A stretch of 64,000 bases of DNA. Source: Albidovulum denitrificans. GTDB taxonomy: Bacteria; Pseudomonadota; Alphaproteobacteria; Rhodobacterales; Rhodobacteraceae. Positions 1-64,000 of this stretch are shown piece after piece. Below the pieces are notes generated by a model that worked only from the letters and a program-made list of their open reading frames with translations, made no database searches and had not been told where the DNA came from. The DNA lies in NCBI RefSeq assembly GCF_002973535.1, contig NZ_PVEP01000008.1, positions 1 through 64,000 on the forward strand, written 5' to 3'. Numbering within the stretch: the first letter of the stretch is position 1; the number at the start of each line of letters is the position of its first letter. A program made the position numbers and the translations under genes.

Positions 1-400
1 CGTGGGGCGGTCGAACATCGTCGGCAAGCCGATGGCGCAGCTGCTGCTGGGGGAAAGCTGCACGGTGACGATCGCGCATAGCCGGACGAGGGACCTGGCC
101 GAGGTGTGCCGCCGGGCCGATATCCTGGTGGCCGCGGTGGGCCGGCCCGAGATGCTGAACGCCACGCATGTCAAGCCCGGCGCGACGGTGATCGACGTCG
201 GCATCAACCGGATCGAACGCGACGGCAAGACGAAGCTGGTGGGCGATGTCGATTACGCCAGCGCCGCCGAGGTCGCAGGCGCCATCACCCCGGTCCCCGG
301 CGGCGTCGGCCCGATGACCATCGCCTGCCTTCTGGCCAATACCCTCACCGCCTGCTGCCGCATGAACGGGTTGACAGAGCCGGAGGGGTTGACGGTTTAG
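1..400 (+). CDS. folD: FolD, 3' part (methylene-THF dehydrogenase/cyclohydrolase)
   Basis: C-terminal portion of the bifunctional cytosolic enzyme that interconverts 5,10-methylene-THF, methenyl-THF and 10-formyl-THF. The frame is open at the left window edge, so the gene begins outside; about 132 residues of a roughly 300-residue family are visible. Visible hallmarks are the cofactor-site motif GRSNIVGKP at the very start and [10 protein letters not shown] near the end, both diagnostic of FolD. It ends in TAG. It could recycle one-carbon units released by the demethylating enzymes at 18.7-26 kb, but that link is inference. Confidence 0.95.
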
Positions 401-427
401 GAGAAAACGCACCCGGAGGAGACCACG

Positions 428-895
428 ATGTCACAACTGATGATCGAGACGATTGGCGGCGAGGCGGTCCTGCGCACGCTCGTCAACGATTTCTATGACT
501 TCATCGAGGTGCTTCCCGAGGGCGAGACCCTGCGCAAGCTTCATCTTCGCGGCCACGGCCTTGCCCATGTCCGGGAGGAGCAGTTCAACTTCCTCAGCGG
601 GTTCTTTGGCGGGCGGCGCTATTACCAGGAAAAACACGGTCACATGGACCTGCGCCGGATGCATGTCCATGTGCCGATCTCGGAACAGGATGCCGAGGAC
701 TGGCTGACCTGCATGGACCGGGCGCTGGAGAAGAACGGGCTTGCCGGGCCGGAGATCGAGCGCTTGCGGGCGACGTTCCGGCGGATCTGCATGATGCTGG
801 TCAATGACCTGAAGGAATGGGGTGTCCCCGCCGATCACGGGCCGGATTCCGCGGCGCAAATGTCGCAGAAGTTTCACGACAGGAAGAAACATTGA
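428..895 (+). CDS. Truncated haemoglobin (bacterial-like globin, probably group II)
   Basis: A 155-residue single-domain haem protein of the truncated (2/2) globin family, expected to be cytosolic and to bind O2 or NO. The proximal-haem region reads DLRRMHVHVPI, which places the likely F8 histidine at His79, and EDWLTCM places the group II/III-type G8 tryptophan at Trp92. The start has a strong GGAGGAG ribosome site 6 nt upstream. The C-terminal about 20 residues are polar and rich in Lys/His. The stop codon lies inside an FNR-like palindrome serving the next gene, so respiration- or oxygen-linked regulation of this pair is plausible. Subgroup assignment is from motifs only. Confidence 0.88.
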   Translation: MSQLMIETIGGEAVLRTLVNDFYDFIEVLPEGETLRKLHLRGHGLAHVREEQFNFLSGFFGGRRYYQEKHGHMDLRRMHVHVPISEQDAEDWLTCMDRALEKNGLAGPEIERLRATFRRICMMLVNDLKEWGVPADHGPDSAAQMSQKFHDRKKH

Positions 896-905
896 CCCAA
901 GTCAA
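892..905 (+). promoter_or_regulatory. FNR/FnrL-type box
   Basis: TTGACCCAAGTCAA is a perfect TTGAC-N4-GTCAA dyad matching the FNR/FnrL consensus arrangement. It overlaps the globin stop codon and lies about 60 bp upstream of the universal stress protein start, a suitable place for anaerobic control of that gene. Confidence 0.6.
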
Positions 906-932
906 GGACGCGCGACGACTGGAAGACGACGC

Positions 933-946
933 TTGAGCCAAGTCAT
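933..946 (+). promoter_or_regulatory. Second, imperfect FNR-like box
   Basis: TTGAGCCAAGTCAT keeps the N4 spacer CCAA and differs from the upstream box at one position in each arm. The two sites are 41 bp apart, close to four helical turns. Confidence 0.4.
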
Positions 947-964
947 CACTGAGAGGGGTATCTC

Positions 965-1378
965 ATGACCAAGAAGATTCTCTGCCCGACCGACGGAAGC
1001 GATCACGCCACGCTGGGGGTTCACAAGGCCGTCGAACTGGCGCGCCTGACCGGGGCGCAACTGACCGTCTGCGTGGTCAACATGGCCCATGGCGCGGCGC
1101 GCGGGCCGGTCATCAATCACCTGACCGAGGCCGAGGTCAAGAAGCTGCTGGAGCAGTCCGAGGCGACCGCCAAGGCCGACGGGCTGGCCGAGATCGGGAC
1201 CGTCGAACTGGTCGCGCGGGAGATCGCGCCCGCGATCATCACCTATGCCGATGAGAACGGCTATGACCATATCGTCATGGGGACGGGCGACAAGCGCGGG
1301 GTCAAGCGGCTGGTCCTTGGCTCTGTCGCCGCCAGCGTGGCGAGCGAGGCGCATTGTTCGGTGACCGTCGCGCGCTGA
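965..1378 (+). CDS. Universal stress protein (UspA family)
   Basis: A 137-residue single Usp domain: N-terminal strand KKILCPTDGSDHA with the conserved Asp at the start of the fold, and a C-terminal nucleotide-loop region MGTGDKRGVKRLVLGS. The usual ATP motif is G-x2-G-x9-G-S; here the second glycine position is Asp, so ATP binding may be altered. GAGAGGGG sits about 6 nt upstream of the ATG. The two FNR-like boxes before it suggest induction at low oxygen (inference). Physiological target unknown. Confidence 0.9.
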   Translation: MTKKILCPTDGSDHATLGVHKAVELARLTGAQLTVCVVNMAHGAARGPVINHLTEAEVKKLLEQSEATAKADGLAEIGTVELVAREIAPAIITYADENGYDHIVMGTGDKRGVKRLVLGSVAASVASEAHCSVTVAR

Positions 1379-1387
1379 GGCGGGCTG

Positions 1388-1996
1388 TCAGATCGTCATC
1401 GTAGAGGGCAGGCGCGCGGCGAGGATGCGGCGCGCGTTTGCCAGATCGTTCCCTTCCGCGCGTTCAAGGGCGGCGCGGTCGTCAAGCCCGTGGTCCTTCC
1501 ACCTGTTGACGAGGCGGCGGCGCAGTTCCTTCTCTGGTACGTCGAGAAAGACCGAGAGGTCCCAAAGCGGCGCGAGGCTGCGCCAGGGTGCTTCGTCGAA
1601 AAGCAGGTAGTTGCCTTCGACGACGGCCGTTTCGGTGCTGGCGGGGATCTCTACCGCACCGGCGATGGCGATGTCGCGGTCCCTGTCGAAGCAGGGGGCG
1701 ATCACCTCTTCCCCGTGCTTCAGGCGCTTGATAAGCGCAAGGAAACCGGCGGCATCGAAGGTTTCGGGCGCGCCCTTGCGGGGCAGGAGGCCGCGTGCGG
1801 CAAGGATGCGGTTGTCGAGGTGAAAGCCGTCCATCGGCACGAGGGCGGCGGGGCGGCCGCGGCGGGTGAGTTCCGCGACGAGGGGCGCCGCGAGGCTGGA
1901 TTTTCCGCTGCCCGGCGGACCGGCCAGCGCGATCAGGCAGCGCCCGCCCGAAGGGTCGGGCAGGCGCGCGAGGATGGCTTTGATCCGGTCGATCAT
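1388..1996 (-). CDS. frcK: P-loop sugar/nucleoside kinase, FrcK-like
   Basis: A 202-residue P-loop kinase of the uridine kinase/pantothenate kinase-like fold with Walker A GPPGSGKS at residues 26-33, DGFHLDN downstream (substrate region) and a C-terminal DLSVFLDVPEKELRRRL stretch. It is last in the operon and its ATG overlaps the frcA stop (ATGA), indicating translational coupling. In Sinorhizobium the corresponding gene follows frcBCA and is called frcK; its true substrate is uncertain. Length and order match that family. Confidence 0.8.
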   Translation of the reverse strand: MIDRIKAILARLPDPSGGRCLIALAGPPGSGKSSLAAPLVAELTRRGRPAALVPMDGFHLDNRILAARGLLPRKGAPETFDAAGFLALIKRLKHGEEVIAPCFDRDRDIAIAGAVEIPASTETAVVEGNYLLFDEAPWRSLAPLWDLSVFLDVPEKELRRRLVNRWKDHGLDDRAALERAEGNDLANARRILAARLPSTMTI

Positions 1997-2772
1997 GCGG
2001 CCATCGGTTCGCCGGGGGCCTCCTTGGCGCCGGTCATGAAGGCCACGGCGTCCGACATCGTGTAGTCGTCCGGCCGGATCACGCAAAGGCGCTTGCCCAG
2101 ACGGTGGATATGGATGCGGTCGGCGACCTCGAAGACATGGGGCATGTTGTGGCTGATGAGGATGATCGGGATGCCGCGCGAGCGCACATCGCGGATCAGT
2201 TCCAGCACCCGGCGGCTTTCCTTGACGCCAAGGGCCGCTGTCGGTTCGTCGAGGATCACCACCTTCGACCCGAAGGCCGCCGCACGGGCGACGGCGACGC
2301 CCTGCCTTTGGCCGCCCGACAGGGTCTCCACCGCCTGGTTGATGTTCTGGATCGTCATCAGCCCAAGCTCATTCAGCTTCTCACGGGCGAACTTTTCCAT
2401 CGCCGGGCGGTCAAGCTTGCGGAAGAGCGATCCCATGATGCCGGGTTTGCGCAGCTCGCGGCCCATGAACATGTTGTCGGCGATGGAAAGCGCGGGCGAC
2501 ATCGCAAGGGTCTGGTAGACGCATTCGATGCCATGCGCGCGGGCGTCGAGGGGCGACGCGAACTCAACCTTCTTCCCGTCAAGCCAGATCTCCCCCCCGT
2601 CCGGCTGCACGGCGCCTGACAGCGCCTTGATGAGCGATGACTTGCCCGCGCCGTTGTCGCCGATGACAGCGAGGATTTCCCCCGGCATCAGCTCGAAATC
2701 GCAGTGGTCGAGGGCGGTCACCTTGCCGTAGCGCTTGACGAGGTTGCGGGCCTTGAGAATGGGTTCGGTCAT
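1993..2772 (-). CDS. frcA: Sugar ABC transporter ATPase (FrcA)
   Basis: A 259-residue single ABC ATPase that would power fructose (or related sugar) import with FrcBC. Walker A GDNGAGKSS, signature LSGGQRQ and Walker B VVILDEPTAAL are all intact. Unlike RbsA/XylG-type sugar ATPases of about 500 residues it has only one ABC domain, as is typical of FrcA. The start at MTEPILKARN is chosen because the upstream codons overlap frcC out of context and the ATG overlaps the frcC stop by 4 bp. Confidence 0.9.
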   Translation of the reverse strand: MTEPILKARNLVKRYGKVTALDHCDFELMPGEILAVIGDNGAGKSSLIKALSGAVQPDGGEIWLDGKKVEFASPLDARAHGIECVYQTLAMSPALSIADNMFMGRELRKPGIMGSLFRKLDRPAMEKFAREKLNELGLMTIQNINQAVETLSGGQRQGVAVARAAAFGSKVVILDEPTAALGVKESRRVLELIRDVRSRGIPIILISHNMPHVFEVADRIHIHRLGKRLCVIRPDDYTMSDAVAFMTGAKEAPGEPMAA

Positions 2773-3842
2773 GACGACACCTTTCTGATCCACTGGTCCA
2801 CGGCGACGGCGAAGATGATGAGGACGCCGATGAGGAAGAAGGTCCATTGCGGGTCGGTCCCGACCAGCCGCAGGCCCATTTCGAAAACGCCGACGATCAG
2901 CGCGCCAAAGAACATGCCAACGATGGAACCGCGCCCGCCGAAAAGCGAGATGCCCCCGATCACCACGGCCGTGATCGACTGGATATTGCCAAGCTGCCCC
3001 GTCGAGGCGGTGGGCGAGACGGACCCGAAGCGGCCGATCATCACCCAGCCCGCGATGGCGCAGAAAAGCCCCGCCAGCGCATAGACCTGCAAGATCATGC
3101 GGTCGGTGCGGACGCCGGAAAGCTGCGCTGCCTCGGCATCGTCGCCCACGGCATAGACATGGCGGCCCCAGGCGGTGTGGCGCAGGACATAGGACATGAT
3201 CGCGACGAGGGCGATCATCAGGAAGACGGCGAAGAGGATCTTCACCCCGCCCGGCTGCACCGCATTGCCCCAGAATTGCAGCGCCGGGGCGCTTTCGGCG
3301 ATGTCCTGGCTGCGGATCGTCTCATTCGCCGAGAAGATGAAGTTCGCGGAAAGATAGATCTGCCAGGTGCCGAGCGTGACGATGAAGGGCGGCAGCTTCA
3401 GGCGCGAGATCAGAAGCCCGTTGATCGCCCCCATCGCGGTGCCAAGCGCGAGGCCCAGAACGATCGCCATCGGCGCGGGAATGCCATAACGAAAGGTCAA
3501 CTGTCCCATCAGGACCGATGAGAAGACCGCGATGGCGCCGACAGACAGGTCGATACCCGCGGTCAGGATCACCAGAGTCTGCGCGCATCCAAGGATGCCG
3601 ACGATGGCGATCTGCTGAAGGATCGTCGACATCGTGGTCGCGCGGAAGAAGTTCTCTGACAGGATCGCGAAGACCACGACCGACACTGCCAGAACGATCA
3701 TCGGGACCGCCGAAGGTGTCTGGTGCAGCCAATGCTGCACACGTTTCAGCAGGCTCTTGTCGTCGTGAAATTCCGCGACCTTCTCGGAAGCGCCTTGCAG
3801 CCCCTCCTCGAACCCTGCCGCCGTGTTGCCATTGCTTGTCAT
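2769..3842 (-). CDS. frcC: Sugar ABC transporter permease (FrcC)
   Basis: A 357-residue inner-membrane permease of the ribose/fructose (BPD_transp_2) family with a hydrophilic N-terminus of about 50 residues followed by 8-10 hydrophobic segments. The family motif ILTAGIDLSVGA is present around residues 95-106. An AGGAGG ribosome site lies 6 nt before the chosen ATG; another ATG three bases upstream is too close to it. It is separated from frcB by a 110-bp gap holding a strong hairpin, and its 3' end overlaps frcA. Confidence 0.9.
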   Translation of the reverse strand: MTSNGNTAAGFEEGLQGASEKVAEFHDDKSLLKRVQHWLHQTPSAVPMIVLAVSVVVFAILSENFFRATTMSTILQQIAIVGILGCAQTLVILTAGIDLSVGAIAVFSSVLMGQLTFRYGIPAPMAIVLGLALGTAMGAINGLLISRLKLPPFIVTLGTWQIYLSANFIFSANETIRSQDIAESAPALQFWGNAVQPGGVKILFAVFLMIALVAIMSYVLRHTAWGRHVYAVGDDAEAAQLSGVRTDRMILQVYALAGLFCAIAGWVMIGRFGSVSPTASTGQLGNIQSITAVVIGGISLFGGRGSIVGMFFGALIVGVFEMGLRLVGTDPQWTFFLIGVLIIFAVAVDQWIRKVSS

Positions 3843-3879
3843 CATCGCCCTCCTCACGCCTACGATGCGGGCCTTGAAG

Positions 3880-3906
3880 GAAGGGCGGCGCATCAGGCCG
3901 CCCTTC
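3880..3906 (-). terminator. Hairpin between frcB and frcC (attenuator/processing site)
   Basis: A perfect 10-bp stem, GAAGGGCGGC / GCCGCCCTTC, with a 7-nt loop lies just downstream of frcB. There is no clear U-tract, so partial termination or mRNA 3'-end protection is more likely than full termination. Such stems after binding-protein genes typically raise frcB expression relative to the permease genes. Confidence 0.55.
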
Positions 3907-3955
3907 GCCGGATCATACCGATCCTACCACTTAAACCGGGAAATCCCGCAGGCTA

Positions 3956-4969
3956 TCAGCCCCAGCAAAGCTCCGCGCCCTTGGTGGCGTCGATCGATTC
4001 CACGCCATCGACCGGCTTGTCGGTGATAAGCGTCACGCCGGTGTCGAAGAAGTTCTTGCCTTCGGTCGGCGCGGGTTTGGTGCCGTCCTTGGCGAAGGCG
4101 GCGATCGCCTCGATCCCCTTCGACGCCATCAGCAGCGGGTATTGCTGCGAGGTCGCGCCGATCACGCCACCGGCCACGTTCTTGACGCCGGGGCAGCCGC
4201 CATCGACAGAAACGATGAGGGTGGAGCCTTCCTTGCCGACCGCTTTCAGCGCCTCATAGGCACCGGCGGCGGCGGGTTCGTTGATGGTGTAGACGACGTT
4301 GATGTCGGGGTCCTTGGCCAGCAGCGCCTCCATCGCGGTCAGGCCGCCTTCCTCGTTCCCGGCGGTGACCTCATGGCCGACGATGCGGGGGTCGGTTTCA
4401 TCGCCCCATTTGTTCGGGTCGCCCAGATCGACGCCGAAGCCTTGCAGGAAGCCCTGATCGCGCAGGACGTCGACGGAGGGCTGGGAAATGGCAAGGTCGA
4501 GAAGGCCGATCCTGGCATTCGCCGCCGCGTCGCCCATCGTCGCCTTGGCCCATTCGCCGATCAGCAGCCCGGCCTGGAAGTTGTCGGTCGCGAAGGTGGC
4601 GTCGGCGGCGTCGATCGGATCAAGCGGCGTGTCGAGCGCGATCACCAGGATACCGGCATCGCGCGCGGCCTTGACGGAATCGACGATGGCCGAAGTGTCG
4701 GACGGGGTCAGCAGGATACCCTTGGCGCCGTCGGCGATGCAGGCCTCGATCGCCGCGACCTGGCTTTCATTGTCGCCGTCGATGCGGCCGGCATAGGATT
4801 TCAGTTCGATCCCAAGCTCGGCCGCCTTCGCCTCGGCGCCTTCCTTCATCTTCACGAAGAAGGGGTTGGTGTCGGTCTTGGTGATAAGGCAGGCGCTGTC
4901 CGCGGACGCGGCGCCCGCGGCACCCAGGCAAAGCGCGCCGACAGCGGCGCCGATCAGATATTTGGTCAT
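3956..4969 (-). CDS. frcB: Periplasmic sugar-binding protein (FrcB)
   Basis: A 337-residue periplasmic binding protein of peripla_BP_4 type. Residues 1-22 form a Sec signal peptide (basic start, hydrophobic core, cleavage after GAASA). The mature start [19 protein letters not shown] and the DTPLDP and [12 protein letters not shown] stretches match fructose-binding FrcB proteins as I recall them. GGGAGG lies 7 nt upstream of the ATG. It is first in the operon frcB-frcC-frcA-frcK, with the divergent ROK regulator upstream. Ligand is inferred from family and operon order; other hexoses or polyols remain possible. Confidence 0.9.
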
Positions 4970-5079
4970 GTCATCCTCCCTGACGTGGAACCGGGCAGGG
5001 CTGGCCTGCAACCGGCTGTCCGGCAGCCCGAATCCGCTGCCTTCGGTCGGCAATATTCGGCGATTCCGGGCGTCTGTCA

Positions 5080-5106
5080 ATTAATAAATAAATTTGATTT
5101 ATTAAT
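5080..5106. promoter_or_regulatory. AT-rich palindromic operator between frcB and the ROK gene
   Basis: A perfect inverted repeat, ATTAATAAAT - 7 nt - ATTTATTAAT, in otherwise GC-rich DNA. ROK repressors such as Mlc and NagC bind AT-rich dyads of the form TTATTT...AAATAA, so this is the probable operator for the adjacent regulator. It lies 111-137 bp upstream of frcB and 50-76 bp upstream of the regulator start, where it could control both. Confidence 0.65.
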
Positions 5107-5155
5107 AGGCGGCTGCTACGGTCCGGCCATGATGGGGGGAGATGAGGCACCCGAT

Positions 5156-6343
5156 ATGGACATCTCGGCCATTCGCGATCCGTTGGGGGGCGCGAACCAA
5201 TCCGGTATGCGCGATCACAACGAAAGGCTGGTCCTTTCGCTGATCCTGCGCCATGGCGCGCTGCCCAGTGCCGAGATCGCGCGGCGCGCCAACCTGTCGG
5301 CGCAGACCGTTTCCATCATCATCCGCGCGCTGGAACGCGACGGGCTATTGCTCAGGGGGGAGCCGCAGCGGGGAAAGGTCGGCAAGCCGTCGATCCCGAT
5401 GATGCTGAACCCCGACGGCATCCTGTCCTACGGGCTGAATATCGGGCGGAAGAGTGTCGATCTGGTGCTGATCGACGCCACCGGGCGGCTGCGCGCGCAG
5501 CGCAAGGAAACCTATCCCTATCCGACGCCGGACACCGTCACCGGCTTTCTGACCGAGGCATTCGCGGCCTTGTCAGGGGCGCTTTCGGCCCGCCAGCGCG
5601 ACCGCGTGGCGGGGATCGGCGTCGCGGCGCCGTCCGAGCTTTGGAACTGGCTCGACAAGGTCAACGCGCCCGGTGACGAAATGCAGGCCTGGCGCGATTT
5701 CGACATCGCTGCCAGCGTGGCCGGGATCACCGGCCTGCCGGTCGTGGTCCAGAACGACGCCACCGCCGCCTGCACGGCAGAGCATGTCTTCGGCCGCGGG
5801 CGGGAGTTTTCGGATTACGGCTATTTCTTCATCGGCTCCTTCATCGGCGGCGGGGTGGTGTTGAACGACACGGTCTATTCCGGCCGAACCGGCAATGCAG
5901 CCGCCTTCGGCTCCATCCCCGTCGCCTCGGCCGAGGGGGCGACGCAGTTGATCCAGCATGCGTCGATCTATCTCCTGGAACGCGCGCTTGAGGCGGACGG
6001 GCGCGATGCGGCGGCGCTTTGGGACCCGGAGAACGACTGGTCCGACTTCGGCGCCCCGCTGGACGCCTGGATCGAGCACACCGCGCGTCACCTTGCCATC
6101 GCCGTTGTCGCCGTGGTTTCGGTCATCGACTTCGAAGGTATCCTGATCGACGCAAACTGTCCGCCGGGGGTGAAGGCCCGGATCATTGATCGCGCCCAGG
6201 CCGCAATCGACCGGATGGACACGCAAGGCATCGAAAGGCCCGTGCTGACCGAAGCCTCGGTCGGCCGCAATGCCCGCGCGATCGGCGCGGCATCCCTCAG
6301 GATCATCGAGCGCTACCTGCTGTCGCATCCGCGTTTCGGCTAG
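5156..6343 (+). CDS. ROK family transcriptional regulator
   Basis: A 395-residue ROK protein: N-terminal winged helix (about residues 20-75, with AEIARRANLSAQTVSIIIRALERDG as the helix-turn-helix, shown here in outline) followed by a ROK/actin-like kinase fold. The segments VVVQNDATAACTAEHVFG and FIGSFIGGGVVLND are the expected sugar-binding region. The ATG at 5156 has GAGG 8 nt upstream; an upstream ATG at 5129 is in frame but has a poor ribosome site. Divergent from frcBCAK, it probably represses that operon and itself through the palindrome at 5080-5106. Its effector would be the imported sugar or its phosphate. Confidence 0.85.
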   Translation: MDISAIRDPLGGANQSGMRDHNERLVLSLILRHGALPSAEIARRANLSAQTVSIIIRALERDGLLLRGEPQRGKVGKPSIPMMLNPDGILSYGLNIGRKSVDLVLIDATGRLRAQRKETYPYPTPDTVTGFLTEAFAALSGALSARQRDRVAGIGVAAPSELWNWLDKVNAPGDEMQAWRDFDIAASVAGITGLPVVVQNDATAACTAEHVFGRGREFSDYGYFFIGSFIGGGVVLNDTVYSGRTGNAAAFGSIPVASAEGATQLIQHASIYLLERALEADGRDAAALWDPENDWSDFGAPLDAWIEHTARHLAIAVVAVVSVIDFEGILIDANCPPGVKARIIDRAQAAIDRMDTQGIERPVLTEASVGRNARAIGAASLRIIERYLLSHPRFG

Positions 6344-6461
6344 GTGGGGCCGCGAAGGCACAACTTTCCCGTCGCGGAAACTCGGTCGTTTACCAGACGT
6401 TCCGGTCTTTGTATTCTCCTGACCGCGACGGTGATCGCGGCGACCCCGGTGTAGGACGCCC

Positions 6462-6473
6462 CCGTGATCACGG
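6462..6473. promoter_or_regulatory. Palindrome upstream of the glycan operon
   Basis: CCGTGATCACGG is a perfect 12-bp palindrome 24 bp before the first glycosyltransferase start. The intergenic stretch also holds a CCGCGA-N6-TCGCGG stem at 6423-6440. No family can be assigned; an operator is possible, chance palindromy in GC-rich DNA cannot be excluded. Confidence 0.3.
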
Positions 6474-6497
6474 TCGTGTTGGGGAGACGGCAGGCGC

Positions 6498-7508
6498 GTG
6501 AATATCTGGCAGCGATACAGGCTAAGAGGCCGACGCAAGCTTTTGCGCTATCGTGCCTTTCGCAAGCGCCGCCAGATCAAGCCCGTCACCGACCGGCTGG
6601 AAGGCATAGGCAAGGACGCGATCCTGCTTGTCGCCGTGCTGCGCAACGAAATGACGCTGCTGCCGCATTTCATGCGCTACTACCGTGATCTGGGGATCGA
6701 CCATTTCCTGATGGTCGATAACGGTTCGGACGACGGGTCGCTGGCCTATCTGTCGGTGCAGCCCGATGTGACGCTCTGGTCGACGAAGAAAAGCTACAAG
6801 GCCGCGCGCTACGGTCTGGACTGGGTGAACTGGATCCTGATGCGCCATGCGCGGCGGCACTGGGTTCTGGTCGTCGATATCGACGAATTCTTCGTCTATC
6901 CGTTCTGCGACACGCGCCCAATCCGGGCGCTGACGGACTGGCTTGACGTCAACGACGTGCCGGCCTTTCCGGCGATGGTTCTGGACATGTACCCCAGGGG
7001 CGGCGTGTCGGACGTGACCTATGAGCCGGGCACAAACCCGTTCGAGATCGCCGATCACTTCGATGGCGGGAATTACTCCATCTCCCGCAATGCGCTTTAC
7101 GGCAACCTCTGGATTCAGGGCGGGCCGCGCGCGCGGGCGATGTTTGCCGACGATCCGGTGAAGGCGCCGTCGCTGAACAAGATCCCGCTGGTGAAATGGC
7201 GCTGGCCCTATGCCTTCGCCAGTTCCACCCACATGCTGCTGCCGCGCGGCCTGAACGGCGTCTATGACGATCTGGGGGGGGAGCGGGCGTCGGGCTGCCT
7301 GCTTCATGCCAAGTTCCTGTCCACCCTGCCCGCCAAGGTGGCGGAGGAGCTGGAGCGGCGCGAACATTTCGCCGACAGCCGGGAATACGCGGCCTATGCG
7401 ACCGCGCTGGACGAGGACCTGAACCTCTGGACCCGCTGGTCGGAGAAATACGTCAACTGGCGCCAGCTTGAGATCCTGGGGCTGATGTCGAAAGGAAACT
7501 GGGCGTGA
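6498..7508 (+). CDS. Glycosyltransferase, GT2-like (Glyco_tranf_2_4 type)
   Basis: A 336-residue putative glycosyltransferase beginning at GTG, with GGGGAG upstream. After a basic N-terminus of about 35 residues comes the nucleotide-sugar binding region LLVAVLRNEMTLLPHF, the VDNGSDDG motif and the DxD-like metal site VVDIDEFF, which together typify this GT2 relative. There are no clear membrane segments. It overlaps the next gene by 4 bp (GTGA) and forms an operon with a GT14-like enzyme and a sulfotransferase, so it probably builds a sulfated surface glycan or capsule component. Donor and acceptor sugars are unknown. Confidence 0.8.
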   Translation: MNIWQRYRLRGRRKLLRYRAFRKRRQIKPVTDRLEGIGKDAILLVAVLRNEMTLLPHFMRYYRDLGIDHFLMVDNGSDDGSLAYLSVQPDVTLWSTKKSYKAARYGLDWVNWILMRHARRHWVLVVDIDEFFVYPFCDTRPIRALTDWLDVNDVPAFPAMVLDMYPRGGVSDVTYEPGTNPFEIADHFDGGNYSISRNALYGNLWIQGGPRARAMFADDPVKAPSLNKIPLVKWRWPYAFASSTHMLLPRGLNGVYDDLGGERASGCLLHAKFLSTLPAKVAEELERREHFADSREYAAYATALDEDLNLWTRWSEKYVNWRQLEILGLMSKGNWA

Positions 7509-9205
7509 GCGTCGGCTTCATCATGATGTGCCACACCGCGCTGTTCCGTGCCGCGCAGGTGGCGCGGCATCTGGCGGCTGCGGGTTGCCCCGTGGTGATC
7601 CATGTCGACAGCCGCGTGGAGCGGGAGGAGTATGCGGGCCTTGTCGCCCGTCTTGCCGATCTGGACGATGTCAGTTTTTCGCCGCGCTTCGCCTGCAACT
7701 GGGGGACATGGTCGCTTGTCGCCGCGACGCAAAGCGCGGCCGAACAGATCCTGCACCGCCATCCCGGCATCCGGCATGTCTACCTTGCCTCTGGCGCCTG
7801 CCTGCCGTTGCGCCCGGTGGAGGAGTTGATCGACTATCTGGCGGCGCGGCCCACGACCGATTTCATCGAAAGCGTGACGACGGCGGATGTGACCTGGACC
7901 AAGGGCGGGCTGGATACGGAGCGTTTCTCGCTTCACTTCCCGTTCGGCTGGCGCAGTCACCGCAGGTTGTTCGACCTGACCGTGCGTCTGCAACGGCGGC
8001 TGCGAATGCACCGGCGCATGCCGAAGGGGATCGTGCCGCATCTGGGGTCGCAATGGTGGTGCCTGACGCGCCAGACCCTGTCGGCGATCCTGCAAGACCC
8101 GGACCGGGCGCTGCACGACCGCTTTTTCCGCACGGTCTGGATCCCGGACGAAAGCTATTTCCAGACCCTCGCGCGGCTTTATTCGCTGAACATCGAAAGC
8201 CGCTCGCTGACGCTGTCGAAGTTCGATTTCGAGGGCAAGCCGCATACCTTCTACGACGACCACCTTCAGCTTTTGCGCCGCTCGGACTGTTTCGTCGCCC
8301 GCAAGATCTGGCCGCAGGCCGAACGGCTCTATGCCACGTTCCTTGGCCAGAAGCTGGGCCAGACCCCGCGGGCGGAGCCAGCGCCCGCGAAGATCGACCG
8401 GCTTTTTTCGCGCGCGGTAGAGCGGCGGGCGCGCGGGCGGCCGGGGCTTTACATGCAAAGCCGGTTTCCGCAGCGCGACCATGAAAACGGCAAGACCGCC
8501 GGCCCTTACAGTGTCTTTCACGGCTTTTCCGACCTTTTCGAGGAGTTCGACCTTTGGCTTGGCAAGACCGTCGGCGGGCGGGTCCACGGCCATCTTTTCG
8601 CACCGGACAGGGTCGAATTCGCGGGGCGGGAAGCGGTGTTCAACGGCTGTCTGAGCGACAGCGCGACGTTGCGCGACTACAACCCGCGATCCTTCCTGAC
8701 GAACCTGATCTGGAACACGCGGGGAGAGAGGCAGTGCTTTCAGTTCTCGCCCCGCGACAACCAGCATTGCAACTGGTTCATGGCCACCGATCCGAACGCG
8801 CAAATCTCGGTCATTTCGGGGACCTGGGCGGTGCCGCTTCTGCGCTCGAACATGAACTTTGCCGACATCCGGGCCGAGGCCGCGCGCCTGCAACGGATCG
8901 AGAGCGATCACCTCGCTATCCTGCGGACGAATTTCATCAAGGCGCGGGTCAGGATCTGGTCGATGGCCGAGTTTCTGGAAAGCCCGATGGAAGCCTTGCA
9001 GACCGTCATTGATGAGCTTCGCCCGCAACTGGCGCGCACCCCCGCCGAGGCGCCGCGCCTGGTGGACCTCAGCGGGTTTGGGCAGTTCCTTCAGAACCTG
9101 AAGAACCAGGGGATGCAGCCCATCGTGATGGGGGAATTCGTGTCCTCCGCCGACGGGACGGGCGTGAAGCCCGAGGCGCATGGCAAGCCCTATCTGGTGC
9201 GCTGA
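7505..9205 (+). CDS. GT14 core-2/I-branching-type glycosyltransferase with C-terminal extra domain
   Basis: A 566-residue protein. The first about 290 residues resemble the core-2/I-branching beta-1,6-N-acetylglucosaminyltransferase family: early IMMCHT and VVIHVDSRVE segments, the SGACLPLRP motif, GSQWWCLTR and an acidic PDESYFQTL site. The C-terminal half, about residues 300-566, is a separate domain of unknown function that I recall as fused to GT14 in Rhodobacteraceae (DUF5928-type; recalled, not searched). The GTG start overlaps the upstream stop. Likely acts on a cell-surface polysaccharide together with its two neighbours. Confidence 0.82.
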   Translation: MSVGFIMMCHTALFRAAQVARHLAAAGCPVVIHVDSRVEREEYAGLVARLADLDDVSFSPRFACNWGTWSLVAATQSAAEQILHRHPGIRHVYLASGACLPLRPVEELIDYLAARPTTDFIESVTTADVTWTKGGLDTERFSLHFPFGWRSHRRLFDLTVRLQRRLRMHRRMPKGIVPHLGSQWWCLTRQTLSAILQDPDRALHDRFFRTVWIPDESYFQTLARLYSLNIESRSLTLSKFDFEGKPHTFYDDHLQLLRRSDCFVARKIWPQAERLYATFLGQKLGQTPRAEPAPAKIDRLFSRAVERRARGRPGLYMQSRFPQRDHENGKTAGPYSVFHGFSDLFEEFDLWLGKTVGGRVHGHLFAPDRVEFAGREAVFNGCLSDSATLRDYNPRSFLTNLIWNTRGERQCFQFSPRDNQHCNWFMATDPNAQISVISGTWAVPLLRSNMNFADIRAEAARLQRIESDHLAILRTNFIKARVRIWSMAEFLESPMEALQTVIDELRPQLARTPAEAPRLVDLSGFGQFLQNLKNQGMQPIVMGEFVSSADGTGVKPEAHGKPYLVR

Positions 9206-9214
9206 CGGTCGGGG

Positions 9215-10636
9215 ATGGCGGGCGGGTTCACATATTTCGTCATCCTCGCCGGAATGCGGACCGGGTCGAACCTGCTGGAAGAGACCCTGAATCAGGTCGA
9301 AGGCGTCACCTCCCACGCCGAGCTGTTCAATCCGGTGCATCTGGGCGGGCCGAACCGGGCGGAGGCCTTCGGGCTGGACAAGGCGGCCCGTGACGCCGAT
9401 CCGATGGCGCTTTTGCAGCGGTTGAAGGAGGCGCCGGGGCTGAACGGGTTTCGCTACTTCGACGATCACGATCCGCGTGTGAGGGAGGCGATCCTGACCG
9501 ATCCGGCCTGCGCCAAGATCATCCTGACGCGCAACCCGCTGGACAGTTACGTCAGCCTTCTGATCGCCCGCAAGACCGGGCGCTGGCGGGCGTCGGACGT
9601 GCGCAAGCGCAAGGTTGCGAAACCCACCTTCGATGCCGCAGGGTTCAACGATTTCCTTGATGCGCGGCGGGGCTATCAGGAGGGTATCCTGCGCGCCTTG
9701 CAGGTCAGCGGGCAGACGGGGTTTTATCTTGATTACGAGGATGTGCAGTCGGTGGAGGTCATCAACGGCCTTCTGACCTTCCTTGGCGTCGGGGCCGGTG
9801 TTGGCCGTATCTCCCGCAAGCTGATCCCGCAGAACCCCGAGCCGCTGGGTGAAAAGGTGTCTAACCATGCCGAAATGGCGCGCGCGGTGGCGGGTGTCGA
9901 CTGGGCCGGGTTGGGGCGCATCCCGAATTTTGAGCCGCGCCGGGGGCCGGGCGTGCCGCGTGCGGTCGCGACGAAAGAGGCAGGGCTGCTCTATTTCCCG
10001 GTCGTGCCTTTTGCGGACGGGGCGGTGCGGCGCTGGATGACCGAAACGGGCGGCGGGCTGGTCGAAGGGATGACCCAGTCCGGCCTGCGCGACTGGATGC
10101 GCGACCGGCCGGGGTTTCGCAGCTTCACCATCCTTTGCCACCCGCTTCGCCGGGCCTATGCGGTGTTTCGCCGGATCCTTGAGGATGACGATTTCGAGGG
10201 GCTTCGCCTGGGCCTTGAAACAAGCTGGGGGATGGCGCGGCTTCCCAATGGCGGCGACCCCGACATCGCGCAGGAGCGCGCGGCCTTCCTCGCCTTCCTG
10301 CGGTTCCTGCGCGCCAATCTGAACGGCCAGACGCCGGTGCAGCAGCATGCGCTTTGGGCCAGTCAACTTTCCCTCCTGCAAGGGATGGCGCAATTCGCGC
10401 CCCCCGACCTAGTCGTGCGGGTTGAGACGATCGGCGCCGATCTGGCCCATATGGCGGGCCTGACCGGCCTTGCCGCGCCCGGACCGGAAGTGGGGGAGGT
10501 CTCGCCGCAGGACCACCGCCTGCGCGCGATCAGCAGCGCCGAGGTTGAGGCGGCAGCCCACGCCGCCTACGGCCGGGACTACCAGCTTCTTGGCTACGCA
10601 CGCGCGCTGCCCTATAGCATTTCGGGTTTACACTGA
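9215..10636 (+). CDS. Sulfotransferase-like protein, two-lobed (NodH-like)
   Basis: A 473-residue protein. Residues 1-210 are a PAPS-dependent sulfotransferase: the 5'-phosphosulfate loop appears as LAGMRTGSNLLEETL and the 3'-phosphate site as ILTRNPLDSYVSLL. The second half (about 240-470) contains a similar FTILCHPLRRAYAVFRRIL segment without a matching phosphosulfate loop, suggesting a degenerate second sulfotransferase lobe. The last seven residues (YSISGLH) and the stop are encoded by the 93-bp repeat at 10613, so the original C-terminus was altered by its insertion. It completes the glycan operon and would sulfate the product. Confidence 0.78.
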   Translation: MAGGFTYFVILAGMRTGSNLLEETLNQVEGVTSHAELFNPVHLGGPNRAEAFGLDKAARDADPMALLQRLKEAPGLNGFRYFDDHDPRVREAILTDPACAKIILTRNPLDSYVSLLIARKTGRWRASDVRKRKVAKPTFDAAGFNDFLDARRGYQEGILRALQVSGQTGFYLDYEDVQSVEVINGLLTFLGVGAGVGRISRKLIPQNPEPLGEKVSNHAEMARAVAGVDWAGLGRIPNFEPRRGPGVPRAVATKEAGLLYFPVVPFADGAVRRWMTETGGGLVEGMTQSGLRDWMRDRPGFRSFTILCHPLRRAYAVFRRILEDDDFEGLRLGLETSWGMARLPNGGDPDIAQERAAFLAFLRFLRANLNGQTPVQQHALWASQLSLLQGMAQFAPPDLVVRVETIGADLAHMAGLTGLAAPGPEVGEVSPQDHRLRAISSAEVEAAAHAAYGRDYQLLGYARALPYSISGLH

Positions 10637-10705
10637 ATCAGAATTCGAACGTATTTCGTTCGAATTCTGATACTTACTTTCTCAACGGAAACCCGAAACG
10701 CTTTA
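10613..10705 (+). repeat. 93-bp inverted-repeat element, copy 1 (MITE-like)
   Basis: Flanked by TA on both sides. Terminal inverted repeats are TAGCATTTCGGGTTT and, on the opposite strand, AAGCGTTTCGGGTTT. The interior is a palindrome CAGAATTCGAAC - loop - GTTCGAATTCTG. It lies between convergent genes and encodes the tail of the sulfotransferase. Three further copies of exactly the same length occur in this window. TA duplication plus terminal repeats fits a non-autonomous IS630/mariner-type element; no transposase is present. Confidence 0.8.
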
Positions 10706-10708
10706 ACG

Positions 10709-11173
10709 TCAGGCGGCCTGGTTCGACCTGGCCTCGGTCAGGACCGCATGCAGGGTCGCGGGATCGACGTTGGAGCGCAGCTTGGCGCAGATTGCCGGGT
10801 CCCGCATGGTGCGGGACACCAGCGCCAGCGCCTTGAGGTGTTCGACCCCGGAATCCTTCGGGGCAAACAGCGCAAAGACCAGATCGACAGGCTGACGGTC
10901 CACCGCATCGAAATCCAGCGGCTTTTCCAGCCGCATGAAGATGCCGATCACACGGTCCAGACCGTCAAGCCGCGCATGGGGCAGCGCGACGCCATGGCCC
11001 ACACCTGTTGGGCCAAGGCTTTCGCGTTCCTGAAGCGCGTTCACGGTTTCGGAAGGGTCGATGCCATAGACCGCAGAGGCAAGCTCTGCGAGGTCCTGGA
11101 AAAGCCGCTTCTTGCTGGTCGCGTGACCGACGACCCGGACAGCTGCCGGTTTCAGTAGGCTTGCAAGATCCAT
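10709..11173 (-). CDS. ptsN: PTS IIA-like nitrogen regulatory protein PtsN
   Basis: A 154-residue EIIA-Ntr protein, the terminal phospho-acceptor of the nitrogen PTS relay (EI-Ntr, NPr). The phosphorylation site is His66 in GVALPHARLDG, with the family motif SLGPTGVGHG just before it. It lies downstream of hpf in the conserved lptB-rpoN-hpf-ptsN block. The stop codon is 3 bp from the end of repeat copy 1. Probably modulates potassium transport, nitrogen signalling and stringent response, as in other alphaproteobacteria. Confidence 0.95.
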   Translation of the reverse strand: MDLASLLKPAAVRVVGHATSKKRLFQDLAELASAVYGIDPSETVNALQERESLGPTGVGHGVALPHARLDGLDRVIGIFMRLEKPLDFDAVDRQPVDLVFALFAPKDSGVEHLKALALVSRTMRDPAICAKLRSNVDPATLHAVLTEARSNQAA

Positions 11174-11209
11174 ATGCCTTATCTGTTCCGCACCCCAAGG
11201 ACGGGTACT

Positions 11210-11782
11210 TTACATGGCGGTCGGGTCGATCCAACCGAAGTTGCCGTCATCCCGGCGGTGTACAACGTTGACGCCACCGCTCTTCTCGTTGCGGAACACC
11301 AGAAGCGTCGCACCCGACAGCTCCATCTGCATCACCGCTTCGCCGACCGAGAGCGAAGGGATTTTCGTCTCCAACTCGGCGATGATCATCGGCTGGAGGC
11401 TTTCAGGCTCCGAATCCGATGATCCGTCGTTCGCGGCGAGCACATACATGGGTGCATCGGCGAATTCAACAGGTTCGGACCGTTCGCGGTGATGGTCCTT
11501 CAGCCGACGCTTGTAGCGGCGTAGCTGCTTGTCCATCTTTTCGCGGCAGGCGTCGAAGGCCGCATAGATCTCGGTCGCGTGGCCGGTGGCAGAGGCCGTC
11601 AGCCCGGTCGAGAGGTGGACGGTGGCGTCGCACAGATACTCGTGCGCGTTGCGCGAAAAGATCACGTTCGCATCCGTCGGACGTTGGGAGTACTTCTCGA
11701 CCGTCTCGCCAAGCTCACTCTTCACATGGCTCTGGAGCGCCTCACCCACGTCGATCTGTTTGCCGCTGATCTGGTATCGCAT
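11210..11782 (-). CDS. hpf: Ribosome hibernation-promoting factor, long form
   Basis: A 190-residue long-form HPF. Residues 1-110 are the ribosome-binding S30AE/YfiA domain (MRYQISGKQIDVGEAL at the start) and about 130-190 the dimerisation domain ending in NFGWIDP. A linker rich in Ser/Asp joins them. GGAGG lies 6 nt upstream of the ATG. Long-form HPF alone produces 100S ribosome dimers in stationary phase. It sits between rpoN and ptsN, the usual alphaproteobacterial order. Confidence 0.95.
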   Translation of the reverse strand: MRYQISGKQIDVGEALQSHVKSELGETVEKYSQRPTDANVIFSRNAHEYLCDATVHLSTGLTASATGHATEIYAAFDACREKMDKQLRRYKRRLKDHHRERSEPVEFADAPMYVLAANDGSSDSEPESLQPMIIAELETKIPSLSVGEAVMQMELSGATLLVFRNEKSGGVNVVHRRDDGNFGWIDPTAM

Positions 11783-11855
11783 GTGTCCTCCATGGATGGG
11801 AGCCCGCGTATCCGGCGATATTTTTCTGGACGGCGGGCGGGGGGTGAATTCGGGG

Positions 11856-13145
11856 TCAGTCGCCCGATGGCGGCTGAGAACCATCCTTCGCAAGTGGCTT
11901 GCGAGTCCGGCGCGCGAAGGATGAAGGTATGCGCATGCATTTGCGATATTTGGCGACAGTTCGACGTGCGATGTCAACGCCTTCGTTCTTCAAGTGTGAT
12001 TGAATCTTGGCATCCGCAAGGGGGGCGCCGGGGTCTTCGGCTGCCACCAGCTCCCTGATGCGGCGTTGCGCGTCGAAGGGGGAAACGGGCGCGGCCCCGC
12101 CGGGAAGCGGGCGGGAAAAGAAGCGGCTGAAGGGATGGACCTTGCCATCGGCGATCAGCGCCTTGCCGTTCAGCGCCCGCCCGACGGTCGAGGGGTGCAG
12201 GTCCAGTTCGGCGGCAATCTCGGCCCGGCTGAGCGGTTGCAGGCTTGGCGCCGCGCCGCCGAGAAAGAATGCCTCTTGCCGGGCGGCGATGACGGTCGCG
12301 ATGCGTTTCAGGGTGGTCAGCCGCGCGCCTATGGCGGCGGCAAGCGCCCCGGCGCGGTCGTAAAGCCCGCGCAGGTCGCCGCCGGTCAGCGCGGCGCGGT
12401 CGGCGGACAGGACCGCGACACGGGGGATGGCGTCTGCGTTCAACCTTGCCTCGACGCGCCTGCCGATGCGATCGATCCTTATCTCCGGGATCAGAATCGC
12501 GGGCGCGGCCGTGTCGCCCTCGACCGGGTGTGAGGGGAAGCGGCGCAGCAGGTCCGCGATCTGCCGCAGCCTTGCCTCCGGCAGGGAGAGGAGCTTTTCC
12601 AGCCGGGGCCAGCGGCCTTCGGCGAAATCGGTCAGGTGGGCGGTGGCGCGGCGGGCCAGCGCCCCGTCTATCCCGGCGTCGATCAGCTGCAGCGCCAGGC
12701 ATTCCGGCAGGTCGCGCGCGCCAATCCCGGCCGGTTCACAGCGTTGCAGCGCGTGAAGGCCGCGTTCGAGGATGTCGAGGGGCGCGCCGGTTTCCGCCGC
12801 GATTTCGTCCAGGGCGGTGTCGAGATAGCCATCTTCGCGCAATTCCCCCACCAGATAGCTCGCGGCGGCCAGCGTCGGCGGGTCGAGCCGTTGCAGGGCA
12901 AGCTGCCGGGTCAGGGTGTCGATCAGGCTTTCCGGTGCGGCGGTGGTCTCGATCGCGTAGTCAAAGGCCGACGTCCCCCCGGCCGGACCCTCGACCACCA
13001 GAAAGGGGTTTTCGGCGGCCTCACGCGCGATGTCGTCCAGTAGGGCGGCGGTGGGCAGGCGCAGGATGGTGAGCGACTCGCGCATCTGGCCGGACAGGGT
13101 CAGGGCCTGCCGGGTGGTCAGATTGACGCGGGACTTCAGTGCCAT
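11856..13145 (-). CDS. rpoN: RNA polymerase sigma-54 factor RpoN
   Basis: A 429-residue sigma-54. Region I (residues about 1-45) has the Gln/Leu-rich activator-interaction pattern including TTRQALTLSGQM; the central core-binding region follows; the RpoN box ARRTVAKYR at about 393-401 recognises the -24 promoter element. It is shorter than enteric RpoN (477), as many Rhodobacteraceae versions are, with a reduced acidic region II. About 28 residues trail the box. Adjacent to lptB upstream and hpf downstream. Confidence 0.95.
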   Translation of the reverse strand: MALKSRVNLTTRQALTLSGQMRESLTILRLPTAALLDDIAREAAENPFLVVEGPAGGTSAFDYAIETTAAPESLIDTLTRQLALQRLDPPTLAAASYLVGELREDGYLDTALDEIAAETGAPLDILERGLHALQRCEPAGIGARDLPECLALQLIDAGIDGALARRATAHLTDFAEGRWPRLEKLLSLPEARLRQIADLLRRFPSHPVEGDTAAPAILIPEIRIDRIGRRVEARLNADAIPRVAVLSADRAALTGGDLRGLYDRAGALAAAIGARLTTLKRIATVIAARQEAFFLGGAAPSLQPLSRAEIAAELDLHPSTVGRALNGKALIADGKVHPFSRFFSRPLPGGAAPVSPFDAQRRIRELVAAEDPGAPLADAKIQSHLKNEGVDIARRTVAKYRKCMRIPSSFARRTRKPLAKDGSQPPSGD

Positions 13146-13161
13146 CGCGGTCCGGTCCCCG

Positions 13162-13923
13162 CTAGCCGAGGCGGAAGGACTGCCCCAGATACACGCGGCG
13201 CACGTTTTCGTCGCGCACCACCTCATCCGCCGTGCCGCTCATCAGCACGGTACCGTCGTGAAGGATATAGGCGCGGTCGACGATCTCAAGCGTCTCCCGC
13301 ACGTTGTGGTCGGTGATGAGGACGCCGATCCCGCGCGACTTGAGGTCATGGACAAGGGTGCGGATGTCGCCGACCGAAATCGGATCGACCCCGGCGAAGG
13401 GTTCGTCAAGAAGCAGGTATTTCGGTTCCGCCGCAAGGCAGCGGGCAATCTCCACCCGCCGCCGTTCGCCGCCCGACAGCGCCAGCGCGGGGGCGCGGCG
13501 CAGATGGGTGATGGAGAATTCGGACAGCAGTTCCTCAAGCTTCTCGCGCCGCTTGTGGCCGTCGGATTCGTTGATTTCCAGCACGGCGAGGATGTTGTCC
13601 TCAACCGACAACCCGCGAAAGATCGACACTTCCTGCGGCAGATAGCCGATGCCCAGCCGGGCGCGGCGGTACATCGGCAGGCCGGTGACGTCCTGCCCGT
13701 CGATGATGACATGGCCGCTGTCGGGCGAAATCAGCCCGGCAATGTTGTAAAAGCATGTCGTCTTGCCCGAGCCGTTGGGGCCGAGAAGCGCCACCACCTC
13801 CCCCCGCGCGAGGTCGAGCGAGACGTCGCGGATCACCGGGCGCTTGCGATAGCTCTTGCGCAGGTGTTCGACCTTCAGCCCGGCAGAGCCCTGGGCGACG
13901 GAGAGGACGGGGCGGTCGCTCAT
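13162..13923 (-). CDS. lptB: LPS export ABC transporter ATPase LptB
   Basis: A 253-residue ABC ATPase powering LPS extraction with LptFG. Walker [10 protein letters not shown], signature LSGGERRR and Walker [14 protein letters not shown] are present, with the LptB-typical Q-loop [12 protein letters not shown]. The ATG overlaps the lptA stop (TGATG); a GTG one codon upstream is less likely. Part of kdsD-lptC-lptA-lptB. Confidence 0.96.
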
Positions 13924-14423
13924 CACTGCGATCCCTTGGGCGAGATTACCGTGCGCACGCGCCCGTCCATCTGGCCGGTGCCGGTCTTCAGATCGACGCT
14001 CAGCTTCTGGCCCGCGATGGTGCCGCCGTTCTGGGTCAGAAGGACGTCGCCCGTCATAACCACCTGCCCGTTCGCGACGGTGTAGACCGCGTCCTTCGCC
14101 TCGGCCGCCTCGGCCGCGCTGGCAAGCGTCACACCGCCCGAGGCGACGATCCGTTCCACCTTGGTCCGGTCGTCCTTGGCGTATTCAACCCGGACGGTCG
14201 TCGCGCCAAGGCGCAGATCGCCCTGGATCACCACGACATTGCCGGTAAAGGTCGCCGTGCCGTCGGTCTGGTTGACGGCAAGCTGGTCGGCGGTCACCTC
14301 GACGGGTTGCGAGGTGTCGGACTTGATCCCGCCGAAGGCAACCGTCGCACCCTGACCGTGCGCCGCAGGCGCAAAGACCGCGACACCAAGCGCAAGCGCT
14401 GCCAAACGTATCGTGCGAACCAT
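13923..14423 (-). CDS. lptA: LPS transport periplasmic protein LptA
   Basis: A 166-residue periplasmic bridge protein of the Lpt machine: cleavable signal peptide (about residues 1-24, ending AHGQ), then the OstA-like beta-jellyroll with [13 protein letters not shown] and an NVVVIQGDL strand. The chosen ATG has GAGG 6 nt upstream; a GTG four codons earlier overlaps the lptC stop. Couples LptC to LptD and carries LPS across the periplasm. Confidence 0.92.
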
Positions 14424-14431
14424 CCGTAACC

Positions 14432-15040
14432 TCACTTCACCGGCTGATATACCAGCTTGACCCCGTCATTGAAAATCAGAACGTAGCCGTCGATTCCGGC
14501 ATCACCATGACGCAATTCCATCCGGCCCGCGTCGATGCGACCAAGTGGCCCGGTCGCGGTCACGGCGCCGTCGGACACTACCTTCGTCCGGTCGAGCGCC
14601 GCGTCAAGGCCGCTTGTGGTCAGCTTGTACCCGGTGGAGGTGGTGATGGTGACGCCATCGCGCAAGATCGCCTGCCCGCCGGTCTGGTCGATCTGGCCCG
14701 ACGTTGCCTCAAGGTCGATCCTCAGCCCGTCTTGCGTGTCATAGCGCATGACCAGATCGTCGGCCGCGCCGCCATCCGCATCGCCGGTTCCGGGCCGCGC
14801 GACGGCCGCCGCGACGCTTAGCGCGCTGCCGTCGTCGGTGACGGTGGAATATTGCGGATCGGTCAGGCGCTGATCGCGGGCCAGTTCCGTTACATCGACC
14901 TCGCTGTAGGGCAGCGCGCCTTCGGTGTCGATCCGGCGGGAGAACAGGAAGAGGGTGGAGAGGATGGCAAGCGCCAGGATCGGCAGCAGGATCTTTAGCC
15001 AGAAGACCACGCGGGAATGCAGGTTGTCGGGGATGGCCAT
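14432..15040 (-). CDS. lptC: LPS export system protein LptC
   Basis: A 202-residue bitopic inner-membrane protein: one transmembrane helix at about residues 12-34 (WLKILLPILALAILSTLFLF) followed by a periplasmic LptC/OstA-like beta fold. It lies between kdsD, 3 bp upstream, and lptA, 8 bp downstream, the standard operon position. Receives LPS from LptBFG and passes it to LptA. Confidence 0.92.
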   Translation of the reverse strand: MAIPDNLHSRVVFWLKILLPILALAILSTLFLFSRRIDTEGALPYSEVDVTELARDQRLTDPQYSTVTDDGSALSVAAAVARPGTGDADGGAADDLVMRYDTQDGLRIDLEATSGQIDQTGGQAILRDGVTITTSTGYKLTTSGLDAALDRTKVVSDGAVTATGPLGRIDAGRMELRHGDAGIDGYVLIFNDGVKLVYQPVK

Positions 15041-15043
15041 CGC

Positions 15044-16012
15044 TTAGACCACGCCCGCGCGCAGGCAGTCGTGGATGTTGAGGATGCCGGCAGGCCGCCC
15101 GTCACCATCCGTGGGCAGGACGAAAAGACAGGTGATCTTGCGCTCTTTCATCAGCGCCACGGCCTTTTCGGCGACCGACTCCGGGTCGACCGTCTGCGGC
15201 GCGCGGGTCATCACCTCGGCCGCCGTCCGGTCCAGCAGGCCCGCCATATGGCGGCGAAGGTCGCCGTCGGTGACGATCCCCGCCAGCCGGTCACCGGCGC
15301 CGGTCACGCCAACGACGCCGAAGCCCTTCTGGCTCATCACCAGGAGGGCGTCGCCCATGGGCGTGTCTTCGCCAACCAGCGGGATCGCATCACCGGCATG
15401 CATCAGGTCGCGGACCTTCAGCAGCTTGGCCCCCAGCTTTCCGCCGGGGTGGAAGGTGCGGAAATGTTCGGGCGTGAAGTGGCGGTGTTCCATCAGCGCG
15501 ACGGCCAGCGCGTCCCCCAGCGCCAGCGTCATCGTGGTCGAGGTCGTGGGGACGATGCCGGTCCCGCAAGCCTCGGCCGCGGCGGGCAGGACAAGGGCGA
15601 CATCGGCCTGGCGAAGAAGGGTTGATCCCGGCTTGCTCGCCACCCCGATCAGCGGGATCGAAAAGCGCCGTGTATGGGCGATGATGTCGCTCAGTTCGGG
15701 TGTCTCGCCCGAATTCGACAGCACCAGCGCCACGTCGCCTTCGGTGATCATGCCAAGGTCGCCATGGCTGGCCTCGGCGGGGTGAACGAAACTTGCGGGC
15801 GTCCCGGTCGAGGCGAGCGTGGCCGCGATCTTGCGCGCGATGTGGCCGGATTTCCCCATGCCCGAGACGATCACCCGACCGCTGGCCTTCAGGATCAGTT
15901 CGACCGCGATGGCAAAGCTGTCATCGAGCGTGTCGCGCAGATCGGCCAGCCCTTTCGCCTCGGTCGCGATGACGCGGCGGGCGGTTTCCAGAAAGATCGC
16001 GCGGTCGGTCAT
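15044..16012 (-). CDS. kdsD: Arabinose-5-phosphate isomerase KdsD
   Basis: A 322-residue cytosolic enzyme converting ribulose 5-phosphate to arabinose 5-phosphate, the first committed step to KDO in lipid A-core synthesis. The SIS domain occupies about 1-185 (SGMGKSGHIARKIAATL; the SNSGETPEL motif) and two CBS domains occupy about 200-322. The HPGGKLG linker motif is typical of the KpsF/KdsD family. Linked to LPS export genes downstream. Confidence 0.95.
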   Translation of the reverse strand: MTDRAIFLETARRVIATEAKGLADLRDTLDDSFAIAVELILKASGRVIVSGMGKSGHIARKIAATLASTGTPASFVHPAEASHGDLGMITEGDVALVLSNSGETPELSDIIAHTRRFSIPLIGVASKPGSTLLRQADVALVLPAAAEACGTGIVPTTSTTMTLALGDALAVALMEHRHFTPEHFRTFHPGGKLGAKLLKVRDLMHAGDAIPLVGEDTPMGDALLVMSQKGFGVVGVTGAGDRLAGIVTDGDLRRHMAGLLDRTAAEVMTRAPQTVDPESVAEKAVALMKERKITCLFVLPTDGDGRPAGILNIHDCLRAGVV

Positions 16013-16015
16013 GGC

Positions 16016-16630
16016 CTAATGCTGAAAGATGTCGTTGGTGTCCTGCCAGCCCAGAAGGTCCAGCCGGGCGCGGACGGGGAGGAAATCGAAGCAGGCCGCG
16101 GCCAGTTCGGCGCGCCCTTCACGGGCGAGGCGGCGGTCAAGCTCTTCCTTCAGGCGGTGCAGGTAAAGGACGTCCGAGGCGGCGTAATCCATCTGCGCCT
16201 CCGTCAGGTCCTCGGCGCCCCAGTCCGAGGTCTGCTGTTGTTTGGAGACATCGACGCCGACCAGTTCCTGCAACAGGTACTTGAGGCCATGGCGATCGGT
16301 GAAGGTGCGGATCAGTTTCGATGCGATCTTGGTGCAATAGACCGGCTCTGTGGTGACGCCAAAGGCATTTTCCATCGCGGCGATGTCGAAACGGCCGAAG
16401 TGAAAGATCTTGAGCGTGCCGGGATCGGTCAGCAGGCGTTCCAGGTTCGGCGCGCTTTGCTGCCCCTTCGCGATCTGGACCAGATGCGCGTTGCCGTCGC
16501 CTGCCGACAGTTGCACAAGGCACAGCCGGTCGCGGCGCGGGTCAAGGCCCATCGTCTCGGTATCAATCGCGACCGAGGGACCAAGGTCAAGCCCGTCGGG
16601 CAGGTCGTTGCGATGCAGGTAGATGGTCAT
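16016..16630 (-). CDS. rnd: Ribonuclease D-like 3'-5' exonuclease
   Basis: A 204-residue protein with only the DEDDy exonuclease domain: AIDTETMGLD supplies the first two acidic ligands (Asp23, Glu25), HFGRFDIAAM the second Asp, and YAASDVLYLHRL the Tyr/Asp of motif III. The C-terminal HRDC domains of enteric RNase D are absent, as in the short alphaproteobacterial form. Expected role is 3' trimming of tRNA and other stable RNAs. Located 3 bp upstream of kdsD on the same strand. Confidence 0.9.
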   Translation of the reverse strand: MTIYLHRNDLPDGLDLGPSVAIDTETMGLDPRRDRLCLVQLSAGDGNAHLVQIAKGQQSAPNLERLLTDPGTLKIFHFGRFDIAAMENAFGVTTEPVYCTKIASKLIRTFTDRHGLKYLLQELVGVDVSKQQQTSDWGAEDLTEAQMDYAASDVLYLHRLKEELDRRLAREGRAELAAACFDFLPVRARLDLLGWQDTNDIFQH

Positions 16631-16734
16631 CCGAAACTCCGCGACCGAATTGCGCAGGCAATGGCGGTGCATCGCCTCGTCGGGTCCTGTTACGGTATTC
16701 GGGCCGCGCGCTCAATGCCGGAAGCGCGAGGGCG

Positions 16735-16995
16735 TTAGATGACGGCGAAGAGAAGCGTCGCCGACAGGATCAGGATGATGGTGAATTCCAGCGCGGGCAG
16801 ACGAAGCAGCGGCTGACCGATCCAACGGACAGCCGCCGCAGCGACACTTGCCAGAAAACAGGTTCCACAGGCGGCCAGACGTTCAAACCGCTTACCCTTT
16901 TCCGGGAAGCCGCCCCCGACGCAGGAGCTGGTCCGCGTCGGAGGCAGTTCCGGAAACAAATGGCTTACCTTGGAATTACTATTCGTAGAATTCAT
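16735..16995 (-). CDS. Small hypothetical protein with C-terminal hydrophobic helix
   Basis: An open frame of 86 residues that I do not recognise. The N-terminal half is polar; the C-terminal about 22 residues (LEFTIILILSATLLFAVI at the end) form a probable membrane helix, and a weaker hydrophobic stretch lies around residues 45-57. An AGGTGG ribosome-like site lies 11 nt upstream. No close neighbour suggests a function; it may be a small membrane protein or a spurious frame. Confidence 0.35.
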   Translation of the reverse strand: MNSTNSNSKVSHLFPELPPTRTSSCVGGGFPEKGKRFERLAACGTCFLASVAAAAVRWIGQPLLRLPALEFTIILILSATLLFAVI

Positions 16996-17007
16996 TACAA
17001 TCATTAC

Positions 17008-17019
17008 CACCTATAGGTG
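17008..17019. promoter_or_regulatory. Palindrome in AT-rich spacer
   Basis: CACCTATAGGTG, a perfect 12-bp palindrome, lies just upstream of the small gene at 16735-16995. A second dyad, TCCAGA-N5-TCTGGA at 17033-17049, is followed on the plus strand by CTTTTT. The spacer 16996-17124 is much richer in AT than the surroundings. Function unknown. Confidence 0.3.
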
Positions 17020-17124
17020 TCTTATCTCATGCTCCAGATTGATTCTGGAACTTGGCTTTTTAGACATGTCCAATCGGACAAGTGTCGGGATTCACGGGAT
17101 GTTGCGCCCGATTCCGGCAGGGCA

Positions 17125-17994
17125 TCAGCGCCGTTTGCGGGGTGGTTCAGTGCCGAAATGCGCGTGAAGATGGTGAACGAGGCGGCGATGCGTTGTGCGG
17201 TGACGCTGGCGCAGGTGCAGCCCGGCAAAGACCGTCTGCGGAATGGCGGGCGCATCGGCGACAAATCTTGCCGTTCCGTCCTCGACCATCTCCCGCGCGC
17301 TGTCGCGCAGCACATAGGCCGACCCGCCGAGCGAGCGCAGAAGCCCGACCATGGCGGCGTTCTGCCCGACCGAGAGCGTCGCCCCGCCAAGGCCGGGATG
17401 CTGGGCGGAATGGGAGACGGCGAAAGCGGGGGAGTAGTTGCCAAGGATATAGGTGTCCTCGCGCACATGGGTAAGGGCGTCCGTCTCGGTCGAAACCATG
17501 TCGTACCAGATCTCCCCCAGCGTTTCGAAATAGAGGTCGGGGTGCAGGCGGGGGGAGAAGAGAAGACCAAGGTTCTGGGCGCCGGAGACGAGATCGGCGC
17601 ACATCTGCTGGGAATAGTCAGCCTCGAACAGGAAGGAGGCATCGGGGAGAAGGGCGCGGAATTCGCGGATCAGATTGGCGAAATGGGCGCCGACAAGGTC
17701 GTGCTGGATGCCGATGCGCAGCGTGACACCGCCCGGCCCCGCGTCACGGGTGGCGTTCAGCGCCTCGGTCCAGCTGCGGCGCAGGGCGCGGGCGTGGGGT
17801 TCGAACCGCAGCCCTTCGGTTGTCAGTTCGGTCCCGGCGCGGGAGCGCAGGAACAGCGGCCGGCCCAGCGACGCCTCAAGGCTGCGGATCCGGCCCGAGA
17901 CGGTGGATTGCGTGACGCCAAGACGCTCGGCAGAGCGGTTGAAGCTGCGCGTCTCGCAAAGGTCCAGAAAGGTGTCGATCAGTTCGATCTGCAT
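17125..17994 (-). CDS. LysR family transcriptional regulator
   Basis: A 289-residue LTTR. Residues 1-60 form the winged HTH (FLDLCETRSFNRSAERLGVT onward), and the remainder the substrate-binding domain. The C-terminus is short and basic (PPRKRR). Its ATG abuts the stop of the upstream isochorismatase-like gene, so the two are co-transcribed, and a T-N11-A palindrome lies in the promoter they share with the divergent dehydrogenase operon. It probably controls the methylated-amine block at 18.7-24.5 kb or further. Confidence 0.9.
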   Translation of the reverse strand: MQIELIDTFLDLCETRSFNRSAERLGVTQSTVSGRIRSLEASLGRPLFLRSRAGTELTTEGLRFEPHARALRRSWTEALNATRDAGPGGVTLRIGIQHDLVGAHFANLIREFRALLPDASFLFEADYSQQMCADLVSGAQNLGLLFSPRLHPDLYFETLGEIWYDMVSTETDALTHVREDTYILGNYSPAFAVSHSAQHPGLGGATLSVGQNAAMVGLLRSLGGSAYVLRDSAREMVEDGTARFVADAPAIPQTVFAGLHLRQRHRTTHRRLVHHLHAHFGTEPPRKRR

Positions 17995-18572
17995 CAGAGG
18001 ATCAGGTCATCCGGTTTGGCGGCGCCAACCAGCGGCTTGATGCACGCCAGCGTTTCAAGGTCGCGCAGCCATTCGTAGTAGATGCCCTTGGCGGTGGTGA
18101 TCGTGACCCCTGCGGCGCGCATCCGGTCCAGCCCCGCCGCGTGGTCGGCGCCGGGTGATCCGGTGGCATCCCGGATCGCCGCGACGCGAAGCCCCGCGCC
18201 GATCAGCCCCAGCGCCGACTGCGCGACACAGACATCGGTTTCCAGCCCGACCAGAACGGCCTGCGCGCGCCCCGTCGCAAGGACCGCCGCGCGAAGATCG
18301 TCCTGCCCCGCAAGGCCGAAGACCCGCTTGTCGAAAACGGCCGTGTCCGCCGCCAGCGCGTCCATCACCCCGGCCATCGGCGGACCGTTGCGGGCGATGT
18401 CCTCACCCATCGCGATAACGGGAATGTCCAGCGCGCGGGCCACCCGGATCAGCCAGACGATACGACCCAGAAGCGGCGCCCGCGCTTCAGGGGCCAGTTT
18501 CGCCAGAAACACGTCCTGCACGTCGATCACCGCCAGAACGCTTTGGTCGCGGTTGAAAAGCAGATCGTCCAT
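17994..18572 (-). CDS. Isochorismatase-like cysteine hydrolase
   Basis: A 192-residue alpha/beta hydrolase of the isochorismatase/nicotinamidase/N-carbamoylsarcosine amidase superfamily. The catalytic Asp is in LAVIDVQDVF, a candidate Lys in FDKRVFG, and the nucleophile Cys in GLETDVCVAQSA. Substrate cannot be set from motifs. Its position next to sarcosine/dimethylglycine dehydrogenase-like genes and a hydantoinase relative makes an N-carbamoyl amidohydrolase role worth testing, although classical N-carbamoylsarcosine amidases are longer (about 260 residues). Confidence 0.85.
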   Translation of the reverse strand: MDDLLFNRDQSVLAVIDVQDVFLAKLAPEARAPLLGRIVWLIRVARALDIPVIAMGEDIARNGPPMAGVMDALAADTAVFDKRVFGLAGQDDLRAAVLATGRAQAVLVGLETDVCVAQSALGLIGAGLRVAAIRDATGSPGADHAAGLDRMRAAGVTITTAKGIYYEWLRDLETLACIKPLVGAAKPDDLIL

Positions 18573-18584
18573 GTCGCCCCTCTA

Positions 18585-18599
18585 ATCGGATATTCCGAT
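18585..18599. promoter_or_regulatory. LysR-type T-N11-A operator
   Basis: ATCGGATATTCCGAT is a perfect 6-3-6 dyad containing TCGGATATTCCGA, the T-N11-A form bound by LTTRs. It lies 13-27 bp upstream of the isochorismatase-like gene and 82-96 bp upstream of the first dehydrogenase, in the divergent promoter region. The LysR protein at 17125-17994 is the obvious candidate ligand. Confidence 0.6.
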
Positions 18600-18680
18600 C
18601 AATAATGCCGCGATATGCGAATTGAAACCGGGAAAATTCCGGCGCACATGTTGAAGATCGAAAAGGCGGGAGGCAAAGCC

Positions 18681-21119
18681 ATGGCGGGGATTCCGACGCA
18701 GGCGCGGGTGGTCATCATCGGTGGGGGGGCGGTTGGCGTGTCCTCGCTCTATCATCTGTGCAAGGCGGGCTGGACCGACTGCGTGCTGCTTGAGAAGAAC
18801 GAGCTGACGGCCGGTTCCACCTGGCACGCGGCGGGCAATGTGCCGACCTTCTCCACCTCATGGTCGCTGATGAACATGCAGCGCTATTCGACCGAGCTTT
18901 ACCGTGGTCTCGGCGCCGCAGTGGATTACCCGATGAACTATCATGTCACCGGCTCCATCCGCCTTGGCCATTCGAAGGAGCGGATGCAGGAGTTTGCCCG
19001 CGCCAAGGGGATGGGCCGCTATCAGGGCATGGAGATCGAGGTCCTGGGCGCGGATGAGATCAGGGGAAAATACCCGTTCATCGAGACGCATGACCTTGCG
19101 GGTGCGCTTTACGATCCGGCGGATGGCGACATCGACCCGGCGCAACTGACGCAGGCTTTGGCCAAGGGCGCGCGGGACATGGGGGCGACCATCCTGCGCT
19201 TTACCCCCGCCACCGGCGTCAGCCGCGAGAATGGGGAATGGATCGTCCACACCGAAAAGGGCGACATCCGCTGTGAGATCGTGGTCAACGCCGCAGGCTA
19301 TTACGCGCAGAAGGTTGGCGAGTGGTTCAAGCCCTATGGCGGGCGCACCGTGCCGATGATGGTGATGAGCCATCAGTACCTGCTGTCCGAACCGATTGCC
19401 GAGATCGAGGCATGGTCGAAAGAGGTCGGCCACAAGCTGCCGCTTTTGCGCGATGTCGATACCTCTTACTACCTCAGGCAGGAAAAGACCGGCTTCAACC
19501 TTGGCCCTTATGAGCGGAACTGCCGCGCGCACTGGGTCTCCCCCGACGATCCGTTCCCCGAGGATTTCAGCTTTCAGCTTTTCCCCGACGACCTCGACCG
19601 GCTTGAATGGTATATCGAGGACGCCATGGCGCGCGTTCCCCTGCTGGGGACGGCCGGGATTTCCAAGGTCATCAACGGCCCCATCCCCTATGCGCCGGAC
19701 GGCAATCCCCTGATCGGGCCGATGCCGGGCGTGCCGAATGCGTTCGAGGCCTGCGTCTTTACCTTCGGCATCGCCCAGGGCGGCGGCGCGGGCAAGGTGC
19801 TGGCCGAATGGGTGACGGAGGGGGCGACGGAATGGGACATGTGGTCCTGCGACCCGCGCCGTTTCACCGGCTATACGGACCCCGAATACTGCGTGGCCAA
19901 GGGCAAGGAGGTCTATGGCCACGAATACGGGATGCACTTCCCGATGGCGCGCTGGCCCGCCGCGCCGGACCGGCGGCTGTCGCCGGTGCATGACAAGGTC
20001 AAGGCGCTGGGTGGACAGATGGCGCCCTATAACGGCTGGGAGCGTGCCGAATGGTTCGCGAAACCGGGCGACGACACAAGCTGGGCGGCGACGCAGACCT
20101 GGACCCGCGCCGGGCCGTGGGAGGCGCGTATCCGGGCGGAATGCGAGGCGGTTCGCGATGGTGTCGGCGTTCTCGACCTGCCGGGCTTCTCGCGCTTTCA
20201 CCTGACCGGGGCGGGCGCGGGCGAGTGGCTGTCGGGGCAGATCGCGGGCGGGTTGCCGAAGCCGGGGCGGCTGTCGCTGGCCTATTTCCCGGACCACCGC
20301 GGCCGGATCGCGACCGAGATGTCGGTGGCCTGCAACGGGGTGGATGACTACACGCTTATCACCGCCGCGACGGCGCAGTGGCACGATTACGAATGGCTGG
20401 CGCGGTCGCTGCCGGGGCATCTGACGCTGAGGGACCGTTCGGCGGAGATGTCCACGCTGATCGTGACCGGGCCGCAATCGCGCGGGTTGTTCGCCGCGAT
20501 TTCGGATGCCGACCTGAGCTTGCCCTGGCTGAGCCATGCGGAGGCGACGGTGGCCGGGCGCAAGGCGGTTCTGGCGCGCGTGTCCTTCGCGGGCGAGCTG
20601 GGATGGGAGGTTCACGCCCCCCTTGCCGACATGCCGGTGATCTATGACGCGGTGCTGGCGGCCGGGGCGACGCCCTTCGGGATGCGGGCGCTGAACTCGC
20701 TTCGGATCGAGAAGGGCTACCGGGCCTGGAAGGGAGATCTGTCCACCGACTATTCGCTTCTGGAAGGCGGGCTTGAGCGCTTCATCCGCTGGGACAAGGA
20801 GTTTACCGGCAAGGTCGCCCTTCTGGCCGAAAAGCAGCGCGGGGTGAAGAAGCGTTTCGTCACCCTGACGGTTGAGGCCGGGGACTGCGATGCGCCCTAT
20901 ATGTCGACGCTGTGGCACGGCGGTGCGGTTGTGGGGGAGACGACATCGGGCGCCTGGGGCTACCGCGTCGGCACATCCATTGCGCTCGGCATGTTGCGGG
21001 CGGATCTCGCGGTGCCGGGGACCGAGGTCGAGGTCGAGATTTACGGTGAGCGGTGCAAGGCGGTGGTGCAGCAGGACAGGCCGCTTTGGGACCCGGAGAA
21101 CACACGGATCAAGGGGTGA
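18681..21119 (+). CDS. Dimethylglycine/sarcosine dehydrogenase-type FAD-GcvT fusion protein (first paralogue)
   Basis: An 812-residue flavoenzyme. The N-terminal DAO/FAD domain starts with VVIIGGGAVGVSSLYHL and contains TAGSTWHAAG, whose His is the covalent FAD attachment residue in mammalian DMGDH. The C-terminal half, from about residue 440, is a GcvT/aminomethyltransferase-like THF domain (GELGWEVHAP, RIEKGYRAWKGDL). Such enzymes oxidatively demethylate N-methyl amino acids and transfer the methyl as methylene-THF. GGGAGG lies 7 nt before the chosen ATG; an earlier in-frame ATG at 18615 lacks a ribosome site. Substrate could be dimethylglycine, sarcosine or another N-methyl amine. Confidence 0.88.
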   Translation: MAGIPTQARVVIIGGGAVGVSSLYHLCKAGWTDCVLLEKNELTAGSTWHAAGNVPTFSTSWSLMNMQRYSTELYRGLGAAVDYPMNYHVTGSIRLGHSKERMQEFARAKGMGRYQGMEIEVLGADEIRGKYPFIETHDLAGALYDPADGDIDPAQLTQALAKGARDMGATILRFTPATGVSRENGEWIVHTEKGDIRCEIVVNAAGYYAQKVGEWFKPYGGRTVPMMVMSHQYLLSEPIAEIEAWSKEVGHKLPLLRDVDTSYYLRQEKTGFNLGPYERNCRAHWVSPDDPFPEDFSFQLFPDDLDRLEWYIEDAMARVPLLGTAGISKVINGPIPYAPDGNPLIGPMPGVPNAFEACVFTFGIAQGGGAGKVLAEWVTEGATEWDMWSCDPRRFTGYTDPEYCVAKGKEVYGHEYGMHFPMARWPAAPDRRLSPVHDKVKALGGQMAPYNGWERAEWFAKPGDDTSWAATQTWTRAGPWEARIRAECEAVRDGVGVLDLPGFSRFHLTGAGAGEWLSGQIAGGLPKPGRLSLAYFPDHRGRIATEMSVACNGVDDYTLITAATAQWHDYEWLARSLPGHLTLRDRSAEMSTLIVTGPQSRGLFAAISDADLSLPWLSHAEATVAGRKAVLARVSFAGELGWEVHAPLADMPVIYDAVLAAGATPFGMRALNSLRIEKGYRAWKGDLSTDYSLLEGGLERFIRWDKEFTGKVALLAEKQRGVKKRFVTLTVEAGDCDAPYMSTLWHGGAVVGETTSGAWGYRVGTSIALGMLRADLAVPGTEVEVEIYGERCKAVVQQDRPLWDPENTRIKG

Positions 21120-21124
21120 GAGCG

Positions 21125-21163
21125 CCGGGGGGCCAGCCCCCCGGACCCCCCCGGAGTATTTAG
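21125..21163 (+). terminator. GC hairpin followed by GGAGTATTT (attenuator-like)
   Basis: CCGGGGGG-CCAG-CCCCCCGG forms a perfect 8-bp stem, followed by ACCCCCCC and CGGAGTATTT. The same architecture recurs after ribH on the minus strand. It lies only 8 nt downstream of the first dehydrogenase and inside the operon, so it probably terminates partially or protects the upstream mRNA. Confidence 0.5.
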
Positions 21164-21183
21164 GCCACAATGAAAGGCAGAAG

Positions 21184-23625
21184 ATGAAGGTTCCGAGCCA
21201 CGCGCGTGTCGTCATCATCGGGGGCGGGGTCTCCGGCTGTTCGGTCGCCTATCATCTGGCCAAGCTTGGCTGGAGCGACATCGTGCTTCTGGAACGCCGG
21301 CGGCTGACCTGCGGCACGACCTGGCATGCGGCGGGGCTGATCGGGCAGCTCAGGGCGAGCCAGAACATGACGCGGCTGGCCAAGTATTCCGCCGATCTTT
21401 ACGTCAGGCTGGAGGAGGAGACGGGGGTTGCCACCGGCATGCGGCAGGTGGGTTCGATCTCTGTCGCGCTGACCGAGGCGCGGAAAGAGGAGCTTTACCG
21501 GCAGGCGACACTGGCGCGGGCCTTCGACGTGGACGTGCAGGAGGTTTCGCCCGCCGAGGTGAAGGCGATGTACCCGCATCTGAACGTTTCGGACGTGGTG
21601 GGGGCGGTGCATCTGCCGCTGGACGGGCAATGCGATCCGGCCAATATCGCAATGGCGCTGGCCAAGGGCGCGCGGATGCGGGGCGCGCAGGTCATCGAGG
21701 GTGTCAAGGTGACGAAGGTCCTTGATGACGGGGCGAAGGTCACCGGCGTCGTATGGGAGGCGGGCGGCGAGCGTGGCGAGATTGCCGCCGACATGGTCGT
21801 CAATTGCGGTGGCATGTGGGGCCGCGATCTTGCGGCGCAGTCGGGCGTGACCTTGCCGCTGCATGCCTGCGAGCATTTCTATCTGGTGACGGAGCCGGTC
21901 GAGGGGCTGGGCCATCTGCCGGTGCTGCGGGTGCCGGACGAATGCGCCTATTACAAGTCCGATGCGGGCAAGATGATGCTGGGTGCGTTCGAGCCGAAGG
22001 CGAAGCCCTGGGGCATGGACGGCATTCGCGAGGATTTCGAGTTCGACACCCTGCCCGAGGACTGGGACCATTTCGCGCCGATCCTTGAAGCGGCGATGAA
22101 CCGGATGCCGCTTTTTGAAAAGGCGGGGATCCATACCTTCTTCAACGGGCCGGAGAGCTTTACCCCCGACGACCGTTACTATCTGGGCGAAAGCCCGGAG
22201 CTTGGCGGGTACTGGATCGCGGCGGGGTATAATTCGATCGGCATCGTGTCCTCGGGCGGTGCCGGGATGGCGCTGGCGCAGTGGATGAATGACGGTGAAC
22301 CGCCCTTCGACCTCTGGGAGGTCGATATCCGCCGCGCCCAGCCGTTCCAGCGCAACCGCCGCTATCTGAAGGAGCGGGTGAGCGAGACGCTGGGCCTGCT
22401 TTACGCGGATCACTGGCCCTATAGGCAGGTGGAAACCGCGCGGGGCGTGCGGCGGACGCCGCTGCACGAACATCTGAAGGCGCGCGGCGCGGTCTTTGGC
22501 GAGGTTGCGGGCTGGGAGCGGGCGAACTGGTTCGCGCGGCCGGGGCAGGAGCGGGAATACCGCTATGCCTGGGGGCGCCAGAACTGGTGGGAGAACCAGC
22601 GCGAGGAACATCTGGCGGTCAGGACCGGGGTCGGGTTCTTTGACATGACCTCATTCGGCAAGATCCGGGTCGAGGGGCGCGATGCGCTGGCCTTCCTGCA
22701 ACGGTTGTGCGGGGCCGATCTGGACGTGGCTGCGGGGCGGATCGTCTATACGCAAATGCTGAACGCGCGGGGCGGGATCGAGTGCGATCTGACCGTGACG
22801 CGGCTGTCGGAGACGGCCTTCCTTCTGGTCGTGCCGGGGGCGACGCTGCAACGCGATCTGGCCTGGCTGCGACGGCATTTGGGGGATGCCTTCGCGGTCA
22901 TCACCGATGTGACGGCGGCGGAGTCCGTCCTGTGCATCATGGGACCGAAGGCGCGCGATCTGATGGCCCGCGTCAGCCCGGCGGATTTCTCCAACGCGGC
23001 CTTCCCCTTCGGCACCGCGCAGGAAATCGAGACCGGCATGGGCCTTGGGCGCGCGCACCGGGTGACCTATGTCGGCGAGCTGGGCTGGGAGATCTACGCG
23101 CCCACCGACCAGACGGCGCATATATTCGAGGCGCTGGAAGAGGCGGGGGCGGATCTGGGGCTGAAGCTTTGCGGGCTTCATACGCTTGACAGTTGCCGGA
23201 TCGAGAAGGCGTTCCGGCATTTCGGCCATGACATCACGGATGAGGATCATGTGCTTGAGGCCGGGCTTGGCTTTGCGGTGAAGACCGGGAAGGGCGATTT
23301 CATCGGCCGCGACGCGGTGTTGCGCAAGCGTGAGGAGGGGTTGAACCGGCGGCTGGTACAGTTCCGCCTGACCGACCCGGAGGCAAGCCTGTTTCACAAT
23401 GAGGCGGTGGTGCGGGATGGCAGGATCGTCTCCATCGTCACCTCGGGCAATTACGGCCACCACCTCGGCGGGGCGATCGGGCTTGGCTATGTGCCGTGCA
23501 AGGGCGAGAGCGCGGATGAGGTTCTGGCCTCGACCTATGAGATCGAGATCGCCGGGCGGCGGGTGCGGGCCGAGGCGAGCCTGGCGCCGATGTACGATCC
23601 GAAAGCCGAACGGGTGCGGGCATGA
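21184..23625 (+). CDS. Dimethylglycine/sarcosine dehydrogenase-type FAD-GcvT fusion protein (second paralogue)
   Basis: An 813-residue enzyme with the same architecture as the previous gene. The FAD domain has VVIIGGGVSGCSVAYHL and CGTTWHAAGLIGQL with the presumed FAD-linking His; the THF domain includes YVGELGWEIYAP and SCRIEKAFRHFG. It is clearly diverged from the first paralogue (different N-terminal loops and substrate-domain sequence), so successive demethylations of one compound or two different substrates are both possible. The start ATG is the one followed by KVPSHAR; the longer frame upstream overlaps the first dehydrogenase. Its stop overlaps the next start by 4 bp. Confidence 0.88.
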   Translation: MKVPSHARVVIIGGGVSGCSVAYHLAKLGWSDIVLLERRRLTCGTTWHAAGLIGQLRASQNMTRLAKYSADLYVRLEEETGVATGMRQVGSISVALTEARKEELYRQATLARAFDVDVQEVSPAEVKAMYPHLNVSDVVGAVHLPLDGQCDPANIAMALAKGARMRGAQVIEGVKVTKVLDDGAKVTGVVWEAGGERGEIAADMVVNCGGMWGRDLAAQSGVTLPLHACEHFYLVTEPVEGLGHLPVLRVPDECAYYKSDAGKMMLGAFEPKAKPWGMDGIREDFEFDTLPEDWDHFAPILEAAMNRMPLFEKAGIHTFFNGPESFTPDDRYYLGESPELGGYWIAAGYNSIGIVSSGGAGMALAQWMNDGEPPFDLWEVDIRRAQPFQRNRRYLKERVSETLGLLYADHWPYRQVETARGVRRTPLHEHLKARGAVFGEVAGWERANWFARPGQEREYRYAWGRQNWWENQREEHLAVRTGVGFFDMTSFGKIRVEGRDALAFLQRLCGADLDVAAGRIVYTQMLNARGGIECDLTVTRLSETAFLLVVPGATLQRDLAWLRRHLGDAFAVITDVTAAESVLCIMGPKARDLMARVSPADFSNAAFPFGTAQEIETGMGLGRAHRVTYVGELGWEIYAPTDQTAHIFEALEEAGADLGLKLCGLHTLDSCRIEKAFRHFGHDITDEDHVLEAGLGFAVKTGKGDFIGRDAVLRKREEGLNRRLVQFRLTDPEASLFHNEAVVRDGRIVSIVTSGNYGHHLGGAIGLGYVPCKGESADEVLASTYEIEIAGRRVRAEASLAPMYDPKAERVRA

Positions 23626-24455
23626 CATTGGCGGCGCGGCATCAGGCGTTCTTCGACCTGCATCAATCCGGCTGCTTCGTGATCCCGAACCCGTGGGACC
23701 GGGGATCGGCGCGGATGATGGCGGCGGCGGGGGCGAAGGCGCTTGCCACCTCATCGGCGGCCCATGCCTTCACGCTCGGCCGGCCCGATATGGGCGGCGT
23801 CAGCCGGGATGAGGCGCTGGCCCATGCGCAGGACCTTTTGTCGGCAACCGCGCTGCCGCTGTCGGGCGATTTCGAGAACGGCTTTGCCGATGATCCCGAG
23901 GGCGTGGCCGACACCGTGCGGCTGGCGGCGGAGGCGGGGCTGTCGGGCTGTTCGATCGAGGATACGCGCATGGTGGCGGGCGCCCCGGCCTATGATTTCG
24001 ATCTGGCCGTCGAACGCATTCGTGCGGCGGTGGCGGCGGCCAAGGCTTTGGGGCGGCCCTTCGTTCTGTGCGCCCGCGCCGATGGGGTAATGAACGGGGT
24101 CTATGACCTGGCCGAGGGTATCCGCCGCCTGCAGGCGTTTGAGGTGGCGGGGGCGGACCTGCTTTACCTGCCCGTCCCGCCGGGGCCGGAGGAGTTGCGG
24201 CAGGTGCTGGCCTCGGTGACGGCGCCCGTCAACGCGCTCGCCGCCGGGCCGCTGAGAAAGCTGAGCGTGGCGGAATTGGCCGCGATGGGCGTGCGCCGGA
24301 TTTCACTTGGCAGTCAGGTCGCGCGGGTCACCCATGCGGCGATCCGCGATTGCATGGTGGCGATGATGGGGGCGGGATCGTTCGACCCGCTGATGGCCGC
24401 GGCCTCCGGCGACGAGGTTGACGCATTGCTCAGGAAAGGGACGGGCGATGAGTGA
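23622..24455 (+). CDS. Isocitrate lyase/PEP mutase superfamily protein
   Basis: A 277-residue TIM barrel of the ICL/PEPM superfamily. The SSAAHAFTLGRPD segment corresponds to the substrate-binding SxA..LG region, and SGDFENGF and SIEDTR correspond to the metal-binding D-x-E and the IED motif. The catalytic-loop KKCGH motif of true isocitrate lyases is absent, so it may be a C-C or P-C lyase or an oxaloacetate-type hydrolase on an unknown substrate. Translationally coupled to genes on both sides (4-bp and 8-bp overlaps), so it belongs to the demethylase operon. Confidence 0.8.
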   Translation: MTLAARHQAFFDLHQSGCFVIPNPWDRGSARMMAAAGAKALATSSAAHAFTLGRPDMGGVSRDEALAHAQDLLSATALPLSGDFENGFADDPEGVADTVRLAAEAGLSGCSIEDTRMVAGAPAYDFDLAVERIRAAVAAAKALGRPFVLCARADGVMNGVYDLAEGIRRLQAFEVAGADLLYLPVPPGPEELRQVLASVTAPVNALAAGPLRKLSVAELAAMGVRRISLGSQVARVTHAAIRDCMVAMMGAGSFDPLMAAASGDEVDALLRKGTGDE

Positions 24456-26001
24456 AGAGGCATTGAACTGCGAGCCGCGGCGGGCGGCACGGGCGGGCGG
24501 GCGTGAGGCACGCCGCGCATTGCGGGCCGCGCCCCTGGCCGAAAACCTGCGGCCGATCCGGGCGGGACTGCCCGGCGGGCAATACAAGCCCCTGACGCAA
24601 GAGGGTATGGCGCGGATACACGAGGCCGCGCTTGACGCGCTGGAGGTCATCGGCCTGTCGCAGGCCCCGGCCTCGGGGGTGGAGATCATGACCCGCGCGG
24701 GCGCCATTCAGGGCGATGACGGGCGGCTGCGCTTTCCCCGTGCGCTGGTCGAGGACATGCTGGCCCTTGCCGCGCGTGACCTCACCCTCTTTGGCCGCGA
24801 TCCGAAGCATGACCTGCACCTGACCGGCACCAACGTCCATTTCGGCACGGCGGGCGCGGCGGTGCATATCGTCGATCTGGAGACGAACACCTATCGCGAT
24901 TCCACCGCGCAGGATCTTTATGACGCGGCGCGGATCACCCATGCGCTTGATAACGTCCACTTTTTCCAGCGGGCCATGGTGGCGCGGGACGTGGCCGACA
25001 ACCTCGAGATGGACCTGAACACGCTTTACGCCTGCTGTTCCGGCACCACGAAGCATGTCGGCACGTCCTTTTCCGACCCCTCGCATGTCGCGCCGTGTTT
25101 CGAGATGATCCACCGGCTTGCGGGCGGTGAGGGCAAATGGCGCGAACGGCCCTTCATCTCCAATTCCAACTGCTTTGTTGTGCCGCCGATGAAGTTTGCC
25201 GAGGAAAGCTGCGTCACGATGGAGGCCTGCATCCGGGGCGGGATGCCGGTGCTGCTTCTGTCGGCCGGGCAGGCAGGCGCGACGGCCCCCGCGCCGATCG
25301 CGCTGGCCATCGTGCAGGCGGTGGCGGAATGTCTGGCCGGTGTGGTCTATGTCAACGCCATGGCGCCGGGGCATCCGGCGATCTTCGGCACCTGGCCTTT
25401 CGTGTCGGACCTGCGCACTGGTGCCATGTCGGGCGGGTCGGCGGAACAGGCGCTGCTGACCGCAGGCTGCGCGCAGATGCACCGCTTCTACAACCTGCCC
25501 GGCGGCGCAGCGGCGGGGATTTCGGATGCCAAGCTGCCCGACATGCAGGCCGGTTGGGAACAGGCGATCACCAATACGCTTGCGGGCCTGTCCGGCCTGA
25601 ACATGGTCTATGAGGCGGTGGGCATGCACGCCTCGCTTCTGGGCTTCTGCCTTGAGTCGCTGGTTCTCGGCGACGACATCCTGGGGCAGGTCCTGCGCTG
25701 TATCCGGGGCATAGACGTCACCGAGGATTCGACCTCGATCGAGGCGATGAAATCGGTCTGCCTGGGCGGGCCGGGGCATTATCTTGGCTCTGAACAGACG
25801 CTGAAGCTGATGCAGACGGAATATGTCTACCCTGCGCTTGGCAACCGGATGAGCCCGAAGGAATGGGTTGAGGCCGACCGGCCAATGCTTCTGGACAAGG
25901 CCATCGCGCGGAAGAACGACATCCTGTCGAAGGCCGGGATGCAGGTCGATCCGCAACTGGATGCCGCGATCCGCGCCGATTACAACATCTACTTCCGCTA
26001 A
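24448..26001 (+). CDS. MttB-family (trimethylamine methyltransferase-like) protein
   Basis: A 517-residue protein of the MttB superfamily, whose characterised members move a methyl group from a methylated amine to a corrinoid protein. It has no in-frame amber codon, so it is a non-pyrrolysine member such as the glycine-betaine and proline-betaine enzymes. Recognisable stretches are MARIHEAALDALEVIGL near residue 55, VHFGTAGAAVHIVD, and SAGQAGATAPAPIALAI. An Arg/Ala-rich leader of about 35 residues precedes the domain. No corrinoid protein gene is adjacent, so the acceptor must lie elsewhere or be different. It starts 8 bp inside the preceding gene. Confidence 0.88.
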   Translation: MSEEALNCEPRRAARAGGREARRALRAAPLAENLRPIRAGLPGGQYKPLTQEGMARIHEAALDALEVIGLSQAPASGVEIMTRAGAIQGDDGRLRFPRALVEDMLALAARDLTLFGRDPKHDLHLTGTNVHFGTAGAAVHIVDLETNTYRDSTAQDLYDAARITHALDNVHFFQRAMVARDVADNLEMDLNTLYACCSGTTKHVGTSFSDPSHVAPCFEMIHRLAGGEGKWRERPFISNSNCFVVPPMKFAEESCVTMEACIRGGMPVLLLSAGQAGATAPAPIALAIVQAVAECLAGVVYVNAMAPGHPAIFGTWPFVSDLRTGAMSGGSAEQALLTAGCAQMHRFYNLPGGAAAGISDAKLPDMQAGWEQAITNTLAGLSGLNMVYEAVGMHASLLGFCLESLVLGDDILGQVLRCIRGIDVTEDSTSIEAMKSVCLGGPGHYLGSEQTLKLMQTEYVYPALGNRMSPKEWVEADRPMLLDKAIARKNDILSKAGMQVDPQLDAAIRADYNIYFR

Positions 26002-26011
26002 GGGGCGTGCG

Positions 26012-26911
26012 GTGCATTACGGCTATATCGGGCTTGGGAACCTTGGCGCGAATTGCGCGGGCTGCCTGCTGAAAGCGGGGTTCGGGGTCACCGTCCACGA
26101 CCTGAACCGCGGCGCAGGGGACGCGCTTGTCGCGAAGGGGGCGGTCTGGGCGGACAGTGTCGAGGTGCTGGCCGGATCGGCCGATCACGTCATCACCTGC
26201 CTGCCTTCGCCCGCCGTGTCCGAGACGGTGTTGCGTCAGATCCTGCCCGCGATGAAGCCCGGCGCGACCTGGGTGGAGATGTCGACGCTGGGCCGCGACG
26301 ACGTGCTGCGTCTGGCCGCCATCGCGGCCGAGGCCGGGGTGCGGATGCTGGAACTGCCGGTCACGGGCGGGGTCCATCTGGCCGCAAAGGGTCAGATCAC
26401 GATGCTGCCGGGCGGTGACGCCGATCTGGTCGACCTGCACCGGCCCGCCTTGGAAGCGATGGGGAACCGCGTCTTTCACATGGGGCCGCTCGGGTCGTCG
26501 GCGATCATCAAGGTCATCACCAACATGCTGGCCTTCATCCACCTGAAGGCCACGTCCGAGGCACTGATGCTCGCCAAACGCGGGGGGCTTGACCTGAAGC
26601 AGTCGTGGGAGGCGATCCGCGCGTCTTCGGGAAATTCCTTCGTGCATGAGACAGAGGGCGCGCTGATCCTGAACGGGTCATACGACATCGCGTTTTCCGT
26701 CGATCTTGCGTTGAAGGACCTTGGCTTCGCGCTGGGTTTCGGGCGCGAATTCGGGGTGCCGCTGGACCTCGCCGCGATGACGGAGCAGACCTATGTCGCG
26801 GCGAAGGCGGCCTATGGCGGGGCGGCGCAATCACCGATGATCGCGAAACTGCTTGAGGATCGGCTGGGGACGGACCTTCGGGCCGCGGGTTTCCCCGACA
26901 GGCTGGAATAG
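26012..26911 (+). CDS. 3-hydroxyisobutyrate dehydrogenase-family oxidoreductase
   Basis: A 299-residue beta-hydroxyacid dehydrogenase beginning at GTG: Rossmann GLGNLGANCAG at residues 6-16, substrate motif LPVTGGVHLAAKG and the catalytic Lys in SSAIIKVITNML. Family members oxidise 3-hydroxyisobutyrate, tartronate semialdehyde and similar compounds with NAD(P). It is the last gene tightly linked to the demethylase operon (10 bp after the MttB homologue); its substrate may be a carbon skeleton left after demethylation. Confidence 0.85.
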   Translation: MHYGYIGLGNLGANCAGCLLKAGFGVTVHDLNRGAGDALVAKGAVWADSVEVLAGSADHVITCLPSPAVSETVLRQILPAMKPGATWVEMSTLGRDDVLRLAAIAAEAGVRMLELPVTGGVHLAAKGQITMLPGGDADLVDLHRPALEAMGNRVFHMGPLGSSAIIKVITNMLAFIHLKATSEALMLAKRGGLDLKQSWEAIRASSGNSFVHETEGALILNGSYDIAFSVDLALKDLGFALGFGREFGVPLDLAAMTEQTYVAAKAAYGGAAQSPMIAKLLEDRLGTDLRAAGFPDRLE

Positions 26912-26986
26912 TTGCGACGTTTCATGTCGCTTGCATGACAGCCCGGTCGCGGGACGGGTGGTCATATCCGCGTCTGAGGGATGGCG

Positions 26987-28609
26987 ATGGACAGCGCGGA
27001 ATTTGATTATGTGATCGTTGGCGCCGGTTCGGCAGGCTCGGTTCTGGCTGACCGGCTGTCGGCCAGCGGGCGGCACCGCGTGCTGGTGCTTGAGGCGGGC
27101 GGAACCGACCGGCGGTTCTACGTCCAGCTTCCGCTGGGCTATGGCAAGCTGTTCTACGATCCGGCGGTGAACTGGATGTACCGGGCGGAACCCGATCCGG
27201 GACTGGCGGGGCAAAGCGATCACTGGCCGCGCGGCAAGATCCTGGGCGGGTCGTCGTCGATCAACGCCATGGTCTGGATACGCGGGCATCGCAGCGACTA
27301 TGACGACTGGGGCGATCTGGCCGGGCCGGCCTGGGGCGCGGAGGCTGTCAACGCCGCCTATCGGGCGATCGAGGATAATGAGGCGGGCGCGGATGACTGG
27401 CGCGGCAAGGGCGGGCCGCTTTTCGTCTCCGCCAACCGGCGCGACCTTCATCCGCTGGTCGACAGCTTCATCGCCGCGACCGAGGCGACGGGGCTGGCCC
27501 GCAACGCGGATTTCAACGGGGCCGATCAGGAAGGCGTCGGCATCTACCAGATGACGATCCGTAAGGCCCGCCGCAATTCGGCCGCGCGGGCGTTCCTGCG
27601 ACCGGCGATGAAACGGGCGAACCTGCGCGTCCTGACCGGCGCCCATGCGACGAAGGTGATCGTCGAGGGCGGCCGCGCGGTGGGGGTGGAATACCGGCAG
27701 GGCGGCACCCTCAAACGCGCGATGGCGCGGGGTGAGGTGATCCTGGCCGGGGGCGCCGTCAACTCCCCCCAGCTTCTGATGCTGTCGGGGATCGGCCCGG
27801 CGGAACATCTGGCAGGGCATGGGATTTCCGTTGTCGCGGACAGCCCGCAGGTGGGCCGGAACCTGAACGACCATCAGGGTATCAACTATACCTGGCGGAT
27901 GACGGTGCCGACCTACAACGATGCCCTTCGGCCATGGTGGGGCAAGCTCTGGGCAGGGATGCAGTATGTCCTGCGCGGCACCGGGCCGCTGGCCAAGTCG
28001 ATCAACCATGGTGGCGGGTTCTTCCGCACCGATCCTGCGCTCGACCGGCCGAACATGCAGCTTTACTTTCAGGCCTTCTCAACCCTTCTCCCGCGCGCGG
28101 GGGAACGCCCGCTTCTGACGCCGGACCCGTTTTCGGGCATGTCCATCGGGCTGTCGAACTGCCGCCCGACCAGTCGGGGCTGGATCGACCTGCGTTCCGC
28201 CGATCCCTTCGCCGCGCCCCGGATCGTCGCCAATGCCTATTCGACCGATCACGACGTCGATGAAATGCTGGCGGCGGTCAAATACCTTCGTCGGATTGCC
28301 GCGCAGGACCCGTTGTGCGCCCTGATCGCGGACGAATTGCGCCCCGGCCCGCAGGTGACGTCCGACGCCGACCTGATCGCCGATTTCCGCGCCCGGTCGG
28401 GGACGGTCTACCACCCCTCCTGTACCCTTCGTATGGGCCGCGATCCCGCGACATCGGCCGTCGATCCCGATCTTCGGGTGCGGGGGGTGGAGGGCCTGCG
28501 CGTTTGTGACGCTTCGGTCTTTCCAACGCTGATCGGCGGCAATACCAATGCGCCGAGTATCCTTGTGGGCTGGCTTGGGGCCGAGCGCATTCTGGGGACC
28601 AAGCGATAG
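26987..28609 (+). CDS. GMC family FAD oxidoreductase (choline dehydrogenase-like)
   Basis: A 540-residue glucose-methanol-choline oxidoreductase. The N-terminus has FDYVIVGAGSAGSVLADRL for FAD, then WPRGKILGGSSSIN (GMC signature 1) and the GAVNSPQLLMLSGIGP signature 2; the C-terminal histidine lies in YHPSCTLRMG. It oxidises a primary alcohol or amino alcohol to aldehyde. The second of two close ATGs is used because TGAGGG lies 6 nt before it. Choline is only one of several possible substrates, and no betaine aldehyde dehydrogenase gene is adjacent. Confidence 0.87.
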   Translation: MDSAEFDYVIVGAGSAGSVLADRLSASGRHRVLVLEAGGTDRRFYVQLPLGYGKLFYDPAVNWMYRAEPDPGLAGQSDHWPRGKILGGSSSINAMVWIRGHRSDYDDWGDLAGPAWGAEAVNAAYRAIEDNEAGADDWRGKGGPLFVSANRRDLHPLVDSFIAATEATGLARNADFNGADQEGVGIYQMTIRKARRNSAARAFLRPAMKRANLRVLTGAHATKVIVEGGRAVGVEYRQGGTLKRAMARGEVILAGGAVNSPQLLMLSGIGPAEHLAGHGISVVADSPQVGRNLNDHQGINYTWRMTVPTYNDALRPWWGKLWAGMQYVLRGTGPLAKSINHGGGFFRTDPALDRPNMQLYFQAFSTLLPRAGERPLLTPDPFSGMSIGLSNCRPTSRGWIDLRSADPFAAPRIVANAYSTDHDVDEMLAAVKYLRRIAAQDPLCALIADELRPGPQVTSDADLIADFRARSGTVYHPSCTLRMGRDPATSAVDPDLRVRGVEGLRVCDASVFPTLIGGNTNAPSILVGWLGAERILGTKR

Positions 28610-28618
28610 GACGGGGTG

Positions 28619-30622
28619 ATGAGCTATCTTCTGGGCGTCGATACCGGCGGCACCTATACCGACGCCGTCGTGCTGGATGAGGCGGGCGACCGCGTCGTCG
28701 CCTCGGCCAAGTCGCTGACCACGCGGCCCGACCTGTCCGCCGGTGTCGGCGCGGCCATCGACGCGGCCATCGCGGCGGCGGGGATTGCCCCGGCGCAGGT
28801 GGGGTTGGTCTCGCTCTCCACCACGCTGGCCACCAATGCGCTGGTCGAAGGGCAGGGCGGGCGCGTGGCGTTGGTCTTCATCGGCTTCGAACAGGCGGAG
28901 TTCAAGCGCGCCGGGCTGGAAGAGGCGATGCGGGGCGACCCTGTGCTTTGGGCGAAGGGCGGGCATAACCACGGTGGCGGGGAACTGGCCGCGCTGGACC
29001 TTGATGCGCTCCGCGCGGCGCTGGTCGAGGTCGCGCCGGGTGTCAGCGGCTTTGCCGTGGCGGCAAGCTTTGCGACCCGCAATCCGGCGCACGAACTTGC
29101 TGCCCGCGAGTTGATCCGCGAGGTGACAGGCAAGCCGGTCACCTGTTCGCATGAGCTTTCTGCCGGGCTGAACGGCCCGCGCCGCGCGCTGACGGCGGTT
29201 CTGAATGCGCGGCTGATCGGGATGATCGACAATCTGATTTCGTCGTGCCACGGGCATATGGCCCATCTTGGCATCGACGCGCCCCTGATGGTGGTGCGCG
29301 GGGACGGGGCGCTGGTTTCGGCCGCCGTTGCGCGCGAACGCCCGATCGAGACGATCCTTTCCGGTCCCGCTGCCTCGGTCGCCGGGGCGCGCTGGCTGAC
29401 GGGGGAGAAGGACGCGCTGATTTCCGACATCGGCGGGACGACGACGGATGTCTGCCTTCTGAAGGACGGCCTGCCCGCCATCGACCCGATGGGCGCGCGG
29501 GTCGGACCGTTCCGTACCATGGTCGAGGCGGTCGCGATGCGCACGACCGGGCTTGGCGGCGACAGCGAGGTGCATCAGGAAGACGGGCTTGCGACGCGCC
29601 TGCGCCTTGGGCCACGGCGGCTGGTGCCGGTGTCGCTGGCGGCACGGGACTGGCCGGGGCTGGTTCACGATGCGCTCGACACCTGGCTGTCGCAGGACGC
29701 GACCGGCGATATGGACGGGCGTTTTGCCCTGCCGATGTGGCGCGGCACCGCCCCGGCGGGCCTCTCTGCGCGTGAGGCGGGGGTGGTGGAGCGGCTGGAA
29801 AACGGGCCGGTGCGGCTGTCAGACGCGGTGCGGACGCGGCTTGATATGCCCGCGATGATGCGGCTGGTGCAGCGCGGGCTGGTGATGATCGCGGGCGTCA
29901 CGCCGTCCGACGCGGCGCATGTGCTTGGGCGGCTGGACAGTTGGGATGGCAGCGCGGCGCTGAAGGCGGTGACGCTGTTCGCGCGGCGGCGGAACGGGCG
30001 CGGCGACCGGATCACCGACGGCCCCCGCCCGCTGGCGCAGGAGATCATTGACCAGTTGACGCGCCAGACCGTCGATTGCCTGCTGGAATCCGCATTCGCG
30101 GAGGAGGAGTGGGCGGATCAGCCGGAGGTGCTGGCCCGCCATCCGCTGCTGCGCGCGGGCCTTGCGGGCCATTCCGGCATCCTGCGCCTTCGCGCCGAAC
30201 TCGCGCTGCCGGTCATCGGCCTTGGCGCCTCGGCCCCCAGCTATTACGGCGCGGTGGGGCAGGCGCTGAACGCGCGGACGATCCTGCCCGAACATGCGGG
30301 TGTGGCCAATGCCATCGGGGCCGTTGTCGGCCAAAGCTCCGTCCATGCCGAAGGGTTGGTCTCCAGCCCCGGCCCCGGCCTTTTCGTCGCGCATCTGGCC
30401 GAGGGACCGGCGCGGTTCAATGAGAGGGAGCAGGCGCTGGACGCGCTCCGCGCCGCGCTGGACGCCGAGGCGCGCGCCAAGGCGCAGGCGGCGGGGATGG
30501 AGGATATGCGCATCACCGAGACCTGCGATCTGAGCGAGGTTGAGATCGAAGGCCAGCCGATGTTCATCGAGGCGCGGCTGCGCATCCAAGTCAGCGGCCG
30601 CCCGCGTATCGCGCGCGGCTAA
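28619..30622 (+). CDS. Hydantoinase/oxoprolinase family protein, HyuA-type
   Basis: A 667-residue ATP-dependent hydantoinase A-like protein with ASKHA-fold phosphate motifs GVDTGGTYTDAV (residues 6-17) and SDIGGTTTDVCLL (about 270). Relatives are the A subunits of N-methylhydantoinase, acetone carboxylase and 5-oxoprolinase; these normally pair with a HyuB-type subunit, which is not present here. It starts 9 bp after the GMC gene and is probably co-transcribed. The TAA stop is formed by the end of repeat copy 2. Hydrolysis of a hydantoin or lactam is plausible but unproven. Confidence 0.85.
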   Translation: MSYLLGVDTGGTYTDAVVLDEAGDRVVASAKSLTTRPDLSAGVGAAIDAAIAAAGIAPAQVGLVSLSTTLATNALVEGQGGRVALVFIGFEQAEFKRAGLEEAMRGDPVLWAKGGHNHGGGELAALDLDALRAALVEVAPGVSGFAVAASFATRNPAHELAARELIREVTGKPVTCSHELSAGLNGPRRALTAVLNARLIGMIDNLISSCHGHMAHLGIDAPLMVVRGDGALVSAAVARERPIETILSGPAASVAGARWLTGEKDALISDIGGTTTDVCLLKDGLPAIDPMGARVGPFRTMVEAVAMRTTGLGGDSEVHQEDGLATRLRLGPRRLVPVSLAARDWPGLVHDALDTWLSQDATGDMDGRFALPMWRGTAPAGLSAREAGVVERLENGPVRLSDAVRTRLDMPAMMRLVQRGLVMIAGVTPSDAAHVLGRLDSWDGSAALKAVTLFARRRNGRGDRITDGPRPLAQEIIDQLTRQTVDCLLESAFAEEEWADQPEVLARHPLLRAGLAGHSGILRLRAELALPVIGLGASAPSYYGAVGQALNARTILPEHAGVANAIGAVVGQSSVHAEGLVSSPGPGLFVAHLAEGPARFNEREQALDALRAALDAEARAKAQAAGMEDMRITETCDLSEVEIEGQPMFIEARLRIQVSGRPRIARG

Positions 30623-30712
30623 AGCGTTTCGGGTTTTCGTTGAGAAAGCAAGTATCGGAATTCGAACGAAATAAGTTCGAATTCTGATTCAGTGTAAACC
30701 CGAAATGCTAAA
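30620..30712 (-). repeat. 93-bp inverted-repeat element, copy 2 (MITE-like)
   Basis: Reverse orientation relative to copy 1, same length. Left boundary TA plus A gives the TAA stop of the hydantoinase-like gene; the right boundary shows AA where TA is expected, so one duplicated TA has decayed. It fills the gap between convergent genes, ending 7 bp before the stop of the regulator at 30720. Confidence 0.8.
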
Positions 30713-30719
30713 GGGCGCG

Positions 30720-31211
30720 CTACGCCTTCCGCTTCTTTTTCTTCTTCTTGCCGCCCTCGGACGGGGTCTTGTCAGCCGTGGTGACACCGTCGCCGGGCGG
30801 TTGGGCGGCGAACTCCGCCAGCCTGTCGGACAGCGTGCCGAGGACCGCATGCATCGCCGCGGCGCGGGCGTCATTGGCGACGGATTCGGCGGCCAGAAGA
30901 CGCTCCACCGCCGGGGTCAGCGAGCGGCGCTGAAAGGCGGCGAGCATGGCCAGGAGAACGGCGTGCGCGTCGGGGTCGGCCGTGTAATATTCCTTGCGGT
31001 CGCCCGGCGCGCGGACGCGGGCGATCAGACCCCAGTCCCGCAACTCCTTCAACGCGGTCGAGACGTTGGAGCGTGACAGCCCCAGCGCCCCGGTCAGGTC
31101 ATCGGCGCAGGGCGCCTGCGCCGCCCGCCAGATCGCCGCAAAGCAGAGACCCGCGGGCCGCGACAGGCCGAAAAGCTGGGCGAGTTCGGCGAAGGCGGCG
31201 GGAAAATCCAA
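30720..31211 (-). CDS. GbsR/MarR-type transcriptional regulator with Lys-rich tail
   Basis: A 163-residue winged-helix regulator: the HTH spans about residues 35-75 (LTGALGLSRSNVSTALKEL as recognition region, DRKEYY as the wing). GbsR-type proteins often govern choline/betaine or osmotic genes. The last about ten residues are a run of Lys (GKKKKKKRK), unusual for this family and possibly a DNA-contacting tail. It is convergent with the hydantoinase-like gene; its own target is not evident, znuA (same strand) starting upstream. Confidence 0.83.
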   Translation of the reverse strand: MDFPAAFAELAQLFGLSRPAGLCFAAIWRAAQAPCADDLTGALGLSRSNVSTALKELRDWGLIARVRAPGDRKEYYTADPDAHAVLLAMLAAFQRRSLTPAVERLLAAESVANDARAAAMHAVLGTLSDRLAEFAAQPPGDGVTTADKTPSEGGKKKKKKRKA

Positions 31212-31298
31212 AGGGCGCGGCTCCGGGTTCTGAAAGGGTCGGGGACACTTTCAGGCAGGAGACCGGCCATGGCAACCGCCTTGCCGTCGGTTTCGCCC

Positions 31299-32222
31299 TT
31301 ACCCGGCGCAGGCGGTGATCTTTTCGATCAGATCGTCCAGAACGGCGCGGTAAAGCCCCGGCCCCGGTTCCAGATCAAGCCCGGCCGGGTCAAGCGGCGC
31401 GCCGAGCTTCGCGGGTGTGCCGTCCGTCAGGACCGCCAGCGGTTTCGGATCGTGACCCGCCTCGGGGAAGACGCAGGCGACATTGCCGCTGTCGAGAAGC
31501 TGGCGCAGTTCTGACACCCGTGCTGCGCCGGGACGGGCCGCGTCGCCCTCGGACAGGCTGCCCGCGATGGTCAGCCCGTAATGCTCTGCCAGATAGCCAT
31601 AGGCGTCGTGGGAAACGACGATGGATTTCGTCAGCGCGCGCGTGCGTTCCTTCAGCGAGGTATCAAGGTCAACGATGTCCTTTGCGGCCTTTTCGGCATT
31701 GGCGCGGTAGGTCGCGGCGTTGTCGGGGTCTGCCCCTGCCAGAACCTCGGCGATGGCGGCAAGCCAGGTGCGCGCGTTGTCGGGGTCGAGCCAGGCATGG
31801 GGGTCGGTGCCGGAATGATCGTGGCCGTGGTCGGTTTCGTGGTCATGGTCAGCATGATCGTGGTCGTCGTGGTCCTCTGCGGCCTCGTCGAAATGCCTCA
31901 GATGGGTTCCGGCGACCTCAAGCAGTTCCACCCGCGTGGCGGCGCCGGATGCCTCAAGCGGGCCGTTCAGCCAGGGGGTCATTTCCGGGCCGACCCAGAA
32001 GACGATATTCGCCCCGGCCAGCGCACGCGCCTGCGAGGGGCGCAGCTGATAGTCATGCGGGTCCGCGCCCTTGGTGACGATCACCTCGGGCGTGCCGAGA
32101 TCGCCCATAACCCCGGCGACGAGGGACTGGGTGATCGGAACGTCGGTCACGACCTGCGGCACCTCGGCCGTGGCAGCGGTGGCGGAAAGCAGGATCGCGG
32201 CGGGCAGGAGCAGTCTGGTCAT
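31299..32222 (-). CDS. znuA: Zinc ABC transporter substrate-binding protein ZnuA
   Basis: A 307-residue periplasmic cluster A-I metal-binding protein. Signal peptide about residues 1-19 (cleavage after ATAE or ATA). Zn ligands are His56 (GADPHDYQL), His142 (DPHAWLD) and His205 (SHDAYG), plus a C-terminal acidic residue in EAGHDPKP. A His/Asp-rich loop at 118-136 is the usual ZnuA zinc-collecting loop. It is divergent from zur-znuC-znuB with Zur-type dyads in the spacer. Confidence 0.95.
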   Translation of the reverse strand: MTRLLLPAAILLSATAATAEVPQVVTDVPITQSLVAGVMGDLGTPEVIVTKGADPHDYQLRPSQARALAGANIVFWVGPEMTPWLNGPLEASGAATRVELLEVAGTHLRHFDEAAEDHDDHDHADHDHETDHGHDHSGTDPHAWLDPDNARTWLAAIAEVLAGADPDNAATYRANAEKAAKDIVDLDTSLKERTRALTKSIVVSHDAYGYLAEHYGLTIAGSLSEGDAARPGAARVSELRQLLDSGNVACVFPEAGHDPKPLAVLTDGTPAKLGAPLDPAGLDLEPGPGLYRAVLDDLIEKITACAG

Positions 32223-32265
32223 GTCGGGTCCATCTTGGCAGTTGCGGTGCGGGGGCATCTTATTT

Positions 32266-32282
32266 ATGTTATATCGTAACAT
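32266..32282. promoter_or_regulatory. Zur-type box 1
   Basis: ATGTTATATCGTAACAT is a dyad with TGTTA/TAACA arms, like alphaproteobacterial Zur boxes (TGTTATA...TATAACA). It lies 44-60 bp upstream of the znuA start and would repress znuA when zinc is plentiful. Confidence 0.75.
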
Positions 32283-32292
32283 GTCAACCAGA

Positions 32293-32309
32293 ATGTGATA
32301 CTATAACAT
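32293..32309. promoter_or_regulatory. Zur-type box 2, overlapping the zur start codon
   Basis: ATGTGATACTATAACAT has the same arm pattern with one mismatch and includes the first two bases of the zur ATG. The centres of boxes 1 and 2 are 27 bp apart. Binding here would block initiation of the zur-znuCB transcript. Confidence 0.65.
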
Positions 32310-32808
32310 GGCCTCCGCTTCCCCGCCGATTGCCTTTCAGGCCCATGACCATTCGCTTTGCGCCGGTGACCTGCTGGCCGAGGCCGAGGCGTTAAGCGAA
32401 AGCCAGGGCGTGCGGCTGACCCCGGTGCGCCGCCGCGCGCTTGAGATCTTGCTGAGCGGTCACCGTGCCATGGGCGCTTATGAGGTGCTGGAGAAGCTGG
32501 CCGAGGACGGGTTCGGCAACCAGCCGCCAGTGGCCTACCGCGCGCTGGAGTTCCTTGTCGATCACGGCTTTGCCCATCGTATCCGGCGGCTGAACGCCTT
32601 TGCCGCCTGCATGTGTCCCGGCACCGCGCATCGCCCGGTCTTCTTCATCTGCCACGCCTGCAACGCAGTCGCCGAGGCGCCGGTGACAGAGGTGGCCGAG
32701 GCGGTGGACCGCGCCGCCGCCTCGATCGGCTTTGCGGTCGAACGCAGCAATGTTGAGGCGGTGGGCCTTTGCCCTTCATGCAGGGATGACGGTCATGCCG
32801 CTGATTGA
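32308..32808 (+). CDS. zur: Zinc uptake regulator Zur (Fur family)
   Basis: A 166-residue Fur-family repressor: winged HTH from about residues 25-90 (VRLTPVRRRALEILL at the start) and a C-terminal dimerisation/metal domain with CMCPGTAHRP, FICHACN and CPSC cysteines forming structural and sensory zinc sites. The start lacks a Shine-Dalgarno sequence and sits in an operator, so the message may be leaderless. It overlaps znuC by 14 bp and is co-transcribed with znuCB. Confidence 0.92.
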   Translation: MASASPPIAFQAHDHSLCAGDLLAEAEALSESQGVRLTPVRRRALEILLSGHRAMGAYEVLEKLAEDGFGNQPPVAYRALEFLVDHGFAHRIRRLNAFAACMCPGTAHRPVFFICHACNAVAEAPVTEVAEAVDRAAASIGFAVERSNVEAVGLCPSCRDDGHAAD

Positions 32809-33574
32809 GGCACAAGGGCTTTCCGTCCGGCGCGGCGACAACACGATCCTGACCGGCGTCAATTTTACCATCGCACCGGGGGAGATCGTGACGATCCTCG
32901 GCCCCAACGGGTCGGGCAAATCGACGCTGATCCGGGCGCTGATCGGGCTTGAGCGGCCCAGTGCGGGCGCGGTCCGGCATCGGGCGGGTTTGCGGATCGG
33001 TTATGTGCCGCAACGCCTGCACCTTGATGCGGCGCTGCCGATGACGGTGCGCCGCTTCCTGTCGCTGCCGCACCGGGTCAGCGATGCCGCCGCCGCCGCC
33101 GTTCTGGCCCGCACCGGCGTGGCGGATCTTGGCGGGCGGCAGGTCGTGGCGCTGTCCGGCGGGCAGTTGCAGCGGGTCCTTCTGGCCCGCGCGCTTCTGG
33201 CCGAACCGCAGGTCCTTATCCTTGACGAGCCGACGCAGGGTCTCGACCAGCCGGGGGAGGCGGCGTTCTATCAGTTGCTGGAAGAGGTGCGGGCCGAAAC
33301 CGGGACGGCCGTCATCATGGTCAGCCATGACCTGCATGTGGTCATGCGCGCCTCGGACCGGGTGGTCTGCCTGAACGGGCATGTCTGCTGCGAAGGCACG
33401 CCCGAGATCGTGTCGGAGGCGCCGGAATACCGGGCGCTTTTCGGGCTGGGGACGGGCGGGACGCTGGCGCTTTACCGTCATACGCATGGGCCGGACCATG
33501 TGCATGACGGCTGCGCGCATGACCACGATCACGCCCACGCCCACGCCCACGGGCCGGAGGCCGCCGATGCCTGA
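32795..33574 (+). CDS. znuC: Zinc ABC transporter ATPase ZnuC
   Basis: A 259-residue ABC ATPase: Walker A GPNGSGKST, signature LSGGQLQRV and Walker B VLILDEPTQGLD. The chosen ATG (MPLIEAQGL) has AGGG 9 nt upstream; an ATG three codons earlier is possible. The C-terminal about 25 residues are extremely His/Asp-rich (repeats of DHDHAHAH type), a possible cytoplasmic zinc-sensing or storage tail. Overlaps znuB by 8 bp. Confidence 0.94.
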   Translation: MPLIEAQGLSVRRGDNTILTGVNFTIAPGEIVTILGPNGSGKSTLIRALIGLERPSAGAVRHRAGLRIGYVPQRLHLDAALPMTVRRFLSLPHRVSDAAAAAVLARTGVADLGGRQVVALSGGQLQRVLLARALLAEPQVLILDEPTQGLDQPGEAAFYQLLEEVRAETGTAVIMVSHDLHVVMRASDRVVCLNGHVCCEGTPEIVSEAPEYRALFGLGTGGTLALYRHTHGPDHVHDGCAHDHDHAHAHAHGPEAADA

Positions 33575-34355
33575 CACCTTCCTGATCCATGCCGCCCTTG
33601 CCGGGATCGGCCTGATGATCGCCGCCGGGCCGCTGGGTGCCTTCGTCGTCTGGCGGCGCATGGCCTATATGGGCGACGCCACCGCGCATGCGGCGCTTCT
33701 GGGGGTGGCGCTGGCGCTTCTTTCCGACCTGCCGGTCGCGCTGGGGACGGCGCTGGTGGCGCTGGTCATGGCCGCGCTGGTCACGCTTCTGTCCAGCCGT
33801 GACAGGTCGGGTGATACGATCCTTGGTGTCCTGGCGCATTCCGCGCTGGCGGTCGGACTTGTCGCGGTCTCTTTCGCGCCCGAGGTGCGCAGCGACCTGA
33901 GCAGCTTCCTGTTCGGCGACATCCTGACGGTGACGGTGGCCGATCTCCTGTGGATCTGGGGCGGAAGTGCGGTGGTCTTCGCGCTTCTGGTCTGGCGCTG
34001 GAACCCGCTTCTGACCGCGACGGTGAATGAGGAACTGGCGCAGGCCGCGGGCCTTGATCCGCGCCGGGAACGCCTTGTCCTGACCGTGGCGCTGGCGCTG
34101 GTCGTGGCGGTCGCGATCAAGATCGTGGGCGCGCTTCTGATCTCGGCCATGCTGATCGTTCCGGCGGCGGCGGCGCGCAGTTTCGCGCGCACGCCCGAGG
34201 CGATGGCGGCGATGGCGGTCCTGATCGGCTGCGTGGCGGTTCTGGCCGGGCTTTGGGGCTCTCTCACCTTCGACACGCCTGCGGGGCCAAGCATCGTGGT
34301 CGCGGCGGCCGCCATCTTTGCCGCCAGCCTCGGCTTTCGCCAACGCGCCCGCTAG
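33567..34355 (+). CDS. znuB: Zinc ABC transporter permease ZnuB
   Basis: A 262-residue inner-membrane permease of the ABC-3 metal family with about eight hydrophobic helices. The MAYMGDATAHAALLGVAL segment is the family signature near residue 33. The start is the ATG overlapping the znuC 3' end; a longer upstream frame is antisense-like and Thr/Pro-biased. Completes ZnuABC for high-affinity zinc uptake. Confidence 0.93.
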   Translation: MPDTFLIHAALAGIGLMIAAGPLGAFVVWRRMAYMGDATAHAALLGVALALLSDLPVALGTALVALVMAALVTLLSSRDRSGDTILGVLAHSALAVGLVAVSFAPEVRSDLSSFLFGDILTVTVADLLWIWGGSAVVFALLVWRWNPLLTATVNEELAQAAGLDPRRERLVLTVALALVVAVAIKIVGALLISAMLIVPAAAARSFARTPEAMAAMAVLIGCVAVLAGLWGSLTFDTPAGPSIVVAAAAIFAASLGFRQRAR

Positions 34356-34410
34356 AAATCCCCGCCCCCTGCCGCTATGCCCGGAACGGAACGAGGCCGG
34401 GGAGGGGACG

Positions 34411-35916
34411 ATGACCAACCATCTGCATGACGGGCTGCTGGCGCCGCATGAGGGGCGCGGGACGGTGTTCCTGCATCTGCCCGACGGATCGACCGTGACC
34501 CATGGCGCGTTCTGCACGCTTGCGGCGCGCTATGGCGCGGCCCTTGTCGGCGCGGGGCTGCAACCGGGCGACCGGGTGGCGCTGCAACTGGAGAAAAGCG
34601 TTCACATGCTGGCGGTGATCGCCGGGGCGATCCGGCAGGGCATCGTCTTCCTGCCGCTGAACACCGCCTATACGCCCGCCGAGATTTCCTATTTCGTGAC
34701 CGATGCGGGGGCGAAGCTTGTGCTTTGCGATGGCCGGAACGAAGCCGCGCTGACACCCGTGGCCCGCGCCGCCGGGGCGGGGGTTGGGGTTCTGAACGCC
34801 GATGGCACCGGGTCATTCGCGCAACGGTCGGCGGGCCTTGATCCGCTGCCGGTCTGTCCCGCCGGTCCGGGGGACCTTGCCGCGTTCCTCTATACCTCAG
34901 GTACGACGGGGCGGTCGAAGGGCGCGATGCTGAGCCATGACAACCTGCTGTCGAACGCGCGGGTGCTTGTCGAGTACTGGCGTTTCACCGCGGATGACGT
35001 GCTGCTTCACGCGCTGCCGATCTTTCACACCCACGGGCTTTTCGTGGCGACCAATGTGGCGCTTCTGGCGGGCGGGCCGATGATCTTCCTGCCGAAGTTC
35101 GACGCAGAGGAGGTGATCCGCCACCTGCCCCGCGCCACCGCGATGATGGGCGTGCCGACCTTCTACACAAGGCTTCTGGACGACCCCCGGCTGGACCGGA
35201 ACCTGACGGCGGGGATGCGGCTTTTCATTTCCGGCTCTGCCCCCCTTCTGGCCGAGACGCACCGGCAATGGGAGACGCGGACGGGCCATCGCATCCTGGA
35301 ACGCTATGGCATGACCGAAACCAACATGAATACTTCGAACCCCTATGACGGGGACCGGCGCGCCGGGACGGTGGGTTTCCCGCTTCCCGGTGTCGAGGTG
35401 AAGATCTGCGACGCCTCAGGGGCCGAATTGCCCAGGGGGGAGATCGGGACACTGGAGGTGCGCGGGCCGAACGTGTTCCAGGGCTATTGGCAGATGCCCG
35501 AGAAGACGGCGGAGGAGCTTCGCCCCGACGGCTTCTTCATCACCGGCGATCTGGGGTTCATGGATGCGGACGGCTATGTGACCATCGTCGGGCGCGCGAA
35601 GGATCTGGTGATCTCCGGCGGGTTCAACGTCTATCCGAAGGAGGTGGAGCTGGTGCTGGACGATCTGCCTGGCGTGCTGGAAAGCGCGGTGATCGGCGTC
35701 CCGCATCCCGATTTCGGTGAGGCGGTCGTGGCGGTGCTGGTGCCTGAGCCGGGGGCGGCGCCGGACCCTGACAGCGTCGCGGCGCAGATCGCCGACCGGC
35801 TGGCGAGGTTCAAGCTGCCCAAGCGCGTCGTGCTGCGCGAGGCTTTGCCGCGCAACACGATGGGCAAGGTACAGAAGAACGTGCTGCGCGACGAGTTGAA
35901 GGGGCTGTTCGGGTAG
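34411..35916 (+). CDS. matB: Malonyl-CoA synthetase (MatB-type acyl-CoA synthetase)
   Basis: A 501-residue ANL-superfamily ligase that converts malonate (or methylmalonate), CoA and ATP to malonyl-CoA. AMP-binding motif YTSGTTGRSKG around residues 164-174, ERYGMTETNMNTSNPY typical of MatB, and hinge/C-domain ending in NTMGKVQKNVLR with the catalytic Lys. GGAGGGG lies 4 nt before the ATG. No malonyl-CoA decarboxylase or malonate transporter gene is adjacent. Stop is 5 bp before repeat copy 3. Confidence 0.88.
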   Translation: MTNHLHDGLLAPHEGRGTVFLHLPDGSTVTHGAFCTLAARYGAALVGAGLQPGDRVALQLEKSVHMLAVIAGAIRQGIVFLPLNTAYTPAEISYFVTDAGAKLVLCDGRNEAALTPVARAAGAGVGVLNADGTGSFAQRSAGLDPLPVCPAGPGDLAAFLYTSGTTGRSKGAMLSHDNLLSNARVLVEYWRFTADDVLLHALPIFHTHGLFVATNVALLAGGPMIFLPKFDAEEVIRHLPRATAMMGVPTFYTRLLDDPRLDRNLTAGMRLFISGSAPLLAETHRQWETRTGHRILERYGMTETNMNTSNPYDGDRRAGTVGFPLPGVEVKICDASGAELPRGEIGTLEVRGPNVFQGYWQMPEKTAEELRPDGFFITGDLGFMDADGYVTIVGRAKDLVISGGFNVYPKEVELVLDDLPGVLESAVIGVPHPDFGEAVVAVLVPEPGAAPDPDSVAAQIADRLARFKLPKRVVLREALPRNTMGKVQKNVLRDELKGLFG

Positions 35917-35920
35917 GGCC

Positions 35921-36013
35921 TATGGCATTTCGGGTTTACACTGACTCAGAATTTGAACTTGTTTCGTTCGAATTCTGATACTTCCTTTCACAACGCAAAC
36001 CCGAAACGCTTTA
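35921..36013 (+). repeat. 93-bp inverted-repeat element, copy 3 (MITE-like)
   Basis: TA at both boundaries, same orientation and length as copy 1, with a few substitutions (TGGCATTT at the left end; one arm of the inner palindrome reads CAGAATTTGAAC). It completely fills the gap between matB and ugd. The right-end TA plus A is, on the minus strand, the TAA stop codon of ugd. Confidence 0.8.
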
Positions 36014-37315
36014 GCGGCCCACACCCGCATAGGCCTCAAACCCCGCGGCTTCGGCGTCGTTCGGGGAATAGATGTTGCGCAGGTCGGCCATGCGAGCCTG
36101 TTTCATTCCGGCGGCCATGCGCGGCAGGTCAAGGGCGCGGAACTCATTCCACTCCGTCAGGATGACGACGATGTCGGCACCTTCGGTCGCGGCATAGGGA
36201 TCGTCCAGCCAGCTGACGCCGGGCAGCAGATGCTCCCCCTCGCGCCGGCCTTGGGGATCGACGACGCGGACCTTGGCGCCACCGCCCACCAGCGCCGGGA
36301 CGATGGTCAGCGCGGGCGCGTCGCGCATGTCGTCGGTGTTCGGCTTGAAGGTCACGCCAAGGACCGCGATGGTCTTGCCGTTGACCGATCCGTCGCCGAG
36401 GTCGAGGACCTTTTCGATCATCCGGCGCTTGATCTCGTCATTCACCTTGATGACCGTTTCGACGATCTGCATGGGCGAGGCGTAATCCTGCCCGATCCGG
36501 GCCAGCGCGGTGGTGTCCTTGGGGAAACAGGACCCGCCGTAACCAGGACCGGCATGCAGGAACTTGTTCCCGATCCGGTTATCAAGGCCCATGCCCTTCG
36601 ACACCTGCTTCACATCGGCGCCGACCTTTTCGCAAAGCCGGGCGATTTCGTTGATGAAGGTGATCTTGGTCGCGAGGAAGGCGTTGGCGGCGTATTTGAT
36701 CATCTCCGCCGTTTCCAGATCGGTGTAGAGGATCGGGAAATCGCGCAGGAAGAGCGGGCGGTAGATCTCGCCCATCACGGTCTTGGCGCGGTCCGAAGTG
36801 GTGCCGACGACGACCCGGTCGGGGCGCATGAAATCGTCGATCGCCGCACCTTCGCGCAGGAATTCGGGGTTGGAGGCGACATCGAATGCCTTGCCCGGCG
36901 CGGCGGCTTCGACCACGGCGCGCACCTTGGCGTTGGTGCCGACCGGAACGGTGGATTTCGTGACGATGACGGCATAGCCGGTCAGCGCTTCGGCAATCTC
37001 TTCCGCCGCGGCCATCACATAGGTCAGGTCGGCGTGGCCGTCACCGCGCCGCGTTGGGGTGCCGACGGCGATGAAGACGGCATCCGCCCCGTCCACGGCG
37101 GCCTTCAGATCGCCGGTAAACTCAAGCCGCCCCGCCGCGACGTTCTTGGCCATCAGCACGTCAAGGCCGGGTTCGTAGATCGGCACCTCGCCACGGGTCA
37201 GCATCTCGACCTTGCGGGGGTCCTTGTCGACGCAGATCACGTTATGGCCGAAATCCGAAAGACAAACACCGGAAACAAGGCCGACATAGCCGGTGCCGAT
37301 CATCGCGATCTTCAT
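36011..37315 (-). CDS. ugd: UDP-glucose 6-dehydrogenase
   Basis: A 434-residue NAD-dependent enzyme that oxidises UDP-glucose twice to UDP-glucuronate for capsule, LPS or exopolysaccharide. Rossmann motif GTGYVGLVSG at residues 7-16, catalytic Cys263 in GPGYGGSCFPKD, and the C-terminal NDP-sugar domain (GVTFKPNTDDMRDAP). AGGG 9 nt before the ATG supports the start. Its stop codon is provided by repeat copy 3. No glycan genes are adjacent. Confidence 0.94.
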   Translation of the reverse strand: MKIAMIGTGYVGLVSGVCLSDFGHNVICVDKDPRKVEMLTRGEVPIYEPGLDVLMAKNVAAGRLEFTGDLKAAVDGADAVFIAVGTPTRRGDGHADLTYVMAAAEEIAEALTGYAVIVTKSTVPVGTNAKVRAVVEAAAPGKAFDVASNPEFLREGAAIDDFMRPDRVVVGTTSDRAKTVMGEIYRPLFLRDFPILYTDLETAEMIKYAANAFLATKITFINEIARLCEKVGADVKQVSKGMGLDNRIGNKFLHAGPGYGGSCFPKDTTALARIGQDYASPMQIVETVIKVNDEIKRRMIEKVLDLGDGSVNGKTIAVLGVTFKPNTDDMRDAPALTIVPALVGGGAKVRVVDPQGRREGEHLLPGVSWLDDPYAATEGADIVVILTEWNEFRALDLPRMAAGMKQARMADLRNIYSPNDAEAAGFEAYAGVGR

Positions 37316-37368
37316 GAATGCGCCCTCATGCAAATTTCTGGCCCGTCATGGGACGAAGGCGCGGGACG

Positions 37369-37374
37369 TGTCAA
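37369..37374 (-). promoter_or_regulatory. Candidate -35 element for ugd
   Basis: TTGACA on the minus strand, 54-59 bp upstream of the ugd start. The matching -10 (CCATGA, 17 bp downstream) is poor, so only the -35 similarity supports it. Further upstream, ACCCGGC-N8-GCCGGGT (37388-37409) forms a hairpin 47 bp past the end of the DadA-like gene. Confidence 0.3.
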
Positions 37375-37455
37375 TGGTGCGCAAAGGACCCGGCGGGACG
37401 CTGCCGGGTTTGTTCCGGTTTTGCGTACAATTGCGCGAATGCGGCGGTCTTGGGA

Positions 37456-38691
37456 TCAGAACCGTCCGGGCCGGGTCAGGGCCAGCAGCGGGTGGGCCGA
37501 TCTGCCGGTGACGATGCCCGCGACCATCTCGGCCGTCACGGGGGCAAGGGTCAGGCCGATATGGCCATGACCATAGGCGTGGATCACGGTGTCGCCCGCC
37601 GCCGACGGCCCGATCACCGGAAGCGAATCCGGGATCGAGGGGCGAAACCCCATCCATTCGCGGCTGCGCGGACCGAGATCGGGAAAAACCTCTGCCACGC
37701 CTTCGGCGATCCGGCACAGGCGGTGGGCGGAGGGTGGCGCCGTCAGCCCGCCAAGCTCGACCGTTCCCGCCGCGCGCAAACGGCCGCGCATCGGGCAAAG
37801 GTAAAAGCCGCGCGATGTGGGGCAGACCGGGCGCGAGAGGCGCGGCTGGGCCATGTCCCATTCCAGATGATAGCCGCGTTCGGTGTCCAGCGGGACCCGG
37901 TCGCCCGCCTGCAAGGCAAGGTCGCGGCCATGCGCGCCCGCGGCGATCACGGCATGACGCGCCTTGACCGACAGGCCGGGGCCGGAGAGGCGGACCCGCC
38001 CGCCGTCGCGCGACAGGGTCGTGACCTTGCCCTTGACCAGCGCCGCGCCCGCCGCCTGCGTCCGTTCGGCCAGAAGGCCCATGACCGCGCCGGGATCGGT
38101 CAGGAAAAGGGCGCCGCGAAAGAAGGCCGCGCCGCCGGCCTCCACCGGCAGGGTGGGTTCAAGGGCGGCAAGGTCCGGCGCGGGCAGCAGTTCGACGGTT
38201 GCGCCAAGGGTGCGGCGGAAGGCCATGTCGCTGGCGGCGGCGCGGTATTCGGCGTCGCTCCGGTACCAGTAAAGGCAGCCCCGGTCCTGAAGGAAGGCAT
38301 CGGCGCCGATCTCCGCCGCCAGCGTCGTCCAGCGCGGCGCGGCGTCGGCGAGAAGGGCGGCCAGCGCCTGCGCATTCGCCCGCGCGGCCCCCGGCAGCGA
38401 CTGGCGCGCGAAACGAAGAAGCCAGGGCGCCAGCGTCGGCAGCGCGGCCTTGCGGATCGACAGGGGAGAGTTGCGGTCAAAAAGCAGGCCGGGCAGGTTG
38501 CGCAGGACATCGGGCGTGCCGACCGGCTGCACGGCATAATCGGCGATGGTCCCCGCATTGCCGTAGGACGCGCCCGATCCGGGCGGTTCAGGGTCGATCA
38601 GCAAGACCTCTCGCCCCTCGGAGGCAAGCCGGTGCGCGATGGCAAGGCCCACGACCCCGGCGCCGATGACGGCGGTTTCGACCGTCTCCAT
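37456..38691 (-). CDS. FAD-dependent amino-acid oxidase/dehydrogenase (DadA/glycine oxidase-like)
   Basis: A 411-residue DAO-family flavoprotein: N-terminal AVIGAGVVGLAIAHRL and ASYGNAGTI motifs as in D-amino acid dehydrogenase DadA, with a C-terminal GHGHIGLTLAP segment closing the FAD site. It likely deaminates a D-amino acid or glycine-like compound, passing electrons to quinone or O2. It follows the alcohol dehydrogenase by 45 bp on the same strand, so it may process the amino acid liberated by that pathway; the real substrate is unknown. Confidence 0.83.
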   Translation of the reverse strand: METVETAVIGAGVVGLAIAHRLASEGREVLLIDPEPPGSGASYGNAGTIADYAVQPVGTPDVLRNLPGLLFDRNSPLSIRKAALPTLAPWLLRFARQSLPGAARANAQALAALLADAAPRWTTLAAEIGADAFLQDRGCLYWYRSDAEYRAAASDMAFRRTLGATVELLPAPDLAALEPTLPVEAGGAAFFRGALFLTDPGAVMGLLAERTQAAGAALVKGKVTTLSRDGGRVRLSGPGLSVKARHAVIAAGAHGRDLALQAGDRVPLDTERGYHLEWDMAQPRLSRPVCPTSRGFYLCPMRGRLRAAGTVELGGLTAPPSAHRLCRIAEGVAEVFPDLGPRSREWMGFRPSIPDSLPVIGPSAAGDTVIHAYGHGHIGLTLAPVTAEMVAGIVTGRSAHPLLALTRPGRF

Positions 38692-38736
38692 CAGCGGGGC
38701 CGGTGACGTCGGGCGGCCATGGGCCGCCCGTTCTGG

Positions 38737-39885
38737 TCACATGCAGGCATCATAGAGCTTGCGGGTGTTTTCCTTCGTCATCTCGATCGGGTTGCCACCG
38801 CAGGACGGATCCTCAAGCGCCATCTCGGTCAATTCGTCCAGCCGCGCGGCTTCAACCCCCATCGCCGTCAGGTTTTCCGGGATGGAGAGCCTTGCGCGCA
38901 GGTCCATGACCGCCGCGCGGAAGCCGTCGAACCCACCGGAAATGCCCAGATAGGCGGCGGCCTTTACGATCCGGTCCTCGATGGCAGAGCGGTTGAAATC
39001 CAGCACCATCGGCATGACGACCGCATTCGTGGTCCCGTGATGGGTGCCATAGACCGCGCCGACGGGATGCGACAGCGAATGGATCGCGCCAAGCCCCTTC
39101 TGGAACGCGACCGCGCCCATCGCGGCGGCGGACATCATGTTTGCCCGCGCCTCAAGGTCGTTCGGGGTATCGTAGACCTTGGGCAGGTTTTCGAACACCA
39201 GCCGCATGCCTTCCAGGGCGATGCCCTGGCTCATCGGGTGGTAGAAGGGGCTGGAATAGGCTTCAAGACAATGGGCCAGCGCGTCCATGCCGGTGCCTGC
39301 GGTGATGAATTTCGGCATCCCCACGGTCAACTCCGGGTCGCAGATGGTGACGGCGGGCAGCAGCTTCGGGTGGAAGATGATCTTTTTCTTGTGGGTCTGG
39401 CTGTTGGTCAGGACGCCCGCGCGGCCGACCTCGGACCCCGTCCCGGCGGTGGTCGGCACGGCGATGATCGGGGCGATGGTCGCGGGGTTCGCCCGTGTCC
39501 ACCAGTCGCCGATATCCTCAAGATCCCAGACGCTGACGGTCTGATCCACCATCAGCGCGATCATCTTGCCAAGGTCAAGCGCCGAGCCGCCGCCAAAGCA
39601 GACCACGCCGTCATGGCCGCCCGCGCGGAATACCTTCAGCCCGGCCACCATGTTCGCCTCGTTGGGGTTGGGATCGACCTCGGAAAAGACCGCGCGGCCA
39701 AGCCCGGCCGCGTCGAGGATGTCGAGCGCCCCGGCCGTGATCGGCAGGGCGGCCAGCGCCTTGTCGGTGACCAGCAGCGGCTTTTTCATGCCGACGGCCT
39801 TGCAGTGATCGGCAAGCTCCCTGATGCGGCCGGGGCCGAACTTGATGGCGGTGGGGTAGGACCAGTTGGCGGTAGGCACGTTCAT
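38737..39885 (-). CDS. Iron-containing (type III) alcohol dehydrogenase
   Basis: A 382-residue group III ADH. NAD-binding GGGSALDLGK at about 97-106 and TTAGTGSEVG; metal ligands in DALAHCLEAYSS and SLSHPVGAVYGTHHG. It reversibly oxidises a primary alcohol to aldehyde. Its ATG overlaps the aldehyde dehydrogenase stop (ATGA), so the pair is translationally coupled: alcohol to aldehyde to acid. Context suggests a gamma-glutamylated amino alcohol as substrate. Confidence 0.88.
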   Translation of the reverse strand: MNVPTANWSYPTAIKFGPGRIRELADHCKAVGMKKPLLVTDKALAALPITAGALDILDAAGLGRAVFSEVDPNPNEANMVAGLKVFRAGGHDGVVCFGGGSALDLGKMIALMVDQTVSVWDLEDIGDWWTRANPATIAPIIAVPTTAGTGSEVGRAGVLTNSQTHKKKIIFHPKLLPAVTICDPELTVGMPKFITAGTGMDALAHCLEAYSSPFYHPMSQGIALEGMRLVFENLPKVYDTPNDLEARANMMSAAAMGAVAFQKGLGAIHSLSHPVGAVYGTHHGTTNAVVMPMVLDFNRSAIEDRIVKAAAYLGISGGFDGFRAAVMDLRARLSIPENLTAMGVEAARLDELTEMALEDPSCGGNPIEMTKENTRKLYDACM

Positions 39886-41270
39886 TTCGTCACCTTCTTG
39901 AGATGGTAGGATTTGGGCCGGGTCACGGATTGGTAGCCAAGTACCGACAGCCCCGCGCCGCGCCCGGTATCCTTGCAGCCGGTCCAGCAGAGCGCCGGGT
40001 CGAGGTAATCGCAGCGGTTCTGGAACACGGTGCCGGTCTCGATCTGCCGCCCGATCCGCGCCGCGCGCTCGCTGTCCGCTGTCCAGAGCGAGGCGGTCAG
40101 CCCATAGTCGCAGTCGTTCATCATGGCGACTGCATGCGCGTCATCCTTGACCGGCATGATGCCGACGACGGGGCCAAAGCTTTCCTCGCGCATCACCCGC
40201 ATCTCGTGGTTCACATTGACGAGGATCTGCGGCGCGAGATAGGCGCCGCCGTCATCCTCGGGGAAAAGCGCCGGGTCGATCAGTGCCGTCGCGCCATCGG
40301 TGATCGCATCGGCAATCTGGCTGCGGACCGTTTCGGCGAAGCGCTTGTTGGCCATCGGGCCGATGGTGGTCGCGGCGTCGAACGGGTTGCCGAGCTTGAG
40401 GGTCTTCACCCAGGCTACGGCCTTTTCGACGAAGGCGTCGTAAAGGCTTTCGTGGACATAGATCCGTTCAATCCCGCAGCAGCACTGACCGGCGTTGAAC
40501 ATCGCGCCGTCCATCAGGCTGTCGACGGCGGCGTCCAGATCGGCGTCCTCCATGACATAGCCGGGGTCCTTGCCGCCCAGTTCAAGCCCCACCGGCGTAA
40601 AGGTCCCGGCGGCGGCGCGTTCCATCGCCTGCCCGCCCCCGACCGAGCCGGTGAAGTTCACGAAGCCGAAGGCGCGTTGGCCGATCAGGTCCTCGGTGAC
40701 GGAATGGTCGAGAACGACGTTCTGGAACACATCCTCCGGCACGCCCGCGGCATGGAACGCCTCGGCCAGCCGTTCGCCCACCAGAAGGGTCTGGGTCGCG
40801 TGCTTCAGGATCACCGTGTTCCCGGCGATCAGCGCAGGCACCAGCGTGTTGATCGCGGTCATGTAGGGATAATTCCAGGGCGCAACGATGAAGACCACGC
40901 CGAAGGGTTCGCGTTCGATGCGGCGTTCGAAGAGGTTGGAGTTTTCCACCACCATCGGCGCCAGCGCATCGGCCGCAATCCCGGCCATATAGGTCGTGCG
41001 TTCGTTCATGCCGCCGAATTCGCCGCCGTAGCGGGTGGGGCGGCCCATCTGCCAGGCCAGTTCCTCGACCACGCGGTCCTTCATCCCGTTCAGGACCTCG
41101 ACACCGGCCTTCACCAGCGCGATACGCTCCTCAAGCGGGCGCGCGGCCCAACCGGCCTGCGCGGCGCGGGCGCGGGCCACGGCGGCCTCGGCCTCAACCA
41201 GCGTCAGGGCCGGACGCTCGGCATAGACCCGCCCGTCGACGGGCGAGATACATTGGATCATCTTGGTCAT
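39882..41270 (-). CDS. NAD(P)-dependent aldehyde dehydrogenase
   Basis: A 462-residue ALDH: VAPWNYPY cofactor motif at about 125-132, GFVNFTGSVGGG turn, general base Glu in LELGGKDP and the nucleophilic Cys in FNAGQCCCGIERIYV. Length is slightly below the usual 480-500. GAGGA lies 5 nt before the ATG. Encoded between the glutamine-synthetase-like gene and the alcohol dehydrogenase, it likely oxidises the gamma-glutamyl-amino aldehyde, analogous to PuuC in putrescine breakdown. Confidence 0.88.
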   Translation of the reverse strand: MTKMIQCISPVDGRVYAERPALTLVEAEAAVARARAAQAGWAARPLEERIALVKAGVEVLNGMKDRVVEELAWQMGRPTRYGGEFGGMNERTTYMAGIAADALAPMVVENSNLFERRIEREPFGVVFIVAPWNYPYMTAINTLVPALIAGNTVILKHATQTLLVGERLAEAFHAAGVPEDVFQNVVLDHSVTEDLIGQRAFGFVNFTGSVGGGQAMERAAAGTFTPVGLELGGKDPGYVMEDADLDAAVDSLMDGAMFNAGQCCCGIERIYVHESLYDAFVEKAVAWVKTLKLGNPFDAATTIGPMANKRFAETVRSQIADAITDGATALIDPALFPEDDGGAYLAPQILVNVNHEMRVMREESFGPVVGIMPVKDDAHAVAMMNDCDYGLTASLWTADSERAARIGRQIETGTVFQNRCDYLDPALCWTGCKDTGRGAGLSVLGYQSVTRPKSYHLKKVTK

Positions 41271-41310
41271 CTGGTCCTCACTTGGCGCTATCGGCGCCCT
41301 TCGACGGCCT

Positions 41311-42675
41311 CTACAGCCGCTCAAATCCCCGTTTCACTTCCCAGTCGGTCACGACGCGGTTCTGTTCCTCTATCTCCCAATGCGCGGCGTGGACGTAGTG
41401 ATCCACAACATCATCGCCGAAGGCGGCGCGGAGCATCTTCGACTTGTTCGCCAGCGCCGCTGCCTCGACCAGCGTATGCGGGATCTCGCGCACGCGCTTG
41501 GCGTTGTAGACGTCGCCGTCCACGGATTTCTCAAGCGCCAGCTTTTCCTCAATCCCGGCAAGGCCCGCGGCCAGAAGGGCGGCGCAGGCCATATAGGGGT
41601 TCAGGTCGGCGCCGCCGATGCGGCATTCGACGCGGATCGCCTTGGTGTTCTCACCGCAGACGCGGAAGCCCGCGGTGCGGTTGTCGAGGCTCCACACCGC
41701 CTTGGTGGGGGCGAACATGCCGACGACAAAGCGCTTGTAGCTGTTGATGTAGGGGGCGAGCATCAGGGTGAAGTCGCGCGCATAGGCAAGCTGCCCGGCG
41801 ACGTAGTGCTTCATCAGGTCCGACATGCCATGCGGGTCCTTCTCGTCCCGGAAGGCGGGCTTGCTGCCTTGCCAGAGCGACTGGTGGACGTGGGACGAGG
41901 AGCCAGCCCTGCGGTGGTCGTATTTCGCCATGAAGGTTGCGGCATGGCCGTGCCGGAAGGCGATTTCCTTCACGCCGTTCTTGATGATCGCGTGCATGTC
42001 GCAGGTGTCGAGCGCGTCGGAATATTTCGCGTTGATCTCTTCCTGGCCGACCTCGGCCTCGCCCTTGGAATTCTCGATCGGGATGCCTGCGCCCCAAAGC
42101 CCGTTGCGGATCGCCCGCATCACGCCTTCTTCCTTGGTGGTGCCAAAGATCGCGTAGTCGATATTGTGGCGCCCCAGCGGCTTCAGGTCCTGAAAGTTGC
42201 GGTCGGTGATCGCGTCATAGCTGTCCTGAAACAGGAAGAATTCCAGTTCCGTCGCCATCATCGCGTCGAACCCCATCGCCTTGGCGCGGGCGATCTGGCG
42301 CTTGAGGATCGCGCGGGGGGAGACGGCGATCTCCTCATGCGTGTGATGGTCGAGAAGATCGGCAAGGCAAAGCGCGGTGCCTTCCAGCCACGGCACAAGG
42401 CGCAGCGTCGAAAGGTCCGGCTTCATGGTGTAGTCGCCATAGCCCTTTTCCCAGCCGGCGGATTTGTAGCCCGGCACCGTGAACATCTCCACATCCACGG
42501 CCAGAAGGTAGTTGCAGCAATGCGTTTCCTCCCAGGCGCTGTCGACGAAATGCTGCGCGACGAAGCGCTTGCCCATCAGGCGGCCCTGCATGTCGGGGAA
42601 GGCCACCAGGACGGTGTCGATCTCTCCGCTGGCCACGGCTTTCTTCAGCGCGTCGAAGGTCAGGTTTGCGGGCAT
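41311..42675 (-). CDS. Glutamine-synthetase-like gamma-glutamyl-amine ligase
   Basis: A 454-residue class-I GS-fold ligase resembling PuuA/GlnA3/GlnA4 rather than biosynthetic GlnA: the metal motif appears as MATELEFFLF, the nucleotide region as SSSHVHQSLW and the Glu-binding region as ECRIGGADLNPYMA. Such enzymes attach glutamate to an amine, using ATP. With ADH, ALDH and amidohydrolase genes beside it, the amine is probably an amino alcohol or polyamine. The adenylylation-site Tyr loop of GlnA is not evident. Confidence 0.86.
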   Translation of the reverse strand: MPANLTFDALKKAVASGEIDTVLVAFPDMQGRLMGKRFVAQHFVDSAWEETHCCNYLLAVDVEMFTVPGYKSAGWEKGYGDYTMKPDLSTLRLVPWLEGTALCLADLLDHHTHEEIAVSPRAILKRQIARAKAMGFDAMMATELEFFLFQDSYDAITDRNFQDLKPLGRHNIDYAIFGTTKEEGVMRAIRNGLWGAGIPIENSKGEAEVGQEEINAKYSDALDTCDMHAIIKNGVKEIAFRHGHAATFMAKYDHRRAGSSSHVHQSLWQGSKPAFRDEKDPHGMSDLMKHYVAGQLAYARDFTLMLAPYINSYKRFVVGMFAPTKAVWSLDNRTAGFRVCGENTKAIRVECRIGGADLNPYMACAALLAAGLAGIEEKLALEKSVDGDVYNAKRVREIPHTLVEAAALANKSKMLRAAFGDDVVDHYVHAAHWEIEEQNRVVTDWEVKRGFERL

Positions 42676-42735
42676 TCTCGCCTCTCCTCGTTCGTCTGGC
42701 GGGGCCGGAATCGGCCCTCTTCCTGTTGGTTCGAT

Positions 42736-42747
42736 ATTTGATCAAAT
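42736..42747. promoter_or_regulatory. AT-rich palindrome upstream of the GS-like operon
   Basis: ATTTGATCAAAT is a perfect 12-bp palindrome in the 120-bp spacer between dctP and the GS-like gene, 61-72 bp before the latter's start. It is the only AT-rich patch there and is a reasonable operator/promoter candidate. Confidence 0.4.
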
Positions 42748-42795
42748 TCTGTCGGGAAGGGAAGGGGCGGCGAAAGTCCCGCCGCCCCGCTGGTC

Positions 42796-43833
42796 CTAGC
42801 TGTAGCGGTAGGGCTTGCCCGCCTTCACCATCGTGTCGTTGTAGTTCTTGAATATGTCGACGATCTTGGCCTTCAGCGGGCTTTCGGCGGCGATTTCATC
42901 CCAGAACTTGTGGGCTTCTTCCTCGACCTTGGCCCATTCGTCGTCGGGGATGGTGGTCGATTTCAGCTTCGTTTCATTGACGCGCAGGTTCGCCTCGCCG
43001 TTCCAGTACCAGTGCTGGCGGTGGTAGTGGGAGGAGTTGAAGCAGACCTCCATCAGCCGTTGCAGATGCGGCGGCACCTCATTCCAGCGGTCCATGTTGG
43101 CGAAGAAGTGGCCGATCCAGGCGCCGGAGATGTTGTTGGTCAGGAAATGCTCCGTCACGTTGGCCCAGCCGCTGGTATAGTCCTCGGTGATGCCGGACCA
43201 GGCGATGCCGTCCAGTTCGCCCGTTTGCAGTGCGACCTCGGCATCTTCCCAGGGCAGCGTCACCGGGATGACGCCAAAGCGCGACAGGAAGCGGCCTGCG
43301 GTCGGGAAGGTGAAGATGCGCAACCCGTTCAGGTCGGCGAGGGACGTGATCGGCTTGTGGGTTGCGAAGTTGCAGGGGTCCCAGGACCCGGCGGAGATAT
43401 GGCGCACGCCGACCTTGGCATATTCTTCCTTCCAGATCTCATCCAGACCCCAGTGGTTGAACAGCGCAGGCACGTCGAGCGAATAGCGCAGGCCCAGGGG
43501 GAAGTAGCCGCCAAAGACCGTGACCTCGGTCGGCGAGGCCATGCTGTCGTCATCGGACTGCACCGCGTCGATGGTGCCTTTCTGCATGGCGCGGAACAGC
43601 TCACCCGTGGGGACAAGCTGATCGGCATAGAACAGCTCGATCTCCATCTGGCCGTCGGCGATCTGGTTGAAATCCTTGATGCACTGGTCGATCACCTCGA
43701 CGCCAAGCGCGGGGCCGGCATAGGTCTGAAGCCGCCACTTGATCGGGGCGGACTGGGCAATCGCCGGTGCGGCGAGCGTCGCGGCGCCGACGGCGGCGCC
43801 GCTTGTCAGGAACTTCCGTCTTGTCGTGGTCAT
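42796..43833 (-). CDS. dctP: TRAP transporter solute-binding protein (DctP)
   Basis: A 345-residue periplasmic DctP-type binding protein with a twin-arginine-like leader (TTRRKFLTSGAAVG, cleavage near AIAQS). The mature protein has the TRAP fold, with GELDGIAWSG and WNEVPPHLQRLM typical of the family. The ligand, usually a carboxylate, is unknown; here an amine, amino alcohol or glutamyl conjugate should be considered. AAGGAG lies 6 nt before the ATG. Third TRAP gene in the order dctQ-dctM-dctP. Confidence 0.9.
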   Translation of the reverse strand: MTTTRRKFLTSGAAVGAATLAAPAIAQSAPIKWRLQTYAGPALGVEVIDQCIKDFNQIADGQMEIELFYADQLVPTGELFRAMQKGTIDAVQSDDDSMASPTEVTVFGGYFPLGLRYSLDVPALFNHWGLDEIWKEEYAKVGVRHISAGSWDPCNFATHKPITSLADLNGLRIFTFPTAGRFLSRFGVIPVTLPWEDAEVALQTGELDGIAWSGITEDYTSGWANVTEHFLTNNISGAWIGHFFANMDRWNEVPPHLQRLMEVCFNSSHYHRQHWYWNGEANLRVNETKLKSTTIPDDEWAKVEEEAHKFWDEIAAESPLKAKIVDIFKNYNDTMVKAGKPYRYS

Positions 43834-43879
43834 CTTCTTCTCCTTGCTGATGTGGTCCCTCTTGACGGGGCTTGTCGGG

Positions 43880-45205
43880 TTAACGGGCATAGACGTGTTC
43901 GGGCAGCCAGAGCGCGATCTGCGGGAAGGCGGTCACGATGATCAGCGCCAGGATCATCACGAAGACGAAGGGGATGATGGAGCGGTAGATGTCGATGATC
44001 GAGATCTCCGGCGGGGCCATCGCGCGCATCAGGAAGAGGTTGTAGCCGAAGGGTGGCGTCATGTAGGCGATCTGGCAGGTGATCGTGTAAAGGACACCAT
44101 ACCAGATCAGGTCGAAGCCAAGCGCCTTGACCAGCGGAACGTAAAGCGGCGCGACGATGACCAGCATCGCGGTGTCGTCAAGGAAGGTCCCCATGATCAG
44201 GTAGGAAAGCTGCATCAGGATCAGGATTTCCCAGGCCGACAGGCCGAGGCGGTCGACGAAAAAGCCCTCGATCGCCTTCACCGCGCCAAGCCCGTCAAAG
44301 ACGGCGCCGAAGGCGAGCGCGGCCAGGATGATCCACATGAACATGCAGGAAATCGCCAGCGTCTCGCGCGTCGCGGTTTCGAACACCTGACGGGTGAAGC
44401 GACCCTTGATGACGGCCGCGAAGACCGAGGCGAGCGCGCCGACGACCGAGCTTTCCACAAGGCTCGTATAGCCCATGACGAAAGGCACCATCATCGACAC
44501 GAAGATGATGACCGGCAGCAGGCCCGCGCGCAGCAGCCGCAGCTTTTCGGCGCGGCTGACCTGCGCCAGTTCCTCGGGCGACAGCACGGGGCCAAGCGAC
44601 GGCGTGATCTTGCAGCGCAGCCAGATGTAGCCGATGAAAAGCGCGGCCATCATCAGGCCGGGAAAGACCCCCGCCAGCCAAAGCTGGCCGACCGGCTGGC
44701 GCGCGATCATCGCGTAAAGGACAAGGACGACCGAGGGCGGGACGAGGATGCCCAGCGACGATCCCGCCTGAATCACGCCCGTCACCATCAGCTTGTCGTA
44801 GTTGCGCCTGAGAAGCTCGGGCAGGGCGATGGTCGCGCCGATGGCCATGCCCGCGACCGAAAGCCCGTTCATCGCCGAAATCACGACCATCAGAAGGATC
44901 GTCCCGATGGCAAGGCCCCCCGGCACCGGCCCCATCCAGACGTGGAACATCCGGTAAAGATCGTCCGCCAAACGGCTTTCCGACAGCACATAGCCCATGA
45001 AGATGAACATCGGCAGCGTCAGCAGCGGATACCACTTCATCAGCTTCATCGCGGCGGCAAAGCCAAGGTCGGACCCGCCAACCCCCCAGAGAAAGACCGA
45101 AGCGGTGACGGCCACGAAACCGATAGCGCCAAAGACGCGCTGGCCGGTCATCATCATCAGCATCATCGTGCTGAACATCATGATCGCGATCATGTCATAG
45201 GACAT
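43880..45205 (-). CDS. dctM: TRAP transporter large permease (DctM)
   Basis: A 441-residue membrane protein with about 12 hydrophobic segments, the ion-coupled permease of the TRAP system. Recognisable stretches: MFIFMGYVLSESRLADDLY near residue 66, QAGSSLGILVPPSVVLVLY and MTPPFGYNLFLMR near the end. It drives solute entry using the sodium or proton gradient. Starts 3 bp downstream of dctQ. Confidence 0.93.
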   Translation of the reverse strand: MSYDMIAIMMFSTMMLMMMTGQRVFGAIGFVAVTASVFLWGVGGSDLGFAAAMKLMKWYPLLTLPMFIFMGYVLSESRLADDLYRMFHVWMGPVPGGLAIGTILLMVVISAMNGLSVAGMAIGATIALPELLRRNYDKLMVTGVIQAGSSLGILVPPSVVLVLYAMIARQPVGQLWLAGVFPGLMMAALFIGYIWLRCKITPSLGPVLSPEELAQVSRAEKLRLLRAGLLPVIIFVSMMVPFVMGYTSLVESSVVGALASVFAAVIKGRFTRQVFETATRETLAISCMFMWIILAALAFGAVFDGLGAVKAIEGFFVDRLGLSAWEILILMQLSYLIMGTFLDDTAMLVIVAPLYVPLVKALGFDLIWYGVLYTITCQIAYMTPPFGYNLFLMRAMAPPEISIIDIYRSIIPFVFVMILALIIVTAFPQIALWLPEHVYAR

Positions 45206-45208
45206 GGG

Positions 45209-45715
45209 TCAAAGCTCCTCGCCGCGCAGTTTCGCCACGTCCTTGAAAAAGAACGCGATGGCCTGAAGCAGCATCAGGAAGATGCCGACACACATGATGA
45301 TCTTGATCGGCGCGATATAGGGTCGCCACGCGGTCGGGCTGCGTTCGGCGTATTCGAGCGAGTAGATCGTGCTTTCGACCGCGCCGTAAAGCAGCACGCC
45401 GAGGTAGAAGAGCAGGGCAAAGACCGAAAAGGCGTCGAACCAGGCCTTTGTCCGGTCGGACCAGCGGTGGTAGAGCAGGTCCATCCTGACATTCGAGTCG
45501 AGTTGCAGGGAATACGGCCCGCCCAGCATGTAATAGGCGACCATGGTGAACTGCGCCATTTCCAGCGTCCAGATCGCGTTCTGGCGCAGGATGTTGCTGA
45601 TCGAGGACCAGAGCAGGATGCCCATCAGCACGAACAGCAGATACATCGAAAACCGCCCGACCCGGTAGTTCAGGGCATCGACGAATCGTACATAGGCCTT
45701 GATCCAGTTCGGCAT
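45209..45715 (-). CDS. dctQ: TRAP transporter small permease (DctQ)
   Basis: A 168-residue four-helix membrane subunit: hydrophobic segments at about 22-40, 54-70, 90-110 and 130-150. The start MPNWIKAYVRF lies 1 bp from the amidohydrolase stop; the longer upstream frame is antisense-like within that gene. Pairs with DctM as the membrane part of the importer. Confidence 0.9.
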   Translation of the reverse strand: MPNWIKAYVRFVDALNYRVGRFSMYLLFVLMGILLWSSISNILRQNAIWTLEMAQFTMVAYYMLGGPYSLQLDSNVRMDLLYHRWSDRTKAWFDAFSVFALLFYLGVLLYGAVESTIYSLEYAERSPTAWRPYIAPIKIIMCVGIFLMLLQAIAFFFKDVAKLRGEEL

Positions 45716-45716
45716 G

Positions 45717-46508
45717 TCAGGCGCTGGCCCCCTCGGTCTGGTCGTTGCGGATGGCGGCGAGTGCGGCGGAAAGGACGGGCGCCAACCCGTCGGCCATGGC
45801 GGTCTCTGCCACCGGGTCGGCGACAAGGTCGTTGCGCAGCTCCAGCATGGCGTGCGGCAGGTCGTAGGGCGTGGCGTGCAGGCGCAGCGTATGGGTGACC
45901 TCATCCGCCGCCGAATAGGGTTCGTTCAGGCGGCAATCGAGGCCGGTCCTTGCCTTCGCCTCGGCCAGGACGGCCCGCGCGAAGGTCGGGTCCGCGTCGT
46001 GGATGATGCCGAATTCGACATCGCGCGGGGTGCCGAACCAGACCGGAGTGAAGCTGTGGATGGTCACGATCACGGGCGGATTGCCCGCGGCGAGGCGGCG
46101 GGCGATTTCGCCGTGAAGCGTGGTGTGGAAGGGAAGGTAGATGCCCTCGGTCCGGCGCCAGTGCTCTGCCGGGGTCAGGTCGTGGTTGCCGGGGATGTCG
46201 TAATCCTCGCTCCGCTTCGCCATGGCGCCGGTGGAGGAGGGCGGGCGGTTCAGGTCGTAAATCAGCCGCGACACCCGCGCATGGACCAGCGGCGCGTCAA
46301 GGTTGCGCGCCAGCCGCCGCGCCACGCCCAGCGCGCCGGGGTCCCAGGCGATATGCGCCTGACGGTCGGCATCGGAAAGGCCAAGCGTGCCGAAGCCGGG
46401 CGGGAAGTGGTTCGAGGCATGTTCGCAGACAATCAGGAACGGACCGGGTGCCGCGCGGTTTTCGACCCCCACCACGTTCAGACGGTCTGATCCGCGCCCC
46501 GTCGCCAT
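45717..46508 (-). CDS. N-formylglutamate amidohydrolase family protein
   Basis: A 263-residue zinc-dependent amidohydrolase (HutG2/FGase family). The motif FLIVCEHASNHFPP carries the first metal ligands, and TIHSFTP and a C-terminal HAMLELRNDL segment follow. Known members hydrolyse N-formylglutamate in histidine breakdown, but no hut genes are here. Its place at the head of a TRAP/GS/ALDH/ADH operon suggests it cleaves an N- or gamma-linked glutamyl amide, releasing glutamate (inference). Confidence 0.85.
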   Translation of the reverse strand: MATGRGSDRLNVVGVENRAAPGPFLIVCEHASNHFPPGFGTLGLSDADRQAHIAWDPGALGVARRLARNLDAPLVHARVSRLIYDLNRPPSSTGAMAKRSEDYDIPGNHDLTPAEHWRRTEGIYLPFHTTLHGEIARRLAAGNPPVIVTIHSFTPVWFGTPRDVEFGIIHDADPTFARAVLAEAKARTGLDCRLNEPYSAADEVTHTLRLHATPYDLPHAMLELRNDLVADPVAETAMADGLAPVLSAALAAIRNDQTEGASA

Positions 46509-46572
46509 GACTGCATTGCCCCCGATTCCTGACCACAAGGCTCTCTTGCGCGCCCGCTTTGTGTCAAGATAT

Positions 46573-46590
46573 TTTCTCAACGGAAATTTC
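46573..46590. promoter_or_regulatory. Candidate RpiR operator region
   Basis: AT-rich patch in the divergent spacer between the amidohydrolase gene and the rpiR-type gene, with TTTC-N6-GAAA (46573-46586) and GAAATTTC (46583-46590). The half-sites resemble those of several MurR/RpiR regulators, but no consensus is firm. Confidence 0.35.
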
Positions 46591-46651
46591 TGTTACAATC
46601 GTTTCTGATGCGCGTGCCGGGAAGATGCGCACTCTGTTCGGAGTATCGCCA

Positions 46652-47524
46652 GTGTCGAAACCCGCCCCGACGGTCGAACAACATATCAAGGCGCATTTCG
46701 ATGCCTTGACGCGGGCGGAGCGGCAGCTGGCCACCCATATCACCCGGAACTACCCGGTTGCGATGCTGGGCTCGATCACAGCCTTGGCAAAGGCTGCGGA
46801 TGTGTCCACGCCCACGGTCGTGCGGCTGGCGCAAAAGCTTGGCTTCAAGGGCTACCCGGATTTTCAGGCCGTGGTCCGGTCAGAGGTGGAGGAACGCCTG
46901 ATCTCCCCCCTCACCAAGCATGACCGCTGGGCGGAGGGGGTGCCGGATACCCATATCCTCAACCGTTTTGCCGATGCGGTCGTCGGCAACCTTCAGGCGA
47001 CGCTGGGCCAGATCGACCATGCCGACTTTGACGCCATCGCGCGGCTGATGGCCGATCCGCAGCGCAAGCTTTTCGCGATGGGCGGTCGGATCACCCACGC
47101 GATGGCGGATTATTTCGTGACGCATATGAAGGTGATCCGACGCGACGTGACACTGATTTCGGATATGTCGAACGCCTGGCCGCCCGCGCTGATCGACATG
47201 CGGGAAGGCGACGTGATCCTGGCCTTCGACATCAGGCGGTATGAAAATAACGTGCTGTCCCTGGTGGAGATGGCCGCCGATCAGGGGGCGGAGGTCGTCC
47301 TGATGACCGACCAATGGGTCAGCCCCGCCGCCGAACGCGCGCGCTATCGTCTGTCGGCGCATATCGAGGTGCCGTCGGCCTGGGATTCGACCGTGGCGCT
47401 TCAGGTTCTGGTCGAAACGCTTCTGGCGGCGGTGCAGGCGCTGACATGGGAGGAAACGCAAACCCGGATGAAGCGGCTTGAGGATCTGTATGCCCGCGCC
47501 CGCTTTTTCCGCCGCTCGCGGTGA
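46652..47524 (+). CDS. MurR/RpiR family transcriptional regulator
   Basis: A 290-residue regulator: HTH_6 domain at about residues 5-80 (LAKAADVSTPTVVRLAQKLG as the DNA-reading helices) and a SIS sugar-phosphate-type sensor at about 120-270. GTG at 46652 is chosen because GGAG lies 8 nt upstream; an in-frame ATG at 46625 is an alternative with a weak site. Divergent from the TRAP/GS/ALDH/ADH operon, it is the likely pathway regulator. Its stop is directly adjacent to the stop of the next, convergent gene. Confidence 0.88.
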   Translation: MSKPAPTVEQHIKAHFDALTRAERQLATHITRNYPVAMLGSITALAKAADVSTPTVVRLAQKLGFKGYPDFQAVVRSEVEERLISPLTKHDRWAEGVPDTHILNRFADAVVGNLQATLGQIDHADFDAIARLMADPQRKLFAMGGRITHAMADYFVTHMKVIRRDVTLISDMSNAWPPALIDMREGDVILAFDIRRYENNVLSLVEMAADQGAEVVLMTDQWVSPAAERARYRLSAHIEVPSAWDSTVALQVLVETLLAAVQALTWEETQTRMKRLEDLYARARFFRRSR

Positions 47525-48001
47525 TCAACGGCCCAGAAGTGCGGCGAAGGGGGGCGCGGTGCGGCCCTTCACCGGCTTCGTCACGATATAGGTGAAATAG
47601 CGCGCCAGCCCGATCCGGGCGTCCAGCATGGTGTCGATCAGGCGTTGATAGGCGTCGATGTCGCGCGTCACGATCTGCATCAGGTAATCGAACCCGCCGC
47701 CCAGCGCCCAGCAGGCGATGACCTCGTCATAGCGCCCGACCGCCTCTTCAAAGGCGCGAAAGCTGGCGGCGGTGTGGTCGGCCAGTTCGGCGGCGACGAA
47801 GACGGTGACATGGGGGCCAAGCTTCTTCAGGCCGATATCGGCGCGGTAGCCCTCGATCAGCCCGGCATCCTCAAGCTTTTTCAGCCGGTCCCAGCAGGGG
47901 GTCGGCGACAGGCCGATGCGGTCGGCCAGCGCCGCCTTGGTGATGCGGCCCTCGGTCGAAAGGACCCGCAGGATGGCTATGTCGCGGTCGTCAAGCTTCA
48001 T
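47525..48001 (-). CDS. Lrp/AsnC family transcriptional regulator
   Basis: A 158-residue feast-famine regulator: HTH at about residues 20-45 (AALADRIGLSPTPCWDRLKK) and a RAM effector domain. Ectoine catabolic loci commonly include an AsnC/Lrp gene (DoeX in Halomonas), and this one is the last gene in the ehuBCDA-eutBC transcript. ATGA overlap with the M24 hydrolase gene. Effector could be a diaminobutyrate-type intermediate. Confidence 0.88.
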   Translation of the reverse strand: MKLDDRDIAILRVLSTEGRITKAALADRIGLSPTPCWDRLKKLEDAGLIEGYRADIGLKKLGPHVTVFVAAELADHTAASFRAFEEAVGRYDEVIACWALGGGFDYLMQIVTRDIDAYQRLIDTMLDARIGLARYFTYIVTKPVKGRTAPPFAALLGR

Positions 48002-49146
48002 CGGACCACCGTCGGCCCCATCGGCGCCTTGGTCAACAGTTCCGGCCCGTTCGCGCCCAGAAGCGCGGTGTTCGACACGAAGTAATCGCCGCGCCCGGTT
48101 TCGGTGAACCATGACAGCAGGTGGAAGGTCATTCCCTCACGCAATTCAAGGTCGCTGTCATGCCTGAGGCCGGTGACGGAGTTTCCGCCGGTCCAGGACG
48201 GCGCCATGCCAAGGCCGACGAGGTAGCCGCAGTGATGGCGGCGGTAGTGCGCCATCCCGGCATCGTCGACGACGGCCTGCCAGTCGGCATAGACCTCGCG
48301 CGCCTTGCGGCCGGGGCGCAGGCCGTTCAGGCTTGCCTCGAAGGCACGTTTGGAAATCTCGGCCATCGCAGCGTCCTCATCGCGGATCTGACCGATATGG
48401 ATCAGCCGCCCCATTGGCGCGTGGTAGCGCGAGACGCAGCCCGCAAGTTCCAGCATCACCCGGCCACCCGCCTTGTAGGTGCCGTCGCCCCAGGTCGTGT
48501 GTTCCTCGGCGATGCGGTGTTCGGGGCGGATGAAGGGGCCGAAACCGGGCGGGTTCGATCCGGCGCGGATCATCGCGGCGGTGCATTCGGCGGCCACCTC
48601 GGCCTCGGCCGCGCCGTCATGGATCGCGGCGATGGCGGCCAGCGTGCCTGCGTCAGAGGCTTTGGCGGCGGCGCGCATCAGCGCCTGCTCCTCCTCCGAT
48701 TTCACCAGCCGAAGGGTGTGGGTCAGGGTGGTGATGTCGGCCCAGTCCGCCAGGCCAAGGGCGCCGACAAGGTCCAGACCCGCGGCGAAGGTCAGGCCGG
48801 TGGAGGCGACCTCAAACCCCAATCGGCGGCCTTTCAGGGCGGCAAGCTCCCGCGCCAGATGGCTGGCGGGGGTGACGCTGTCGCTGTGGCCGGAGAAGCG
48901 GGCGTTGCGCACCTGGTTTTCGATCGTCACCCGCTCCATCGCCCTTGTCACCAGCACCATCTCGCCATCCGCCGGGACGATCAGGTGATGCGGCGCGAAA
49001 TAGCCCCAGTGGTCGAGGCCGGTCAGATAGAAGACGCTTTCGGGGGCGGAAAGCACCGCGATGTCGATGTCGCGCGCCGCCATTTCGGCGCGAACGGCGG
49101 CGGCGCGGCGGGAGAGTTCGTTATCGGAAAAAGGGTTCCTGAACAT
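47998..49146 (-). CDS. M24 (creatinase/Xaa-Pro peptidase-fold) hydrolase, non-canonical
   Basis: A 382-residue pita-bread protein with a creatinase-type N-terminal domain (about 1-135) and an M24 domain. In place of the metal-binding D...D region of aminopeptidases it has RVMLELAGCVSRYHAPMGR, the same kind of replacement as in the ectoine hydrolase at 54.4 kb, so a metal-free amidohydrolase is likely. It could act on a hydroxyectoine-derived intermediate or be a second ectoine hydrolase. Lies between eutC and the Lrp gene. Confidence 0.83.
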   Translation of the reverse strand: MFRNPFSDNELSRRAAAVRAEMAARDIDIAVLSAPESVFYLTGLDHWGYFAPHHLIVPADGEMVLVTRAMERVTIENQVRNARFSGHSDSVTPASHLARELAALKGRRLGFEVASTGLTFAAGLDLVGALGLADWADITTLTHTLRLVKSEEEQALMRAAAKASDAGTLAAIAAIHDGAAEAEVAAECTAAMIRAGSNPPGFGPFIRPEHRIAEEHTTWGDGTYKAGGRVMLELAGCVSRYHAPMGRLIHIGQIRDEDAAMAEISKRAFEASLNGLRPGRKAREVYADWQAVVDDAGMAHYRRHHCGYLVGLGMAPSWTGGNSVTGLRHDSDLELREGMTFHLLSWFTETGRGDYFVSNTALLGANGPELLTKAPMGPTVVR

Positions 49147-49149
49147 CTG

Positions 49150-50136
49150 TCATGCCCGAATGATCGTCCCCGCGTTGCCGAACCGGGCGCGGACATGGGT
49201 TGCGATGGCGGTGTCCTGAACGCCGGTGCCGGTCAGGTCGCAGATGGTGATGGCGTCGGGCGATGTGCGGCCCGGCTTTGCGCCGATGATGACCTCGCCC
49301 AGTTCGGCGGGGGTGCCTTTGGTCCAGAGGCCCGAGGCCAGCGCTGCCTCAAGCTCTCCCGACACCTCGCACTGGCTGACGCGGTCGCAGATATAGGCGT
49401 CGGCGGCCATCAGCGCGGCAGGCTCGATTTCAGTCTTGCCGGTCTGGTCGGACCCCATGGCGGTGATGTGCAGGCCGGGATGCAGCCAGTCGGCCTTCAG
49501 GACCGGGGTGCGGGCGGGGGTGGTGGTCACGACCAACTGGCTTTCGGCGACCAGCGCGGCGGGGTCGGCTGTGGCCTCGGCGGTGATCCCAAGCGCGCGG
49601 GCCAGATCGGCGGCGCAGGCGCGGGCCTTGTCCATGTCGCGGCCATGGACGAGGACGCGGGCGAAGGGGCGGACCAGATGCGCCGCCTGCATTTGCAGCC
49701 GGGCCTGCACGCCGGTGCCGATCACGCCCGCAGTTTCGACATGTGCGGGCGCGAGTTGGCGGGCGGCGACGGCCCCGGCGGCGGCGGTGCGGATGTCGGT
49801 CAGATAGCCGTTGTCGAGGAACAGCGCCTCAACCAGCCCGGTCTTCGCGGAGAAGAGGATCATCAAGCCATTCAGGCTTGGCAGGCCCAGCTTCGGGTTG
49901 TCGAAAAAGCCGGGGCTGACCTTGATCGCGAAACCGTCGAAGCCGGGAATATAGGCGGTCTTGACGTCGACCTCGCCATTGGCCGCGTGCAGGTCCATGG
50001 ACAGGATCGGCGGCATCACGACGCCGCCTTTGGCCAATGCCGCGAAGGCCTGTTCGATGATGCCGATGGTGGTCAGGTCAAGGCCGACCGCCGCGCGCAG
50101 TTCCGCCTCGGTCACGATCTGGATGTCATGCGCCAT
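49150..50136 (-). CDS. eutC: Ectoine utilization protein EutC (ornithine cyclodeaminase-like)
   Basis: A 328-residue OCD/mu-crystallin family protein with Rossmann motif GVIGTGVQARLQMQAA near residue 135 and a C-terminal AELGEVIIGAKPG. In ectoine loci of Rhodobacteraceae and rhizobia an OCD-like EutC follows the dehydratase-like EutB and is thought to convert hydroxyectoine to ectoine with EutA/EutB. Overlaps eutB by 11 bp. No EutA (Asp/Glu racemase-like) gene is found in this cluster. Confidence 0.85.
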   Translation of the reverse strand: MAHDIQIVTEAELRAAVGLDLTTIGIIEQAFAALAKGGVVMPPILSMDLHAANGEVDVKTAYIPGFDGFAIKVSPGFFDNPKLGLPSLNGLMILFSAKTGLVEALFLDNGYLTDIRTAAAGAVAARQLAPAHVETAGVIGTGVQARLQMQAAHLVRPFARVLVHGRDMDKARACAADLARALGITAEATADPAALVAESQLVVTTTPARTPVLKADWLHPGLHITAMGSDQTGKTEIEPAALMAADAYICDRVSQCEVSGELEAALASGLWTKGTPAELGEVIIGAKPGRTSPDAITICDLTGTGVQDTAIATHVRARFGNAGTIIRA

Positions 50137-51130
50137 AGCATCTGCCCTTCACCGTCAGGTCGCCGATCGTCACGTCTTCCCCCGCCATGATCTTCGTGAA
50201 AAGCCCCATGTCGAGGTTGCGCCCGGTGACGATGGTTCCCGTGGGTCCCTCCACCCTGACCTTGCCGGACAGGATGGCGGCAAGGCCGACGACCGAGGCG
50301 CCCTCGGCCACGATCCGGTCCTCGAAATACAGCACCTGCATGGCGTGGCGGATCTCTTCCTCGGTCACCAGAACGGTCGCGTCCAGATGGTCGCGGCAAA
50401 GCGGGAAGGAGAGGCGGTTTTCCAGCCCGATCCCGCCGCCCAGACTGTCGGCGAGAGAGGCGACTTCCGGTACCTCCACCGGCTTTCCGGCGATGAGAGA
50501 GGCATGCATTGCCGCGCCCCGGTCCATGGTGATGCCGATGACGCGGATCGCGGGGTTGATCGCCTTGGCCGCGACCGCGACCCCGGCCGCCAGCCCGCCG
50601 CCCGACAGCGGCACCAGAAGCGTGGTCAGGTCTGGCCGCGCCTCAAGCATCTCCACCCCGATGGTGCCTTGACCGGCGATTACCTTCGGGTCGTCGAAGG
50701 GTGAGATTTCCACCAGCCCCTCGGCGTCGCAAAGCCGCTGGCTTTCGTGCATCGCTTCATCCTGGCTGGTGCCGACGATGCGCACATCGGCGCCCAGCGC
50801 GCGGATGCCGTCGACCTTGGCCTGCGGGACAAGGCGTGACATGCAGATCACCGCCTTCATGCCGCGCTGCCCGGCCGCATAGGCCACGCCCCGCCCATGG
50901 TTGCCGGTGGAACAGCAGGTCACACCCCCGACAGTTGCGGGCAGCGTCATCACCGCGTTCACCGCGCCGCGCAGCTTGAAGGCGCCGACCGGCTGCATGT
51001 TTTCCAGTTTCAGCAGAAAATCCTGCCCTGCGGTCCTGGTCATGAAGGGCGAGGGGACGAAGGGCGTGGCATCCGCCACACCCCGGATGACCCGCCGGGC
51101 GGCGAGTATGTCGGCCAGCGAAAATGCCAT
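50126..51130 (-). CDS. eutB: Hydroxyectoine utilization dehydratase EutB
   Basis: A 334-residue PLP enzyme of the threonine dehydratase/serine racemase type. PLP Lys in PVGAFKLRGAVNA (about residue 53), the Gly-rich phosphate loop PLSGGGLAAG, and SSTGNH-like STGNHGRGVA. The EutB family accompanies EutC and Ehu genes. It begins 1 bp downstream of ehuA on the same strand. Assigned from cluster order and fold; biochemical role is inferred. Confidence 0.87.
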   Translation of the reverse strand: MAFSLADILAARRVIRGVADATPFVPSPFMTRTAGQDFLLKLENMQPVGAFKLRGAVNAVMTLPATVGGVTCCSTGNHGRGVAYAAGQRGMKAVICMSRLVPQAKVDGIRALGADVRIVGTSQDEAMHESQRLCDAEGLVEISPFDDPKVIAGQGTIGVEMLEARPDLTTLLVPLSGGGLAAGVAVAAKAINPAIRVIGITMDRGAAMHASLIAGKPVEVPEVASLADSLGGGIGLENRLSFPLCRDHLDATVLVTEEEIRHAMQVLYFEDRIVAEGASVVGLAAILSGKVRVEGPTGTIVTGRNLDMGLFTKIMAGEDVTIGDLTVKGRCYGA

Positions 51131-51131
51131 C

Positions 51132-51944
51132 TCAGTCCGCGTCCTTGACCGCCGACAGGAACTGTTTTGTCCGGTCGCGCTGCGGGTTGCCGAACAGCTC
51201 GTCCGGGGGGCCTTGCTCCTCGATCTTGCCGCCGAAGAAGAAGCAGACCCGGTCGGAGATGTCGCGGGCGAAGCCCATCTGGTGGGTGACCATCAGCATG
51301 GTCAGGTTGTGTTCCGTCACGAGCTTGCGGATGACATTCGTCACCTCGCCGATCACCTCGGGGTCAAGCGCGGATGTCACCTCATCGAACAGCATCACCT
51401 TGGGGCGCATGGCCAGCGCACGGGCGATGGCGACGCGCTGCTGCTGACCGCCGGAGAGGCGCGAGGGGTGTTGGTCCTTCTTGTCGATCATGCCGACCAT
51501 GGTCAGCAGTTCCTCTGACCGCGCCCGCGCCTCCGCCTTCGACAGGCCGAGGACCTGCACCGGCCCCTCCATGCAGTTCTGAAGCGCGGTCATGTGCGGG
51601 AAAAGGTTGAAGTGCTGGAAGCACATGCCGATGGATGCGCGCATCCTGCGCAGGTATTTCTCATCGGCAGGCACAAGGGTGCCGTTCTTCGGCATATGGG
51701 TCAGCGGTTTTCCGTCCACATAGATGACGCCGCCATTGATCGTCTCAAGCGTCATAAGCATCCGCAGCACGGTCGTCTTGCCAGAGCCGGACGGGCCGAT
51801 GACCGATACCATCTCCCCTTCCGAAATGTCGAGGTTCAGCTGGTCCAGCACCACAAGCTTGCCGTAGCTCTTGGTCACGTTCATGAACCGCACCATCGGG
51901 CGGTCGCCTTCGGGCAGTTCCAGCGGGTAGGCAGACATATCCAT
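51132..51944 (-). CDS. ehuA: Ectoine/hydroxyectoine ABC transporter ATPase EhuA
   Basis: A 270-residue amino-acid-type ABC ATPase: Walker A GPSGSGKTT, signature LSGGQQQRV and Walker B VMLFDEVTSALD. The N-terminal extension (MDMSAYPLELP...) and the insertion GTLVPADEKYLRR are characteristic of EhuA among polar amino-acid ATPases. Couples with EhuC and EhuD. Confidence 0.88.
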   Translation of the reverse strand: MDMSAYPLELPEGDRPMVRFMNVTKSYGKLVVLDQLNLDISEGEMVSVIGPSGSGKTTVLRMLMTLETINGGVIYVDGKPLTHMPKNGTLVPADEKYLRRMRASIGMCFQHFNLFPHMTALQNCMEGPVQVLGLSKAEARARSEELLTMVGMIDKKDQHPSRLSGGQQQRVAIARALAMRPKVMLFDEVTSALDPEVIGEVTNVIRKLVTEHNLTMLMVTHQMGFARDISDRVCFFFGGKIEEQGPPDELFGNPQRDRTKQFLSAVKDAD

Positions 51945-51947
51945 CGT

Positions 51948-52616
51948 TCAAAGCCCCAGTTTGCGGCGCACCCAGCCTTCGAACAGCCGGATCAGGCCGG
52001 CGGTGGGCAGCGAAATGGCAAGGAAGATCACACCCACCAGTGTGTAGGGTTCAAGGAAGCGGTAGCTTTCCGACCCGATGGCATTGGCGGTGTGCATAAG
52101 CTCGGCAACCCCGATCACCGACAGCATCGGCGTGTCCTTGAAGATACCGACAAGGTAGTTTCCCATCCCGGCGATAGACGGCGGCAGGGCCTGCGGGATG
52201 ATGATGCGCAGATAGGTGTCGCGGGTCGACATGTTGATGGCGCGGCAGGCCTCCCACTGGCCTTTCGGAACGGCCTCGATCCCGGCGCGGTACACCTCGG
52301 ACAGGTAGGCCGAATAATGCAGGCCGATGGCGATCATGCCCGAGGTCCAGGGCGACAGGCGGATGCCGAATTGCGGGCCGACATAGAAGACGAAGAAGAT
52401 TTGCAGGACGAGCGGGGTGGAGCGGATGAACTCCACGAATTCCCTTACCGCGACGGTCAGCCCCCGCCACCCCGTGCGCTGCGCCAGCGCAAGGATGAGG
52501 CCCAGCACAAGCGCGATGGCATAGCCCGCACCGGCGGCGATCAGCGTGTTGAGCGTGGCCGCGAGGAGACGCGGCAGGATGTCCCAGGTGAAGTCCCAGC
52601 GCCAGTTGAAGCTCAT
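51948..52616 (-). CDS. ehuD: Ectoine ABC transporter permease EhuD
   Basis: A 222-residue HisM-type permease with five to six hydrophobic helices and the EAA loop as YSAYLSEVYRAGIEAVPKGQ. The ATG (MSFNWRWDFTWDIL) overlaps the ehuC stop by 4 bp; longer upstream reading frames are shadows of ehuC. Forms the transmembrane pair with EhuC. Confidence 0.88.
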   Translation of the reverse strand: MSFNWRWDFTWDILPRLLAATLNTLIAAGAGYAIALVLGLILALAQRTGWRGLTVAVREFVEFIRSTPLVLQIFFVFYVGPQFGIRLSPWTSGMIAIGLHYSAYLSEVYRAGIEAVPKGQWEACRAINMSTRDTYLRIIIPQALPPSIAGMGNYLVGIFKDTPMLSVIGVAELMHTANAIGSESYRFLEPYTLVGVIFLAISLPTAGLIRLFEGWVRRKLGL

Positions 52617-53278
52617 GCCTTGCCAAGCCTCCGCGCCATGGCCCGTTCCATCCGCCGCATGAAGGGGGTGATGAAGAACCGGGCGAGGATGTAGTAGATC
52701 ACCAGCGCGATACCGAAGGACTGCGCCGAGAGGAAGGTGGAGGCGTTGATCTGCTTGGCCTGGAACATCAGGTCCGCGACCGAGATCAGCGAAACCAGCG
52801 CGGTCCCCTTCAGAAGCTCGATCAGCAGGTTGCCCCAGGGCGGCAGCATGATGCCGATTGCCTGCGGCAGGATGATCCGGCGCATCCGTTTGGCGGGCGA
52901 CATGGACAGGGCATAGGCCGCTTCCCACTGCCCCTTCGGTACCGACTGGATCGCGCCGCGCACCAGTTCCGCGCCGTAGGAGCCGACGTTCAGCCCGACC
53001 GAGACGAAACCCGCGACGAATTTCGGCAGCGTGATACCGAAGAGCGGCAGCACGAAGAAGATCCAGTAGAGCTGAACCAGAAGCGAGGTGCCGCGAAAGA
53101 TCTCAATGTACACAACTGAGGTGCCGCGGATCAGCCAGTTCTGCGACAGCTTGCCAAGCCCGGCGAGAAGCGCGACGACGATGGCGATAAGGGCGGCAAG
53201 AACGAACTGGGCGCAGGTGATCGCGGTGCCGCTGGCCAGCCGCGCGCCATAAATCTGCATATACTCCCAGATCGACAT
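52613..53278 (-). CDS. ehuC: Ectoine ABC transporter permease EhuC
   Basis: A 221-residue HisM-type permease; hydrophobic segments at about 22-42, 55-75, 80-100 and two near the C-terminus, with EAA loop GSYGAELVRGAIQSVPKGQW. Located between ehuB (57 bp upstream) and ehuD. The coding sequence contains TGTACACAAC, resembling the GntR operator half-site upstream of ehuB, probably by chance. Confidence 0.88.
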   Translation of the reverse strand: MSIWEYMQIYGARLASGTAITCAQFVLAALIAIVVALLAGLGKLSQNWLIRGTSVVYIEIFRGTSLLVQLYWIFFVLPLFGITLPKFVAGFVSVGLNVGSYGAELVRGAIQSVPKGQWEAAYALSMSPAKRMRRIILPQAIGIMLPPWGNLLIELLKGTALVSLISVADLMFQAKQINASTFLSAQSFGIALVIYYILARFFITPFMRRMERAMARRLGKA

Positions 53279-53335
53279 CGGCCGCCCCTTCCCCGTCAGG
53301 ATGACAAGGGGCGGATCGCACCGCCCCTTTCATGA

Positions 53336-54178
53336 TCAGCGATTGGCGCAGACCCAATCAGTCGTCTTGTCGCCCGGAAGGGTGGTTTCGTCGTAGCCGT
53401 AGTCCTTCACCGCCGCCATCATCTCGGCCGAGCCGAGATAGTCCTTCTGCGCGGCGTTGAACGTGTCGAGGAAGTCCTGATCCTCCTTGCGGAAGCCGAC
53501 ACCGGCCCAGTTCATCGTGTCCTCGGGCATCGCGCCGGGGTCGGTGACATCGACCGTGCCATCAGAGCTTGCGGCAAGCTGCTTCATGGTGAAGTAGGTG
53601 CCTGCGCCCGCATCGGCACGCCCGGCCTTGACGGCGGCAAGGATTTCGGTCGGGCCGGGGACCTGCATGATGTCGGCTTCCGGGACGCCGGCGGCCTTGG
53701 CCTGTTCCACGTTGGAATAGCCTGCGCCGGTCACCATGACGGCGCCCGCATCCTTGATGGTGACGTAGTTCTCAAGCCCCTTGGGATTGCCTGCGGCAAC
53801 GATGAAGGCGTCGCCGATCCTGGCCATCGGGTCAGAAAAGGCGATGTTCTCGCAGCGCGATTTCAGGATGTTCATACCGCCGGTGATGATGTCGAAGCGC
53901 CCCGCCTGAAGGCCGGGGATCAGCCCGCCCCAATCGGTCTGGACCGGCTCGATATTCGTGTAGCCCATCTTCGCCAGCACGCCGAGAACCTCGGCGTTGA
54001 CGAAGCCCTTCGGGCTGCCGTCGTCGCCCGGATAGGCGAAGGGGATTTCGTTGGCAAAGCCGATGCGGATCGTCTCACCCGCATTGATGCGGTCCATCAG
54101 CGGACCGGCAAAGGCCGCAACCGTGGTGGCGCCAAGTGCGACACTGGCAAGAAGGGTCGTCAGTAGGTGCTTTTTCAT
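53336..54178 (-). CDS. ehuB: Ectoine/hydroxyectoine-binding protein EhuB
   Basis: A 280-residue periplasmic SBP_bac_3 protein. Signal peptide about residues 1-25 (cleavage after AFA). The mature start RIGFANEIPFAY and GLIPGLQAGRFDII match EhuB proteins as I recall them. First gene of ehuBCDA-eutBC, divergent from doeA over a spacer with paired TGTGTACAA sites. Ectoine and 5-hydroxyectoine are the expected ligands. Confidence 0.88.
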   Translation of the reverse strand: MKKHLLTTLLASVALGATTVAAFAGPLMDRINAGETIRIGFANEIPFAYPGDDGSPKGFVNAEVLGVLAKMGYTNIEPVQTDWGGLIPGLQAGRFDIITGGMNILKSRCENIAFSDPMARIGDAFIVAAGNPKGLENYVTIKDAGAVMVTGAGYSNVEQAKAAGVPEADIMQVPGPTEILAAVKAGRADAGAGTYFTMKQLAASSDGTVDVTDPGAMPEDTMNWAGVGFRKEDQDFLDTFNAAQKDYLGSAEMMAAVKDYGYDETTLPGDKTTDWVCANR

Positions 54179-54227
54179 CCTGTGCTCCCGTGCTGGATGT
54201 CTTCGGATTCGGGCCGAAGCTCGTGGT

Positions 54228-54239
54228 GTTGTACACATC
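54228..54239 (-). promoter_or_regulatory. TGTGTACAA site 1 (GntR-type half-palindrome)
   Basis: GATGTGTACAAC on the minus strand, 50 bp upstream of the ehuB start. TGTAC-centred dyads are typical of FadR/VanR-type GntR regulators; the gene at 57644 is the likely binder. Confidence 0.5.
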
Positions 54240-54331
54240 ATTGTTCGGCGGGCGTTTGTGTCAAGAAATTTGTTGTCGAATGCGCCCTGAAATGCGCATC
54301 TATCTTGCCAAGGGTCAGGCCCGGCCATACC

Positions 54332-54345
54332 GTTGTGTACAAATC
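54332..54345 (+). promoter_or_regulatory. TGTGTACAA site 2 (GntR-type half-palindrome)
   Basis: GTTGTGTACAAATC on the plus strand, 25 bp before the doeA start, carrying the same nine bases as site 1 in opposite orientation. The arrangement would let one regulator control both divergent operons. Confidence 0.5.
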
Positions 54346-54369
54346 AACCCGATTCACATGAGGTTCATC

Positions 54370-55554
54370 ATGGGTTTGCAACATGCCCCCTTCGGCGCCG
54401 CCGAATATGCGCGCCGAATCGCGAAGACGCGGGCGGCGATGGAAAAGGCGGGGCTTGACGCGGTCTTCGTCACCGATCCGTCGAACCAGGCCTGGCTGAC
54501 CGGCTATGACGGCTGGTCCTTCTATGTGCATCAGGGCGTGATCCTGACCAAGGATGGCGATCCGCATTGGTGGGGGCGCTACATGGACAGCCTTGGCGCG
54601 CTGCGCACCTGCTGGATGGAGGGCGCGACGATCCACGGCTATGCCGACAACTACGTCCAGTCCACCGTTCGTCATCCGATGCAGGACCTTGCCCGCATCC
54701 TGCGCGAGCTTGGGCTGGAAAAGGCGCGGATCGGGGTGGAGATGGAGAACTACTACTACTCCGCCAAGGCCCATGCGGTGCTGACCGCCGAACTGCCAAA
54801 CGCGACGTTCGCCGACGCGACCGCGCTGGTGAACTGGCAGCGGCTGGTCAAGTCGGAAGATGAGATCGCGTTCATCCGCAAGGCTGCGAAAATTTCGGAA
54901 AAGGTGGTGCGAACGGCGATCGAGAAATCGGCGCCGGGTGTGCGCAAGAATGACCTTGTGGCCGAGATCTTTCATGCCGGGATCACCGGGGTGGGCGACG
55001 ACTGGGGCGATTATCCGGCCATCGTGCCGCTGACGCCCTCGGGCCTTGACGCGACCGCCGCGCACCTGACCTGGAACGGCGCACCGATGAAGGCGGGGGA
55101 GGCGACGTTCTTCGAGCTTTCCGGCTGCTACCGCCGCTACCACGCGCCGCTCTGCCGGACCGTCTTCCTTGGCAAGCCGCCGCAAGAGATGCTTGAGGCC
55201 GAGAAGGCCCAGATCGAGGGGATCGAAGCGGGGCTTGAAGCGGCGCGCGCGGGCAATCGCACCGCCGACGTCTGCAACGCCTTTCTCGATGTGTTGAAGA
55301 AATACGGCCTGAAGCGCGAGGGGCGCATGGGCTATCCCATCGGCCTGTCCTATCCGCCCGACTGGGGCGAGCGCACGGCATCATTCCGCACCGAGGATGA
55401 AACCGTTCTGGAACCCGGCATGACCTTCCATTTCATGCCCGCGCTCTGGATGGAAAGCTGGGGGCTTGAAACGACCGAAACGATCCTCATCAAGGAAACC
55501 GGGGCGGCAGAGCCGCTTTGCAACATGGACCGCAAGCTTTTCGTGAAGGACTGA
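54370..55554 (+). CDS. doeA: Ectoine hydrolase DoeA/EutD
   Basis: A 394-residue M24-fold enzyme that opens the ectoine ring to N-acetyl-diaminobutyrates. The GYDGWSFYVHQGVI and GYPIGLSYPPDWGERT segments match DoeA/EutD as I recall it. The usual metal site is replaced by FFELSGCYRRYHAPLCRT, consistent with a metal-free creatinase-like mechanism. The second of two ATGs is taken because GAGG lies 6 nt upstream. First gene of the plus-strand operon, 5 bp before an M20 deacetylase. Confidence 0.9.
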   Translation: MGLQHAPFGAAEYARRIAKTRAAMEKAGLDAVFVTDPSNQAWLTGYDGWSFYVHQGVILTKDGDPHWWGRYMDSLGALRTCWMEGATIHGYADNYVQSTVRHPMQDLARILRELGLEKARIGVEMENYYYSAKAHAVLTAELPNATFADATALVNWQRLVKSEDEIAFIRKAAKISEKVVRTAIEKSAPGVRKNDLVAEIFHAGITGVGDDWGDYPAIVPLTPSGLDATAAHLTWNGAPMKAGEATFFELSGCYRRYHAPLCRTVFLGKPPQEMLEAEKAQIEGIEAGLEAARAGNRTADVCNAFLDVLKKYGLKREGRMGYPIGLSYPPDWGERTASFRTEDETVLEPGMTFHFMPALWMESWGLETTETILIKETGAAEPLCNMDRKLFVKD

Positions 55555-55559
55555 GGAAG

Positions 55560-56723
55560 GTGCAGCACGCGCTTGACGATACCAAGGCGCTTCTGCGCCA
55601 CCTGATCGCCTTTCCGACGGTATCGACGGACAGCAATCTGGCGATGATCGAATTCCTCGCCGACCGGCTGGAAGGCGTGGGCGCGAAGGTCGAGGTGCAT
55701 GCCGACCCGAGCGGGACGAAGGCCAATCTCTTCGCCACGCTCGGGCCGGAGGTCGATGGCGGCATCCTTCTGTCGGGCCATTCCGACGTGGTGCCGGTCG
55801 CCGATCAGGACTGGACCACCGATCCGTTCGAGATGGTGGAGCGGGACGGGCGGCTTTACGGGCGTGGCACCTGCGACATGAAGGGCTTCATCGCCGCCGC
55901 CGTGGCGATGGCACCCTTCTACGCCGAGAAGGTGAAGGACCGGCCGATCCACTTCGCCTTCACCCATGATGAGGAAACCGGCTGCCTTGGCGCGCAGGCG
56001 CTGGCGCAGGTTCTGCGCGCGCAAGGGGTGCGCCCCGGCGTGGCGATCATCGGCGAACCGACCCTGATGCGGATCATCGAGGGGCACAAGGGCTGCTACG
56101 AATACACCACCCATTTCACCGGGCTTGAGGGCCATGGCTCTGGCCCCGACCGGGGGGTGAATGCGGTCGAATACGCGGTGCGTTATGTCGGCCGGTTGCT
56201 TGAGCTGAAGGAACAGCTCAAGGCGCGCGCCCCGGCGCAGGGGCGGTTCGATCCGCCCTGGACCACGATCAACACCGGCGCGCTGGTCGGCGGGGTGGCC
56301 CATAACGTCATCCCCGGCAAGGCGCGGGTGGACTGGGAAATGCGCCCGGTCCAGGCGGGGGACGCGGATTTCGTGAAGGACGACCTGCACCACTACTGCA
56401 CCCATACGCTGCTGCCCGCCATGCGCGCCGTGATGCCCGAGGCCGACATCGTCACCGAGGTGATCGGCGAGGTCGACGGGCTGATCCCGGCCGATGAGAA
56501 CGAGGCGCGCGACATCGTCGCCGAACTGACCGGGGCCAATGGCGCCGATACCGTCGCCTTCGGGACCGAGGCCGGGATCTTTCAGGCGCTGGGCATGTCG
56601 GCGGTGGTCTGCGGGCCGGGCTCGATCGAGCAGGCGCACAAGCCCGACGAATACCTTGCGCTTGACCAGCTTGAAGAATGCCTTGTGATGCTGGAACGTC
56701 TGGGCGCGAAACTCGGGGCATGA
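55560..56723 (+). CDS. ArgE/DapE-type (M20) deacetylase, probable N-acetyl-diaminobutyrate deacetylase
   Basis: A 387-residue M20 metallohydrolase of the acetylornithine deacetylase type: metal motif SGHSDVVPV at about 82-90, GRGTCDMKG with bridging Asp, HDEETGCLGA catalytic Glu, and GFGTEAG-type FGTEAGIF. Start is GTG with GAGGA nearby; it is close to the site, so the start is tentative. Following doeA, it probably removes acetate from N-acetyl-diaminobutyrate in place of the usual M14-type EutE/DoeB. Confidence 0.85.
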   Translation: MQHALDDTKALLRHLIAFPTVSTDSNLAMIEFLADRLEGVGAKVEVHADPSGTKANLFATLGPEVDGGILLSGHSDVVPVADQDWTTDPFEMVERDGRLYGRGTCDMKGFIAAAVAMAPFYAEKVKDRPIHFAFTHDEETGCLGAQALAQVLRAQGVRPGVAIIGEPTLMRIIEGHKGCYEYTTHFTGLEGHGSGPDRGVNAVEYAVRYVGRLLELKEQLKARAPAQGRFDPPWTTINTGALVGGVAHNVIPGKARVDWEMRPVQAGDADFVKDDLHHYCTHTLLPAMRAVMPEADIVTEVIGEVDGLIPADENEARDIVAELTGANGADTVAFGTEAGIFQALGMSAVVCGPGSIEQAHKPDEYLALDQLEECLVMLERLGAKLGA

Positions 56724-56730
56724 GGATGTG

Positions 56731-57636
56731 ATGCAGATCGCCGCACCAACCGGACGCACGGCCGAGCCGCTGTTCTGGCGCGCGGCGCCCTTCATCTTCC
56801 TCATCCTCTGGTCCGGCGGCTATGCCTTTGCCAAGCTCGGCCTGTCCTATGTGGAGCCGATGACGATGCTGGCGCTGCGCTACGGGCTTGCCGTGCTGGC
56901 GCTGCTGCCGCTCCTCCTCCTGCGCCGCCCGCGCTGGCCGCAGGGCGGGCGGCATTGGGGGGCGGTCATGGTGACTGGGTTCCTGATCCAGTGTGTCTAT
57001 TTCGGGATGGCCTATCTTGCCATGAAGCGCGGGATGAACGCCGGGACCACGGCGATCATCATGGCGTTGCAGCCGATCCTGGTCGCGGTGTTCGCGCCCT
57101 TTATCTCCGCCGCGCGGGGCAGCCCGGCGCTGTGGTTCGGGCTGGCGCTGGGCTTTGCCGGGGTCGTCCTCGTGATCCTGTCGGAAGGCTCGCTTGGGCC
57201 AAGCCCCTGGGTCGCCGTCTTCCTCGCCCTTTGCTCGCTGGGCGGCATCACCTCGGCCACGCTGTTCGAGAAATGGCACGGGATGCGGACCGATCCGGTC
57301 ACCGGCGGCATCGTGCAATACGCCGTCGGCTTCGCGGTCCTTCTGCCGGTGGCCGCGATGACCGAGACGATGGTCATCGACTGGACCCCCGGCTTCGCCG
57401 TCTCCATCGCCTATCTCGTGATCGCGAATTCGATCATCTCGATCAGCCTCTTCATCGCGCTGGTGCAGCGCGGCGACGCGACGCGCATTTCGGCGATGAT
57501 GTACCTGGTCCCGCCGCTGGCCATGGTCGCCGCCTGGCTGATCCTGGGTGAGACGATCACCCCGCTAGCCTTGCTGGGTTTTGCGCTTTCGGCCGCGGGC
57601 GTCTACATCGTCGGCAAGAAGACAGCGTCAGGATGA
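56731..57636 (+). CDS. EamA/DMT family transporter
   Basis: A 301-residue membrane protein with ten hydrophobic helices in two EamA repeats (about 18-140 and 160-295). A short polar N-terminus is followed by FIFLILWSGGYAFAKLGL. GAGG 5 nt before the ATG supports the start over a GTG at 56728. Such carriers move amino acids or small metabolites, often outward. In this operon it may export an ectoine breakdown intermediate or import a related solute. Confidence 0.88.
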   Translation: MQIAAPTGRTAEPLFWRAAPFIFLILWSGGYAFAKLGLSYVEPMTMLALRYGLAVLALLPLLLLRRPRWPQGGRHWGAVMVTGFLIQCVYFGMAYLAMKRGMNAGTTAIIMALQPILVAVFAPFISAARGSPALWFGLALGFAGVVLVILSEGSLGPSPWVAVFLALCSLGGITSATLFEKWHGMRTDPVTGGIVQYAVGFAVLLPVAAMTETMVIDWTPGFAVSIAYLVIANSIISISLFIALVQRGDATRISAMMYLVPPLAMVAAWLILGETITPLALLGFALSAAGVYIVGKKTASG

Positions 57637-57643
57637 TCCGCCG

Positions 57644-58333
57644 ATGAATGTCGTCACCCCGGAAATCAGCCCCAGCGCCCGCGACCGGTTCGAGAGGATG
57701 CATGCCGTGATCCGCACCCGGATCTGCCTTCTCGACTACGCGCCCGGCACGCGGCTGTCGGAAGAGGCGCTGGCGGCGGAGTTCGGGGTCAGCCGCACGC
57801 CCTTGCGCCGGGTCCTTGCCCGGCTGGAAAGCGAGGGGCTGCTGCAATCGGTCCATGGCGTCGGCACCTTCGTGACCGACGTGGACATCGCGGAGCTGGC
57901 GCAGACCTATCAGCTGCGGTTCGAGCTTGCCGAACTGACCGGGCGGCTGGGCGCCGTGGCCCCGGATGAGGCGCTCTGGGCCGACTTCCGCGCGCTGTCC
58001 GCCCGGTCGAAGGAAATCGTCCGCGCGCCGGAGCCGAAGCGCTTTGCCGAGCTGAACATGGATTTCTTCATGGCGCTGCAACGGCTGACGGATAACGAGC
58101 CGCTGAAGGACATCTGCGAAAAGCTCTATTTCCGCACCACCCGTATCTGGCTGAAATCCGTCTTCGAATCAAAGATCGACCTTGCCGATGAGGCCGACAT
58201 CTTCGACCGCGAGATCCACGACATCCTGCGCGCACTGGAAATCGGCGACCTGCACGCCGCCGCCCACATCCAGCGCGCCCATATCTCGATGAGCTTCGCG
58301 CGCATGCAGAACGGGTTCAAGACGCGCCCGTGA
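57644..58333 (+). CDS. GntR family (FCD domain) transcriptional regulator
   Basis: A 229-residue FadR-subfamily regulator: winged helix at about residues 15-75 (LSEEALAAEFGVSRTPLRRVL) and a helical FCD effector domain at about 85-215. It ends the doeA operon, an arrangement implying autoregulation through the TGTGTACAA sites at 54.2-54.3 kb. Ectoine loci more often use the MocR-type EnuR, which is not present here, so this would be an alternative regulator. Confidence 0.88.
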   Translation: MNVVTPEISPSARDRFERMHAVIRTRICLLDYAPGTRLSEEALAAEFGVSRTPLRRVLARLESEGLLQSVHGVGTFVTDVDIAELAQTYQLRFELAELTGRLGAVAPDEALWADFRALSARSKEIVRAPEPKRFAELNMDFFMALQRLTDNEPLKDICEKLYFRTTRIWLKSVFESKIDLADEADIFDREIHDILRALEIGDLHAAAHIQRAHISMSFARMQNGFKTRP

Positions 58334-58389
58334 GTACGGTCCAGCGGCGCGAAGGCCGCGTTCCGTCCGACATTTCCGAAGGATTACAG

Positions 58390-58465
58390 TGGTGAGCCGT
58401 GCAGGATTCGAACCTGCGACCCACTGATTAAAAGTCAGTTGCTCTACCAACTGAGCTAACGGCCC
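58390..58465 (-). tRNA. tRNA-Lys (TTT)
   Basis: A 76-nt cloverleaf on the minus strand: acceptor GGGCCGT paired with ACGGCTC (one G-U), D-arm TAGCTCAGTTGGTAGAGCA, anticodon loop CTTTTAA with TTT anticodon at 58430-58432, T-arm GGTTCGAATCC, and encoded CCA. Between the GntR gene and dapF. Confidence 0.97.
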
Positions 58466-58562
58466 ATCACAGGGCGCCTCTTTATGAACCTCGCTCATGG
58501 CGGTCAAGAGCAAAAGCGGGCCGGTCTGGCAAAATCCCCGGACGGGGCGTATATGCCGCCCC

Positions 58563-59402
58563 ATGAAAGACGCGCGCGCCCCTGCTGGCCTGGCCTTCGT
58601 GAAGATGCACGGGGCGGGCAATGACTTCGTGATCCTCGATTCACGGGGGCGGGATCGTGTGACCACTCCGGCGCTTGCCGCGGCCCTCGGTGATCGCCAT
58701 CGCGGCGTGGGTTTCGACCAGCTGGCCGAGATCCTCGATGCGGAGGGCGCCGATTACGCGCTCGAGTTCTGGAATTCGGACGGGTCGCGCGCGGGGGCCT
58801 GTGGCAATGCCTCGCGCTGTGTGGCCGATCGCGTCATGCAGGGGCTGGGCCGCGACCGGGTCAGCTTCGTGACCGAACGCGGCACGCTGGCCGCGCTGCG
58901 CCGCCCCGACGGGCTTGTCAGCGTCAACATGGGCGATCCGATCCTCGACTGGCAGGGCGTGCCTCTGGCTGAAGGGGCAGACCTCCTGCACCTGCCGATT
59001 GCGGGCGATCCCGCCGCCGTCGGCATGGGCAACCCGCATTGCGTCTTCTTCGTCGCGGATGCCGAGGCGGTGGACCTGCCGCGCGAGGGTGGCGTGATGG
59101 AGCATCACCCCCTCTTCCCCAAGGCAACCAATGTCGAATACGCCACGCTGACCGGCCCCGACCGGCTGCGGATGCGGGTCTGGGAACGCGGCACCGGCAT
59201 CACGCTCGCCTGCGGGTCCGGCGCCTGCGCCACGGCCGTCGCGGCCCATCTGCGCGGGCTGACCGGGCGGCGCGTGACGCTTGATCTTGACGGCGGGACG
59301 CTTGAGATCGACTGGCGCGAGGATGGCGTCTGGATGACCGGGCCGACGACCCATGTCTTTGACGGCACCCTCACCCCCGCCTTCCTCGCCGCCCATCCAT
59401 GA
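58563..59402 (+). CDS. dapF: Diaminopimelate epimerase
   Basis: A 279-residue cofactor-independent epimerase that converts LL-DAP to meso-DAP for lysine and peptidoglycan. The two catalytic cysteines are Cys80 ([11 protein letters not shown]) and Cys217 ([10 protein letters not shown]). The start MKDARAP is used; longer frames run into tRNA-proximal sequence. ATGA overlap couples it to mtaB, a common Rhodobacteraceae pair. Confidence 0.95.
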
Positions 59403-60652
59403 AACCGCCGGTCTTCTCCACCCTCGGCTGCCGTCTCAACGCCTATGAGACGGAGGCGATGAAGGAACTCGCCACGGCTGCCGGGTTGGACGGCGCCGTC
59501 GTGGTCAACACCTGCGCCGTCACGGCCGAGGCGGTGCGCAAGGCCAAGCAGGAGATCCGCCGTCTCGCCCGCGACAATCCCGGCGCGGCGGTGATCGTCA
59601 CCGGCTGCGCCGCCCAGACCGAACCGGCGACCTTCGCCGCCATGCCCGAGGTCACCCGCGTCATCGGCAATAGCGAAAAGATGCAGGCCGAGACCTGGAG
59701 GACGCTGACCGCCCCCGACCTGATCGGCGAGACGGAGCGCGTGATGGTCGATGACATCATGTCGGTGACCGAGACCGCCGGGCATCTCATCGACGGCTTC
59801 GGCCGCCACCGCGCCTATGTGCAGGTCCAGAACGGTTGCGACCACCGCTGCACCTTCTGCATTATCCCCTTCGGGCGCGGCAATTCCCGCTCCGTCCCCG
59901 CCGGCGTTGTGGTGGAACAGATCAAGCGGCTGGTGGGCAAGGGCTTTCATGAGGTCGTGCTGACCGGGGTCGACCTGACCTCATGGGGTGCCGACCTGCC
60001 CGGCGGGCCGCGCCTCGGCGATCTGGTGATGCGCATCCTGAGGCTGGTCCCGGACCTCGCCCGGCTTCGCATCTCCTCGATCGATTCGATCGAGGCGGAT
60101 GAAAACCTGATGCAGGCCATCGCGACCGAACCGCGCCTGATGCCGCATCTGCATCTCAGCCTTCAGGCGGGCGACGACATGATCCTGAAGCGGATGAAGC
60201 GCCGCCACCTGCGCGACGACGCGATCCGCTTTTGTGAGGATGCGCGGCGCCTGCGCCCCGATATCGTCTTCGGCGCCGACATCATCGCCGGTTTCCCGAC
60301 CGAGACGGAGGCTATGTTCGACAACTCGCTGAAGCTGGTCGAGGAGTGCGGGTTGACCTTCCTCCACGTCTTCCCCTTCAGTCCGCGCCAGGGAACCCCC
60401 GCCGCCCGGATGCCGCAGGTCAGGGGACCGGCGATCCGCGAACGCGCCGCCCGGCTCAGGGCGGCGGGCGATGCCGCGCTTGCGCGCCACCTCGATGCGC
60501 AGCGCGGGCAAACCCACCGCGTCCTCACCGAAGGTCCGCGCCTTGGCCGGACCGAACAGTTCACCGAAGTGGCCTTCGCCGAGGACCGCCCCCAAGGCAG
60601 CCTTCTGACCGTGACCATCCGCGGTCATGACGGCATCCGGCTGACTGCCTAA
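59399..60652 (+). CDS. mtaB: tRNA methylthiotransferase MtaB
   Basis: A 417-residue radical-SAM enzyme that methylthiolates t6A37 in tRNA. N-terminal UPF0004 cysteines Cys11, Cys39 and Cys70 bind the auxiliary cluster; the radical SAM motif CDHRCTFC uses Cys147, Cys151 and Cys154. A C-terminal region resembles TRAM. Its TAA stop is the in-frame TA of repeat copy 4 followed by the first base of the element. Confidence 0.94.
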
Positions 60653-60742
60653 AGCGTTTCGGGTTTCCGTTGAGAAAGTAAGTGTCAGAATTCGAAAGAA
60701 ATAAGTTCGAATTCTGATTCAGTGTAAACCCGAAATGCTATA
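60650..60742 (-). repeat. 93-bp inverted-repeat element, copy 4 (MITE-like)
   Basis: Reverse orientation relative to copy 1, TA at both boundaries, same length; one arm of the inner palindrome has a substitution (CGAAAG instead of CGAACG). It abuts the mtaB stop codon and precedes the ribH terminator. Confidence 0.8.
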
Positions 60743-60754
60743 GACTTCTTCGTT

Positions 60755-60799
60755 GTCAAAATACTCTCGGGGGGTCGCGGGGGGCAGACGGCCCCCCGC
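60755..60799 (-). terminator. ribH terminator: GC hairpin followed by GAGTATTTTG
   Basis: On the minus strand GCGGGGGGC-CGTCT-GCCCCCCGC forms a perfect 9-bp stem, followed by GACCCCCCGAGAGTATTTTG. It starts 9 nt after the ribH stop. The same layout occurs at 21125-21163. Confidence 0.65.
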
Positions 60800-60807
60800 T
60801 CCTCGCG

Positions 60808-61245
60808 TCAGGCTGCCAGCGCCGCGCGAGTCTTGGCGATCGCCAGGGCGGCAGCCGCCGCCTCGCGTCCCTTCAGCACGAAATGCTCGCGGAAGAACGC
60901 GCCATGGGCCTCCGTCTCCTGGTAGTAATGGGGCGTCAGGACGACCGACAGCACAGGCACGTCGGTCTCCATCTGCGCCCGCATCAGCCCCTCCACCACG
61001 GTCGCGGCGACGAAGTCGTGGCGGTAGATGCCGCCATCGACGACAAAGGCCGCGCCGACGACCGCGTCGAACCGGCCGGTGCGGGCAAGATCGCGGGCCA
61101 GCAGCGGTATCTCGAAGGCGCCGGGAACGTCGAAGACCTCGACGGCGGCGTGGTTGCCGATCTCCTCGCGGAAGCCGTCCAAGGCGCGGTCCACGATATC
61201 GGCATGCCAGTTGGCCTTGATGAAGGCGTAACGGGTGGGTGTCAT
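60808..61245 (-). CDS. ribH: 6,7-dimethyl-8-ribityllumazine synthase (RibH2-like)
   Basis: A 145-residue lumazine synthase that condenses the ribityl-aminouracil with dihydroxybutanone phosphate in riboflavin synthesis. [13 protein letters not shown] near the start and [12 protein letters not shown] are family motifs. The NWHADIV start and the C-terminal [21 protein letters not shown] resemble the Brucella RibH2 type rather than the classical one. AAGGAG lies 8 nt before the ATG. Expressed behind an FMN riboswitch, without other rib genes nearby. Confidence 0.93.
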
Positions 61246-61304
61246 TCGGTGATCTCCTTTGCTCAAGTGACACGTCACCCAAGGCGATCACGGACAGGGC
61301 CGCC

Positions 61305-61319
61305 CGCCCCGATGGGGCG
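61305..61319 (-). promoter_or_regulatory. Hairpin in the riboswitch expression platform
   Basis: CGCCCC-ATC-GGGGCG (minus strand) is a 6-bp GC stem 60 nt upstream of the ribH start and 17 nt after the aptamer. No U-tract follows; it may be part of the switch or a pause stem. Confidence 0.35.
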
Positions 61320-61335
61320 CATTGCGGACCTGTAC

Positions 61336-61486
61336 GTTCTCTTTCATCCGGACTGTGACCGTCGGCCCCGGCATCGCACCGGATCTGCTGACCCCACGCT
61401 TTCGCGAGGGCGCTCGCGGGCTCGGGGCGCGCGCGCGCGTATTGGCCCCATACCGCCGGTGGGGAATTCCGCCCCGCCCTGAGAAC
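61336..61486 (-). ncRNA. FMN riboswitch (RFN element)
   Basis: Minus-strand leader with the conserved RFN parts in order: GTTCTCAGGGCGGGG (P1/P2), AATTCCCCACCGGCGGT, AGCCCGCGAGC, GGTCAGCAGATCCGGT, GCCGACGGTCACAGTCC and GGATGAAAGAGAAC closing P1. It lies 91 nt upstream of ribH and occupies most of the 382-bp gap between ribH and the paiB-like gene. Expected to repress ribH when FMN is high. Confidence 0.95.
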
Positions 61487-61627
61487 GCGGGCAGGATGGC
61501 AGGGGGCGGGGTCTTGCGCAAGGGCCCGCGGCCCGGCGAGTGGCGCAAAGATTGTGCCGGTGACAAAGGCGGGGATGACAAACCCGCGCCGACAGGGGCA
61601 GATACGGGGGGGAAGGAGACCGTTTCG

Positions 61628-62248
61628 ATGCACCCGAACCCCGTCTATCGCCGGATACCGGAAGAAGATGTCCTTGCCTTCGCGCGGGGGCGTGGCTTCG
61701 GCCTTCTCCTTGTCAACGGGCCACAGGGGCCGCTTGCCGCGCATGTCCCCTTCACGCTCACGCCCGACGGCAAGGTGGCAGAGATGCACCTGGTGCGGTC
61801 GAACGCGATCGTCCGGGCCTTGGGTGATGGTCTGCCCGCGCTGCTCGCCGTGTCGGGGCCGGATGGCTATATCTCGCCCGACTGGTACGGGATCGACGAT
61901 CAGGTGCCGACCTGGAACTATATCGCCGCCCATCTGCGCGGCACCCTCGAACCGCTGCCCGACACCGCGCTTCGCGGCCAGCTCGACCGCCTGTCCGAGG
62001 TGTTCGAGGCGCGGCTTGAGCCGAAGACGCCCTGGACGGCCGACAAGATGCCCGCCGAGGTGCTGTCCCGCATGATGCGGTCGATCTGCGCCGTGCGGCT
62101 GACGATCGCCTCGGTCGACGGGACCTGGAAGCTGACCCAGAACAAGCCCGCGGCCGCGCGCCTTGCTGCCGCCGGGCGGTTGACAGCCGACACGCCGGGG
62201 CAGGAGACTGCGGCACTTGCCGCGCTGATGCGCGATCCGCCCGCCTGA
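61628..62248 (+). CDS. FMN-binding split-barrel protein, PaiB-like
   Basis: A 206-residue protein of the PaiB/negative-transcriptional-regulator family (FMN-binding split barrel). HVPFTLTPDG and YISPDWYGIDDQVPTWNY are family signatures. Bacillus PaiB was described as a regulator, but the fold and motifs suggest a flavin enzyme. AAGGAG lies upstream. Divergent from the riboswitch-controlled ribH gene, which may reflect shared flavin physiology or coincidence. Confidence 0.85.
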   Translation: MHPNPVYRRIPEEDVLAFARGRGFGLLLVNGPQGPLAAHVPFTLTPDGKVAEMHLVRSNAIVRALGDGLPALLAVSGPDGYISPDWYGIDDQVPTWNYIAAHLRGTLEPLPDTALRGQLDRLSEVFEARLEPKTPWTADKMPAEVLSRMMRSICAVRLTIASVDGTWKLTQNKPAAARLAAAGRLTADTPGQETAALAALMRDPPA

Positions 62249-62275
62249 CTTCACGCCCCCCTTCAGAGGTCCCAG

Positions 62276-62887
62276 ATGCTTCGTCTCTACACATCCCCCA
62301 CCACGCCCTTCGGCCGCAAGGCGATGGTCCTGATCCTCGAAGCCGGTCTGGCCGATCAGGTGGAAATCGCGCAGGCCACCGGCAGTCCGCTCGATTCCTC
62401 GAAGATGCCGCTGTCGCAGAACCCGCTGGGCAAGATCCCGGCGCTGGAACGTGGCGACGGGCCTGCCGTCTATGACAGCCGCGTCATCTGCCGCTATCTG
62501 GATGATCGGGCCGGAGCCGGTCTTTACCCGCCCGCGCCGCGCCTGTGGGAGACGCTGACCCTTGAGGCAACCGCCGACGGCATGATCGAGGCGGCGATCC
62601 TGATGCTTTATGAAGACCGCTTGCGGCCTGAAGAGAAGCGCTTCGACGGTTGGGTGGAGGGGCAATGGGCCAAGATCGCCCGCGCGCTCGACACGCTTGA
62701 GGGGCGCTGGATGTCGCATCTGAACGGGCCGCTGGACATGGGCCAGATCGCCATCGGGGTGGCGCTGTCCTACCTCGATTTCCGTTTCGACGCGCGCGGC
62801 TGGCGTGAAGGGCGGCCGGAGCTTGCCCGCTGGCACGAAGCTTTCGCGGCGCGTGAGAGCATGGTGGCGACGGTGCCGCAGGGGTAG
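62276..62887 (+). CDS. Glutathione S-transferase family protein
   Basis: A 203-residue GST: thioredoxin-like N-domain at about 1-80 (MLRLYTSPTTPFGRKAMVLI, with Ser/Thr near the active site; NPLGKIPALE with cis-Pro; YDSRVICRYLDD) and an all-helical C-domain. It follows the paiB-like gene by 27 bp and is probably co-transcribed. Class and substrate are not determinable from motifs. Confidence 0.88.
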   Translation: MLRLYTSPTTPFGRKAMVLILEAGLADQVEIAQATGSPLDSSKMPLSQNPLGKIPALERGDGPAVYDSRVICRYLDDRAGAGLYPPAPRLWETLTLEATADGMIEAAILMLYEDRLRPEEKRFDGWVEGQWAKIARALDTLEGRWMSHLNGPLDMGQIAIGVALSYLDFRFDARGWREGRPELARWHEAFAARESMVATVPQG

Positions 62888-62935
62888 GGCGTCAGAGGCT
62901 TAGGAATACGACCTGCCGTTCGCCGGGGTGCTAGC

Positions 62936-62954
62936 CCTTTCGGGTCCCGAAAGG
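62936..62954. terminator. Hairpin downstream of the GST gene
   Basis: CCTTTCGG-GTC-CCGAAAGG, an 8-bp stem 49 nt after the GST stop, without a U-tract. It may be a weak terminator. The rest of 62888-63107 holds nothing I recognise. Confidence 0.35.
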
Positions 62955-63107
62955 CCCTTTGGGGAGAGGTCAACACCTTGTCTGCGCCCGTAGCGCGGGG
63001 GCGGCGCTTCATGAAAACCCGGAGGTCGGCAGTATGGCCTTTACGGTCATTGTTGGGGGCTGGTAGGCGGGTGTCGAATTCACCGGAACCGCCGAGGAGC
63101 AACGCCG

Positions 63108-63560
63108 ATGACAATAACCGGATCTTGCGAATGCAATGCTGTGACGTATTCGATCACGGAGAGTTCCGTCTATGTCTACGCCTGCCACTGCCTTAACTGC
63201 CAGACACGAAGCGGTAGCGCATTTGCCGAACATGCGATGGTATCGGATTCATCTTTCACATTCGAAGGGGGCACCACGGGATATAAGCGTTCAGAAAATG
63301 GCATTGAATTTGAGGAAGTATTTTGTGCGATCTGCCATACCCGTATCTTCAATCGGAACAGTCTGCTTCCCGATATGATTTTCCTTCGAGCAGGTACCCT
63401 CGCAGGCAGTCAGACCCTAGACCCGATCGCGCATATATGGATCAGCCGCAAACAGGCCTGGATCGCCCTTCCCAAGGGCATCCCGGTCTTTGCCGAATCT
63501 CCAACGCCGGAAGAGTTCGGTGCGGCAATTCATGCGGCTGAACAGCGAGGACAAGGTTAA
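63108..63560 (+). CDS. GFA family protein (CENP-V/GFA domain)
   Basis: A 150-residue zinc-binding protein of the glutathione-dependent formaldehyde-activating-like family, with ligand cysteines in [19 protein letters not shown] and [10 protein letters not shown]. True GFA activity is rarely shown for this family. The coding sequence is visibly richer in AT than its neighbours (about 45% GC in the 60 bases from 63241), with different codon use, suggesting recent acquisition. Confidence 0.85.
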
Positions 63561-63657
63561 AGGTAAGAAGTCCGGCACTGCCGCCTTTCAGACTGCCGTC
63601 ACACGACACCATATCCACGCCAGAAAAAAGCATCTTCGTCGCCGATCCGAAGCCGGT

Positions 63658-63675
63658 CCCCGTGCTTTCACGGGG
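63658..63675. terminator. Hairpin between convergent genes
   Basis: CCCCGTG-CTTT-CACGGGG, a 7-bp stem with a 4-nt loop, lies in the 193-bp gap between the GFA gene and the convergent ATPase gene. No T-run on either side, so termination is only a possibility. Confidence 0.3.
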
Positions 63676-63753
63676 GGGAACGTCCGAAAAGGACAACTCC
63701 GGCACCGCTCGACATGACCGCCCTGGGGCGCCATGCCTCAGGTCAATCGCGCC

Positions 63754-64000
63754 TCACTCCGCCTGGCAATGCGGCGTCGGGCAAAGGTCGAGTGCGAAGC
63801 ACAGCCGGTTCTCTCCGCCGCGCCGGGAATAGGACAGCTCGCGCGTCAGTCGGCCGATGATATGCCAGCCCCAGCCGCCTTCCTTCAGCGCCCCGTCGGG
63901 GCCAAAGACACTGGTCCCGCCGCCTTCGGTTGTGGGCAGGAGCGCGGGCAGCGGCGTTCCGTAATCGCACACCTCACAGCTCAGCATCTGCGGATTGGCG
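63754..64000 (-). CDS. RsbW-like anti-sigma/ATP-binding protein, C-terminal part
   Basis: The frame is open at the right window edge. The visible about 80 residues match the last part of a HATPase_c_2/RsbW-type domain: CEVCDYGTPLP resembles the N-terminal-side D-x-G box and GGWGWHIIGRLTRELSYSR the G2-box helix, followed by GGENRLCFAL. Such proteins are serine kinases or anti-sigma factors of partner-switching stress systems; partners lie outside the window. Confidence 0.65.
   Translation of the reverse strand, partial: ANPQMLSCEVCDYGTPLPALLPTTEGGGTSVFGPDGALKEGGWGWHIIGRLTRELSYSRRGGENRLCFALDLCPTPHCQAE

Follow-up and report, generated by a model that had tools for sequence, protein, structure and literature searches.

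Why should a short non-coding repeat lie exactly on the stop codons of the genes beside it? The question was raised by the window, the 64,000-nucleotide stretch of an Albidovulum denitrificans contig that was analysed here, in which a first-pass annotation had recognized four copies of such a repeat at gene ends. All four copies were present, one of them at exactly 30620-30712 as claimed. The copies and the gene ends that they adjoin are the following:

10613-10705, minus strand: copy 1 of the element, its right end adjoining the gene at 9254-10636
10613-10636, plus strand: element-encoded tail YSISGLH (7 residues) and TGA of the gene at 9254-10636
28619-30622, plus strand: gene with hydantoinase/oxoprolinase domain matches, running into copy 2
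30620-30712, plus strand: copy 2 of the element, terminal TAs included, with the right TA decayed to AA
30620-30622, plus strand: TAA stop made of the target TA and the first A of copy 2, ending the gene at 28619-30622
35921-36013, minus strand: copy 3 of the element, its left end adjoining the gene at 36011-37315
36011-36013, minus strand: TAA supplied by the left end of copy 3, ending the UDP-glucose dehydrogenase gene
60650-60742, plus strand: copy 4 of the element, its left end adjoining the gene at 59399-60652
60650-60652, plus strand: TAA supplied by the left end of copy 4, ending the radical-SAM/UPF0004 (MtaB-like) gene

The TAA composed of TA and the element's first A, which had been claimed for the hydantoinase-like, ugd, and mtaB genes, was seen in copies 2, 3, and 4. 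The opposite arrangement described for copy 1, with the right end abutting the gene, a TAT codon, and a seven-residue readthrough, was also seen: the target TA is now part of a TAT codon (10613-10615), and reading continues through YSISGLH to TGA. The statement that a terminal TA forms positions 1-2 of the last codon holds for copies 2 to 4; in copy 1 it applies to the last codon before the insertion and not to the present one.

The element is a MITE-like, non-coding repeat of 93 bp with a TA at each end (both TAs counted in the length) and an inverted-repeat structure, in which folding and the consensus showed terminal arms of 14 bp that pair and enclose an inner palindrome. The genome of 4.1 Mb holds at least 110 element places, many of them near-identical dispersed copies; the list joins two similarity listings, so the total is best read as this lower bound, and all 18 elements found in a 400-kb grid of the genome were already on it. 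The length from TA to TA was 93 bp in nearly all fetched copies, and their mean divergence from the consensus was 6.9%. The inner palindrome is partly or wholly gone in L123 and L178 (near the centre in both) and in L216 (76 bp), which keep both inverted ends. L131 and L132 (C1, about 423455-423702) are a like-oriented pair whose starts are separated by about 150 bp. An apparent second repeat family near some copies was resolved as neighbouring copies of the same element.

Of 21 further genomes from the genus, 9 contained the element in a sequence search at E 1e-6; of 39 genomes from outside the genus, none did. Plasmid and phage records gave no match at E 1e-3, and viral contigs gave no match to the exact 20-base end pattern. 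Rfam returned nothing above the gathering score over the copy region of the window or in five further loci. For the ptsN-like gene neighbouring the element, the nearest named matches were from Rhodobacteraceae, including Defluviimonas.

Target sites were reconstructed by taking one of the two terminal TAs as duplicated. Among 100 copies, chosen under a stricter cut than the 103 used for gene context, the targets were CTAG (38), TTAG (30), CTAA (17), and TTAA (5), so that YTAR accounted for 90 of the 100, compared with 6.4% of the background TA sites in the same loci. Since YTAR contains a stop triplet (TAG or TAA) on both strands, the target TA so regularly occupies positions 1-2 of a stop triplet, and the TA of stop codons is used as target because the element prefers YTAR. 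The flanks of the copies show a palindromic YTAR with TA at both ends; as no relative is near enough to offer a clean empty site, we infer the TA duplication from these flanks rather than seeing it directly. Insertion into TGA (T|GA) was considered and rejected, because it predicts an A after the G in the right flank, and position +2 was A in 6% of the 54 copies that meet a stop with the left end only.

Gene context was assigned to 103 copies by calling genes on the flanks rejoined without the element; L123, L139, L161, L167, L175, L178, and L216 were excluded for a missing end or an aberrant length. In the window, the coding-potential gene caller, which was written for this analysis and is not a curated annotation, placed 61 genes that cover 91% of the length. 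The target TA lay in a stop codon in 74 of the 103 copies, between genes in 28, and inside a called gene in one. Genes away from the element in the same loci ended in TGA (338), TAG (82), or TAA (60). As controls we used 563 unoccupied YTAR sites from the copy loci and the 400-kb grid. At YTAR, 65 of 91 copies were at stops, compared with 63 of 389 unoccupied non-coding sites with a called gene on both sides (Fisher p 5e-24). A logistic regression on gene arrangement, target tetramer, and flank GC reduced this to a stop odds ratio of 2.85 (bootstrap 95% 1.45-6.12), with 5.64 (2.76-11.53) for convergent and 0.33 (0.10-0.84) for divergent arrangement and 0.23 (0.07-0.48) for TTAA. The excess was found within convergent intervals (stop/other 51/5 for copies vs 23/14 for unoccupied YTAR, p 0.001) and within tandem intervals (14/16 vs 40/168, p 0.002). 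After adjustment the stop excess is about threefold, real but moderate; convergent arrangement has a larger odds ratio than the stop itself, convergent junctions carry much of the concentration, and part of the adjusted excess may reflect gap length because the non-stop convergent controls sit in longer gaps than the copies. An excess at stops beyond intergenic insertion, on which the first-pass annotation had made its reading depend, persists. By extrapolation from 31 unoccupied sites in the 400-kb grid and 65 occupied ones, roughly a sixth of the genome's YTAR stop codons carry a copy.

The two ends of the element were used very unequally. The end facing a stop was the left only in 54 copies, the right only in 3, and both, on the two strands, in 17, with no stop in 29. 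Where the stop of a single gene was involved, left therefore outnumbered right by 54 to 3 (p 4e-13), and at the palindromic target CTAG the ratio was 24 to 0. Altogether, the left end meets a gene in 71 of the 74 stop copies and yields TAA. A position model of the flanks, trained on copies without the single-stop bias, predicted the left orientation with 0.58 at occupied stops and 0.49 at 100 unoccupied ones; with predictions this near to even, the flank sequence does not set the orientation, and dictation by the flanks was ruled out. At overlapping stops, a penalty on right-facing copies alone predicts about 3 insertions (95% 0.5-9.4, a prediction resting on just 8 and 15 control sites), and 17 were observed (P ~0.004), a surplus suggestive of something beyond harmlessness. 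Among the tandem copies off stops, 16 of 19 run with the genes (p uncorrected), a bias for which stop restoration does not account.

The fate of the end triplets after insertion was different at gene ends and elsewhere. In all 71 left-end genes, 7 of which have weak coding scores, the left triplet reads as a stop (TAA 60, TGA 7, TAG 4, with 11 mutated from TAA), whereas in the other 32 copies it is a stop in 23 and lost in 9 (p 1e-5). Because the classes were called on flanks joined without the element, the loss of a left stop would have been noticed. The right end meets a stop in 20 copies, of which nine have mutated to a stop TAA or TAG and 11 still add seven residues; right-end stops occur in 4 of 83 copies elsewhere (p 3e-5).

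Two relatives, G013 and G020, were analysed in the same way: 70 loci were fetched among the 79 matches listed, and 81 matches were reduced to 72 copies by removing duplicates and odd lengths. Copies at stops numbered 28 of 72 (left 21, right 4, both 3), fewer than in the own genome (p 2e-5). At gene ends all 24 of their left triplets are stops, compared with 34 of 48 elsewhere (p 0.003), and at the right end a stop was regained in one of seven. Stop/other counts in convergent intervals were 21/5 for copies vs 7/9 for unoccupied sites (p 0.02); tandem intervals showed no excess (7/24 vs 8/31, p 1), and tandem copies away from stops had no bias, 12 running with and 12 against the genes. The orientation bias is common to the two relatives, and the stop excess is weaker there. 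At most 3 of the 103 sites are common to the own genome and the sampled copies of these relatives; the one clear shared site pairs L147 with L255, with TGA in one and TAA in the other.

For the three window genes that end in the TAA, 57 orthologous loci of the genus were read, of which 56 were readable (the ugd orthologue L330 was unreadable at its end). The readable orthologues end at the same codon in 54 cases and two codons later in 2, and none has the element at its stop; L311 carries a weak partial element match (17.5 bits) downstream of the stop on the other strand. For copy 1, 80 named ptsN loci of other genera were inspected: a homologue of the neighbouring gene is present in 65, and the element is absent from all 80. 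The first-pass annotation had proposed that the original codons were TAA or TAG. The right flank indicates that the codon struck in this lineage was probably TAG, and the nearest hydantoinase orthologue, L292 (81% DNA identity), ends in CTAG; as a qualification, the 56 orthologous stops at the three sites are TGA in 42, TAG in 9, and TAA in 5.

The account that we consider highly probable combines a YTAR target preference with selection favouring the orientation that rebuilds the stop. A non-autonomous DNA element would be mobilised into the TA within YTAR, best CTAG, and would duplicate the TA. YTAR is scarce in the reading frames of this GC-rich genome, and elsewhere consists largely of TAA/TAG stops and sites upstream of genes. 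With the left end towards the gene, the target TA and the element's first A form TAA, and the protein therefore keeps its length; with the right end towards the gene, seven codons and a TGA are gained. Selection would then act as a filter: insertions in coding, upstream, and operon positions would mostly be lost, right-facing insertions at stops would mostly be lost or mended by point mutation, and the survivors would be left-facing copies on stops, mainly at convergent gene junctions. The earlier reading, in which insertion at stops is nearly harmless, is largely supported: it agrees with the adjusted excess, the 54:3 orientation, and the kept stop triplet, and it falls short for the 29 of 103 copies off stops, the 28 of 72 in relatives, and the overlapping-stop surplus.

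The surplus at overlapping stops, the weaker excess in relatives, and the tandem bias are compatible with the left end having a positive role. It seems to us unlikely that a left end on a stop enjoys active preference, either through insertion tied to gene ends or through a sense-strand hairpin following the TAA that aids termination or mRNA 3' ends, which would mean that about 70 gene ends are being rewired in this lineage with a stop and hairpin module from the transposon. We give somewhat less credence still to the specific proposal that the left-facing hairpin is useful to the gene as a 3' mRNA end, terminator, or stabiliser and that copies are kept by positive selection. RNA folding of two copies gave -39.4 and -43.0 kcal/mol for the left-to-right strand vs -29.9 and -30.7 kcal/mol for the other, as this proposal expects, but single changes in the stems that give G-U vs A-C on the sense strand number 54 to 87 in 98 own copies and 80 to 85 in 62 copies of relatives, and with no G-U excess on the sense strand, selection on RNA pairing is unsupported. 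Unlike an intrinsic terminator, the hairpin is followed by UAUA and the flank, with no U-run (ends inspected by eye). The left orientation is favoured beyond the right-facing penalty at overlapping stops, and among the own tandem copies off stops 16 follow the direction of the genes and 3 do not; the relatives, however, lack this bias off stops, and few element sites are common to the species.

A plain intergenic insertion, for which YTAR preference and short convergent gaps would suffice and the stop would have no role, draws on the larger odds ratio of gene arrangement and on the convergent junctions, where 23 of 37 unoccupied YTAR sites are already stops. We hold it to be very improbable, since it is contradicted by the 54:3 orientation, the kept stop triplet, the regained stops, and the stop excess within both convergent and tandem intervals. 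Insertion directed to the ends of translation or transcription, in a fixed orientation, would fit the overlapping-stop surplus and an orientation unexplained by the flanks, but is scarcely credible, because the regained stops indicate that selection acts and because at many convergent junctions the two stops are just a few bases apart, which leaves no apparent DNA-level cue for the reading frame.

Target preference with selection for the stop-rebuilding orientation also has to accommodate the 29 copies away from stops. A position 20-45 nt upstream of a called start was found for 14 of 23 own non-convergent, non-stop copies and 18 of 31 in relatives, compared with 79 of 314 unoccupied sites (p 0.001 and p 0.0003, respectively, the starts being guesses of the caller). 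Among the upstream copies, 8 own and 7 of relatives have a -10-box-like TARNNT, which was not significant (p 0.07); upstream copies possibly lie on -10 boxes that the TATAR right end of the element could keep.

Profile searches with PF13358 and PF13340 yielded no transposase partner carrying the element's ends. This genome has no DDE_3 gene, and the one found in genome G001 has ends that do not match; PF13340 is likewise missing from this genome, and the one broken gene in G020 has no matching end. As no partner was found, we infer transposition by a DDE transposase; both IS630 and IS5/IS427 fit the target of the element. IS630/Tc1-mariner elements and their MITEs resemble the element in the TA target, the TA flanks, and a CTAG-type target. 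Tenzen and Ohtsubo are said to have reported in 1991 that an IS630-derived transposon prefers the TA in CTAG (title cited in PMC2170065). REP sequences and REPINs are single hairpins or pairs tied to the RAYT tyrosine transposase, and the TA-flanked long inverted repeat of the element would argue against that system. As regards ERIC, Rfam yielded no above-threshold match for the element. The available portion of PMC11677980 gives the IS5 target as CA/TAG/A, and that of PMC3281130 attributes mostly 2-bp repeats to the IS427 elements of Paracoccus.

Other bacterial repeats share some of these features. RUP of Streptococcus pneumoniae is 107 bp long with a TA target (PMC2229807); unlike the element, it has no stop-codon rule in the accessible part of that description. 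BOX, RUP, and SPRITE are over-represented between convergent genes, which was interpreted as harmless parasitism, and BOX provides the stop codon of 36 annotated genes (PMC3049150, excerpts). They resemble the element in convergent-gene placement and, for BOX, in supplied stops, and differ in sequence and length, with no exact stop placement or orientation rule described in those excerpts. ERIC/RU-1 and Correia (NEMIS) sequences are about 100-150 bp long, with TA ends and hairpins, and lie near or over gene ends with some C-terminal extensions, according to the sections available (PMC2759123, PMC2229807). In those sections, RU-1 fusions delete the stop and lengthen the protein, whereas the left end of the element rebuilds the stop. 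No repeat placed exactly on stops with an orientation rule was found in the published literature searched, mostly papers outside subscription. Repeat-supplied stops are known from pneumococcal BOX, in the part of PMC3049150 consulted; the exact placement, the orientation rule, and the regained stops are apparently new within that literature.

The element offers a countable example of how a mobile element can attain a high copy number in a genome that is compact and GC-rich: the motif that it targets is a stop on either strand, and one end restores the stop. A transposon now supplies the stop of the 71 left-end genes, and 11 genes bear a seven-residue transposon-encoded tail, so that natural insertions lend themselves to measuring cost, repair, and orientation.

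Three further features were recorded in the window. An Rfam match to PYLIS_3, the pyrrolysine insertion sequence of mttB, lies above the gathering score at 25519-25618 (plus strand) in the called gene 24448-26001. An FMN riboswitch (96.7 bits) was found at 61332-61490 (minus strand), and a tRNA-Lys with anticodon ttt at 58390-58465 (minus strand).
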